Positions 1-43,788 of a DNA stretch of 43,788 bases are shown in pieces. Source of the DNA: Planctomycetes bacterium GWF2_42_9 (GTDB lineage: Bacteria > Planctomycetota > Phycisphaerae > Sedimentisphaerales > UBA12454). The position numbers and the translations under genes are program-made. The DNA lies in the NCBI GenBank assembly GCA_001825675.1, contig MHYA01000146.1, forward strand, positions 37,747-81,534. Reading direction: 5' to 3'. The notes under the pieces are model-generated. The model was not told where the DNA came from. It made no database searches and saw only the letters and a list, made by a program, of their open reading frames with translations. Position 1 is the stretch's first letter. Each line of letters begins with the position of its first letter.

Positions 1-103
1 CCGATACTAGCTCCGCATTACCCGCCGCAACAATACCTTCCGGAATCGTCCTGCGCCTTGCTATTCCACCCGAACCTAAAACGCCCCATCTGATCTTTTC
101 CAT
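1..103 (-). CDS. Gfo/Idh/MocA-family oxidoreductase, N-terminal fragment
   Basis: Only the first 34 codons lie in the window; the gene continues past position 1. Reading from the ATG at 103 it starts MEKIRWGVLGSGGIARR, the first beta strand and glycine-rich NAD(P)-binding loop (GxGxxA type) of a Rossmann fold, in the form usual for Gfo/Idh/MocA sugar dehydrogenases. It is the last visible gene of a minus-strand run (ROK, GNAT, DegT, this gene) and starts 86 bp after the aminotransferase stop. A 3-keto sugar made by such a dehydrogenase is a typical substrate for a DegT aminotransferase, so the pair may act in sequence; that is inference. The substrate cannot be told from this fragment. Confidence 0.8.
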   Translation of the reverse strand, partial: MEKIRWGVLGSGGIARRRTIPEGIVAAGNAELVS

Positions 104-189
104 AGTTATGAACCTTATTATTGGAAGTCTCATTTTATAGTATAATATGGCTGCCTTGATATTCAAAGGCAGCCATAACAATAAAGTGT

Positions 190-1464
190 TTATTTTGCAT
201 ACGCCAAAACGATTTTCTTAAGAGCATTACCAATCTGCCTGCAATCGTCTTCTGTAAACGTCGGAAATGCAAAGCAGGTAAATGTGTGGTCCTGATGCCA
301 CACAGCATTTGGAACATGCACCTTGCTGTAATCTACGCTTGCCTGATCAGCATATTCCTTTGACTTGAACGGAAAACCACTCTTACCAAATGAATTAAAA
401 TCCTTAAAAGCACGTTCGGTATGACACTGAGGCCAGAACACTTTCCAGCACGGAGCACCTTCAGCAACAGCAGCCTTGACAAACTCGTGGATATCGCACT
501 TCATGTTTTCAATATCCAGCGAAAAAGCCATCACGAACCATCCATTCTGACGTTCTGGCGTATCAATCGGTGCGTATTTGACCTGAGGCAACCCCTTCAA
601 AGCATCCATAATTATATGTGCATTGCGCTTACGGGTTGGTATATTCCAGTTATCCATACGTTCAAGTTCTGCCAAGCCGATCGCCGATTGCATTTCCGTC
701 ATCCTGTAATTCCAGCCGACGACGTTATGAATGTAAGATAATTTCTGCTCGATCGCAAGCAAGTTAAGGCGGTCTTTTACATCATATCCGTGGTCACGGA
801 AACTTCTTGCCTTCCAGGCCAGATCTTCATTGTCGGTGGTTACCATTCCGCCTTCGCCGCCTGTGGTAAAAGTCTTGTTCTGACAAAAGCTACATGCTGC
901 CATGTGACCTATCGTGCCGGTCTTGCGGCCCTTATAGCTACCGCCAAATGCCTCGGCGTTATCTTCGATTACAAACAAATTGTGCTTTTTCGCAAACACC
1001 ATGATCTTGTCTATATCACAAACGTTACCATATAGATGGACGGGAATAATCGCCTTGGTACGCTTATTGACAAGTTTCTCAGCCGATTCAATGCTAATGC
1101 AGTGGTCATCAATATTTACGTCAGCAAAACGTGGTATAGCGCCTGCCTGCACCACCGAAAAGCTGGTGGCAATAAATGTGTAGCTTGGCACTATAACTTC
1201 GTCGCCAGGGCCAACACCAAGGGCGGTTAAAGCTATGTGCAATGCCGCTGTTCCTGTTGCACAACTGATCGCAAATTTACTACCCTGCCAATCTGCAAAC
1301 TTTTTCTCGAATTCCATGCCTTTAGGACCAGTCCAGTAATTCACCTTTCCAGATCGCAATACCGCCTCCACGGCCTTGATCGCATTCTCGTCAAAATGAG
1401 GCCATTTTACAAGTGTGTTTGTTACCGCTTTGGGACCGCCATTAATTGCTAAATTCTCAGTCAT
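190..1464 (-). CDS. DegT/DnrJ/EryC1/StrS-family PLP-dependent aminotransferase
   Basis: 424 residues, full length for the family of sugar aminotransferases that convert keto sugars to amino sugars with glutamate or glutamine as donor. Fold-type I marks are visible: a substrate loop ATGTAALH near residue 70, the PLP-pyridine aspartate in VIEDNAEAFGG (D168), and the Schiff-base lysine in CQNKTFTTGGEGG (K197). The sequence around K197 (CQNKT where SFxxTKN is usual) is typical of the AHBA/NtdA-like branch rather than of classic nucleotide-sugar enzymes. It is cytosolic, with no signal peptide. It lies 48 bp downstream of the GNAT gene and before a Gfo/Idh dehydrogenase, in an operon led by a ROK regulator, which suggests sugar modification or catabolism. 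The exact substrate is unknown. Confidence 0.9.
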   Translation of the reverse strand: MTENLAINGGPKAVTNTLVKWPHFDENAIKAVEAVLRSGKVNYWTGPKGMEFEKKFADWQGSKFAISCATGTAALHIALTALGVGPGDEVIVPSYTFIATSFSVVQAGAIPRFADVNIDDHCISIESAEKLVNKRTKAIIPVHLYGNVCDIDKIMVFAKKHNLFVIEDNAEAFGGSYKGRKTGTIGHMAACSFCQNKTFTTGGEGGMVTTDNEDLAWKARSFRDHGYDVKDRLNLLAIEQKLSYIHNVVGWNYRMTEMQSAIGLAELERMDNWNIPTRKRNAHIIMDALKGLPQVKYAPIDTPERQNGWFVMAFSLDIENMKCDIHEFVKAAVAEGAPCWKVFWPQCHTERAFKDFNSFGKSGFPFKSKEYADQASVDYSKVHVPNAVWHQDHTFTCFAFPTFTEDDCRQIGNALKKIVLAYAK

Positions 1465-1512
1465 TTATTCTCCTTTGATTTTACAGAACTATTCCACTAA
1501 TATTTAAATTTT

Positions 1513-2472
1513 TTAAAACTTATCTGCCAACGACCATTGAAAATCCCTGTGAAATTCGACCTCCTTCCCTACACCTGGCCTCACCATAAATATCTCTCTT
1601 CTGATACCTTGCGGTTCCGGGACACAGTCAATTCCCTTGCGAACAAGCAATTCCCAGGCAAAATGCTCTTGAGGCATCGCAAATGTACAAAGCTTAAGCC
1701 CCCATTTTCGTGCATAAGCGAATACCGCTGCAAGCAATGATTCTGCAATTACTATTTCGTCCTTCCCAACACACAGCTCTGTCATCGTCAGCCTGTCATC
1801 GTCATGATCAAATCTTACATAGCCCTGCAGATGCCCGCCATTGTGAAGAGATATTATCTTAGGTTTAGGATAAGGATTGAAGAACATCCGATATAATGCC
1901 CAATAAGCCTCATCCCTTACAATCTTGCCATCGTAATTTGGATATCGATTAGTATAGACTTCATCCATTTCCGTCGTGTCTGTTACACTAAGCACATCAT
2001 GTATTTTGTATTCATATCCAGCCTGGCTCGAAATTCCATTGACAATCTTAGAAGCTACATAGTTCTGGTTGAAGATATTAAATCCATGAGCTTCATATAC
2101 AGCGGGTAGTTCAGTAAACAATGCCGCTTGAATTTGCCGCGAATCGATTGCCTCGATACACCGCTCCATCAAAAACTGCGCCACTCCCATACGCCGGAAT
2201 TTCGGCACGGTGGCAACAGCGCCAATGCCAATGATATCTCTCTGTATATTGTCCATCCATATTCTCATGGGCATGATACCTGCATGACCAAGAAACTCGT
2301 CTCTTTGATACATAGCATAACTGATGAGCGTATAGAGAGGCTGACCAGTACGGAGTATCTCCTCATATACTAACCGGTCATAGGGAAATATCTGCCAAAG
2401 GGTACGATACATATTCCGTAGCTGCTCTCCTGAAGGTTGAATTATCGAACACTTTGAAAAATCCATGCTCAC
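1513..2472 (-). CDS. GNAT-family N-acetyltransferase
   Basis: 319 residues. The N-terminal half is a GNAT fold: FLGHAGIMPMRIW is the beta-strand region, followed by the acetyl-CoA loop VATVPKFRRMGVAQFLME (R/Q-x-x-G-x-A/G type) near residues 88-105 and the motif B region VYEAHGFN. The C-terminal half (about 170-319) looks like a second, degenerate acyltransferase-like or sterol-carrier-like domain, similar in layout to Eis-type enhanced acetyltransferases; this is inferred from length and layout. Its start codon overlaps the stop of the ROK gene by 4 bp (ATGA), so the two are translationally coupled. Next to the aminotransferase it may acetylate the amino sugar produced there; this is inference. 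Confidence 0.8.
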   Translation of the reverse strand: MSMDFSKCSIIQPSGEQLRNMYRTLWQIFPYDRLVYEEILRTGQPLYTLISYAMYQRDEFLGHAGIMPMRIWMDNIQRDIIGIGAVATVPKFRRMGVAQFLMERCIEAIDSRQIQAALFTELPAVYEAHGFNIFNQNYVASKIVNGISSQAGYEYKIHDVLSVTDTTEMDEVYTNRYPNYDGKIVRDEAYWALYRMFFNPYPKPKIISLHNGGHLQGYVRFDHDDDRLTMTELCVGKDEIVIAESLLAAVFAYARKWGLKLCTFAMPQEHFAWELLVRKGIDCVPEPQGIRREIFMVRPGVGKEVEFHRDFQWSLADKF

Positions 2473-3692
2473 TTCCCAACATCTTTTACCAATCGCACAT
2501 TCTCAAACTCAAAATAGTTCCGTAGCGGCAGCATTGCAGCACCCATTGCACCAGCCCAATCGCCGAGATTACTGATCTCAAACTCGCATTTTCTACCAAA
2601 ACTTCCGATTGAGTGGTCTCTGATTGCACTTTTTACTGGCTCAACAATAAACTCTCCTGCCTTAACCAATCCGCCATTAAGAATTACAAGTCCGGGATCG
2701 AACAAATTAATCACATTTGCAATCGCTATGCCTATGTAGTGACCAGCTTTAGCTAATTCTCTAGCCGCCGCCCTGTTGCCCATAACTGCCGCTTCGTACA
2801 ATGCCTTGCCGCTTTGGCACTTGCCATCCGTAGCTACTGCAAGCCGTTCTGCAATATCCTGCAACGCCTTACCGCCAGAAACGGTTTCTAAACAACCTTT
2901 TTTACCACAACGGCATTTTTTACCATCAGGATCGACAACTGTGTGCCCAATTTCACCGCTGCACTCATTCGCTCCACGGTATACTAAACCATTGTGAATA
3001 ATTCCAATTCCAATTCCAAACCCCAAATCCATACACATAAAATTCTCACAGTTCTGCCGGTTGCCGAACCAGATTTCAGCCAAGGCCATCGATCGAGATG
3101 ACTCCTCCAAGATGATCTCTTTGTCAAATTGTTTTCGCAGCATCTCGACCAGCGGCACATCCCTGAAGCCACAAATATTCACAGAATTAATGACGTTACC
3201 TGTATACCTGTTGATGAAACCTGGGACACAAACCCCCACACCCTTAAGTTTCTTACGCCTTTTTGGTGATAGCACATTTATCATGCTGTGAATGGCAGAA
3301 TCAACTTTTTTAAGCAAGAATTCTTTATCCTGTGGAGAACCGAATTCTTCCCGCCACCGCCCACACACCGCGCCCTTCAAATCGATCAGTACTGCAGAGA
3401 CCTGCACCGCACCTATATCTACCCCAACTGCAAACGCTGCATCTGGATTTAACACAAGATTCTCGGCGGGTCGGCCTCGCCCCTTAATTTTTGCGTCTTC
3501 GGTAAGCAATAAGCCATCTTGAAAAAGGGAGTTACACAAATTTGTTATAGTCTTGGCATCAAGACCGGTCAATCGAGCCAATTCAGCCCTGCTTACTTCC
3601 TCCATCCGCAACCGACTCAGCAATCTCACCTTGTTTATCTGCTTGAGGATTGCGGCATTACCTATAAGATTTGTGGCACTGGCTTTTGTCAT
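2469..3692 (-). CDS. ROK-family transcriptional regulator (NagC/XylR type)
   Basis: 407 residues, the usual length for ROK repressors. Residues 20-80 form a winged helix (SRAELARLTGLDAKTITNL is the recognition helix region). Residues 86-400 are the actin-like sugar-binding domain with the phosphate loop VGVDIGAVQV and the zinc signature H250, C260, C262 and C267 (GHTVVDPDG..CRCGKKGCLE). The segment that usually reads ENDANAAALAE here reads EESSRSMALAE (about 197-206), so the sugar-kinase catalytic Asp is replaced by Ser. The protein should therefore bind a sugar but not phosphorylate it. It heads the minus-strand operon and probably regulates it in response to a sugar. A probable promoter lies in the AT-rich 3693-3800 stretch, but I cannot define it. 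Confidence 0.9.
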   Translation of the reverse strand: MTKASATNLIGNAAILKQINKVRLLSRLRMEEVSRAELARLTGLDAKTITNLCNSLFQDGLLLTEDAKIKGRGRPAENLVLNPDAAFAVGVDIGAVQVSAVLIDLKGAVCGRWREEFGSPQDKEFLLKKVDSAIHSMINVLSPKRRKKLKGVGVCVPGFINRYTGNVINSVNICGFRDVPLVEMLRKQFDKEIILEESSRSMALAEIWFGNRQNCENFMCMDLGFGIGIGIIHNGLVYRGANECSGEIGHTVVDPDGKKCRCGKKGCLETVSGGKALQDIAERLAVATDGKCQSGKALYEAAVMGNRAAARELAKAGHYIGIAIANVINLFDPGLVILNGGLVKAGEFIVEPVKSAIRDHSIGSFGRKCEFEISNLGDWAGAMGAAMLPLRNYFEFENVRLVKDVGK

Positions 3693-3820
3693 CTATATCT
3701 CTTTTATATGGAATATTTCCCTATATTACTACGCTACGATAGCTATTGCAAGCACTATTTATGGAATACTTCTTTAAAATCAATAATATTCTTTTCTCGT
3801 CTGGCCACACAATTACCTGC

Positions 3821-5475
3821 TTAGGCGAATGAACGACCGACAATATATGTTATCATAAGGTTTGGATATCTAAACTTAGCCCACTGCGCATGCTTGAGAC
3901 TGGATATGATTTCTCGGCGGCAGCTCCTAATGCTCGCTACAACAACGGTGTCACTATTGTTAACAGTGGTAAATATAACATCTGCCATCAGCAAATATCC
4001 TCGCCACCGAAAAAAACGCATGATTAAAGGATATGGGGCTTTGTTGAATCCTTGCGTGTCATTAAGTAATCTCATAATTATCTTTCCATAATTTTCCACA
4101 TGTTATGCCATGCCATATCATTGTGAATTCTATGTCCGGCACAGTTCAACTCCCATACATTCGATGAATCGCTTCACTGTGCTGGACATCGACAAACTTA
4201 TTCCAAAAATGCTAGACCGCATAGTAATGGTCGGCATTACATGGCACATTAGTGTCATGGACAGCGGCATAATACCATTTAGTTGCTGCATCACTACCAC
4301 CAGTAGTTACGTCACCAAAAGCAATTCAATCGTCATTATGGTACGATATATAGACAGTTCTCGGCTGAGACCAATCTATTCCCGTTACAGCATTACCATT
4401 TTTCTAGGAAATCCTTGCAGAATACTACCAACTTCATGATCATTATAACCACATGCATGGTCACCAAATGCTATCCTGCTAAGTATTGAATCATAAGAAG
4501 CTCCGATAGCAACGCTCGTACGCGTAACAGTAGTTTTTAAAACGCCGTCCATGTAGAACTTAAATTGATCCGTTCCGACAAGATATTCAATAGTAATAAC
4601 ACATGCAACAAACGTAAACATAGGATTGGTACCACAAGCAACTCGACCGGTCGTACCCGCTCCTGCATCGTCTGAATCCTTATAAAGCCAATCGAATACA
4701 GATTTGCATCGCCCGACCACATGAGCGCAATATTGCCATACTCATAACTATTTCCGGCTACTCATCAAATCTCCGACCGGCTTAACCTTTACCTCTATCT
4801 TATACCTGACCTCCCACAATCATCTTAACCGCCGAAGGGGGTGATATCCTGTAAGCATAATCACCATTGTTGAGTGAATCTCCATCATCATCCAGTTTCA
4901 TTAATAAATAATCGCCCTTACCTTGTCCTGTCGCCATTTTGCTCTGATGATTACTATTTAAACGCCAAACCGGCATCACCTCCGTTTGCGTTTTAGAACT
5001 TACCGCGGTGGCATTGTAATTAACCACCAACCGATAGGAGGCAAGATTGCCACACTTAATTCCACCAGTAGTTCCAGATCGCCATTATCGCTATCTTTAT
5101 CAATCGCGACAAGCTACTGATAAGCATCGTCAGCCCATTCAACACATATATTCAGTCTTTCGTAATAGCTTGATGCATCTATGTCGCTGGTCGGCCAAAC
5201 ACGAAATTCAATTCCATAGCTATACTTAGCAGCATCGTTGAATTTCATCAACCCACTAGATGATGGCGAAACGTAGTAACAGTACTGCTGTCCTGGAAGC
5301 GAAGTATTGCCCTAAAGCAGATAAGTGCTATATTGTCATAGCCGTACCATACTTTACCCATGCAGGCGTAAGCAGCAACGGTCTTTTCACTGGAATTCCG
5401 TTGCTCAATAAGCCTCTGGCAAAAAACTTCTGCAACAACGTAGCGAAATTATCTTTTTGCTATGTTTTCGTCATA
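3821..5475 (-). pseudogene. Decayed secreted protein with concanavalin/LamG-like domain
   Basis: Minus-strand reading frames carry recognisable pieces of one exported protein, interrupted by stops and frameshifts. From 5' to 3' these are: a piece at about 5085-5310 with FNDAAKYSYGIEFRVWPTSD, then an in-frame stop; 4800-5030 (MVVNYNATAVSS..DYLLMKLDDDGDSLNNGDYAYRI); and 4385-4720 with FKFYMDGVLKTTVTRT and AFGDHACGYNDHEVGS, a jelly-roll strand pattern like the LamG-like modules encoded at 15.7-20.5 kb. Pieces with further stops follow down to about 3.82 kb. The segment order is colinear, so this is one dead gene rather than scattered fragments. It lies between the ROK operon and the plus-strand hydrolase operon. 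The original function is unknown beyond a likely carbohydrate-binding, extracellular role. Confidence 0.55.
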
Positions 5476-5917
5476 TTCATTCCTCATTTATTTTTAAGGC
5501 ACTTTTCAAATTTTCTGCCTACCATCGCAAACAGTTCCGATATGCCCGCCAGGTACCATAGATGTGTCCAAGTTCCAAATCCTTCCATTGAATACCCATA
5601 ATGCAGAGACGATTATTCTCTAAGTCGCTCTGAAAGAGAAATAACGGAGCATATTCACAACAGCCAAAAGGAGCGTGACATATAAAAAAACCAGACATGC
5701 ATCATATAGTAAACCACCTGTAAACGGCGGATTTCGGCATGTATTGACGACATAACAACACCACATACAACACAGAGATGATGATATATCATCGTGTGCA
5801 TCCCTTCCTTTTTGATAAAAAGTGCAATACTGTTCAAAAACTTGTATTAATTACAATCATAATAGAAATATATTAAAGGATATTATGTTTTATTGATGAG
5901 CCCTATTGAAAAGTACC
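5476..5917. other. AT-rich intergenic region, no gene seen
   Basis: No open frame here has the features of a gene. The stretch separates the decayed secreted protein gene from the promoter of the GntR-LacI regulator. I see no repeat or RNA gene in it. Confidence 0.5.
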
Positions 5918-5955
5918 TTGACAATTATTGTGATAATATATACCATAGTGTTCAC
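5918..5955 (+). promoter_or_regulatory. Promoter and operator of the GntR-LacI regulator gene (site 1)
   Basis: A consensus -35 TTGACA (5918-5923) is followed after 17 bp by TACCAT (5941-5946) as the likely -10. The -10 runs into ATATACCATAGTGTTCAC (5938-5955), which contains the dyad AGTG-TT-CACT (5947-5956). Almost the same 16-18 bp occur at 21745-21762 and 31631-31647, in both cases in front of minus-strand genes of the saccharide cluster. A site that covers the -10 and start point of the regulator's own gene fits autorepression. The start codon at 6060 leaves a leader of about 100 bp. Confidence 0.6.
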
Positions 5956-6059
5956 TGGTTATATTCGTTATGGCATAATCCTGTGTTGTTATAGAGGGAC
6001 GAGAACTGTTCTCTATGCAACCGCTTATTTAAGGTTTTTTACAATGGAGATTTTGATAA

Positions 6060-7166
6060 ATGGCACAGAATTCGCAAATAGATAAGACTGAGCGTATGCC
6101 TGTTTATAGACAGGTTGGAAAACTTTTGCGACGAAGAATTACGAAGGGCGAACTTGCTCCAGGGACACAGATACCTAGCGCAAGGGATTTGTGCAAAGAA
6201 TACAACGTTGCTTATGGTACGGTTTTGCGTTCGTTACGAGTTCTTAGGAATGAAGGGCTAGTTACAGGTACTCCTTGTCGGGGGACGTTTGTAACTTCTA
6301 GGATTTTATCTACAAAAAATATAGCAGTAACAGTAGATAGATTGTTTCATGAACAAGAGTTTGCGTGTTTTGAGAGGTTTTTACGTTCAGTTTCAGAGGG
6401 ATGTGCCAAGACAGGGTTTCATGTGAATCTTTTTGAGTTGCCTGACGGCTCAATCTTTGGGTCAGAACAGCCAACTCTGTTGTCTAAGCTAATTCAAGAT
6501 CATGAAATATCGGCGGTTATTACAGCTAGCGCTGCTCCGCTTGGCGACATAGAACGGCTTGCAAGGTCTGGCATTCCTGTGGTTACAAACCGTGATCAAT
6601 ATCCATATACAACGGCACTATGGGTAACAGAAGATGTTGCCGATGGTGCAAAACAGTTGGTCGATTTTATTGTTGGAGGTTTGAGACACCGCCGAATAGG
6701 ACTAGTTGTGGGAGCTAAAGCGGAGCAGACGGCGAAACTTATAAAGCCATCTACATTGTTCATGGAGACGGTAATTAATGAGTTGAAGAATCGTGGAATT
6801 AAGTTTGATGAGAAGAATTTAACTTGCATTGATTACAGATGGATGAATGTAGCTCCTAGGATACGCGAATGGCTAAAATCATCCAATCGTCCCACCGCAT
6901 TGATATTTTATGGGGATGAACTGGCGATGCAGTGTCTTCGACTCGCATCTGAGCTAGGCCTGAATGTTCCACAGGATCTTTCCATAACTGGGTATTCAGA
7001 TTCATTACCGCGTTCACATATGACTTCTATTTATATTCCTTTGGAAGAAATGGCGTTAGAAGCGGTAAGAATGCTTGAGAAGATGATGGATGGAGCTAGA
7101 TGTAGTCCTAAGTACTTTCCTGCCAAACTAATGATCAGGCAAACTTGCGGCCTTGCGCCACAGTAG
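6060..7166 (+). CDS. Transcriptional regulator: GntR winged helix fused to LacI-type sugar-binding domain
   Basis: 368 residues. Residues 12-78 are a GntR winged helix (PVYRQVGKLLRRRITKGELAPGTQIPS.., then LCKEYNVAYGTVLRSLRVL). Residues 90-365 are a periplasmic-binding-protein-like ligand domain (ISAVITAS.., GIPVVTNRDQ, HRRIGLVVGAK, LGLNVPQDLSITGYSD). This domain order is that of AraR-type repressors, which leave DNA when a sugar binds. It is the first gene of a plus-strand run with an esterase-like hydrolase, a GH2-like enzyme and a DUF4838 protein. The dyad sequence over its own promoter also occurs before two minus-strand transcripts, so it probably controls the whole saccharide locus. The effector is unknown. 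A GGAG box about 10 bases upstream supports the ATG at 6060. Confidence 0.9.
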   Translation: MAQNSQIDKTERMPVYRQVGKLLRRRITKGELAPGTQIPSARDLCKEYNVAYGTVLRSLRVLRNEGLVTGTPCRGTFVTSRILSTKNIAVTVDRLFHEQEFACFERFLRSVSEGCAKTGFHVNLFELPDGSIFGSEQPTLLSKLIQDHEISAVITASAAPLGDIERLARSGIPVVTNRDQYPYTTALWVTEDVADGAKQLVDFIVGGLRHRRIGLVVGAKAEQTAKLIKPSTLFMETVINELKNRGIKFDEKNLTCIDYRWMNVAPRIREWLKSSNRPTALIFYGDELAMQCLRLASELGLNVPQDLSITGYSDSLPRSHMTSIYIPLEEMALEAVRMLEKMMDGARCSPKYFPAKLMIRQTCGLAPQ

Positions 7167-7262
7167 TGGTATTGTTGGAGCGTTTCTATGCAAAACCAGT
7201 GATGGTATGCGACTGATCTAATTTTTATTTGGCCGGAACCAATGGTGGAGGTGTGCTGAGGG

Positions 7263-8084
7263 ATGAATAAGGAGTCCGTACTCGCGCAGCCTAACGAAGA
7301 GTCAATTTTTCTTTGGGTTGATCATGCTTGGAATAGGCAAGGTAATGGAGAATTTTGTTCATGGATTGATCCATATTTAATACAGACAGGTGTTCCAGTA
7401 GGCGCGATACTAATTTGTCCTGGTGGCGCTTATGCGGGACAATCTTTTCATGAGGGTGAACCTGTAGCGCGTCAGTTTAATCGAAATGGATTCCATGCAT
7501 TTGTATTGCATTACCGGGTATCGCCTTTCCGTCATCCGGCTCCTCTGCATGATATAGCTAGGGCAATGCGTATCATACGCTGGCATGCTTCTGCATGGAA
7601 AATCAAGCCTGATAAAATTGCTACTTGTGGTTTTTCTGCTGGTGGGCATCTTGCCGGTAGCTTAGGTATATATTTTGATCGCGGAGATCCACAGGCAGAA
7701 TATCTTGTTGAAAGGCTAAGTTGTAAGCCTGATGCTTTGATACTTTGTTATCCAGTAATTACCACGGGTAATTTTGCAAATAAAACTTCATTTGCAAATC
7801 TGTTAGGCAATAATGTGTCGTCATCCGTTTTACGGCAGATGTCGTTGGAATTACTCGTTAGGTCAGATACACCACCAACCTTTTTGTGGCATACTGTTGA
7901 TGATGAGGGAGTATCTGTTGAGAATAGCCTACTGTTTGCGCAGGCACTTAGAAAGTATGGTATCCCTTTTGAGGCGCACCTTTACCCCCATGGAGGACAT
8001 GGCGGAGGATTATCATTAAGTGATAAGCATGTGGCAACGTGGATGTCACTGTGTTGCCAGTGGCTGAGAAAAATGGATTGGTAA
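7263..8084 (+). CDS. Alpha/beta-hydrolase, acetyl-xylan-esterase-like
   Basis: 273 residues with the layout of the BD-FAE/AXE-like carbohydrate esterase group. The oxyanion loop is CPGGAYAGQS (52-61), the nucleophile elbow is GFSAGGHLAGS (S125), the acid is in HTVDDEGVSVENS (D213 or D214), and the base is in YPHGGHGGGLS (H243 or H246). All three catalytic positions are present. No signal peptide is visible, so it should act in the cytoplasm on imported or already released sugar esters. It sits 96 bp after the regulator and 41 bp before the GH2-like gene on the same strand. The job inferred from this context is removal of acetyl or other acyl groups from a plant or algal oligosaccharide. The substrate is not determined by the sequence. 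Confidence 0.85.
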   Translation: MNKESVLAQPNEESIFLWVDHAWNRQGNGEFCSWIDPYLIQTGVPVGAILICPGGAYAGQSFHEGEPVARQFNRNGFHAFVLHYRVSPFRHPAPLHDIARAMRIIRWHASAWKIKPDKIATCGFSAGGHLAGSLGIYFDRGDPQAEYLVERLSCKPDALILCYPVITTGNFANKTSFANLLGNNVSSSVLRQMSLELLVRSDTPPTFLWHTVDDEGVSVENSLLFAQALRKYGIPFEAHLYPHGGHGGGLSLSDKHVATWMSLCCQWLRKMDW

Positions 8085-8125
8085 GATTTAATTATTTGGT
8101 AAAGATTTAATTATAAGGAGTTAGA

Positions 8126-10642
8126 ATGCTTTTAGAATCGACAACAGAGATGCAAATTGATGATCTCTTTATACGCCCCTTCTTTGATGAATCCAAAATA
8201 GTCGTTACTTTTACCAAGCCTAAAGGATTTATCAAAGTTGATTATGAAGTGTTTGGAAACAGTACCCTGATAGCTGGTGGCACAATTAGTGATTTCGTTT
8301 CTGACAGAGTTGTTTTTGAACAAATAATCCCGAATTTTAAGGCATGGTCAGACACAGATCCGTTCTTATATTTACTGAGGCTTAAAATCGATATGAACGG
8401 TGATGTCAGAATATTTGAGCAGCCGTTTGGGATAACAAAAATTCATGTTCTAAATCGAATGGTATTTTTAAATAATTATCCATTGTATATTCGTGGCCAT
8501 ATTCGTGGCCGTGATGCTCATGACCACCCAAACTTTTTAGGTTGTTCTGAACGTGAGTTTTATGAAAAGAGTATTAAAGTATCGAAGTCATTTGGATTTA
8601 ATTTCGTGAGATTCCACTCCAGAATCCCTTCGGATGAATTTCTTAAAGCTGCTGATGAATTGGGCTTTTTGTGTCAAGTGGAAATTCGTCCATATTTTGG
8701 CAAATATCAAAAAGAGCGCGAGGCGACGAAATTTGATGAAGATCAGACACTTGTAACCGAAAATGAGTGGCGGAGAATGATATTAAAACTTCGTAATCAT
8801 CCATGTGTTCTTGTGTACTGTATGGGAAATGAGATCAATAGCCCTGGATGCAACGAACGTGTAAAGATTATTCGCGAATTAACCAAAAGCCTTGACCCAA
8901 CGCGACTATTTCTCGACACCTGTTCACGCGGCGAATATGATCGTAACACAGCAGATTTGGATGTTCAACATATGAGTTATTTTGCGCCATTCGGCAAAAA
9001 TTATAATATGTTTGATGATAGTATTCATCTGGCAATATACGGCTCGGTGACCAAGAAGAAGATGGTTGTTCAAGATGATTGTCACAGTCCCACAGCGATT
9101 GCAAGACGAGAAGTTGCGGTTAAATTTCCGCTATTAGCGCATGAAGTATGTCATTATCTTGTGCTAAGAGATCCATATAAGCTTAAGGAGAGATTCAGAA
9201 AAAATGAACTGACAGAACCATGGTGGATTGATGAGCTTATTACGCTCATTAAGGCGAAAGGGCATGAAAAGAACTTTCAAAAAATGCTTCGTGCTTCTAC
9301 TCGCTTTCAATATATATGGATCAAGCAGTGCATTGAGAGTATAAGAAAGAGTTCCGTTTTGCAGGGATTCCACATGCTTCAATTTGCGGATACGGACCGG
9401 TATGAAAATGCCAATGGCTTAGTTGATTGTTTTGATGACATCAAAGATATTTCACCGGAATTGTTTTGCCAATTCAATTCTCCAACTGTTTTGATTGCTG
9501 ACTTACCCAAGCGTGTATTCCATGAGGGCACCAAAATCATAATACCGATTTATATATCCCATTTTACGCAAGTTGACCATCATAATGGAGGGTTACATTG
9601 GAAACTCAAGAGTGAAAAAGAGGAAATTTGTTTTGAGGGATTTCTAGATCAAATCAAACTTGCAGATAGGGGAACAAGACGAATTTGTAGAGTTGAAATA
9701 AACCTACCTAAAACATCGCAGCCTGAGCACCTTGTTTTTGCATGTGATCTAGTTAGCGAGAGCAAAGTACATATTGCGTCAAATTCATGGGATTTATGGC
9801 TTTTCCCAAATCGCCCCGAAAGTATTGCTGGAAATGCTTTTACTGTATCCCTAAATCACATAAATCTATGTACACGATATCCCCAGTTAAAATGCAAACA
9901 ATACTTAAAAGTAACAGAACAGATTTTTATCACCGATCATTTTGATGAAAGAGTTCTGGATCAGCTTAAGAATGGCAAAGATGTTCTCGTTCTTTACCGA
10001 ATAGATGAAAATCGAAATAAACATGCTTCCAAAGAAAAGTACTATTTGCCATCCACATGGGACCGCTTCAAGGGTGTTATTTGGGACCGTGGTCACAACT
10101 GCGGCGGGTTGTTGAAAGATCATCCGATTACGGACAATTTTCCTCACGACGGTTTTATAGACTGGCAATTTTATAATCTGATTGAAGATAGCGACAAGAT
10201 TGATCTTGACGATTTCCCTGTGAAACTTGAACCGATTATAGAAGGCGTAGATAAGGCTGTTCGTGATCGATTTGATGTAGGCAGATTCAATCTATCTGAA
10301 TTTCAATACGAATATACGATGCGAAAATTTGCATATCTATTTGAGCTCAATGTTGGTAGTGGTCGATTGGTGGTGACCGGCATGAACTTTAAAGGGATCG
10401 AGACAGATGAACCAGCTGTCAGTCAGATGTTTGAAAATATTCTGAATTATATGCAATCTGAGCAGTTCAGACCGCACGATTCACTACCATATGATGAATT
10501 CGAAAAATACCTACTTAACAAAGGTAAATCCAAGCGTATCAAAGAACGTATGATGACACAGTACTGGCAACTTGATGATTCTCCACTTGAATCCAAGCAG
10601 TATTGGAAAGAATCTGAAGAATGGTTGAGACAAGATGATTAA
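8126..10642 (+). CDS. GH2-like glycoside hydrolase
   Basis: 838 residues. A short immunoglobulin-like sandwich (about 15-108) precedes a (beta/alpha)8 barrel (about 110-420) with the family-2 landmarks: the entry motif NNYPLYIRGHIRG, the acid/base in YCMGNEI (E236) and a likely nucleophile in LLAHEVCHY (E340). Residues 420-838 are an extra region rich in beta strands; part of it (FITDHFD.., VLVLYRID.., LVVTGMNFKG) looks like a glutamine-amidotransferase-like trimerisation fold. The first jelly-roll sugar-binding domain normal for GH2 is missing; the preceding gene ends only 41 bp upstream, so the absence is real. There is no signal peptide. It is probably an intracellular enzyme for oligosaccharides. 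The AAGGAG box at 8116-8121 supports the start. Confidence 0.75.
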   Translation: MLLESTTEMQIDDLFIRPFFDESKIVVTFTKPKGFIKVDYEVFGNSTLIAGGTISDFVSDRVVFEQIIPNFKAWSDTDPFLYLLRLKIDMNGDVRIFEQPFGITKIHVLNRMVFLNNYPLYIRGHIRGRDAHDHPNFLGCSEREFYEKSIKVSKSFGFNFVRFHSRIPSDEFLKAADELGFLCQVEIRPYFGKYQKEREATKFDEDQTLVTENEWRRMILKLRNHPCVLVYCMGNEINSPGCNERVKIIRELTKSLDPTRLFLDTCSRGEYDRNTADLDVQHMSYFAPFGKNYNMFDDSIHLAIYGSVTKKKMVVQDDCHSPTAIARREVAVKFPLLAHEVCHYLVLRDPYKLKERFRKNELTEPWWIDELITLIKAKGHEKNFQKMLRASTRFQYIWIKQCIESIRKSSVLQGFHMLQFADTDRYENANGLVDCFDDIKDISPELFCQFNSPTVLIADLPKRVFHEGTKIIIPIYISHFTQVDHHNGGLHWKLKSEKEEICFEGFLDQIKLADRGTRRICRVEINLPKTSQPEHLVFACDLVSESKVHIASNSWDLWLFPNRPESIAGNAFTVSLNHINLCTRYPQLKCKQYLKVTEQIFITDHFDERVLDQLKNGKDVLVLYRIDENRNKHASKEKYYLPSTWDRFKGVIWDRGHNCGGLLKDHPITDNFPHDGFIDWQFYNLIEDSDKIDLDDFPVKLEPIIEGVDKAVRDRFDVGRFNLSEFQYEYTMRKFAYLFELNVGSGRLVVTGMNFKGIETDEPAVSQMFENILNYMQSEQFRPHDSLPYDEFEKYLLNKGKSKRIKERMMTQYWQLDDSPLESKQYWKESEEWLRQDD

Positions 10643-10782
10643 GTAAAATACATGGCTGAGTAGCATATACTGCTGATATTTAGATCTTTAGTAAGTTTCG
10701 TACGGTTCGCGGTCATTAGAAAGAATGACTCGATCATATATTCAAGTATTAAAATCTAAGCCAAGACATGTGGAGATTTTTC

Positions 10783-13329
10783 GTGGTTATCGCTAATTCA
10801 ATTAGGATAGTTCAAGAGGGTGTTTCAAAAGCAATTATAGTTATTCCTGACAATCCTGACGGCAATATAAGACCTAGCGACATTGATCATGTTGGTTATC
10901 CCGATTTTAGAGGCAGAGGATATTCCGACGATCAAGCGAAAATCTTCCATATGAGTGTTCAAAAAGAAGCCCAAGTGCTTGCGGAGTATATTGCCAAATC
11001 TTCATCAGTGGTATTAGCGATCAAGCGAGAATCAGAGGCTAAGAAGGATATTCTTATTAATATTCATATTGGCTTTACAAAGCTTGTTAAAAAAAGAGAG
11101 CCCCACATATCAGACTTGGATGACGACGCTTTTATTCTCGACTCGACTGATCGCGAAAATATTATCATTGCTGGTCCTACTTGCTGGGCGATAAAATTCG
11201 GCATATGTGAGTTTCTGGAACGATATGTTGGTATCCGTTGGCTTTTTCCGGGAGTTGATGGCGAAGATGTGCCAAAATCAAACACAGTTAATGTTGTGTG
11301 TGAACGAATCGAACAGAAGCCGGCATTCTTTTCACGTTTATTGAGTGCATTTCATGGAATTGTACCACATATTTGGGCAAGGTTCAATAGAATGCATGGT
11401 CGAATCAGGTTTCATCATGGCCTCTATAGGGTTTTTCCCCCAGCCATATATACTAAAACGCATCCGCATTTTTTCCCAATGCAGGACGGTGTGCGATTTT
11501 TGCCTCCTGATGATGCATCAGAGACTTGGCAACCATGCCTGACCAGCGAAGAAGGCGTTGAAGAAGCAATCAAGAATATATGTGCTTATTTTGATGAAAA
11601 CAAACAAGCTGGTTCGTATAGCCTAGGCATGAATGACTCTCCATTATTTTGCCGTTGCGAAAACTGTGAAGCCAAAATGGGTAACAGGCTTAATTTTTTA
11701 GGTTGTCGGGATTTGTCAGATTATTATTTCGAATGGTGCAACAAGGTAGTCAAAGGAGTGCTTGAAAGACATCCTGGCAAGTATTTCGGATGCCTGGCAT
11801 ACGCAGAGTTAGTGGAGCCCCCCAAGCGCACCAAGATCGATAAGCATATTATCCCATTTATGACGTATGATCGCATGCAGTACGCTGATTCCAATCTTCG
11901 CGCGATAAACATGCAGAAAACAAGGGAGTGGCTGGGGACTGTAGGTACGCTTGGATGGTATGATTATTTTTTTGGGGCTCCTTTTTCAGTTCCGAGGATA
12001 TATTTTCATCAAATGGCTGAATTTATCCGATTGGGCTACGAAACCGGCGTGAAAGCTTTTTATGCAGAGGCCTATCCCAATTGGGGAGAAGGTCCCAAAT
12101 TGTATTTGGCTCTTAGGCTTATGTGGAACCCATATATAAATGTTGATGCCATTTTAGAAGAATGGTACGTCAGGATGGTTGGGGCAGACGCTGCGGAGTA
12201 TCTGGCGAAATATTTTAGACTCTGGGAAGAATTTTGGTCGAAGCGAGCCACAGAGACCGCATGGTTCCATCAGGAGTTAGAATTAAGTGAATATAATAAA
12301 AAATTTGACTTTTTGAATGATGAGCAGGTTGGTTATCTGGATGCTGTGAGATATGAGGATATCACAAAATCACGCCAACTGCTAGAAGCAGCCTACGAAA
12401 ATGCAGAAACTGAACTACAGAAACATCGAGCAAAGCTTTTCTTGCGTACTTTTGAATTCTATGAGTTGTCTGCGTTGGCTTACTTAAAAGGCAAAAGTAC
12501 CTTGGCTAAAGTAGTAAGCTCAGAATCACAAGCTTTGGAAGCTTTCTCCGCAGGCATTGAGTGTTTCCAAATGGTTGATAAACGCAACACGATGGCATTG
12601 GAGGAGTTTGCCAGGGACCCCATCCTCTGCCACCCCAATGGTAATGATGTTAACCGATCACCTGAAAACGCAGGAAAGAACTGGGGTGAAAGCTCTATTT
12701 GGAGTGCATTTGACTGGTATTCAAAAAGTGCCCAACTACGCGAGCAAATAGCATACCTTGCGCAGAAAAGCGAAAGCACGCGAATTCGTAGGCAAATGCA
12801 GTTTATGTTGATGCTCAACAATCCCAAAACCACACCAATTTCTATGAACCCATGTTTTGAAGAAGGCACAGGAGTCACAGCAACTGACTGGAAATTTGTT
12901 TACGATACTCAAACAAGTATGATCTTGCGTACCAAAGAAATGGCCTGTACCGGAAGATTCAGCATATTGTGTGAGAGTGTCAATAAGGGCTCTTTACAAT
13001 CGGAAATGGAAATACCTGCGCGTGCTGGAACGTACGGTGCTGTGGCCAGAGTGTTTTTTCCGAACAGAGTCTCAAAAGGCACCAAGGTATGGGTTACTAT
13101 GATCCCCTTAAATTCAAAAGGCCAGAAACTGAGGCGGTTCTTACCTGTAATACCAGACTTTGCTAAGCCTAGGATTGGCGATTGGAATACGATAGCAACA
13201 ATAGGTGAATTAGATGATGAAATTAGGGGAGAGAAGGTAAAATCATTGCAGCTGGTTATCAACCTCAGGGGATTTGAGCCTGGGGAGAAACTTTATATTG
13301 ACAGCGCCGCGATTTATCGAGTTTGTTAA
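10783..13329 (+). CDS. DUF4838-domain protein (GH67-N/GH20b-like N-domain plus barrel)
   Basis: About 848 residues from the GTG at 10783, which has GGAG seven bases upstream; the ATG at 10768 is in frame but has no ribosome-binding site. The N-domain (about 20-160) resembles the alpha/beta lead domain of GH67/GH20 enzymes (IIVIPDNP.., KEAQVLAEYIAKSS.., CWAIKFGICEFLERYVGIRWLFPG). A barrel-like region typical of DUF4838 follows, with YSLGMNDSPLFCRCENC, then ENCEAKMGNR, WLGTVGTLGWYDYFFG and KAFYAEAYPNWGEGP (about 295-445). Helical repeats fill about 500-700 and a carbohydrate-binding-like sandwich closes the protein (about 715-848). DUF4838 proteins are common in planctomycete and Bacteroidetes saccharide loci but their activity is unproven. 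It is the last gene of the plus-strand run, 140 bp after the GH2-like gene. Confidence 0.75.
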   Translation: MVIANSIRIVQEGVSKAIIVIPDNPDGNIRPSDIDHVGYPDFRGRGYSDDQAKIFHMSVQKEAQVLAEYIAKSSSVVLAIKRESEAKKDILINIHIGFTKLVKKREPHISDLDDDAFILDSTDRENIIIAGPTCWAIKFGICEFLERYVGIRWLFPGVDGEDVPKSNTVNVVCERIEQKPAFFSRLLSAFHGIVPHIWARFNRMHGRIRFHHGLYRVFPPAIYTKTHPHFFPMQDGVRFLPPDDASETWQPCLTSEEGVEEAIKNICAYFDENKQAGSYSLGMNDSPLFCRCENCEAKMGNRLNFLGCRDLSDYYFEWCNKVVKGVLERHPGKYFGCLAYAELVEPPKRTKIDKHIIPFMTYDRMQYADSNLRAINMQKTREWLGTVGTLGWYDYFFGAPFSVPRIYFHQMAEFIRLGYETGVKAFYAEAYPNWGEGPKLYLALRLMWNPYINVDAILEEWYVRMVGADAAEYLAKYFRLWEEFWSKRATETAWFHQELELSEYNKKFDFLNDEQVGYLDAVRYEDITKSRQLLEAAYENAETELQKHRAKLFLRTFEFYELSALAYLKGKSTLAKVVSSESQALEAFSAGIECFQMVDKRNTMALEEFARDPILCHPNGNDVNRSPENAGKNWGESSIWSAFDWYSKSAQLREQIAYLAQKSESTRIRRQMQFMLMLNNPKTTPISMNPCFEEGTGVTATDWKFVYDTQTSMILRTKEMACTGRFSILCESVNKGSLQSEMEIPARAGTYGAVARVFFPNRVSKGTKVWVTMIPLNSKGQKLRRFLPVIPDFAKPRIGDWNTIATIGELDDEIRGEKVKSLQLVINLRGFEPGEKLYIDSAAIYRVC

Positions 13330-13415
13330 CACGTGTCGTGTACGATGTCATTTTTGGAGAGTGTGGCGCGTTTGATCGTTATTATGCCAAAATCACAGAA
13401 AACAAATAAAAAAGG

Positions 13416-13722
13416 ATGGAATATCAGGAGCATTTTGAAATAGTCCTGTTCGACAAAGGGATCAATATCTGGCATATGGTTTTCAAGGTTGGGAAAGCTG
13501 TATGGACAAAGACTACGTTTTGGGAATTCCCTTTGAAAAAGAATGAAAAATACAAGTTGTCAGTTACTAAACCGGAAAACAATTGAATGTTAAGGTTGGT
13601 GACTTATTTTTGGCTACTTGGACAAAGATATTTCTGAAGAATACTTTGTAGGGATAACGGGTTGCTAAGGAACCAACAGATTTTACGATTTTAGAGCATT
13701 TTCAAGAAATGATGGTAAGGTC
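13416..13722 (+). pseudogene. Remnant of the 3' part of an unknown coding gene
   Basis: A plus-strand frame starting MEYQEHFEIVLFDKGIN and continuing with HMVFKVGKAVWTKTTF runs to a stop near 13587. The sense then continues in another frame with LNVKVGDLFF, and after a further shift GYLDKDISEEYFVGITGC, a stop in place of one codon, then GTNRFYDFRAFSRNDGK. The pieces are colinear and protein-like, so this is a broken gene tail, probably of a secreted or sugar-related protein of unknown family. It lies between the DUF4838 gene and IS66 debris, which fits damage by insertion. Confidence 0.45.
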
Positions 13723-13748
13723 CCGAGCAAATACACCCCTGTAAAAAA

Positions 13749-14235
13749 TCATGCGGCGGATTTTTCGGCTGAGTTTTCCGGTTTCTTCCAGTTGCCTGGC
13801 AGGAGTTCGTCTATTTTGTCTGCAGGATGAGTGCTGATGCGGACAAGGATATCGCTGAAGTAGGCAAACGGATCAATTTCATTTAATTTGCAGCTAGCCA
13901 CAAGACTGTAAATATTCGCTGCCCTCCTTGCCCAGGCCTCGCTGTCTGCAAAAAGATAATTGACACGGCCAAGCACCACCATCCTCAAAGTTCTTTCAGA
14001 TAGATTATTATCGATCTCAAGTATGGGATCATCCAGGTATCTCAGCAGAGCATCCCACTGGTTCAGTAAATAGGTGACAGCTTTGCCAATGGGGCTTTTG
14101 GGCAATACCTATATCTTGTATTCATCCAGCAGCGTTTTAATTTCGGCAAGGATCGGTTTGGCCTGAGTTTGCCTGGCATCAAGCAGTTGTGCACTATCGT
14201 GTTCTTCCTTTTGGCCGAGTTGGCGGATTCTTAAA
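13749..14235 (-). mobile_element. IS66-family transposase (TnpC), C-terminal remnant
   Basis: The frame 13749-14105 reads SPIGKAVTYLLNQWDALLRYL, then LEIDNNLSERTLR, YLFADSEAWARRAAN, SCKLNEIDPFAYF and HPADKIDELLPGNWK. This is the end of the DDE domain (with its catalytic glutamate in the NNLSER segment) plus the typical IS66 C-terminal box. Upstream in the same frame, after a TAG, 14106-14235 continues as LGQKEEHDSAQLLDARQTQAK..LLDEYKI, the region before it. The N-terminal two thirds are missing on this strand, so the piece is dead. Confidence 0.8.
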
Positions 14236-14339
14236 AATCATCAGAAAGTCTCAAATTTGTTTTGCTTTTATACAGCTTATCGCTTATTTTTAATGCGTTT
14301 TCCGCTATACTGTTTTATATCAGGGACGACTCAAATAAT

Positions 14340-14628
14340 AGCAGCAACTTCTAAAGAAAAGCTTCCTAATGATACTGATACGCTCAAGGAAATGGTGCTC
14401 ACCCTTCTCGGCCAGATCGACGATCTTCAGGATCAGCTCTATTTTCTCAAGCGGCAATTATTGGGCAAAAAGTCTGAAAGGCTCAGTCCTGACCAACGGT
14501 TGCTTTTTGAAAAGCTCTACACCCAGATAGAGGCAAAAATCGAAGACGGTTTACAGACAGACTATTTATCACATGAACATTTAGGGCCATTCGTAATTAC
14601 GCAATTGGTCCATCAAACTGCTCTTTGA
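14340..14628 (+). mobile_element. IS66-family transposase (TnpC), N-terminal remnant
   Basis: The open frame 14257-14628 contains an IS66 N-terminal leucine-zipper segment from about 14340: DTLKEMVLTLLGQIDDLQDQ, then FLKRQLLGKKSERLSPDQ and LLFEKLYTQIEAKIEDG. The similarity stops near 14560 and the rest of the frame is unrelated. It is on the opposite strand from the C-terminal remnant 100 bp to the left, so the original IS was inverted or two copies recombined. Confidence 0.7.
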
Positions 14629-14687
14629 CACAACTTATCAGGATATCAAACTGTAAGTTAACTGCTACCAACCCAACCTCATTATGT

Positions 14688-15671
14688 TCAGATCATCTTG
14701 CACAGCCAAGGCGGGTATTCGGGAAGACAGGCATTAAACTCAGTAATGAGGCTTGACTCATATTGGCTAGCGTAATGGCATTCAATAAACCTATCAGATG
14801 CTTCCTCGAAAAATCTTTTCCACGATGTGATTTCATGACCAGGATTGATTGGATAGAATAGGGCATTATTTGACCTTGCCGCCAACATATCACCAGGCGC
14901 ATCGCCAATCATCAGGATATGATCGGAGGCATATTTTCCGGTAGTGGCGAGATGTATCTGCTGCTGCTTCGAACCCATTTCCTGGCCGGCGATAACGCGG
15001 ACATATTTGGCAATATCCTGCTGCTGCCACTCTCGCTCAAGTGTCTCACCAGGCGTTGCGGAAACCACGACAATATCAGCCGCATGAGACATCTTTTCAA
15101 GGCTTTGATGCACATATGGGAATGGCGGAACATCCCGGACAATATCCCCAACAGCCCGATTGACGATCGTGCTCCACTTAAGCACGATGGAAAGCTCCAT
15201 TCTTGCTTCATCATTTCGAGCTTCCTTGATAGCGTTTTTTAAGCCAACGTCACTGAGGATACTTTGCGGATTATTGACCCATTCGCAATAATATTTGAAC
15301 TGCGGAACCTGAAAACCACGTTCCAGCACCATCGGATGGTTCGGCAGAAGCTCAGTCAATATGCGAACTATGGTCTTATGTCGATTTGCGCCGCGGGTCC
15401 TCGAAAACAGATCGGCAAACTCTTTACACTGGCGGGCAGCTTCAGCTACGGGTTGGAGACCAAAACAAGCTATCATCCATGGGCAAAAACACTCTCGCTG
15501 CTTTATGCCCATTGACTCGAACACACAACCATCTGAGTCTATACCGATAAAGAATTTATGTTTTGGTTTAAAGTTCTTGAAAAGTTCATTTATATCAGTT
15601 GACGAAGCCACTTCCACTCTCCAGATCGCCATCATTGATGGTCGAAATAACAAAGCTATTGCATTGAGCAC
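14688..15671 (-). CDS. HAD-superfamily hydrolase
   Basis: Up to 327 residues; M14 (frame MAIWRVEVASS) is an alternative start. The HAD motifs are in order: motif I FIGIDSDGCVFES (D45 nucleophile, D47), motif II IVVVSATPGE (near 207), a lysine in GSKQQQIHLA as motif III, and motif IV HILMIGDAPGD (near 270). A large helical cap fills about 60-190. It should be a cytosolic phosphatase or phosphotransferase; the substrate is unknown, perhaps a sugar phosphate given the locus. It is the last gene of the long minus-strand block, 53 bp after the giant hydrolase gene. No clear terminator was found in the IS66 debris beyond it. Confidence 0.85.
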   Translation of the reverse strand: MLNAIALLFRPSMMAIWRVEVASSTDINELFKNFKPKHKFFIGIDSDGCVFESMGIKQRECFCPWMIACFGLQPVAEAARQCKEFADLFSRTRGANRHKTIVRILTELLPNHPMVLERGFQVPQFKYYCEWVNNPQSILSDVGLKNAIKEARNDEARMELSIVLKWSTIVNRAVGDIVRDVPPFPYVHQSLEKMSHAADIVVVSATPGETLEREWQQQDIAKYVRVIAGQEMGSKQQQIHLATTGKYASDHILMIGDAPGDMLAARSNNALFYPINPGHEITSWKRFFEEASDRFIECHYASQYESSLITEFNACLPEYPPWLCKMI

Positions 15672-15724
15672 ATTATACGTTGGTAATTCTTTGTACTAAA
15701 ATCTTTATAATTTTGTTTTTTACC

Positions 15725-18700
15725 TCAGTAGTCAACCTCGACCAAAAGATCCTTAAGCGTAACTGTATTTTTACCAGCACCAAGAGTCATGCCAATTTCA
15801 TTCCAACCATTCTCGACATCTGTCGGATTCACACGATAGTGAAACCACTGATCATCAAATGTAAAAAAGCAATCTTGATTACTGCCGATTGTATTAATAC
15901 GCAAAGATTTTTCAACAGAAGCAGATGTATATGACGTAAATACAGAGCTGTAGGGAGACTCCGCGTGAGCTACCAACGGCCCAGTCGTTCCATCGCTGTA
16001 CGAACATGCGCTGGAGGATGATGGAAGTGCAGAACCCTCATACCGAACTGTCCAAGTCTGCACCATTGGCGGCACCGCACCGCCGTCATAGACATAGAAA
16101 TAGTCGGTCAGAAACTCGACATCGGCACTGCCAGTGGGATCACCAAATCTAACCTGCCAGATCGTGCCGTAGGAGTATAATGACGCGCTGGAAGCATATA
16201 CCCCGTCAACGTAAAGAGTTGCCCTATCATTCTCAACAGTTACACGCAGCGTATGGAAAGCAGGATCATTGGCATCATTATCCAAGATGGCTTCGCATGG
16301 ATCGCCTGCGGCAGTGTAATACTGGTGAGCCAATATCTTGCCATCCTTTTCTATAAGAGCCACTATCCACGCTTTATTAAGCATTGGTGAACCGCTGAAG
16401 GAACACGCCCAGTTAACGCCAGTAGTATCCACACTGAGCAATTTTGCCCGCCATTCAACCGTATAGCCGGTGGTGGAATTAGTATCGACGTAGTTGCTGT
16501 CTGCATAAAAAATACACGAATTATTCGAATTTAACGTATTTATATCAAGGTAATTCGCATCTGAATACACTGACGCAAAACCTATGGTGCCACCGTACAT
16601 ACGACCAGTGGTACCGTCGGAATATGTGACTGAACCAGTTTCTATCGGTCTTTTACCATCAACATCATACTGCATCGTCCAATTTGGTTCACCAGGAGCA
16701 TGAGCTCCATCGTCGGAGGCATACACATAATCATAATAAGAATTGGCATCCGCGCTTCCGGACACATCACCCCAACAAAGTGCATAGGGACCACCTGAAT
16801 GCAACGCATGTGTATCGGCAGGACTGCTATCACCATCGATGTAAAGTTTAGCATATCCGTTATAGGCGGTTACGCCCAGTGTGTGATAAGCTGGATTGTC
16901 TTTGTCACTATCCAATTCAATTTCACTACCGTCACTAAGCTGTACCCAGTTCTTGTCATCGTGTTGCAGAACACTTACATACCAGTACTTATCTGATTCG
17001 GGGCTGCACTTCATAAAAGCGTAACCACCGCTAGAAGCGTCGGCCTCCGTCAGTTTGATTCGCCATTCCACCGTATAGCCGGTAGCAGAATTAAAATCTA
17101 ATCGGCGGTACCCACTAAGCGAATAAGTATCATTTAAGGTAACGGCCAAATCATCAATGGCAGCAGGAGCGGTGTCAAAACGAAGTCTGAGTAAAACATT
17201 GGGCGAAGGATCTGCGTTTGCAACATCCTCCCCGATAAGAATATCCATAGTTTCGTTCGTGGAAGCAGGAAGCGATATAACCTTTTCGGGGGCTACAAAG
17301 TTGTAATCCCAGAAACCCTTACCGCCTGCATAATACACCTCGACCTCGCTATAACCAAGCATGGACGTACTATAGGTTTTGTCCCTTCCAGCAAGAGTAT
17401 TTGGATCGCCCATATACCGTAAACGTGGGTACGTATTCAGAAAAAGAGGAGATGCGTGATTAATGAAGTAATTAAACGAATATACTCCGTCGGCACCGGA
17501 ATAGAACCAATTCTGTGCCTCAGCGTAGTATGCACGATCAGAACTTCGAGACGCCTTGGCTAGAGCATCTGACATACGGCACTCAGACATACACGGGTAG
17601 ACCTTTACACCATACTGATGCCCAAGAGCGACGCCATCCTCCATAGTATCTATACGGTAATATCCGGTAGGAACCCAAAGGTCAATTAAGTCATTGGCCA
17701 TCCATGTCGTAATATCAAGTCCTATATTGCCCGCATAGTTGACGTCGTCTGGCGTCACGACAGCTATAAGAATGGGCTTGCCCCGCTTGAGCCCTTCCCT
17801 GTCCGTCATCTCGCGAATATCGGTGATAAGATCGGTCATCTCCTGTTTTTCTGCGATGCTGGCCACTCCGCCGTCAGCCTGGCTCTGGAAGAACACCGGA
17901 TGACGAAAGAAGTCCAGCACAATACCATCGACATCGTAGTTTTGACAAACTTCCTCAAAGAGAGCAAGGGCATGATTGCGAATGTTTGGCTCGCTATAAT
18001 CCACACCCGTCCAGTATCCATTCACAGGATTGTTGGCATCATCATATCCGAAAAGCCATGAATAATGGTCCTTTTTAAACTGGTTAAAAAACTCAGCCAT
18101 CCAACCCTGCCCATCGTGTATATCATTCATACGCATTGAGAAGAACACCTCGAAGCCATTTTGTCTACAAAAATCTACTGTCATCTTAAGAGCATCCGTA
18201 CCTTGAGCAATATAATCCGCAGTCTTATTATTAGAAAGAATACCTGCCTTAGAAGTAAGAATATCGCCGATAGTGGTATCATAGGTAAATTGTCCAAAAC
18301 CTGAGCTAACTGGGCAGTAAACGATTGTATCTGTCTGCGTACCGATCAATCCGGTCATCCTATCGTCCCAGAACTCTTGCACCGTGGTGCCTTGCAAATC
18401 CATGGTTATATCGCCCCCATCATTATCGAAAATAACCCGACGTTTTCGATTCTTTGCTGGCTCCCTAAACTCTTTGGGTGTTATTCCGCCTCCGTCATAG
18501 ACATAGAAATAGTCGGTCTTAAAGTTGGCGCCGGCAGCATCGGTAACATCGCCAAATCTAACTTTATATATAATAGGTTGGCTGTATAATGAAGCTTGGG
18601 AAGCATAGACGCCGTCAACATAAAGGGTCGCGTTGCCATTCTCAACAACTACACGCATGGTGTGGTAAGCGGGATTATCAGCGTCGCTGTCCACCTCCAC

Positions 18701-20521
18701 TTCGCATGGGTCGCCAGCGGCAGTGTAAAACTGATGAGCCCATATCTTGCCATTATGCTTCACAAGACCGACAACCCAGCATTTATTGGCTGCCGGATTG
18801 CCGCTGATAGAACATGCGGAATTGGCGGTTGTGGTATTCGCACTTATTAATTTTGCCCGCCATTCAACCGTATAGCCGGTGGTGGAATTAGTATCGACAT
18901 AGTTGCTGTCCGGATAAAAATAACAGTAATAACTTGAGCTTGCCATAGTATTTATGTCGAGGACACTACTTTCCGCCGTCGCAAGTGATTGACTGCCAAA
19001 CATACAGCCTGTGGTGCCGTCTGAATATGTAACGGAGCCGGCAGTTTTCGGATTTATATTAGTAGCGTCATATTGCATCGTCCATGGGACCCCGCTCTGC
19101 ACTTCTCTGACCACTGTGCTCTCTGAACCGTAAAAACGAACTTCACTCAACGAATAGTAGTTGCCGCCCCAGTTACCATTGCTGGTTTTGGCCGTGATAA
19201 CCACATACCTCGCTTTTGCGCCATTGAAATCGCATGCAGAAACCCCGGGGTCATTGGCTAAACCGGAGGCCTGAGTAAATGTGTAATCGCCAAGTTTGTA
19301 CCAGGTATCGCCGTCAGAAGAGTATTCCACGGCCACATCACGAAGTCCGCAATTCCTGTTGGTGATTCCGTCATTGCAGTTCCAAACCCACATCTCCTGA
19401 AGATCGCAAACGTTATCAAACACAAACATTATCCATGCCGGACCGGAGGTAATATCTGGATTGGCACTGCTGTTACCAGAAGACGAGGCAAACCACATAG
19501 TGGTAGTTGATGTTGAGTGCAGCAAAAGAGAGGAATCAAGGCCGCTTTTGTTTTTGGCTAGTTTAGCTGGATAAAAACCGTTGCAATCGTTCGACGCAGT
19601 TGCAGTTATTTTGCTAGAGGCAATTGAATCGTTAAGACTGGTCGTAAATTGGCGAACACAACCTTTCCATGAATTAACCCCATTAACCTCATCAACGCGC
19701 CAGTAATAAGTCACATTTTTGGCTAGAGTTCCTGGAACGTAGCTACAATTTGATTGGGTTCCCTTGTAAACGCCGCAGGGATCCGAAGTTGTTGTGGCGG
19801 TAGAGACGCCATAATAGCTGGTGCCGAAATATATTTGTTGTCCATTAACATCAGCAGCACTGTCGCCTTTAACCCAACTCAAATCTGTATTGATTGATAC
19901 ATCAAGCTCGTCATCTTCAGGGCTCGCTTGGCCGGCAAAATCACTTGTGCCATTGAATCTAACTTCGCTAAGTGCATAAATATTAGGATATCCCCAGTTG
20001 CCGTTAACGCTGGCGGCTGTAAAAACCACATATCTGGCGCTCACGCCCGCGAAATCAAAGGCGCTAAAGCCTGTATAGGTTGTCAATCCGTTGGCTTTAG
20101 GAAATTCGTATGTACTTTTTGTATACCACGTATTTCCATCCGTGGAATACTCAACAATAACGTTCCGCATGCCGTAATCACGCCCATAGCTGATGTTCGC
20201 ATTCCATACCCACACTTCATCAAGTTTATAGATTTGATCAAATTCAAATTGTACCCATGCTGGCCCGGCAGTAGTACCGGGGGCCGCAGAAGTATCTGTG
20301 CCAGAGTCATTTCCAATCCAACTTCCATAGTTTCGATTGATGTGACATAAACCATTGGCATCCAAACCCGAACCATCCACCAGGTTTGTCCCGGGAAGCT
20401 GCCCCCAATTATCCGCAGACTCTGTTACGGTGATTGCACTGCAATCAATTACCGCCGCATCAGCGAGACCTCTTGATAGAATAACACACAACACCACACA
20501 AAGTAATTGACTCTTATACAT
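15725..20521 (-). CDS. Giant secreted modular glycoside hydrolase (2x F5/8 type C, GHL10-like barrel, LamG-like modules)
   Basis: 1598 residues with a signal peptide (1-22, MYKSQLLCVVLCVILSRG..). Domains in order: discoidin/F5-8C-like module about 24-192; Fn3-like segment with TYYWRVDEVN, about 200-296; a second F5-8C-like module 303-466; LamG-like module A 478-680; a (beta/alpha)8 barrel about 693-1040 of the GHL10 kind with YDVDGIVLDFFRHP (863-876) carrying likely acidic catalytic residues; a small sandwich to about 1118; LamG-like modules B (1140-1275) and C (1280-1480); and a partial fourth module at the end. Modules A and C are close copies. No dockerin, anchor or PEP-CTERM tail is present, so it is probably free in the periplasm or released. 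It likely cuts or binds a complex polysaccharide. The barrel is homologous to the 23.6-25.6 kb enzyme. Confidence 0.8.
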   Translation of the reverse strand: MYKSQLLCVVLCVILSRGLADAAVIDCSAITVTESADNWGQLPGTNLVDGSGLDANGLCHINRNYGSWIGNDSGTDTSAAPGTTAGPAWVQFEFDQIYKLDEVWVWNANISYGRDYGMRNVIVEYSTDGNTWYTKSTYEFPKANGLTTYTGFSAFDFAGVSARYVVFTAASVNGNWGYPNIYALSEVRFNGTSDFAGQASPEDDELDVSINTDLSWVKGDSAADVNGQQIYFGTSYYGVSTATTTSDPCGVYKGTQSNCSYVPGTLAKNVTYYWRVDEVNGVNSWKGCVRQFTTSLNDSIASSKITATASNDCNGFYPAKLAKNKSGLDSSLLLHSTSTTTMWFASSSGNSSANPDITSGPAWIMFVFDNVCDLQEMWVWNCNDGITNRNCGLRDVAVEYSSDGDTWYKLGDYTFTQASGLANDPGVSACDFNGAKARYVVITAKTSNGNWGGNYYSLSEVRFYGSESTVVREVQSGVPWTMQYDATNINPKTAGSVTYSDGTTGCMFGSQSLATAESSVLDINTMASSSYYCYFYPDSNYVDTNSTTGYTVEWRAKLISANTTTANSACSISGNPAANKCWVVGLVKHNGKIWAHQFYTAAGDPCEVEVDSDADNPAYHTMRVVVENGNATLYVDGVYASQASLYSQPIIYKVRFGDVTDAAGANFKTDYFYVYDGGGITPKEFREPAKNRKRRVIFDNDGGDITMDLQGTTVQEFWDDRMTGLIGTQTDTIVYCPVSSGFGQFTYDTTIGDILTSKAGILSNNKTADYIAQGTDALKMTVDFCRQNGFEVFFSMRMNDIHDGQGWMAEFFNQFKKDHYSWLFGYDDANNPVNGYWTGVDYSEPNIRNHALALFEEVCQNYDVDGIVLDFFRHPVFFQSQADGGVASIAEKQEMTDLITDIREMTDREGLKRGKPILIAVVTPDDVNYAGNIGLDITTWMANDLIDLWVPTGYYRIDTMEDGVALGHQYGVKVYPCMSECRMSDALAKASRSSDRAYYAEAQNWFYSGADGVYSFNYFINHASPLFLNTYPRLRYMGDPNTLAGRDKTYSTSMLGYSEVEVYYAGGKGFWDYNFVAPEKVISLPASTNETMDILIGEDVANADPSPNVLLRLRFDTAPAAIDDLAVTLNDTYSLSGYRRLDFNSATGYTVEWRIKLTEADASSGGYAFMKCSPESDKYWYVSVLQHDDKNWVQLSDGSEIELDSDKDNPAYHTLGVTAYNGYAKLYIDGDSSPADTHALHSGGPYALCWGDVSGSADANSYYDYVYASDDGAHAPGEPNWTMQYDVDGKRPIETGSVTYSDGTTGRMYGGTIGFASVYSDANYLDINTLNSNNSCIFYADSNYVDTNSTTGYTVEWRAKLLSVDTTGVNWACSFSGSPMLNKAWIVALIEKDGKILAHQYYTAAGDPCEAILDNDANDPAFHTLRVTVENDRATLYVDGVYASSASLYSYGTIWQVRFGDPTGSADVEFLTDYFYVYDGGAVPPMVQTWTVRYEGSALPSSSSACSYSDGTTGPLVAHAESPYSSVFTSYTSASVEKSLRINTIGSNQDCFFTFDDQWFHYRVNPTDVENGWNEIGMTLGAGKNTVTLKDLLVEVDY
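16082..16684 (-). repeat. LamG-like module C, copy of module A (18488-19090) in the same gene
   Basis: The module spans residues 1280-1480 of the giant hydrolase and matches residues 478-678 in order: WTMQYD, GSVTYSDGTTG, YVDTNSTTGYTVEWRAKL, then HQxYTAAGDPCE, ATLYVDGVYAS and TDYFYVYDGG. At DNA level the block at about 16441-16489 is identical to about 18851-18899 for nearly 50 bp, more than purifying selection on protein alone would give. This indicates recent duplication or gene conversion. Confidence 0.75.
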
Positions 20522-20656
20522 GGCTAAACCTCCAAAAGTAAAATATGTTTTTCACATACGAATTCTCTTACGAATTCCCTTTTCAGGAGAAACACACAAA
20601 CGCCATATTTAATATCCACGAAAATGGATGGTGCGGTGCTATGAAGTACAACCTGA

Positions 20657-21469
20657 CTATATAGACGATTGTTCTAATTTATCGAATGCTGCTACTAGGG
20701 ACTTAAAATACAAAGCGAGGCCGACAACGTCGCTACCAACATTTATGAATCGGTATCCCATATCAATCAGCTCCTGCAGATTGCCCGCCTTGCCCACAGT
20801 ACCAGCAACTTTCCCTTTCTTATTTGCTATCTCGGCTATTCGCTTTCGCGTTTGCACAATATGTGGATCGTCCCATTTACCTGGTACTCCAATACCCTGA
20901 CTAAAATCCGCTGGGCCAAAGAAAATGATCTCGATGCCAGGCAAGTCGCATATGGCCTCAAGGTCATTGAGTGGCTCTGGGTCCTCGATTTGCACTACCA
21001 CAAAACGCTGCTCATTTGCAGTTTTGATATAATCATTAAAATCAACAAGGCAATAGGCACCATCGGCATTGCCGCCATCAACCGCCCTGCGGCCTATAGG
21101 ATGAAATCGAGTCTGCCACACAATTTTTTTGGCATCTTCGAAACTCATAACGTGCGGCACCATAATACCGGACGCATCAGCTTCTAATGGCTTGATATGA
21201 GAGCTATACGAGCCTCTCGCTACACGTACCATAGCATCACAATCATAAATTTTGGCAGCCCGAATCTGATTTTCAACTCCTATCCAGTCGCTAGGCACAT
21301 GTTCCATGTCAAGCCATACACAATCAAAACCACACATACCTGCAATCTCTACGACCCGAGGATCAGCAAGATTCGTTTTCACACAACGGACAACTTTGCC
21401 ATCTCGTAATTTCTTTAAAACTCTGCTCGGACGCATCTTCATATATGACCTGTTATACTGATAATTCAT
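20657..21469 (-). CDS. HpcH/HpaI aldolase family protein (2-keto-3-deoxy sugar-acid aldolase type)
   Basis: 270 residues; M10 (MKMRPSRVLKK) is an alternative start. The class II pyruvate aldolase landmarks are present: GFDCVWLDMEHVP (base and substrate loop), AMVRVARG, a metal-ligand region VVVQIEDPEPLNDLEAI, then FFGPADFSQGIGVPG, the family signature, and KVAGTVGKAGN near the end. Such enzymes split 2-keto-3-deoxy sugar acids to pyruvate and an aldehyde in the cytoplasm. It is the natural last step for acidic or deoxy sugars released by the hydrolases around it. Its transcript starts at the operator-bearing promoter at 21745-21783 and the gene ends 136 bp before the giant hydrolase, which may be cotranscribed. 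Confidence 0.85.
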   Translation of the reverse strand: MNYQYNRSYMKMRPSRVLKKLRDGKVVRCVKTNLADPRVVEIAGMCGFDCVWLDMEHVPSDWIGVENQIRAAKIYDCDAMVRVARGSYSSHIKPLEADASGIMVPHVMSFEDAKKIVWQTRFHPIGRRAVDGGNADGAYCLVDFNDYIKTANEQRFVVVQIEDPEPLNDLEAICDLPGIEIIFFGPADFSQGIGVPGKWDDPHIVQTRKRIAEIANKKGKVAGTVGKAGNLQELIDMGYRFINVGSDVVGLALYFKSLVAAFDKLEQSSI

Positions 21470-22060
21470 ATTAGCATTTTATAATGAGTTTACGAACCCA
21501 TTCAGCTCTCTATCGCAATAACCTTAAATGATCACTTGTGAGCACGAAATATGCCACATGTATGACGACTCGATTTTTGAGGACATATTGCGCTTAGTGT
21601 AATCATCTATCTCATCGTGAACCCAAACTGGATATATTTGTCACACATGCTCCCTGCATTGTTACACTAAGTATTTGGATCATCTACTACTAGCAAACAA
21701 TCATTGTTAATTACTCTGTTTACCGCCATGCGCAACCTAGAATTGTGAACACTATGATATACTTTTTTAGTTGCCATTGTCAAGAGCTTTTTTAATAATA
21801 TTCTTTTATATCATAAAATAAAGCTAGGGCAAACACATACTAAGATCGAATTATATGCGGATATTTACTATTAAAACCCATTTTTCATCAGCATTGGCTA
21901 TCGGGACATGCAATAGCCAAAAGACCACTTTGATATACCCGCATTTATTACAATGTTCAGAAGTTATACGTTTTAGACTGTGACTCGAAGAACGCATCGC
22001 CTTTATCTGTTTGCCGGATAAAATCTAAACAGACTGTATCGGCGGACCGCAGGTATCCGT
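21470..22060. other. Long leader and intergenic region
   Basis: No gene is visible. The part 21470-21744 is the untranslated leader of the aldolase transcript, 21745-21783 is its promoter and operator, and beyond 21790 the sequence is AT-rich up to an IS66 remnant. Confidence 0.5.
21745..21783 (-). promoter_or_regulatory. Promoter and operator of the aldolase transcript (site 2)
   Basis: On the minus strand TTGACA (21778-21783) is followed after 18 bp by TATCAT, the likely -10, embedded in GTATATCATAGTGTTCAC (21745-21762). This matches site 1 upstream of the GntR-LacI gene at 16 of 18 positions, and the distance from -35 to CATAGTG is 21 bp here against 20 bp there. Promoter and operator therefore share one architecture, which supports common control. 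Confidence 0.6.
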
Positions 22061-22330
22061 TCACAGATTTTGTGTTTTGATTGATGGGTATGTTATTTGC
22101 TGGTATGCAGAATTTAGAGCGTTTGCGAAGAATTCAAATACACTACGCTTCTGTGCGACGCAGCTTGCAACAACTGTCCAGGCTCTCTCGCACCATCGCA
22201 TGCCAGCTTCGCCCCCGTGTACCCTGAGTAACGCGTCTGTCCAGGGCAACAAATCGAATTACCTGTTCTGTGGCGTTGTTGGTTGGTTCGACCCCGGCGA
22301 CATCAATGAAAAGAAAATACCCTTGGCCGC
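22061..22330 (-). mobile_element. IS66-family transposase, C-terminal remnant of another subfamily
   Basis: Two frames on the minus strand join to an IS66 C-terminus. The first, about 22215-22330, reads GVEPTNNATEQVIRFVALDR and RVTQGTR, where the NNxxEQ segment holds the catalytic glutamate. The second, 22061-22235, reads GEAGMRWCERAWTVVASC and FEFFANALNSAYQQ. A frameshift separates them, and the N-terminal majority is missing. It differs clearly from the 13.7 kb remnant. Confidence 0.75.
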
Positions 22331-22532
22331 GATCACAGCTTACATTCGAACTTTTTCAGTAAATTCTTTTTCTGGTCATCAGGTATATTTTTGTATTATC
22401 TATGTACTTTATATGTGTCTCAGTTGCCTCTGATTTCTTAGCTCTCAGCATCATCTTTACTAAGCAGCACCGCATCGATCTTGCCGATCATAATATCGAG
22501 TTTAATGTAACCTTTTGATAAGGGAATCAATT

Positions 22533-23471
22533 CTATTCCTTTTTAAATCTGCGATGCTTCGTATTCAAAACACGTTGGTATCGCCCCAAATTACCGTCCT
22601 TGGAAACCAAAAACCCTACTCTGCCGAACCAGTCTTTTTCCTGCTCTTGTGATTTTTTCAATAAAAATTCAGAAACCGGCAGGGTTTGATAAATATCTGA
22701 GTATGCAACAATAAATGGTTCCGCATAGGGCACACCAACTCCTAGCCCAGCGCTACCTTCAACTGCTTCAGATCGTTTCAACGTATAACGACCATTATAT
22801 TGCTGACTTTTCATTTTTCCCAAAGCTTCAACTTTTAGATGGATGACATCTGAGACATCCACATAAACTTGGCAATGCGCACTGAATTCACGCAATAGGG
22901 CATTATCTCTAACAACGTGCGAAGGAAAACCCATAAAAAAAATCTGAGCAACTCGATGCGGTGGATTGGGATATTCGCTGTCAACCGAATTTGCGACCCA
23001 TGAAGCATGTAATACAGACTGCCCAGTCAATGCATGCTGGTCTGCCAGACCTCCATTATCATAAGGATAATGCGTGATGATTATGTTCGGACGTATTTCG
23101 CGTATAACGCAAGCGATATCTCGAATGATTTTCTCCCTAACGAGGAATATACTATCATCATATGTAAGAAAACGCACGTCGCGAATGCCCATAATCGCGC
23201 ATGCTTCTCGCACCTCCTCCTTTTTTACCTTACTTCTTATTTCAAGCAATTTTTCAAGTTTTTTCCCTTGGGGAATCTGCTTTTTTCTCCTCATACCGTC
23301 TGAGATCACCACATCATGCACTCTTGCTCCATTAGTTAGCACAAGAGCACTTACTGTATCACCAAGCCGTGTGTGATGTAAACAAGTACCGCCTGCATTA
23401 TCAAATGCGTCAGCGGGATGACCACCTACTACTAACAATTTCAATGGAATTCTATTTCTTACTTTCGCCAT
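22533..23471 (-). CDS. PIG-L/LmbE-family deacetylase
   Basis: 312 residues. The zinc site is visible: LLVVGGHPADAFDNAGGT (H18 and D21 correspond to the first His and second Asp of AHPDD) and IIITHYPYDNGGLADQHALTG (H134 region, H146 as third ligand). Family members remove N-acetyl or other acyl groups from amino sugars. The variant HPADAFDNAGG in place of HPDDE is common in sugar loci of PVC bacteria, to my knowledge. There is no signal peptide, so the enzyme is cytosolic. It follows the GHL10-like hydrolase by 168 bp on the same strand and may act on a released amino sugar; that role is inferred from context. Confidence 0.85.
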   Translation of the reverse strand: MAKVRNRIPLKLLVVGGHPADAFDNAGGTCLHHTRLGDTVSALVLTNGARVHDVVISDGMRRKKQIPQGKKLEKLLEIRSKVKKEEVREACAIMGIRDVRFLTYDDSIFLVREKIIRDIACVIREIRPNIIITHYPYDNGGLADQHALTGQSVLHASWVANSVDSEYPNPPHRVAQIFFMGFPSHVVRDNALLREFSAHCQVYVDVSDVIHLKVEALGKMKSQQYNGRYTLKRSEAVEGSAGLGVGVPYAEPFIVAYSDIYQTLPVSEFLLKKSQEQEKDWFGRVGFLVSKDGNLGRYQRVLNTKHRRFKKE

Positions 23472-23638
23472 AAATAATTCTTTCTATACTCAATCTAAAG
23501 TAAGCCATAAACAATGTTTTTTTTACTTACACTTTTTAGGTAATAGCTGCAGCCAAATGACTTATGGTATTCAGTTTTGTAACTCTTGCCTGCATCTCAT
23601 TTGATCAGCACTGAATGCGATCGTATCTGTTCTAAAGT

Positions 23639-25561
23639 TTAGTAGAACAACAACAGTAGAGGCGCTTTCTCGATATAAAATCCACCTGTCTGCCCATTTA
23701 AATTATCTGCAAAGATGACATTTATCTGATTCTTGCCTGGCCGTACAAATGCGGTTGGTAAGGGCAATGTAGCTGATAATGACCTATGATATGACAGTAT
23801 CTCTTTGGGAGCAAACAAGGGGCCTTGGCCATTAATCAATATTCGCACTTCTTTTTGAGCATGGACATTCCTCATAGTTAGATATAATCCAAACTCAGCT
23901 GTTTGAGGAAAAGCGGGAATATTATAATCCAGTTTGAGTTCACTCCCTACGGGCAATCCAAACATTTTTACAGGAAATTCACTACCAATGGGAAAAACTA
24001 TATCCCTGGCTTTTATAAATTTCTGTTGTGAAGGCCAACTCTTAACACCATGTTTGTTGAGTGCTATAGCTGAAATAGTGGTCGTTTTTTCGATTGTAAA
24101 GGGTCCATTGTACTGCTTTGATTTACTATTAGGCTGGGTACCATCTAGCGTATAAACAATATCATATTGCGAATCTGGAAATTCCATCTCAATTAGTGTA
24201 GAATCAGTAAAAACATCTTGTCTCGCGTTTATCTTGACCATATAAGCATATCTGCTTCCGCCTTTTAGAAAAAACTCATGCCCCGAACTGCCAAATGCCT
24301 TAGGTTGATATTCGGAATCGTACCCATAGTTTTCGATCGTTAATAAACTTCCAATTACGTTCCACATCTTGTCTCGCGGCGAAAAGTAGTTGAAAGTATA
24401 AATGCCATCTACACCAGCACGCCACGCCCGGGCTGCTTCATTGTAAAGGTCTTGTCGTTTAATATCTTCTACCCAATTGTTTTTGTCACTAAAACCGACT
24501 CTATCCGCACTTAAGCATGCATATACAGGAACATTATATTCTTTTCCCAATGAAACCAAGTTCTCCCAAGGTTCCAAAATGAAGTATCCTCCACCGACAA
24601 CAATGTCGACCAAGTCTTCTTTCAGCCATTGTCGTATATCAAGTCCGGTTGCTTTGTTATATCCTAATGAATCAGGAATATGAATTATTACCAAAAGAGG
24701 CTTTTTGCGATTTTCACCTAATGCTTCAGTCATTTGGCGTATGCGTCGTAATAAATCCGTCATCATATCGCAGTAATCTTGGGTTACCGGCTGACCAGCC
24801 ATTTGCGGCTTGAAAAAAATCGGATGACGGAAAAAATCCAACTCAATGCCGTCGATATCATACCGCATGCAGATATCTTTAGTTATCGAGAATATTTTAT
24901 CCCTCACTTCGGGCGAACTGTAGTCTAAAGTACTCCATGCACCACCCCCATATGGGAAATAATCCCCTTTGGAACCCATCAAACACTCTGGATGATTCTT
25001 TTTCCATTTCGAAAATAGTCTTGGGTAATAACTATCATGATTATCATTCATACGAACTGACCAGAACAGTTCCATTTTGTGCTGATGCGCAAATTCCACA
25101 ACAATGTTCATTGATTGGGATAGTAAAGCCCATGCGGCCTTGCTATCAATCTCAACTTTTCCATTATTCCACAATGGCGCCTGTTCTTTTAGATCTGTCT
25201 CAGTAAAGCTATTATGGTCTAGCAATGCAATGGCGGAGTTCCAACAATAAGATATGGCATCAACTTGACTGCCTTCCAACCCCTTGCAGCGTATTTTCAG
25301 ATAGTTATCTTTAGTACATGGCGCATGTATTCGGCCCAATACTAAATCTCTAATATCGTCACCATCGCTATTTTGAATGATGCGCCGTTGCCGATGTGCC
25401 GCGGCTTTACGCAATAATATCATATCACTGTGGTGGGCCGACACTGAAACCGAATTGCATTCCTTTTTTACCTCAACTCTTTCGTCCTCTCCTCTCGCAC
25501 AATACACAAAAACCAATCCTACCATAACCAGCCCAAATAGTTCTTTCTGAACGATAGCCAT
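23639..25561 (-). CDS. Secreted GHL10-like glycoside hydrolase with C-terminal Fn3/chitobiase-like module
   Basis: 640 residues from the ATG at 25561, which has AAGGA seven bases upstream and opens a signal peptide (MAIVQKELFGLVMVGLVFVY). The upstream in-frame ATG at 25603 lacks both. The barrel (about 60-400) has FWSVRMNDNHDSYYP, then YDIDGIELDFFRHPIFF, LVDIVVGGGYF and GVDGIYTFNYFSP, the same signature blocks as the giant hydrolase. A chitobiase-type module follows (YTLDGTQPNS..YNGPF..TTTISAIAL), and a last sandwich (about 540-640) ends the protein. It is exported, with no anchor seen. It probably works with the giant hydrolase on the same polymer. It lies 96 bp after the symporter gene. Confidence 0.8.
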   Translation of the reverse strand: MAIVQKELFGLVMVGLVFVYCARGEDERVEVKKECNSVSVSAHHSDMILLRKAAAHRQRRIIQNSDGDDIRDLVLGRIHAPCTKDNYLKIRCKGLEGSQVDAISYCWNSAIALLDHNSFTETDLKEQAPLWNNGKVEIDSKAAWALLSQSMNIVVEFAHQHKMELFWSVRMNDNHDSYYPRLFSKWKKNHPECLMGSKGDYFPYGGGAWSTLDYSSPEVRDKIFSITKDICMRYDIDGIELDFFRHPIFFKPQMAGQPVTQDYCDMMTDLLRRIRQMTEALGENRKKPLLVIIHIPDSLGYNKATGLDIRQWLKEDLVDIVVGGGYFILEPWENLVSLGKEYNVPVYACLSADRVGFSDKNNWVEDIKRQDLYNEAARAWRAGVDGIYTFNYFSPRDKMWNVIGSLLTIENYGYDSEYQPKAFGSSGHEFFLKGGSRYAYMVKINARQDVFTDSTLIEMEFPDSQYDIVYTLDGTQPNSKSKQYNGPFTIEKTTTISAIALNKHGVKSWPSQQKFIKARDIVFPIGSEFPVKMFGLPVGSELKLDYNIPAFPQTAEFGLYLTMRNVHAQKEVRILINGQGPLFAPKEILSYHRSLSATLPLPTAFVRPGKNQINVIFADNLNGQTGGFYIEKAPLLLLFY

Positions 25562-25656
25562 TTGAAAATCCTTATAAACATATCTAATCCAAACAAGCCA
25601 CAATCCGATTTAAGTTCTCTCGCAAAAGAAATTCTTTTAGCGTAGCAGCTTTTTGA

Positions 25657-27432
25657 TCAGACTTTGATTGCGTTCGATGCCGCTTCGCAATCCCTTTCAC
25701 CTGCGATAACTTTTTCTCCCAATGTCGACCAGGTTAACCCCACATACTTGCTTGGGTGTGGGGTTTTGCCAAATAGTTTAATTGAGATCGTGCCAACAAC
25801 TAAAAATATAATTGTCCCTAGGATACCTATCCATTGGAAGCTCAATTTGCCGCCACCGTGTTGTGCATAAGTGTACCACATGAGCATCGTTACAGAAAAG
25901 CCAAGTGAAAATAACGATGCTCCCTTAAAGATTTTTGAAATGATCGGCCACTTTGACTGGATACACATTGAAAGTATGAATAAAAATAAAAATACAGCAA
26001 TTGGTGTCCCGATGTAGCTCAACGGAATCACATCGGTCAGGCCACTATTGCTAGCGGTATACCATCGGACTGTCCCCAACTCCACTCCACAGCAAAAGGA
26101 ACCTACAAACCAGATAATACTACTTGTAACACGATTACTGAAAACCGCAAAATAGAAAGCCGGAAGAGCTACGCAGTTGAATGCAGAAAATATGGCTGCA
26201 GCTTCCACTACGCTTTGATTGTACTTCCTAGAAGTGCCTGTTATAAGCAGACCCAAGCCTATCGTAAAAATACTGGTCAATACAACTGCGACTCTGCATA
26301 TCATTACTTGCCTTTTTTCGTTCAGATTTTTATTGAAATACTTCTGGTGAAATTCTTTGAGCCAGACGGCGGAAAGACTGTTCCAGCCTGCGTTAAGGGT
26401 ACTCATAGCAGCTGCTAACAAAGCCGATAATATAAGTCCCGGCAACGGTGCGGGCAACTTAGTACCAATAAAAGTGTAGAATGCCACATCACCAGAAGTC
26501 ACTCGTGGATCAGGATGTTGAGCATAGTATGTAAACATGGCAAATCCAATCAACCACATCATAAAAATGAAAGGCATACTCAGTGCGGCGTTCGTGAAAA
26601 TAGCTTTTTTGGCATTCGCATATGAACTGGTACTTAATAAACTCTGAACAGTCATCTGATTAGAGCTCGCATTATTCATCGCCTCAGATATTGCGCCAAT
26701 CAAAAGAATCCAAAAACTAAGCCGCATATAAGGGTCTACCTTATAGAAATCAGGCTCAAAGTATTTAGAAGGACCTCTGCCGTTCTTGAATGAATATGAC
26801 AGAACCTCCCACATGCCACCATCGACACTCTCAATACAGATATAGACCGCAAAAATTAAACCAGTAAGAAGAATTATAAACTGCACAAAGTCTGTCCAAA
26901 CAACAGCTTTTCTGCCTCCCATAATGGTATAAATCATTGTAATTACGCCTACAAATATGGTGGTTTTCCATGCTGACCACCCTGCAGCGCCTTCAAAAAC
27001 CTTCGATGTCGCAAATATCACCATTCCCAAATAAAGTAAACGACCCCAGAAAAATAGCCCGCTAACTAAGAGGCGAACCTTGCTGTCGTATCGCCGTTCA
27101 AGATATTCGAATGGCGTAAACGATTGCAGTCGGAAATAGAAACGAATAAAAATATGAAAGGCTAGGATAGAGAACAATGGATAGAAAAGCATCAACACAA
27201 AAAGTGACAAACCATGATTAAAGATTTCACCAGGCACCATTACTAGTGAATAGGTGCTTAATAAGGCCATCATGTAACTGATTCCGACGATAAACCATGG
27301 TATGCTCCGACCACCGAGCAGAAAATCCTCGCTGGTCTTCTGCTTTCGCGAAAACCACCATCCTATTCCGACAATTGTCAGCAGGTATGCCCCTATAGTA
27401 CAATAATCCAACCATCCAATTTTTTCTAACAT
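25657..27432 (-). CDS. Sodium:solute symporter (SSS/SLC5 family)
   Basis: 591 residues with about 13-14 hydrophobic spans. Family marks are the start WLDYCTIGAYLLTIVGIGWW, RKQKTSEDFLLGGRSIPW between helices 1 and 2, the second-span region MALLSTYSLVMVPGEIF, TIMGGRKAVVWTDFVQF in the middle, and ALLAAAMSTLNAGWNSLSAV near residue 345, the helix that carries Na+ ligands. It is an inner-membrane Na+-coupled uptake system, probably for the mono- or disaccharide released by the surrounding hydrolases. It sits between the PEP-CTERM gene, separated by a terminator, and the GHL10-like gene, so it probably has its own promoter in 27440-27510. Confidence 0.9.
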   Translation of the reverse strand: MLEKIGWLDYCTIGAYLLTIVGIGWWFSRKQKTSEDFLLGGRSIPWFIVGISYMMALLSTYSLVMVPGEIFNHGLSLFVLMLFYPLFSILAFHIFIRFYFRLQSFTPFEYLERRYDSKVRLLVSGLFFWGRLLYLGMVIFATSKVFEGAAGWSAWKTTIFVGVITMIYTIMGGRKAVVWTDFVQFIILLTGLIFAVYICIESVDGGMWEVLSYSFKNGRGPSKYFEPDFYKVDPYMRLSFWILLIGAISEAMNNASSNQMTVQSLLSTSSYANAKKAIFTNAALSMPFIFMMWLIGFAMFTYYAQHPDPRVTSGDVAFYTFIGTKLPAPLPGLILSALLAAAMSTLNAGWNSLSAVWLKEFHQKYFNKNLNEKRQVMICRVAVVLTSIFTIGLGLLITGTSRKYNQSVVEAAAIFSAFNCVALPAFYFAVFSNRVTSSIIWFVGSFCCGVELGTVRWYTASNSGLTDVIPLSYIGTPIAVFLFLFILSMCIQSKWPIISKIFKGASLFSLGFSVTMLMWYTYAQHGGGKLSFQWIGILGTIIFLVVGTISIKLFGKTPHPSKYVGLTWSTLGEKVIAGERDCEAASNAIKV

Positions 27433-27510
27433 ATATATACCTAGCAGTGCCTCTAATCCCTAAAATGTATAATTAATAAGAATTGTCTCAATCTCAATTA
27501 CATACAGCTA

Positions 27511-27550
27511 AACACGGTGGGTCAGAACTTAGATTCTGCCCCACCGTGTT
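27511..27550 (-). terminator. Strong hairpin between PEP-CTERM gene and symporter gene
   Basis: A 17-base arm AACACGGTGGGTCAGAA pairs with TTCTGCCCCACCGTGTT with a single mismatch and a short loop. On the minus strand it is followed by TTTAGC rather than a long U-run. It lies 38 bp beyond the stop of the PEP-CTERM gene and before the symporter, so termination or mRNA 3'-end protection of the PEP-CTERM transcript is likely. Confidence 0.65.
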
Positions 27551-27587
27551 ATATAGATCTACTATCAGCCCTTTTCTAATAATTAGT

Positions 27588-28553
27588 CTACACGTGTATT
27601 CTTCTTCGGATCAAAGCAAAACTACCCAAGCCGAGTATCGCCATTGTTGCAGGTTCGGGTATCTCAGTAATCGTAAGATTGTCAAAGTAGGTCTGGTTCC
27701 AGGCATTCCCGGTTCCTACTGAATTCCCGCCATTCATAATGGCCCAACCATTCGCAACGATTGCGGGAGTAAGCTTGTAGACACCAGCCGTGTTGCTACG
27801 AAGCAATGCTCTATCACCACCCGCAGTCAAATCTGTAAAGTATGTATCATATGTGAATGAATAATTACCGCTGCCATCCGCAGCACCAATGGTAACTACC
27901 ATTTCTATTCTATACCAATCACCAGGCGTCATTACGCTGCCAATACCACTGCTGGGAGTGCCAATACCCTCGTGATTATTAGCATAAGTACCATCCATAT
28001 AGTACCAGGCTCCAGTTGTCGTTCTCAATACACCCATACAATCTTGGGTGCTGCCTGTACCAACACCACGGAGGGTTTGGTTTCCGAAATAACCAAAGCC
28101 ACCCGCACTCTGCTGCGTAGTATTGGTGGGTTGTGTCATAATATAGAATAATCCACAATTATCGGCAGCATAGGCGTCGTTGGCATTCATGTATTCACCT
28201 GAGAAAACATATTGGTGATTAACATTAATGGCTACCCCTGTTCCAAAGCCACAGTACAAGCCACGACCGCTGCCTGGCGTCCTGTAGATACTTTGACTCT
28301 GCGAGCCTGAATAAGCAACAGAGTTGGTGACGACGCTTGAGTAGTTCTGTTGTCCTGAGTATCGGACCCAGCGTGTGCCTGTATCCGGCATCAGCCATGC
28401 AGTCTCGTCATTTGTTAGCGGATAATCAGTTGTAATCAGAGCTGCACCGTTACTGTGGTTCTCAAAACCATCATAACCGATAATGACATCGGCTCTCGCC
28501 TGACCCACCAACGCAATTCCTAACACCAACGTAATCAAATTGACATGTTTCAT
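27588..28553 (-). CDS. PEP-CTERM sorting-domain protein
   Basis: 321 residues from the ATG at 28553, which follows GGAGAGAAA; the in-frame upstream TTG at 28568 is inside that box. The signal peptide MKHVNLITLVLGIALVGQARA leads into a beta-rich middle (ADVIIGYDGFENHSNGAAL.., YFDNLTITE) resembling a carbohydrate-binding jelly roll. The tail is IPEPATMAILGLGSFALIRRR: PEP motif, transmembrane span and basic end, the exosortase sorting signal. The protein should be exported and processed by an exosortase outside this window. A tandem repeat lies in the leader at 28614-28656. The function beyond surface or matrix display is not known. Confidence 0.85.
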   Translation of the reverse strand: MKHVNLITLVLGIALVGQARADVIIGYDGFENHSNGAALITTDYPLTNDETAWLMPDTGTRWVRYSGQQNYSSVVTNSVAYSGSQSQSIYRTPGSGRGLYCGFGTGVAINVNHQYVFSGEYMNANDAYAADNCGLFYIMTQPTNTTQQSAGGFGYFGNQTLRGVGTGSTQDCMGVLRTTTGAWYYMDGTYANNHEGIGTPSSGIGSVMTPGDWYRIEMVVTIGAADGSGNYSFTYDTYFTDLTAGGDRALLRSNTAGVYKLTPAIVANGWAIMNGGNSVGTGNAWNQTYFDNLTITEIPEPATMAILGLGSFALIRRRIHV

Positions 28554-28613
28554 TTTCTCTCCTCTCAAAAGGTTTTAATTAAGAATTTAAACAATACTTC
28601 CCAAATGACTTTA

Positions 28614-28656
28614 TATGTTACAATGTCCTCCTTATGTTACAATATATGGTCCTCCT
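28614..28656 (-). repeat. Tandem repeat in the leader of the PEP-CTERM gene
   Basis: Two adjacent units share TATGTTACAAT and GTCCTCCT; the second has five extra bases (28614-28632 and 28633-28656). On the minus strand each reads AGGAGGAC, then ATTGTAACATA, so each carries a perfect Shine-Dalgarno-like box although no start codon follows nearby. The units overlap the presumed promoter and leader. Confidence 0.6.
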
Positions 28657-28739
28657 TAAAAATATAACAATAATAAACAGATGAGACATTTCCATGTAGC
28701 TACACACTGCACAGAATTCCAAAGCTCTAATGTAAAACC

Positions 28740-30446
28740 TTAGGGTAACAAGTTAGCACTCTGGTACCACTGAGATGCAATTACTGTAAAATCCTTAAAA
28801 CTAATGGTACCATCTCTATCCAAGTCTCTTTGCTGTATAGCCACCGAATTCAGAAAGTTCTGTATCGTCACAGAATTTTGTGAAACATACAGGTAGTCAT
28901 AATAATACTGACCATATGTAACACCGCCGACATCACCAATCATGAGTTGGTCGTACGGGTGCGACGCTGCGGTAGATGTGTCCACATATATAGTTGTAAT
29001 TTCGTCCCATTTACCTGTGATTTGGTTTTGGAAGTACATTGTCGCGCTATTTAAATGACCGGCGGCAGGTGATAGAACAAAACTCATTGTAATAAATCCA
29101 GCTGTATCCGCATAGCCATTTCCAGGAGTAAACATATGCGGCCAAAATCTTATTATGAGATTGCCATACAAACGCTCTCGTAAATAAAAAGCGGCTTCAT
29201 TTGTAGAGTCAGTATTGCTAAGCCGCCATCGGCACTGTACAAGTGTCGGAAGTTTGACGTTAAAGTAGTTTGAGTCATATTTAAGTGGAGGCCCAGCGAC
29301 GTAATTAGGGTCTCTAATGTTAAGATATGCCAAAGCACTACCACCGCAACAAGTATCATTGCTATGAGGCGAATAGACCTCAAGAATTCCATCATTATAT
29401 GTTCTTTGGGGGCTCACAGTTTCGTACGTGAATCTCGGCCTTCCATTAGCAGGCCTGTCATTTATGTTATTGATATCCCAGTGCGCAACATCCCATACAG
29501 GCGCAGCTGGAGACACAGAATTCCCAAGCCACACTACATTCAATAAGGCTATATCGTTAAAATCAACTTTACAATCGCCATTAAGATCACCGCTAAAATT
29601 CTGTCCGAGAATTTTTTTATCTTGGCAATCTATAGCCTCAGTGGCTATCCTCATATTATCAAAATAGTTGTGCACACCGTTTCCACCCTCAGATCGCATC
29701 TTTAAAATGAATCCGTTCACGTCATGCACGTTTCCCGAAGCAAATGGCAAATCGATGTCTCCACGCAACCATTTTCCGTCAGAACCATTACTTGTACCAT
29801 GCTTTCTGATCCACGTATCATAGTATCCTATACCACTTCCATCATTCCATGTTTTGACGTAGACCTTTATATCAGCCCATTTTCCAATGCAGTCATTAAT
29901 ATAGTGAGTACCCTCCACATAAACTGGGCTGACGTCTGGATTAGCTGCTATTTCGACAGCAGTTCTCGGACCATGTTGCCAGTTCAAACTCCCCAGAGTA
30001 GTATTATAATGACCAATTCCGCAAAACTCGGACACAAGGATGTCATACCAATAAGATGTGTTGTCTACAAAAACCATAGATGACCCCAAAACCCCGCTTA
30101 CATCTCGGTAAAACACCGACCATGAAGCAATAAACGATTCGTTTGTATTTATGGGTGCCATGTTTGACGTTCCTATCGTACTTCTGTTGCCAGTTCCAGC
30201 ACTGATTCTTAAGCTCTTATTGTTTGCGTCAACTGGGTCATTCGCTATTGACGGATCACCAGTACTGCCAGACGGCACAGGCTGCCACAAACCATTTACA
30301 TCTGTTAGCAAACCATCCCCTGATGTGGGCACCTGCCCGATGGGAAAGCTGGAGCTCTGAAAGTCGCTATTCATTGCAATTTTAGCTGTTACCAGCCCTG
30401 GCATGACGCCTAGAATAATTCCGAATATCAACGCCTTTTTCAACAT
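28740..30446 (-). CDS. Secreted protein with two dockerin-like segments
   Basis: 568 residues from the ATG at 30446, which has the better spacing (GGAGG six bases upstream) than the ATG at 30452. The signal peptide is MLKKALIFGIILGVMPGLVTA. Two beta-sandwich halves (about 25-275 and 335-535) look like paired carbohydrate-binding or polysaccharide-lyase-like folds. Two dockerin/EF-hand type calcium loops are seen: GDLNGDCKVDFNDIALLNVVW (about 288-308) and, at the C-terminus, RDLDRDGTISFKDFTVIASQWY. In PVC bacteria such segments may bind cohesin-like partners on the surface. It lies between the pseudopilin and the PEP-CTERM gene and is probably coexpressed with them. Catalytic activity cannot be assigned. 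Confidence 0.75.
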   Translation of the reverse strand: MLKKALIFGIILGVMPGLVTAKIAMNSDFQSSSFPIGQVPTSGDGLLTDVNGLWQPVPSGSTGDPSIANDPVDANNKSLRISAGTGNRSTIGTSNMAPINTNESFIASWSVFYRDVSGVLGSSMVFVDNTSYWYDILVSEFCGIGHYNTTLGSLNWQHGPRTAVEIAANPDVSPVYVEGTHYINDCIGKWADIKVYVKTWNDGSGIGYYDTWIRKHGTSNGSDGKWLRGDIDLPFASGNVHDVNGFILKMRSEGGNGVHNYFDNMRIATEAIDCQDKKILGQNFSGDLNGDCKVDFNDIALLNVVWLGNSVSPAAPVWDVAHWDINNINDRPANGRPRFTYETVSPQRTYNDGILEVYSPHSNDTCCGGSALAYLNIRDPNYVAGPPLKYDSNYFNVKLPTLVQCRWRLSNTDSTNEAAFYLRERLYGNLIIRFWPHMFTPGNGYADTAGFITMSFVLSPAAGHLNSATMYFQNQITGKWDEITTIYVDTSTAASHPYDQLMIGDVGGVTYGQYYYDYLYVSQNSVTIQNFLNSVAIQQRDLDRDGTISFKDFTVIASQWYQSANLLP

Positions 30447-30498
30447 CTTCATCCTCCTTTTTAAATAATCGAACTATAAAATATTGCTCTAAAACATG

Positions 30499-31305
30499 CT
30501 ATTTGACCATCCATATTTTGTCCCTCCAATGATTAGTCCTTGTGTCAGGATTAAGTTCTTGTATTATTTCCTTTGCTACAGGAGCGCAATGTCCATCAAC
30601 AAATGAAGTCATAAATCCCGAAGGATGACGGTTTGGAAAAAACCAGTCTCCTCGTTTCATTCCGAAAACTATCAATGGTTGTTCTTGCACCATTGCGTAA
30701 TGATATGCTGATGGATAAATATACTCAACATCTCGTGAGTCTGTGAACATCATTACATCAGATGGCCTTTTCACGTCAATTATCTTGCGAGCCCGATTTG
30801 TAACCCAATCATATAATCCGTAGCCCGAGTCGTATGTCTGGGCATGTGCTCCCACCATATAAGCATAAGTTAGAACAGGTACCCCTTGACTTTCACCCAT
30901 TCCGCTAGTACTGTTCTTGTTCTTTTCAGAAGGGCACTGCAATTTAATCCAAACCTTGTTATATGCCTGTTTCTCTTCCGGAGTTATGAATTGCCATATC
31001 TTGACTCCGGGTTGTTTGGTAGGGTCAAAATACGGTGTAAGCCTAGTAAACCACCCGTTCGTTTTATCCGGGCTGCCATTATTTGACCACCGTCCTGCTA
31101 CGACCGAACCATTATTCGCCATACTGTACATTTGCATAACGGTACCAAACTGCTTCATTAAATTCATACACACTATCTGCCGTGCTTGCTCACGTGCCCT
31201 TTGGAGCGACGGCATGAGGATACTCAGTAACAATGCTATAATTGCTATTACTACAAGCAATTCTACTAATGTGAAACCAGTTTTTACTTTTTGCGTGTGA
31301 AACAT
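30499..31305 (-). CDS. Type II secretion/prepilin-type protein (H-x9-DG family)
   Basis: About 268 residues. The prepilin signature TGFTLVELLVVIAIIALLL, with cleavage after G (12, counting from 31311), is followed by a long hydrophobic helix and the usual LQRAREQARQIVCMNLMKQF, where the cysteine is typical. The C-terminus has SFVDGHCAPV, the H-x9-DG-type end common to many planctomycete pseudopilins. The start at 31305 follows GGAGG at good spacing; the ATG at 31311 is alternative. The protein is inserted in the inner membrane and processed by prepilin peptidase. In saccharide loci these proteins are co-regulated with secreted hydrolases, and the operator-like site at 31631-31647 about 330 bp upstream fits that. 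Confidence 0.85.
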   Translation of the reverse strand: MFHTQKVKTGFTLVELLVVIAIIALLLSILMPSLQRAREQARQIVCMNLMKQFGTVMQMYSMANNGSVVAGRWSNNGSPDKTNGWFTRLTPYFDPTKQPGVKIWQFITPEEKQAYNKVWIKLQCPSEKNKNSTSGMGESQGVPVLTYAYMVGAHAQTYDSGYGLYDWVTNRARKIIDVKRPSDVMMFTDSRDVEYIYPSAYHYAMVQEQPLIVFGMKRGDWFFPNRHPSGFMTSFVDGHCAPVAKEIIQELNPDTRTNHWRDKIWMVK

Positions 31306-31311
31306 CTGCAT

Positions 31312-31696
31312 ACCTCCATTCTTATAACAATATCAACCAAAATCTCTGCCTCAAATTGCTTCGAACATTGCCAATTTCCTTCCAGCCCAAACGCTGGAAC
31401 TGCTTAACACCATCTCTCCTGTGTTAAACGCTGTGAATACAATGATACAATATTTAACCATCATATGTCAAGTATATAACTGAAACAATATCTCTATTTT
31501 TCCTTAAGCAGTTCCATAATTTGAATAGTGAACACCTCTTCGTTACTCCTGAAATATATAAACATGCCCTTTTTGCCTCAATAACGCGTGTCATGTCAAA
31601 ATAAAAAGATGAGTTATCACGAAGGCAACTGTGAACACTATGATATCATTCTATCAAAATTTGCATTTTTCTTTTGAAATAATCTATCCATGATGA
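31312..31696. other. Leader and regulatory region upstream of the pseudopilin gene
   Basis: No gene is seen. It contains operator-like site 3 (31631-31647) and a partial copy, AGTGAACACC near 31542-31551. The remainder is AT-rich leader sequence without a repeat I can define. Confidence 0.5.
31631..31647 (-). promoter_or_regulatory. Operator-like site 3 upstream of the pseudopilin gene
   Basis: The minus strand reads GATATCATAGTGTTCAC, with TATCAT and CATAGTGTTCAC identical to site 2. Here no good -35 is found 16-18 bp upstream, so the conservation cannot be explained by a shared promoter alone. It favours a protein-binding site, presumably for the GntR-LacI regulator. Confidence 0.5.
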
Positions 31697-31825
31697 TTAA
31701 TCGCTTTGGCCATTAGCTTCGATTATATGTACCCGGTGTGTAAGCCTGTCGAGCAACGCCCCAGTGAGCCCCTCGGAGCCCAGCACTTCAGTCCAGCATG
31801 AACGGCAGATTGGTTGTCACAAATA
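31697..31825 (-). mobile_element. IstB (IS21 helper ATPase) C-terminal remnant
   Basis: The minus strand reads VTTNLPF, then after a 2-base deletion WTEVLGSEGLTGALLDRLTH and RVHIIEANGQSD followed by a stop at 31697. These are the final boxes of IstB (sensor and arginine-finger region DRL). The Walker motifs and istA are absent, so it is dead debris. Confidence 0.75.
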
Positions 31826-31877
31826 ATATTGGTGCGTTTATATGGCAGGATGACAACATCGAACAGTAATTCCGAAC

Positions 31878-32159
31878 CTATTTTATTATAAGTGAAGCAA
31901 TATTCGCCCAGACCGATGTCAATGATCCTTGCTGGCCGATCCTGGTTTCATCCTGGAACCAGACTTCGATAATTTGTCCGGGTTTTCCTGCCCGACTGTG
32001 TGGATAAAAGGGCGTCTTTAAGCTATTGATCCATTGCAGCGGCATAACAGTGTCTGTGGCCAGGATTTGGTTTAAGGCAGGCAAGCCCAAGGCTATAAAC
32101 TTGACGATCGTAAGCGAAAGGTTGGTCAGGAAATCAGCCAACTTACCTCTGGTAACCAT
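31878..32159 (-). mobile_element. IS630-family transposase remnant
   Basis: The frame includes QIIEVWFQDETRIGQQGSL and TSVWA, the IS630 catalytic box around the first Asp of the DDE triad (FQDE). Only this middle piece is intact; the frames before it (up to about 32300) are broken and the C-terminal part is replaced by the IstB remnant. The piece is inactive. Confidence 0.7.
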
Positions 32160-32627
32160 CCCCTGAGTGTCTCACGCTGCTCATCATTAAGCACGTTACT
32201 TTGTTGGTCAAATATTTCTTTGTCATACGGCAAGTCAACCAATAGTATTTCTAAAGCCTGAGCTAAATTGGCAGCATCACTTTTAGAAATTTCCTGCCCG
32301 TCATTACTATCATACGAACCATCCCAATCTTCAGACCCCCCTCACCATATCGTCATCGCTGTATTCTGCCGGACGAAAGCCATACTTTTTTCAAAAGTTG
32401 TTCCTACTTGTCCCAATCATATAACGAGCAACCTACCTTCATCTCTGTAGGGGAAGTTGAACTGTCAACCGCCTTGACAGTAGGAAATAAGATTTATCAA
32501 CATGTTGATAAAGCAAGGCAGCTTTTGATTTGTGCACAAAAGATAGAAGTGGAGCCATTAAGGAGATTAAAGAGGAGAAAATTTCCAGCAAATGAAAAGA
32601 GAATCTTCCTTTCTCTTAAAGTTCAAG

Positions 32628-32680
32628 ACATGTCGTCCTGAACACGAATGCCGACTCGTGTGTCGGCAACAACTACATGT
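32628..32680 (+). repeat. Stem-loop flanked by ACATGT boxes upstream of the ParB-like gene
   Basis: TGCCGAC (32649-32655) pairs with GTCGGCA (32662-32668) around a 6-base loop. Outside it ACATGT at 32628-32633 and at 32675-32680, plus GT and AC, extend the inverted symmetry. GTTAGCGGC follows at once. There is no U-run, so a simple terminator is unlikely. It could be a leader structure or a recombination site. Confidence 0.5.
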
Positions 32681-32724
32681 TAGCGGCAAATTATACCGCA
32701 ACATTAAAGGAAAGGAAGAAGAAA

Positions 32725-33765
32725 ATGTCGGATTCATTAAAATCTCAAATGGACTCATCTAGTCTGGAAATTTCAGAATCATCGGAACCCCAGGTGGTCA
32801 TCAACTTGGATCTTGATGCACTGCTGAATCAGTTTGGCGGTTTCAAACTTGGCACAGATCAGCAAGATGCCACAAGCCCAGAAGCAGAAAAGCAGCGAAA
32901 AGATGGTCATTTTGAAACCATCAAAACACAGTTACAAGCTGAAAACTATGTAGCACCGTTCAAAGTATATAGGGACGGTGACAAGCTTGTAATAATTGAT
33001 GGAAGACATGAAGAATTCGAAGCAGCAGAATCACTCGGACTCAAGATAACCTACCAACTTTATGATTGCATAAAAAATGTTGATGAAGCCAAGTCTTTCA
33101 TGATTCTGCAACTGCTTTCAAAGCCTAATTTCAGTGCGGCACAAAGAATGTTCATGGTTCTCAACCTTTCACATGTCTTCAGCACGAAAGGCAAAGCACA
33201 GCAAGGCACAAGAACAGATTTGAAACCTGATGTCTTGGAAAGCTTCAAACCCCATAATTCAAATTCGGAATGTGCTAAATTCGCCAATGTGGGTTTGGCT
33301 CGATGGAATGAGTTCAAGGCTCTTTGGAATGATCTTCAAAAGCCTGAAGGCAAATGCCATTTGGACAAAGAGAGAGTTAGGGATTTGCTCGAAGGTATTC
33401 GCACAGAGCAATTGTCAGTGCATGGTGCTTATGGCAAATTGAGAGATGCCCGCAAATCAAATAAGGAAAGAAACGATTTCAGTAAAAAAAATCCCTTAAA
33501 GGCGCCCGTAGCAGTTTCGGTTACGGCTGCGCCAGCCATTTCTAAAGCATCCGGTTCAGATAATGTTGCAACCAATAAGCACATGATGGTGTACCAGAAT
33601 TTTGACCTCACCAAAAGATATGAAAATACTGTCTCGTGCGGAAACAACATCGATGTTCTCAAAGCATTGCCTGACAACTCCGTTGACATGTGTTTATTTT
33701 CACCCGATTACAATGTAAATCTTTCCTATAACAACGAATGTGTTCACCTGCATCTACAACAATAG
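32725..33765 (+). CDS. ParB-like nuclease-domain/DNA methyltransferase fusion, 3'-truncated
   Basis: 346 residues from the ATG at 32725, which has AAGGAAAGGAAG upstream; the frame is open from 32677. Residues 75-110 carry the ParB/sulfiredoxin-type motif (PFKVYRDGDKLVIIDGRH, then EAAESLGL). A helical stretch with FSAAQRMFMVLNLSHVF follows, as in phage and island ParB proteins. From about 305 the start of an N4/N6 amino-methyltransferase appears: SCGNNIDVLKALPDNSVDMC, then LFSPDYN, the catalytic motif IV, but with D where a second P is usual. The frame then enters sequence antisense to the convergent nuclease gene and stops, so more than 200 residues of the methyltransferase are missing. It would originally modify DNA as part of a mobile element or a restriction-type system. 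Confidence 0.7.
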   Translation: MSDSLKSQMDSSSLEISESSEPQVVINLDLDALLNQFGGFKLGTDQQDATSPEAEKQRKDGHFETIKTQLQAENYVAPFKVYRDGDKLVIIDGRHEEFEAAESLGLKITYQLYDCIKNVDEAKSFMILQLLSKPNFSAAQRMFMVLNLSHVFSTKGKAQQGTRTDLKPDVLESFKPHNSNSECAKFANVGLARWNEFKALWNDLQKPEGKCHLDKERVRDLLEGIRTEQLSVHGAYGKLRDARKSNKERNDFSKKNPLKAPVAVSVTAAPAISKASGSDNVATNKHMMVYQNFDLTKRYENTVSCGNNIDVLKALPDNSVDMCLFSPDYNVNLSYNNECVHLHLQQ

Positions 33766-34048
33766 CAAAATATGGCACACATCCAAATGCTTCACAAGCA
33801 GCTGTTGCTTTGTCAAAATTCTCGTTAGATATTGTGAGATAAGTAGTTTCTTTTCCAATATTGCGACTTCTACTTTTAACTGAAATACCCATCACCTCAC
33901 CAGTGCATGTATTTTTGGCGATGATGTCAATACCCGTATGATCTACAAAAGCACATTCAAAACCGTATTTCGAAAGCCAGTAAAGCACAAGTGCCTCACC
34001 AAAATCACCTGTAATTTTTGAATGTCTTGAGCTTTTACTAAGTTCCAT
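33659..34048 (-). CDS. PD-(D/E)XK-like putative nuclease, 3'-truncated
   Basis: The likely start is the ATG at 34048 (MELSKSSRHSKITGDFGEA); the frame is open to 34141. The core has GDFGEALVLYWLSKYGFECA, then VDHTGIDIIAKN and GISVKSRSR, that is E, a D in GID, and the x-V-K of a PD-(D/E)XK or Holliday-resolvase-like fold, then CVPYFAIVVDAGEHIRCY. After that (about 33740) the frame runs antisense into the methyltransferase fragment and loses resemblance, so the last few dozen residues are foreign. Function as a DNA nuclease is inferred from the fold. It is downstream of the RT-nitrilase gene on the same strand and may once have formed a defence or element module with it. Confidence 0.55.
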   Translation of the reverse strand: MELSKSSRHSKITGDFGEALVLYWLSKYGFECAFVDHTGIDIIAKNTCTGEVMGISVKSRSRNIGKETTYLTISNENFDKATAACEAFGCVPYFAIVVDAGEHIRCYRKDLHCNRVKINTCQRSCQAML

Positions 34049-34088
34049 AATAACATGCTCTTTTTGGTTTATCACTTTTACCTCAAAT

Positions 34089-34193
34089 CTAAAATACGAT
34101 GCCTTCATATTTTGACGCACAGCCATGGCAACAATCATCACTGATAGTGCGATCCGAAATAAACTTCTGTTTGCAGTGTTTACAGGTAATCAA
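34089..34193 (-). CDS. Possible 34-residue zinc-ribbon protein
   Basis: A TTG start at 34193 with GGGAAGC about 8 bases before it opens a frame that reads ITCKHCKQKFISDRTISDDC, then CHGCASKYEGIVF. Two CxxC pairs (CKHC, CHGC) form a treble-clef or zinc-ribbon pattern. It sits between the RT-nitrilase stop (34243) and the PD-(D/E)XK-like start (34048) on the same strand. It may be a real small partner protein or a fragment of a larger gene. The cysteine pattern is the only evidence. Confidence 0.35.
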   Translation of the reverse strand: MITCKHCKQKFISDRTISDDCCHGCASKYEGIVF

Positions 34194-34242
34194 CTCAGCT
34201 TCCCTTGATTTGAACCATCATGCGATCTATCATCAAGCTCTA

Positions 34243-37200
34243 TTATCGATTTCTAGTTTGAACTTTGCACTTTCCACATTCATAGCACATATTTCGCTTT
34301 TTCATTATACCTGCTGGTGGAGTTTTATATTTCTTACATGATTTACTTCTTAAAGACGACAATGGAAGTTCCAAGAATTTGATAGAAATCTGATCCTCAC
34401 CATGTGAATGTATAATTGTGCGTTCGTGCCTCTCTGCAAATGGAGCTTGAGCAGTAGATCCTCCGTATAGGCCACTATTTGATATTATAATATGTTGATA
34501 CATATGATATCTTAATGCGGTTGCCATGTTGTCGAATAGGTCCACATTCTTATTGAGTGCCGAGATGATATAGCAGTTCGAAACATCTCTTAAATCCGCC
34601 GCCAAACGAATATCAGTTGCATCATAACATATTGATGCCGTGATTTTAAAAGGCTTGCAGCCTGGCCTATTTATGTCAACAATCCACTGGCATGGTCGAT
34701 AACCTTCTAGCCCTATTATGTCCGCTTCATCTTTAGCAAGATGCTGTTTACCTTGTCTTAAAATATCTAATGACCAAGATTCATTCTGTTGATGAGGTAT
34801 TATCCATATGCCTTCATTTACCAATTTATTTTTCTTTAACGAATGGCAATGATAGATCAAACCACCAAAAATAATGCATTTGTAGTTAATTGCTAATTTA
34901 GTCAAACTGTAAACATCTTCAGGATGGATCGATAATTCAGGCAGGACAATTAAATCAACATACTGTGAACCTAATATACTAGGCGTATGTGTCTTCCTCG
35001 CCCTAAACATTGAATCAATGCACTTGAGCACTGTCATGAAATGGTTTCTCTGTCTGTGACGAATAGCTTGGTCGTTGATTTCTGGAGATTCTTCCAGTTC
35101 TGATGGAGATGGCAAAACAGTTTGCACTAATGCTATCTTGAATCTGTTATTTTGTAATTGGCTTGTTATGGGAAATTCAATAATAGGTAGTAACGAGTGC
35201 TTAGCATATGTTTGGGTGAGTATTTTAACTCTCTCATTGATAAGTTTTTTGAATTCGTTAAGCGTTTTAAAATGAATGCCGAAAGAACTACGTATTTCCT
35301 GCCCTGGCCACGTTAATAGTATAGAGATTAGCTCAGTAATCCATGGCGAAATAGGAATGTCCGATGTACCAAGCCAACTTCTTCCCATAAACATGCCAAA
35401 TTGCCTTCGATACCATGTTGTTTTGATGCCATAATACCTACGCTCAATAAGTTTCAGGCTTGGTTCTATGAAGCGATAGCTGCTATCCGCCATACCTGTA
35501 ATTGCAGATCGCATAAGCTGACCTATGGCTTTTTTCCATCTTAAATTATCTGGTAGCCACTCTGATTGTTTAAATCTGATATCAGTAGTGCCTTTTCGAA
35601 TCGATACACTTAAATCGCAGTCCTTACATGGATTGCAAATGGCATCCCAATCTTGAGATTCTAATATCAGATTGCTTGGTGATATCATATCCATTGATGA
35701 CCAAAGAGATGGCCATACCTTTAGTATAGCTGTCACTAGTCTCAGTAAACCAACCTCATGGCGGAAGGGATTTAGTTCTTGATTCGACACATCTAACAGT
35801 GAAATAGCGTGCTGTATGCTTTTTTCTTTGGATGTTTTTATGTATGAAGATGCAATTGTTCTGACAGGCCCTTTAGAATATTTCCAAATAGTACTACTTA
35901 ATTCAGGACATTCAGAAATGACAGTCGACAAGTAGTAATGGCGCATATCTGGAGATGATAAATTTTCCATTAATAGGCACAATGACTTTCCGTATTTTGC
36001 CCGATTACCCTGGATACGAAATCCAAGCAAAAGAAGAGCAAATGTGTTTAACAGTTCATCAGAACCACTATGCATTGGCATAGCAATACTATCAGATTTA
36101 AGTATTACGTGAAGAGACGAATAAATATTGGCATGTTTCAAATTGATGACAGGCTCGTCTTGTAACGCCAAATAAAGCAGTAATTGTTGCTGTACATACC
36201 ATGGCAGCGTGTCTGCTTTAAGCATATCCCTTGCAAATACTGATAAGCTATTTCTGAAATCATCAATGTTAACATGGTCTCCACGAGGCAACTCTTCCGC
36301 ATCATGCACAAAACCAATCTGGGTTGCTCCAGCTCGATATATTTCCGAAATACAATAGTAGCAGGTCATCTGAATATTCTGCGATCCTTTCAAATGTGTC
36401 TTGATCAAGTCCAAAACTGTTTTCAGCACTTGGTGGTTTGGGCAAATATCGAAAGCAATACTGAGTAATCTTATATTAGAGGGATCTTCTATGAATTTTG
36501 CTACTAACTTTCTTGCAATGATATCCATTTTAGCATCCACATCTGTTCTGGATATTTCTTTGGATGCTTGTTCGTCATTACTAAGAACTCTCACAAGGCG
36601 AAGGGTCTTTTTAAGACGATGAGCTGCAAATCTGCGTATTGTATCATTTTTTACATCAGGCTTTAAGTCAACCAAACGGATAATTTCATCATCATCTCGC
36701 TTCTTTCGAGTGGCGGCAACGTCTAATAGACCTTGAAGCGTTTCTGTCGTTTCCCAAGCTGTTTGAATATCCATTGGTCCAGATATTTTGTTTTGCGTAT
36801 GTTCCATAGTCCTTGAAATAGGAAGCTTATTCTCTGTCTGCCAACTGCAAATGAATGAGGTTTTATCCCTGTTTACAAGAAGTCCAGGTGCATTCCGCAA
36901 TAAGACTTTGTCACTCAACTGAATAAATTGATCGGTTGGCGGACTTTGATCAGACTTATCTGCGACAAGGATGAATCGCATATCATCCACATAGCGGCAA
37001 TAATCATATACCACCCAATTAGTTTGAGGGATTTTAGTGTCTACCAATCCTGTTATTGCACGATCGAAATCTAATAAAACAATATTGGCAAAAAACCCTG
37101 ATGCAACAAGGCCTTGTGGCAAAGCCAAAGGCTTACTACTCTCAATTTCCAGGGCGCTGCAAGACTTGATTGTACGTATGCTTTCGGAATCCCACCTCCA

Positions 37201-37932
37201 AGAAAACAGATTTTGGAAAAACCTAAAAAACTCAGAACATTCACTCTTTGAATGCATGTTAAACAAGGATGCCGTTTTTTCATGCAGAAGTTTTGTATCT
37301 ACTCGATCAAAAAATTGAGACAAATCCATCTGCACCTCAATCCAACTTTTTCCTTTATTGATCAGATGTTTTTTCCAATAATCAGATCTGCTAATGAAGC
37401 GTCTATAATCTTGATAAAACTTGCTATAACAATCCATGTTGCCCCATCCAAAGTGAGCTTCATCGTTGTTCCACGTACAATGGAGTCTATTGCCGTAACT
37501 TACCATGCCTGTCTTTCGTATAGCATCATACGCTTGATCAGTTTTCCCCTGACGGGTTTCAGCAATGTCAGCAAGACACATCATACATGCCACAGCAAGT
37601 GTCTGCTCTCTGATTGAGACATGTGCCAAAGGCCTTAACCGGGCATTGTCCTCTTCTCGCCAACCCTCATTCTTAACATATTCCAGAGTATTGGCCTTTG
37701 GTGCAGGTACAAGTCTTATTTCTGAAGGTCGAAAGTTCTTATGCTCAATAAGCGACCATTCTTTCATCAAAAAAGGCAATCGAATTGTCGATGTATCAAG
37801 CTCAAGAGTGTCCGCATACCAGTTATGGCTCCGAACGTATTGTTGCGCCTTTTTCCATGCCTGAATCAAAATGTAATCCTTTTTTAACCATTTGATATCA
37901 GGCCCTAATCTTATATTTTGAAAATTTTCCAA
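34243..37932 (-). CDS. Reverse transcriptase-nitrilase fusion, defence-associated RT (DRT type 1/UG1-like)
   Basis: 1229 residues, full length. The RT palm lies at about 70-380: motif A VQMDLSQFFDRVD (D203), motif B ALPQGLVASGFFANI (271-282) and motif C YCRYVDDMRF (D316, D317), so all three metal-binding aspartates are present. Residues 390-910 are helical, HEAT-like and of unknown role. The nitrilase domain spans about 928-1195: FKIALVQTV, VLPELS (E999), RQGKQHL (K1062) and ASICYDATD (C1102), a complete Glu-Lys-Cys triad. It ends in a short CxxC tail. This fusion is the hallmark of DRT type 1 (UG1), an anti-phage group; the assignment rests on layout, not a search. No accessory gene is required in that type. 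Two sRNA-like genes lie directly upstream on the same strand. Confidence 0.85.
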   Translation of the reverse strand: MENFQNIRLGPDIKWLKKDYILIQAWKKAQQYVRSHNWYADTLELDTSTIRLPFLMKEWSLIEHKNFRPSEIRLVPAPKANTLEYVKNEGWREEDNARLRPLAHVSIREQTLAVACMMCLADIAETRQGKTDQAYDAIRKTGMVSYGNRLHCTWNNDEAHFGWGNMDCYSKFYQDYRRFISRSDYWKKHLINKGKSWIEVQMDLSQFFDRVDTKLLHEKTASLFNMHSKSECSEFFRFFQNLFSWRWDSESIRTIKSCSALEIESSKPLALPQGLVASGFFANIVLLDFDRAITGLVDTKIPQTNWVVYDYCRYVDDMRFILVADKSDQSPPTDQFIQLSDKVLLRNAPGLLVNRDKTSFICSWQTENKLPISRTMEHTQNKISGPMDIQTAWETTETLQGLLDVAATRKKRDDDEIIRLVDLKPDVKNDTIRRFAAHRLKKTLRLVRVLSNDEQASKEISRTDVDAKMDIIARKLVAKFIEDPSNIRLLSIAFDICPNHQVLKTVLDLIKTHLKGSQNIQMTCYYCISEIYRAGATQIGFVHDAEELPRGDHVNIDDFRNSLSVFARDMLKADTLPWYVQQQLLLYLALQDEPVINLKHANIYSSLHVILKSDSIAMPMHSGSDELLNTFALLLLGFRIQGNRAKYGKSLCLLMENLSSPDMRHYYLSTVISECPELSSTIWKYSKGPVRTIASSYIKTSKEKSIQHAISLLDVSNQELNPFRHEVGLLRLVTAILKVWPSLWSSMDMISPSNLILESQDWDAICNPCKDCDLSVSIRKGTTDIRFKQSEWLPDNLRWKKAIGQLMRSAITGMADSSYRFIEPSLKLIERRYYGIKTTWYRRQFGMFMGRSWLGTSDIPISPWITELISILLTWPGQEIRSSFGIHFKTLNEFKKLINERVKILTQTYAKHSLLPIIEFPITSQLQNNRFKIALVQTVLPSPSELEESPEINDQAIRHRQRNHFMTVLKCIDSMFRARKTHTPSILGSQYVDLIVLPELSIHPEDVYSLTKLAINYKCIIFGGLIYHCHSLKKNKLVNEGIWIIPHQQNESWSLDILRQGKQHLAKDEADIIGLEGYRPCQWIVDINRPGCKPFKITASICYDATDIRLAADLRDVSNCYIISALNKNVDLFDNMATALRYHMYQHIIISNSGLYGGSTAQAPFAERHERTIIHSHGEDQISIKFLELPLSSLRSKSCKKYKTPPAGIMKKRNMCYECGKCKVQTRNR

Positions 37933-38174
37933 GGTTACAAAGTCACTTTCGAATTTAAACGATTGGATTTCATGGTAAAGATTACTTGCAATTTGGCTAT
38001 GGCAAGCCTAAAAGCGGACATGATTATAACTGTTAGTTGAATTGTGGGCAATGCAATACTGAATTTCTGTATTTACTAAAAATTTTTTCGTAACTTGGCG
38101 AAGCCATTTCCGTCATATCTATCGATACCTGGTCGATTCTGGTGCGTCTGGGTCGGGTCTGAATGAGTCGCAAC
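37933..38174 (-). other. RT leader/promoter region
   Basis: No gene or repeat is seen. It should contain the RT promoter, which I cannot pin down; the sequence is AT-rich. The homology between the two sRNA-like modules extends a short way into its upstream border (near 38140-38174). Confidence 0.4.
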
Positions 38175-38335
38175 AAAAAAGAGAAGCACTCTTTAAAGTA
38201 CCTCTCTTTTTCTGGAGGAGGAGGAAGAAAATTGTTTCTAAAAATTCTACGCCATGAGTTGCCCATTGTTCAAAACCGATTTTTGCCATTTACTCAGCCT
38301 AGCAGATCATTAGGATCGCCTGCCTCATTCGCCCT
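38175..38335 (-). ncRNA. Candidate small RNA copy 1 with anti-Shine-Dalgarno motif
   Basis: Read on the minus strand, a -10 TATAAC (38342-38347) precedes a start near 38335. The RNA then has GAGGGCGAATGAGGCAGG, a middle block GGCGTAGAATTTTTAGAA and CCTCCTCCTCC (38214-38224). It ends in a hairpin with AGAGAGGTACT and AGTGCTTCTCT arms and six U (38175-38180). The hairpin has two mismatches as plus-strand RNA but only G-U wobbles as minus-strand RNA, which fixes the strand. The length is about 160 nt. The C-rich motif is complementary to ribosome-binding sites, as in anti-SD trans-acting sRNAs such as the CcsR or cuckoo RNAs of alphaproteobacteria. The function is inferred. Confidence 0.5.
38180..38207 (-). 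terminator. Intrinsic terminator of sRNA copy 1
   Basis: Eleven-base arms (38180-38190 and 38197-38207) with a 6-base loop, followed on the minus strand by six U at 38175-38180. Pairing is complete only if G-U wobbles of the minus-strand transcript are allowed. Confidence 0.7.
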
Positions 38336-38402
38336 CGTTCAGTTATAAAAAGCGATCCTGAGTCACCTTGGTAAGCCTGGGTGGCTCTGGATGGGGCGCA
38401 AT

Positions 38403-38606
38403 AAAAAAGAAGCACTCGGTAAAGTGCTTCTCGTTTTAGGGGAGGAGGAAAACTCTTCTAATATCTTTACGCTACTTACCTTCTGCTGTTCATATTTGGG
38501 TACTAGAAGCATCCGAAAAGGTTTTCGTTTTCCGCTTTATGTTTTTATCCAAACTGAGTCTGATTGTGATCACAGATTAACTAGGACCTCCTGCCTGATT
38601 CATCCC
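38403..38606 (-). ncRNA. Candidate small RNA copy 2 with anti-Shine-Dalgarno motif
   Basis: This is a diverged tandem copy of the 38175-38335 module. On the minus strand a -35-like TTGTTT (38637-38642), an 18-bp spacer and TATTAA (38613-38618) place the start near 38606. The RNA has GAGGGATGAATCAGGCAGG, a middle block TAGCGTAAAGATATTAGAA and CCTCCTCCCC (38439-38448). A perfect 9-bp terminator hairpin and six U (38403-38408) follow. The conserved blocks are in the same order as in copy 1, and homology continues past the terminator (TTGCGAC and ATTGCGC). The length is about 200 nt because the region between the 5' and middle blocks is longer. The exact CCUCCUCCC motif is the same as the one that names the CcsR RNAs. 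Confidence 0.5.
38408..38431 (-). terminator. Intrinsic terminator of sRNA copy 2
   Basis: AGAAGCACT (38408-38416) and AGTGCTTCT (38423-38431) form a perfect 9-bp stem with a 6-base loop. On the minus strand six U follow (38403-38408). This is a textbook Rho-independent terminator. Confidence 0.8.
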
Positions 38607-38792
38607 TCATTTTTAATATCAAAAAATGTGTTTTAAAAACAAATCCCAGACAAGAATGGCACACAGTTGGCACTGGCTTCAGGAATGACAAGTACGCCCG
38701 TTTGCCGCCAGAGGACAAAATTCGCTCGTTTTTGAGCAGCTTGAGAGGAGGGAAACTGTTGTAAGTAATTGATGTTGAAGGAGTAAAGAAAA

Positions 38793-38834
38793 TGGGCGAT
38801 TAGGGACTCGAACCCCAGACCCCCTGCGTGTAAA
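38793..38834 (-). other. Attachment-site scar: 3' half of a tRNA-Val(UAC) gene
   Basis: The minus strand carries the tRNA-Val 3' part: an anticodon-loop remnant TTTACAC (anticodon UAC at 38830-38832), the 3' anticodon arm GCAGG, the variable region, the T arm with GGTTCGAGTCC, and the acceptor strand ATCGCCC plus discriminator A at 38793. The 5' half (acceptor, D arm, 5' anticodon arm) is absent, so it is not a working tRNA. Such fragments are left where tyrosine-recombinase elements insert into the 3' half of a tRNA gene. The fragment's 3' end points left, so the displaced chromosomal side is left and the element is to the right of 38834. The crossover lies at or next to the anticodon loop. 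Confidence 0.8.
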
Positions 38835-39395
38835 AACGAAGCTCCTCTTGTAAGTTCCTGTCTTTAAATGAGTTATAAGCTGTTTTTGAGCGTAAAAACT
38901 GATTACCGACTCATTGCCGACTGGCTGCTAGTTCAATGCCTACTCACAACCCATTGATGATTTACGCTGGATTTACGCCCAAAATCAGGATGATGTAGGC
39001 TCATTTTAACCGATCTTCCCCCTTACCCATTCCCCAAACCCTCTCCAAAGGGTGAAATGACATCTTAGACCAGCGTGGATGATGCCGTATTCAGGGCAAA
39101 TGGACGGCTGGCATGCATTCGAACTAGGAACCACCGTCACTCATGGCTCTTAGAGGTTGCAAAGGTTGTTAAGGGGGTAAAGTTTTCAAAAGTTTTTGAC
39201 TATACGGCTTCTAGCAGTTTAGGTGTTTTAGGGAAAGTTTTTAGAACTCAACCAACCTTTCCAACCTTAACAACCCAAAATATTGAAAACTCATTAGGTC
39301 TGTGAGTTTGTACACAACTTGACGACCTGCAAGATTATTGTTGTCTTTTTCTGCCGTAAATAGGATAATATCCTCGACAATTGAATAATATGAAA
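38835..39395. other. Non-coding element end with arm-like repeats
   Basis: No gene is visible. Next to the attachment scar GCGTAAA (38890-38896) is the inverse of TTTACGC at 38961-38967 and 38972-38978, which are 11 bp apart. CCGACT occurs at 38906-38911 and 38917-38922, also 11 bp apart. Helically phased short repeats inside an element end are what integrase arm-binding sites look like; this is inference. Further right 39155-39275 holds another repeat set. Confidence 0.45.
39155..39275. repeat. Inverted and direct GGTTGnnAAGG repeats
   Basis: GGTTGCAAAGGTTGTTAAGG (39155-39174) on the plus strand faces CCTTTCCAACCTTAACAACC (39256-39275). The exact 11-mer GGTTGTTAAGG and its inverse lie about 90 bp apart, and each arm is itself made of two or three GGTTGnnAAGG units spaced about 9-10 bp. 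This suggests protein-binding sites near the element end. Confidence 0.55.
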
Positions 39396-39604
39396 GTTAG
39401 CTGAACTTTGTGAGCGTTCCAGTTGAAACTGCGAAATTTCAAAAAATCGGAAATGCACATGAGTCAGTGTCCGTTTGCCTTTGGCAAATCGGGCACTGCT
39501 TGCGTGTTCCGATTAGGCTTTCGCAGGCCTCAACTGGGCACGAGTGTAGCGGTGCCCTTTATTTTGCGCTTACCAATTTCATCATTTCCTAGGGTTCCGC
39601 TAAC
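39396..39604. repeat. Long nested imperfect inverted repeat
   Basis: From outside inward the paired blocks are GTTAGCTGAAC/GTTCCGCTAAC (39396-39406, 39594-39604), CCAGTTGA/TCAACTGG (39419-39426, 39530-39537), CTGCGAAA/TTTCGCAG (39429-39436, 39519-39526), AATCGGAA/TTCCGATT (39445-39452, 39507-39514), CAGTGTCCG/CGGGCACTG (39465-39473, 39490-39498, one G-T) and TTTGCC/GGCAAA (39474-39479, 39483-39488) around a TTT loop, with one bulged T (39489). The central 119 bases can form one extended hairpin. A second hairpin GGGCAC/GTGCCC (39536-39557) followed by TTTATTTT sits on the right side. It may be a structured RNA leader, a recombination site or a MITE-like element. Confidence 0.65.
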
Positions 39605-39655
39605 AACTTGAATTAATGCAGCGTGTTGCTGCATATTTTAGCAGGAGAGAAGAAA

Positions 39656-40411
39656 ATGGTAAAGTTGACAATGATTATGTTCGTTATGGTATCTGTTCCG
39701 GTCTTTGCCGGGATAGATAACGGTTTAGTGCTTCACTATGAATTCGAAGGCAATGCCAATGATAGTTCAGGACATAGCTTCAATGGCACCGAGATAGGTG
39801 GTCTTACCTATGTTCAGGGAGTAAGCGGATATGCAGGCAGTTTTGATGGCGTGGATGATTATATCGACATCAGCACAAGCTTGGGCGGCTACTCAGCTTT
39901 TTCGCAATTCGCCTGGGTCAAAATCAATGCTCTACAATCCTCCAGCAGTTTCATTCAAACATCCAATTGGTATGTAGATGATACGCATGGCAATGATGGT
40001 GGTTTCGATTTGGCAGTTGCGGCGGGGAGTTATGTTAAATCATGGATCAACCAACCAGACAGAACAGCTGACTCGGAGATCGCAAATTCGCATGTAGACT
40101 TAAATCAATGGTATTTTGTTGGTGTTACATGGGATGGTTCTACTCACCGCATGTATCTTAATGGAACCGAAGTAGCAAGTTCAACATACACCGGTTACAT
40201 GGGTACTTCGGATAAGAATTCACTAGTTGCGGCCAAACACTATGGTGATGGGCTAACAGGATTTCTGAATGGTAACATCGATGAACTTCGGATTTACAAT
40301 CGTGCATTGAATACCCAAGAGATTGAGCAGTTGTACACCATCCCTGAACCCGCTACCCTGCTACTGCTATGCTTGGGAGCGGTGGTATTGAGACAAAATC
40401 ATAAATACTAG
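39656..40411 (+). CDS. LamG-domain PEP-CTERM protein
   Basis: 251 residues from the ATG at 39656, which has GGAGAG six bases upstream; the frame is open from 39623. The signal peptide is MVKLTMIMFVMVSVPVFA. A LamG/concanavalin-like jelly roll follows, with LHYEFEGNANDSSGHSFNGT, YAGSFDGVDDYI, QWYFVGVTWDGSTHRMYLNG and IDELRIYNRALNTQEI. The C-terminus is the exosortase signal IPEPATLLLLCLGAVVLRQ. The protein is exported and sorted to the surface, probably as a carbohydrate-binding protein. It lies inside the tRNA-Val element, just after the long inverted repeat, which is unusual cargo. Its use of an exosortase would depend on the host. Confidence 0.85.
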   Translation: MVKLTMIMFVMVSVPVFAGIDNGLVLHYEFEGNANDSSGHSFNGTEIGGLTYVQGVSGYAGSFDGVDDYIDISTSLGGYSAFSQFAWVKINALQSSSSFIQTSNWYVDDTHGNDGGFDLAVAAGSYVKSWINQPDRTADSEIANSHVDLNQWYFVGVTWDGSTHRMYLNGTEVASSTYTGYMGTSDKNSLVAAKHYGDGLTGFLNGNIDELRIYNRALNTQEIEQLYTIPEPATLLLLCLGAVVLRQNHKY

Positions 40412-40422
40412 AAATCGTGAAA

Positions 40423-40590
40423 ATGGGCAAATATATCGCTATTGCTGTCGTATTGTTTGCTCTACTTCCGGTCATGGCTGCTATGTTGGGACCACTTTTC
40501 GTTCCGGTCATATTTGGGCTGGTGATTGTATGGGCAGTGCTGTACCTGTGTTTTCTTGTTATAAAGTGGCTTTTCAGGTTATTCATGTAA
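40423..40590 (+). CDS. Small membrane protein (55 residues)
   Basis: The ATG at 40423 opens MGKYIAIAVVLFALLPVMAA, then a second span FVPVIFGLVIVWAVLYLCFL, and ends KWLFRLFM. Two hydrophobic helices take up most of the protein. It starts 11 bp after the PEP-CTERM gene and stops 18 bp before the lipoprotein-like gene, so it is probably in the same transcript. No family was recognised. Confidence 0.5.
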   Translation: MGKYIAIAVVLFALLPVMAAMLGPLFVPVIFGLVIVWAVLYLCFLVIKWLFRLFM

Positions 40591-40608
40591 TTCTTGAAAG
40601 TATAGAAA

Positions 40609-40959
40609 ATGCGTCAGACTTTCCTGCTCGTAATCATGTGCAGTTGTATGCTCTCTATGCTTGGTGGAGGATGTACTTACACCGAGAACAAGGACGAACT
40701 GGCCGCATGGGTGAAAAGCTCTATAGAAGAGCACATAGCCAAAGACCCTGATTGGGCAGGTTTAGAGGTGGTGGAAATAACATTGGTGAGAGAATCGTTG
40801 AACAAATTCAATGGGCTTGCTGAATTCCGATACGATGGTGAAACAGAGTACACAAATGTTATCGTCACTGTTGATGGCGACAGCAAAATATATCAGTGCG
40901 AACCTCCCCGAAAGTTGATTATAAAGAGATTAGCTACTTTGGGTAGTTCAGTCAATTAA
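40609..40959 (+). CDS. Small exported or lipoprotein-like protein
   Basis: 116 residues. The N-terminus MRQTFLLVIMCSCMLSMLGGGC resembles a lipoprotein signal, but the residues before the cysteine (LGGGC) do not fit the lipobox exactly. The mature part is small and mixed alpha/beta (DELAAWVKSSIEEHI, then VVEITLVRESLNKFNGLAEF, FRYDGETEYTNVIVTVDGD) and looks like a cystatin-like or DUF4333-like fold; this is only a resemblance. It lies in a tight plus-strand run in the element. Function unknown. Confidence 0.65.
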   Translation: MRQTFLLVIMCSCMLSMLGGGCTYTENKDELAAWVKSSIEEHIAKDPDWAGLEVVEITLVRESLNKFNGLAEFRYDGETEYTNVIVTVDGDSKIYQCEPPRKLIIKRLATLGSSVN

Positions 40960-40996
40960 TGCGATCGCAAATTATTTTCACAAGAAAGGAAAATTT

Positions 40997-41536
40997 ATGC
41001 CTTCGGCTTTAGCAGTATTGTTCACAATATTACTTCTAGGTTCGTGTATTTTTATTGATGCACTTGCAGAAACAATGCCATTTGTTACCTATGCAATGAT
41101 ATTTATAAGTATAGTATGGGCTGGCATCGATGCATCTAGCATTGAATTGAAGAAATATAAAAACAGCGTAGCCTCAGGGCCGGTTATGCTGGTAATTGGA
41201 ATGCTCTTGTTATGGCCGATAGTTTTCCCGGCATATCTGGCAGCAAGGTACAGGATAAAGAAAGTTAAGGCAGAGTTGAAGAATGGTACACTGACGCAGA
41301 AAGCAATTAGCCCTAACAATCAACTTTGCAGTACTTGTGGCAAACACATTGGTGAAAATAGTAATTTTTGTCCTTTCTGTGGTGTTAGATCAAATTCCGC
41401 CACGGAATGTCGCTCTGCTGATACTAATGGCACTCTGTCACAGATTGAAAGACTGGCTGGATTGAAAGACAAGGGGATTCTAACGGAAGATGAATTCAAA
41501 AACGAAAAACAAAAGCTATTGAATTCTGCAAGATAG
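40997..41536 (+). CDS. Membrane protein with zinc ribbon and SHOCT domain
   Basis: 179 residues. Two or three hydrophobic spans lie in the first 85 residues (MPSALAVLFTILLLGSCIF.., MPFVTYAMIFISIVWAGID, GPVMLVIGMLLLWPIVFPAY). A zinc ribbon follows at about 111-129 (CSTCGKHIGENSNFCPFCG). The C-terminal SHOCT motif (about 150-177) reads QIERLAGLKDKGILTEDEF, then KNEKQKLL. SHOCT tails are thought to mediate oligomerisation. AAAGGAAAATTT precedes the start. The role is unknown, and it is in the element's cargo run. Confidence 0.8.
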   Translation: MPSALAVLFTILLLGSCIFIDALAETMPFVTYAMIFISIVWAGIDASSIELKKYKNSVASGPVMLVIGMLLLWPIVFPAYLAARYRIKKVKAELKNGTLTQKAISPNNQLCSTCGKHIGENSNFCPFCGVRSNSATECRSADTNGTLSQIERLAGLKDKGILTEDEFKNEKQKLLNSAR

Positions 41537-41756
41537 TATACTACTGAAGATTCCTGAATCAATTAGGTGCTGGATGCACTACAGGGTAGGCGCACATAAT
41601 TATAGCAATCGGACCAATTATAGCATTTAACTATTGAACAGGGTGACTTTCAAACGCAGGGGATTTCTTACTATGCTCCCTGCCAGATGATGGTTTTCAT
41701 TATTCCGGGGATTCAGTCACGTTGGTGCTTTATACTTGCCTATATTTTCAAAGTTA

Positions 41757-41785
41757 TTGAACATTATTGGACAAACTGGTAGAAT
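41757..41785 (+). promoter_or_regulatory. Sigma70-type promoter of the 41824 gene
   Basis: TTGAAC (41757-41762), a 17-bp spacer and TAGAAT (41780-41785) lie 39 bp before the start codon at 41824. The preceding 290 bp from the SHOCT gene stop hold nothing else that I can see. Confidence 0.5.
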
Positions 41786-41823
41786 CAATGTTTTAGAATT
41801 ACTCTTATAAGTGTTGATGGAAA

Positions 41824-42690
41824 ATGCCTGAGCAGATAAAACACCAGAACTCGCCGCTTATTCCTAGTGAGACGCTTATCTCTGAGATTCTCACCAGACT
41901 CAATAAATTGAAAGCGATAAAAGAAAAGTTTGGTCAAACAGCCTGGCCCTCGTATATAAAAAAGAAAACCACCAAAACGGCAATGAACATAACGGAGCTT
42001 ATCAATGTAGCATCTGAGTTTGGTGTCTCATTAAGTAAAGAGGAAGTGATCAAGCTTTTCCCGAATTTCGACCAAATCAGCTCTTTAGTCACACTGGATA
42101 ATATACGTGAGCAGACTAAAATTCCATGTATCCACATCAGAATACCACCGCCACCGGCGGGAGAAGAATCGCTGAGGAATTTTGTTGATTATGTAGAGTC
42201 CGCCTTAAAACAAAAAATTGAGACGGCTCAAGGTGAATGGTGGGACAAGCATGTACGACCGTTGATAGATGAAATTGAGCTAGAACTTTTCCCATATTGG
42301 CCGTACTTCATACATTATGGCACTTGGCGAGGGATGGAACGTACTTTCATTCGAATGACAATCGAATCGAGAGAGCTTGAAAAATTGTCGGAGGTAATCA
42401 AAGAATTTGAAAAATTCAAGCACATGTCTGCCAATCTGAAAGCCAGTGGCCAAAATGTAGATGTCATAGACAAGCAAGAGACTCAGCCACTTGCAATACT
42501 GAATGAAGGTGAATGGTCTAACGCTATGTCAAAAAAAGAAATAATCGCAGTGTTGGGCCTAGGTAGCTATTCTAAACTAAACACTTTCTCTAAAAACCAT
42601 CCGCTTAAGCAAGCAGGAAATCGTCAATTATGGCAGATTCGAATTGACGACATGGACAAGAACATGCGTCAAAAATTCAAAAAAGCCTGA
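41824..42690 (+). CDS. Unknown element protein with C-terminal helix-turn-helix-like domain
   Basis: 288 residues, no family recognised. The first third is helical (SETLISEILTRLNKLKAIKE, then FGVSLSKEEVIKLFPNFDQ). The middle has an aromatic-rich stretch ELFPYWPYFIHYGTWRGMER. A coiled region is followed by a C-terminal segment with MSKKEIIAVLGLGSYSKLNT and FSKNHPLKQAGNRQLWQIRI, which has the pattern of a DNA-binding helix-turn-helix/wing domain. Its own promoter lies just upstream. Five 10-bp repeats start right at its stop codon and precede the primase genes, so an initiator or regulator role is plausible but unproven. Confidence 0.6.
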   Translation: MPEQIKHQNSPLIPSETLISEILTRLNKLKAIKEKFGQTAWPSYIKKKTTKTAMNITELINVASEFGVSLSKEEVIKLFPNFDQISSLVTLDNIREQTKIPCIHIRIPPPPAGEESLRNFVDYVESALKQKIETAQGEWWDKHVRPLIDEIELELFPYWPYFIHYGTWRGMERTFIRMTIESRELEKLSEVIKEFEKFKHMSANLKASGQNVDVIDKQETQPLAILNEGEWSNAMSKKEIIAVLGLGSYSKLNTFSKNHPLKQAGNRQLWQIRIDDMDKNMRQKFKKA

Positions 42691-42740
42691 TCAAACTGCC
42701 TCAAACTCACCAAAACTGGTCAAAACTGATCAAGACTCCG
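42691..42740 (+). repeat. Five 10-bp tandem repeats (iteron-like)
   Basis: Five consecutive 10-base units, TCAAACTGCC, TCAAACTCAC, CAAAACTGGT, CAAAACTGAT and CAAGACTCCG, each have ACT at unit positions 5-7 after an A-rich run. The period is exactly 10 bp, close to one helical turn, so bound proteins would line up on one face. The block lies between the DNA-binding-like gene and the helper/primase genes, typical for an origin or operator. Confidence 0.65.
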
Positions 42741-42830
42741 CCTTCAACCACTTTCTTGTAATTTGAAATTAGGTAGGCTCTAAGCCAATCAAATTTTATC
42801 TGAGTCTACTACTATTTACAGGAGGTGTTT

Positions 42831-43061
42831 ATGACCAGGTATGAGTGGTTCTTACAAAAAGTTCGTAATCGTGGGGATTGCCTCAGCGTCGAGGAACTTG
42901 CCGCTCGAGCCAATGTGGGCGAGGAAGTGGCACGGTCTGCTCTACGTCACGTTGAACCAGTTAGGCTGGGATGCTACTTGGAGAACTGCGTCTATCCAGC
43001 TAACGAGGGCATCGAGGCAATCAAACATTATACCAAGACCGGAGGGGCGACTAGATCATGA
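42831..43061 (+). CDS. Small winged-helix-like protein
   Basis: 76 residues from the ATG at 42831, with AGGAGG (42820-42825) five bases before it. An upstream in-frame GTG at 42825 overlaps that box and is unlikely. The core SVEELAARANVGEEVARSAL, then RHV, is a short helix-turn-helix, followed by a strand pair (VRLGCYLENCVYPANEG). Its stop overlaps the primase start by 4 bp (ATGA), so the two are translationally coupled. The likely role is as a replication or regulation partner of the primase. Confidence 0.65.
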   Translation: MTRYEWFLQKVRNRGDCLSVEELAARANVGEEVARSALRHVEPVRLGCYLENCVYPANEGIEAIKHYTKTGGATRS

Positions 43062-43788
43062 ATATGTTGTTACAAGCTGAATTTCTGGTGAAGCAGGGTT
43101 GGTATATAGTTCCCATATGGTCTGTAGATTCTAACGGGCATTGTTGCTGCGGGAATTCTAATTGTACATCGTCAGGCAAACATCCTATAGGGCAATTAGC
43201 ACCCAATGGACTCAAGAACGCCTCTGATGACCTTACAACTATAAAGAAGTGGTTAGAGTCTATCCCCGATATCAATCTCGGCGTCTGCACCGGCACAGAC
43301 AGCGGTATCATTGTGCTTGATATCGACCCTGTTCACGGCGGCGAAGAGTCACTTTCAAAGCTCGTCTCCACTTATGGCCCACTGCCGCAGACTGCAACAG
43401 TTACGACCGGCAGCGGCGGCAGACATTTCTACTTTAAACATCCCGGCCATGCGGTAAAAAACTCCGCCAGCAAGCTGGGGGCGGGAGTGGATATCAAAGC
43501 TGATGGTGGATATGTAGTAGCTCCGCCCAGCATGCATAAAACAGGAAAGTCGTATGAATGGTCGGCGTCGCCGGACACAACGCCTGTCGCACCAGCCCCT
43601 GATTGGCTATTGAATCTAGTCAAAGATAAGCCTGTCGCAAAAACAACGCCTACGACAAGTATAGCTCCGGTAACGCCCATACCACAAGGTGAGCGTAACA
43701 ATGCCCTCGCTTCGTTCGCCGGGACACTCCGCAAACGGGGTTTGGTTGCAAGTGAGATTGCGGAAACTCTAATGGTGCTCAATCTCAG
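43058..43788 (+). CDS. Bifunctional DNA primase/polymerase (prim-pol), N-terminal part
   Basis: 243 codons lie in the window; the gene runs out on the right. Its start overlaps the previous stop, with GGAGGGGCGA before it. The AEP prim-pol domain (about 5-190) has GWYIVPIW, a zinc-like CCCGNSNCTSSGKHP (29-43), the catalytic IIVLDIDP (D88 and D90), VTTGSGGRHFYF (H123) and GVDIKADGGYVVAPPS (D145). A linker follows, then the segment QGERNNALASFAGTLRKRG, which usually precedes the primase C-terminal PriCT or helicase part. Such proteins start replication of phages, plasmids and integrated satellites, so this element probably replicates itself. Confidence 0.9.
   Translation, partial: MNMLLQAEFLVKQGWYIVPIWSVDSNGHCCCGNSNCTSSGKHPIGQLAPNGLKNASDDLTTIKKWLESIPDINLGVCTGTDSGIIVLDIDPVHGGEESLSKLVSTYGPLPQTATVTTGSGGRHFYFKHPGHAVKNSASKLGAGVDIKADGGYVVAPPSMHKTGKSYEWSASPDTTPVAPAPDWLLNLVKDKPVAKTTPTTSIAPVTPIPQGERNNALASFAGTLRKRGLVASEIAETLMVLNL

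Follow-up and report, generated by a model that had tools for sequence, protein, structure and literature searches.

The window, i.e., the whole stretch of 43,788 nt that was analyzed here, contains two diverged units on the minus strand, arranged head to tail with a spacing of about 225 nt and extending from 38.64 to 38.17 kb (Table 1). A repeat finder independently recovers both units as direct repeats (families of 35 nt and 22 nt, spacing 224–226). Each unit ends with a CCTCCTCC run followed by a hairpin and U6, i.e., an anti-Shine-Dalgarno (anti-SD) motif and an intrinsic terminator, as the initial annotation had read them. The gene located 240 nt downstream on the same strand, previously described as an RT-nitrilase gene, is indeed a DRT1a/UG1 gene (PADLOC Drt1a, 1245 bits).

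Table 1. Position of the tandem units and of neighboring features in the window
Feature	Position	Strand	Basis or remark
Predicted proximal sRNA, about 67 nt: short leader, CCUCCUCCUCC and terminator	38174–38240	-	Model R3, E 2.6e-15, own genome; fold accessibility; predicted start site
Predicted distal sRNA, about 58 nt: short leader, CCUCCUCCCC and terminator	38403–38460	-	Model R3, E 1.9e-8; predicted start site
Anti-SD stretch (CCTCCTCC run), proximal copy	38214–38224	-	Sequence; motif almost invariant among 31 members
Anti-SD stretch (CCTCCTCC run), distal copy	38439–38448	-	Sequence
Intrinsic terminator, proximal	38174–38212	-	z -5.06 on the minus strand vs -0.79 on the plus strand
Intrinsic terminator, distal	38403–38432	-	z -5.87 on the minus strand
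Promoter-like GAAC-N16-CGTA, proximal copy	38248–38271	-	Spacing of 16/17 conserved in the family
Promoter-like GAAC-N16-CGTA, distal copy	38468–38491	-	Spacing of 16/17 conserved in the family
5' block GAGGG..AGGCAGG, distal	38565–38608	-	Upstream of the probable promoter; repeat that recurs at C146:1545-1667 and C146:36117-36178
5' block, proximal, diverged	38311–38336	-	Sequence pattern search
Transposon-end-like repeat with GTGCCA motifs	38647–38710	-	Also present elsewhere on the contig, behind the degenerate 3' end of a DDE transposase
att-like tRNA 3'-end fragment (38830–38793) with flank	38751–38834	-	97.6% identity to the C88 site after a tyrosine recombinase
DRT1 (UG1 RT-nitrilase)	34243–37932	-	PADLOC PDLC03745, 1245 bits; neighbor by position

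Compared with dinucleotide shuffles, both hairpins are stable on the minus strand (z -5.9 and -5.1); those of the two copies show a 2-nt frame offset relative to each other. The strand had been deduced from G-U wobbles, an argument that holds because the plus-strand version of the 38.2-kb hairpin does not outperform shuffles (z -0.8). Terminator aside, shuffles fold as well as the long 160–200 nt units. No Pfam family matches the plus-strand frames at 38163 and 38391, which the initial annotation had considered as possible conserved proteins. A protein reading of two minus-strand small ORFs was also rejected, as their shared frame shows no third-position bias (judged by eye) and they have no Pfam match.

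An order-wide family of putative small RNAs

When 98 relatives and 161 genomes of the order were searched by blastn with the whole unit, no homologue was convincing. Although this suggested that conserved homologues are lacking, the covariance-model search from both copies proposed in the initial annotation found relatives across the order. A model built from the two window units only (R1) was run over 159 genomes of the order and gave weak matches, the stronger distant loci including L147, L148 and L150 (E 7e-4 to 3e-3). In these three loci and in several weaker matches, CTCCTCC/CCTCCTCC is found immediately 5' of a terminator. A model of this tail based on six sequences (R2) retrieved many further independent members (E 1e-9 to 1e-4). 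With a 31-sequence model (R3), matches were found in 44 of the 159 genomes at E<=1e-3 and in 30 of them at E<=1e-5, bearing in mind that the E-values of the covariance searches come from a shortened calibration, that the search itself favors the GAAC/GTA columns and that the R3 matches become weak beyond the window's family and two others. The positive genomes include 11 of the 13 that belong to the window's family, and four of the 30 (G003, G006, G009 and G010; E 1.8e-9 to 9e-8) were outside model building. As a negative control, 392 genomes from across the phylum were searched, and no match outside the order was stronger than E 4.8e-5. Some candidates were discarded: a weak further match in the window's own genome (contig C101) overlaps a coding gene, and two pattern matches in viral contigs lie inside coding genes.

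No Rfam match was obtained in the window at gathering scores. A cmscan with an E-value threshold on positions 38000–38950 and on 10 member loci gave no meaningful match and no anti-SD sRNA family. Its full-length match of Listeria sbrA (RF01489) to 38174–38247 of the minus strand (17.8 bits for a gathering score of 45, E 0.96) is attributable to chance. As far as sequence comparison can tell, the 3' part of each window unit thus belongs to an order-wide family of putative RNAs that is absent from Rfam.

The members share a common pattern: GAAC-N16/17-(C/A)GTA, a short leader, CCUCCUCC(UUCA) and a covarying terminator. A rough consensus can be written as CGAACAAA-N-GGCGUAAUAUU-N-GUAGAA-N-CUCAUCCUCCUCCUUCAAAAAAUAAAGGGG-terminator. 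The CCUCCUCC motif is nearly invariant among the 31 members, and UUCUUCCUCCUCC is identical in all 12 aligned core copies. Compensatory changes, on which the initial annotation had made its folds depend, affect 6 of the 11 pairs of the terminator stem in one group and 3 of 15 pairs in a group of very similar core sequences.

In most members analyzed, a spacer of 16 or 17 nt with a divergent sequence lies between GAAC and (C/A)GTA, and the CCUCC run lies 11–22 nt 3' of the predicted start region. The core copies of the window's family harbor AGTA rather than CGTA as -10, and the GAAC/GTA pair is degraded in some core copies (G003, G006, G009 and G010). AAC and CGT at such a spacing are hallmarks of ECF sigma-factor promoters. 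The conserved GAAC-N16/17-CGTA would therefore most resemble a promoter recognized by an ECF-type stress sigma factor; an overlapping -10 of the sigma-70 type (TAnnnT) is possible. Genome-wide, GAACAA-N14/15-CGTA is not enriched (14 sites vs 31 for the control), so that these counts reveal no regulon of that promoter.

At several loci, the sRNA and the gene upstream of it (groES in the window's family) point away from each other, which implies that the sRNA must have its own promoter. This bears on the proposal that CCUCCUCC and the terminator are only a 3'-end feature of longer transcripts, either a 3' UTR-derived RNA or a termination signal. The motif is always immediately 5' of the terminator and, at L180 and L185, a gene of the same strand ends about 90–100 nt upstream, as this proposal would predict. 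It is nevertheless improbable, since a divergent gene lies upstream at L179, L182, L183 and L188 as well as in the window's family, and since the spaced GAAC..GTA pair is conserved a short distance upstream of the motif.

The initial annotation assigned 160–200 nt to each RNA and made the GAGGG..AGGCAGG block its 5' part. This block is present in both copies, but its inclusion in the RNA is probably wrong: the comparative data place it upstream of the probable promoter, which would reduce the RNA to about 60–70 nt. Predicted transcripts were folded as 64–81 nt molecules that include a few nt past the U run. In these molecules, the anti-SD motif is 90% unpaired on average (proximal 0.86, distal 0.53) and belongs to a largely unpaired leader, the terminator being the only stable hairpin. 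In the predicted fold of the 160–200 nt version, CCUCCUCC is 15–23% unpaired and mostly paired with the 5' block. The RNA is likely about 60–80 nt long, with an anti-SD that is predicted to be exposed.

Core copies, accessory copies and their genomic context

The family is usually present as a single copy per genome. Nearly all genomes of the window's family have a core copy, which is located beside groES and topA wherever its neighbors were read and, in the relatives of the window's genome, between these two genes. In another family, the RNA lies opposite to a histidine kinase gene and converges with it. None of this synteny played a part in the covariance searches. At four core loci (L204, L190, L192 and L197), TTTGTCCAG..TAAATACCCC is conserved between the divergent groES and the sRNA and is possibly a groES control region. 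The window's own genome already has a core copy, which adjoins topA on contig C114, and the window pair therefore corresponds to extra (accessory) copies. Such extra copies also occur in G007, G013, G528 and G005. A weakly supported tree from about 100 nt puts the window pair with the extra copies of G007 and G013, and the window pair, L147 and L148 apart from the core copies, which hints that accessory copies may form a separate group.

The 5' block is a mobile-element repeat located upstream of the probable promoter. GAGGG..AGGCAGG..TCCTA is found at four sites of the 4.86-Mb genome, all on the window's contig, and its exact patterns were not found in the viral contigs. Three of these four copies are preceded by a GTGCCA-rich repeat which, at two of the three loci, follows the 3' end of a degenerate DDE transposase gene (rve_3, E 5e-4 for the copy at 36 kb of C146). 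In two places, the GTGCCA-rich repeat adjoins the tRNA 3'-end fragment. The copy of the 5' block at C146:1545 is cut beside an IS110 transposase gene. Altogether, the tRNA-att, transposon-end and IS repeats of the contig show the DRT1 island to be a mosaic of mobile-element ends, with which the 5' block moves.

Several other traces of mobile or degraded genes were observed. The 84-bp att-like tRNA 3'-end site is found at three places, one of which (C88:24312-24395 of genome G000; L030) directly follows the gene of a 313-aa tyrosine recombinase; the DRT1 island may thus be one product of that integrase. At C146:278-1667 (L009), a third copy of the distal unit is interrupted behind GATGCTTCTAG by an IS110-family transposase gene with a noncoding left end of about 230 nt. 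Within the island, the frame at 32677–33765 has a C-terminal end that matches the start of DNA methyltransferases and is then cut off, i.e., a broken methylase gene. Degenerate frames with many stops at 31700–32160 resemble the IS21 helper IstB (by eye). Right behind DRT1, the reverse-strand frame at 33659–34141 resembles Mrr-type restriction endonucleases very faintly (E 0.016). The window also encodes DUF1559 and PEP-CTERM proteins, which point to a planctomycete affiliation.

In such a context, the units could be decayed, non-functional repeats that hitch-hike on mobile DNA, as suggested by the repetition of the 5' block on the contig and by the interruption of one copy by an IS110 element. 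This is rather unlikely: in spite of their divergence, both window copies keep the promoter-like pair, the anti-SD and the terminator, and the G-U replacements in the hairpin preserve pairing on the transcribed strand.

Relationship with the DRT1 gene

The YVDD motif of DRT1 as well as E999, K1062 and C1102 are invariant in a six-sequence alignment, the three latter residues being consistent with a nitrilase triad. The initial annotation had raised the possibility that the units provide the RT with a partner or template RNA, as for other defense RTs (the ncRNAs of DRT2, DRT9 and DRT10 are such cases); the position of the units directly upstream of the RT gene and on the same strand fits this idea. 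Other DRT1 loci were compared, 80 from named genome contigs and 3 from viral contigs, plasmids and relatives being also collected (a scan with a single DRT1 sequence gave nothing, whereas an alignment query gave the 80 loci). R1 has no significant match at any of these 83 loci, and the relatives of the units are found near groES or topA instead of RT genes. Of 82 DRT1 genes, 5 have a CCTCCTC-like 7-mer in the 700 nt that precede them, which equals the 5% background (940 windows), and the nearest upstream ORF of other DRT1 genes is at a median distance of 150 nt. Furthermore, published work indicates that DRT1 synthesizes DNA without template and is active with RNase A present (PMC13275509). 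A role as partner or template of the RT is thus extremely improbable.

The sRNAs could also be private regulators of the island, specific to the DRT1 gene or to the mobile element, as they are linked to DRT1 and as the window copies are the only ones on the island. This too has little probability. The DRT1 leader contains neither GAGG nor GGAGG, and the duplex predicted between this leader and the proximal sRNA (-6.1 kcal/mol) ranks with the weaker ones when 22 window genes are compared, so that DRT1 is not an obvious target; moreover, the family is conserved at loci remote from any DRT1 gene. The accessory copies beside DRT1 also serve as a warning that position alone cannot assign an RNA to a defense RT.

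Proposed function and comparison with known RNAs

The two window copies are probably accessory genes within an order-wide family of trans-acting anti-SD sRNAs, for which the following scheme can be outlined. The conserved GAAC-N16/17-CGTA promoter would set the start of a short unstructured leader. This leader would expose CCUCCUCC, and the intrinsic terminator would end the RNA after about 60–80 nt. The exposed CCUCCUCC would then pair with the Shine-Dalgarno (GGAGG) of many mRNAs, thereby blocking the initiation of translation. The window copies would have been captured and duplicated at the end of a mobile element on which DRT1 is found as well.

Strong SDs precede some window genes, e.g., AAAAAGGAGGAUGAAGAUG, and the duplexes predicted between the sRNA and SD-bearing leaders of the window reach -20.8 kcal/mol. 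In these models, the anti-SD is both accessible and complementary to SDs of genes of the same genome. Together with the presence of the CCUCCUCC-terminator part in an order-wide family and its predicted unpaired state, this favors the initial suggestion that these small RNAs control translation by means of an anti-SD. No anti-SD RNA could be simpler than an exposed CCUCCUCC followed by a terminator. A core RNA gene beside groES and topA, an invariant SD complement and a conserved, presumed stress-type promoter suggest a general translation brake that would have arisen independently of the alphaproteobacterial ones and would be induced by stress. A bolder and rather unlikely proposal is that tandem accessory copies of the family, possibly under an ECF-type stress sigma factor, were captured by the mobile defense island, so that infection or stress sensed by the island would also trigger a global brake on SD-dependent translation.

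The ncRNAs of DRT2, DRT9 and DRT10 are similar to the window units in that a small RNA gene adjoins a defense RT. The difference is that the window RNA does not accompany DRT1 across loci and that DRT1 works without an RNA template. The CcsR/cuckoo RNAs, exemplified by those of Rhodobacter sphaeroides, provide a closer parallel: these RNAs are short, occur in tandem and presumably act in the stress control of many mRNAs. CcsR RNAs reportedly carry an anti-SD run of the CCUCCUCC type. The likeness to them claimed in the initial annotation is borne out for the CCUCCUCC(C) motif, which is found in both window copies and nearly invariant in the 31 members, but does not extend to membership: there is no Rfam match, the motif is not displayed by hairpins of its own in the predicted short transcripts, and the ORFs at the window units and those scanned at core loci have no Pfam match to DUF1127 (CIN1 locus). 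In alphaproteobacteria, RNase E releases the CcsR RNAs from a ccaF1 (DUF1127)-CcsR transcript, with an RpoHI/RpoHII promoter in front and a Rho-independent terminator behind (PMC10253847). By contrast, each window unit has its own promoter-like pair and its own terminator, the conserved spaced pair is a different, ECF-like one, and the family is usually single-copy and confined to another order. In alpha-r14/NfeR1, ultraconserved CCUCCUCCC anti-SD seeds silence mRNAs at the ribosome site, and NfeR1 has three hairpins with one motif on each (PMC10746234). The RNAs described here would differ by one motif, a linear leader and a single terminator, and have no match to such families in Rfam. No anti-SD small RNA of such anatomy was found in the open-access literature, and none from planctomycetes either. 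On sequence grounds, these RNAs form a previously uncatalogued family of putative anti-SD sRNAs that is analogous to the cuckoo, CcsR and alpha-r14 RNAs without being a member of any of them.
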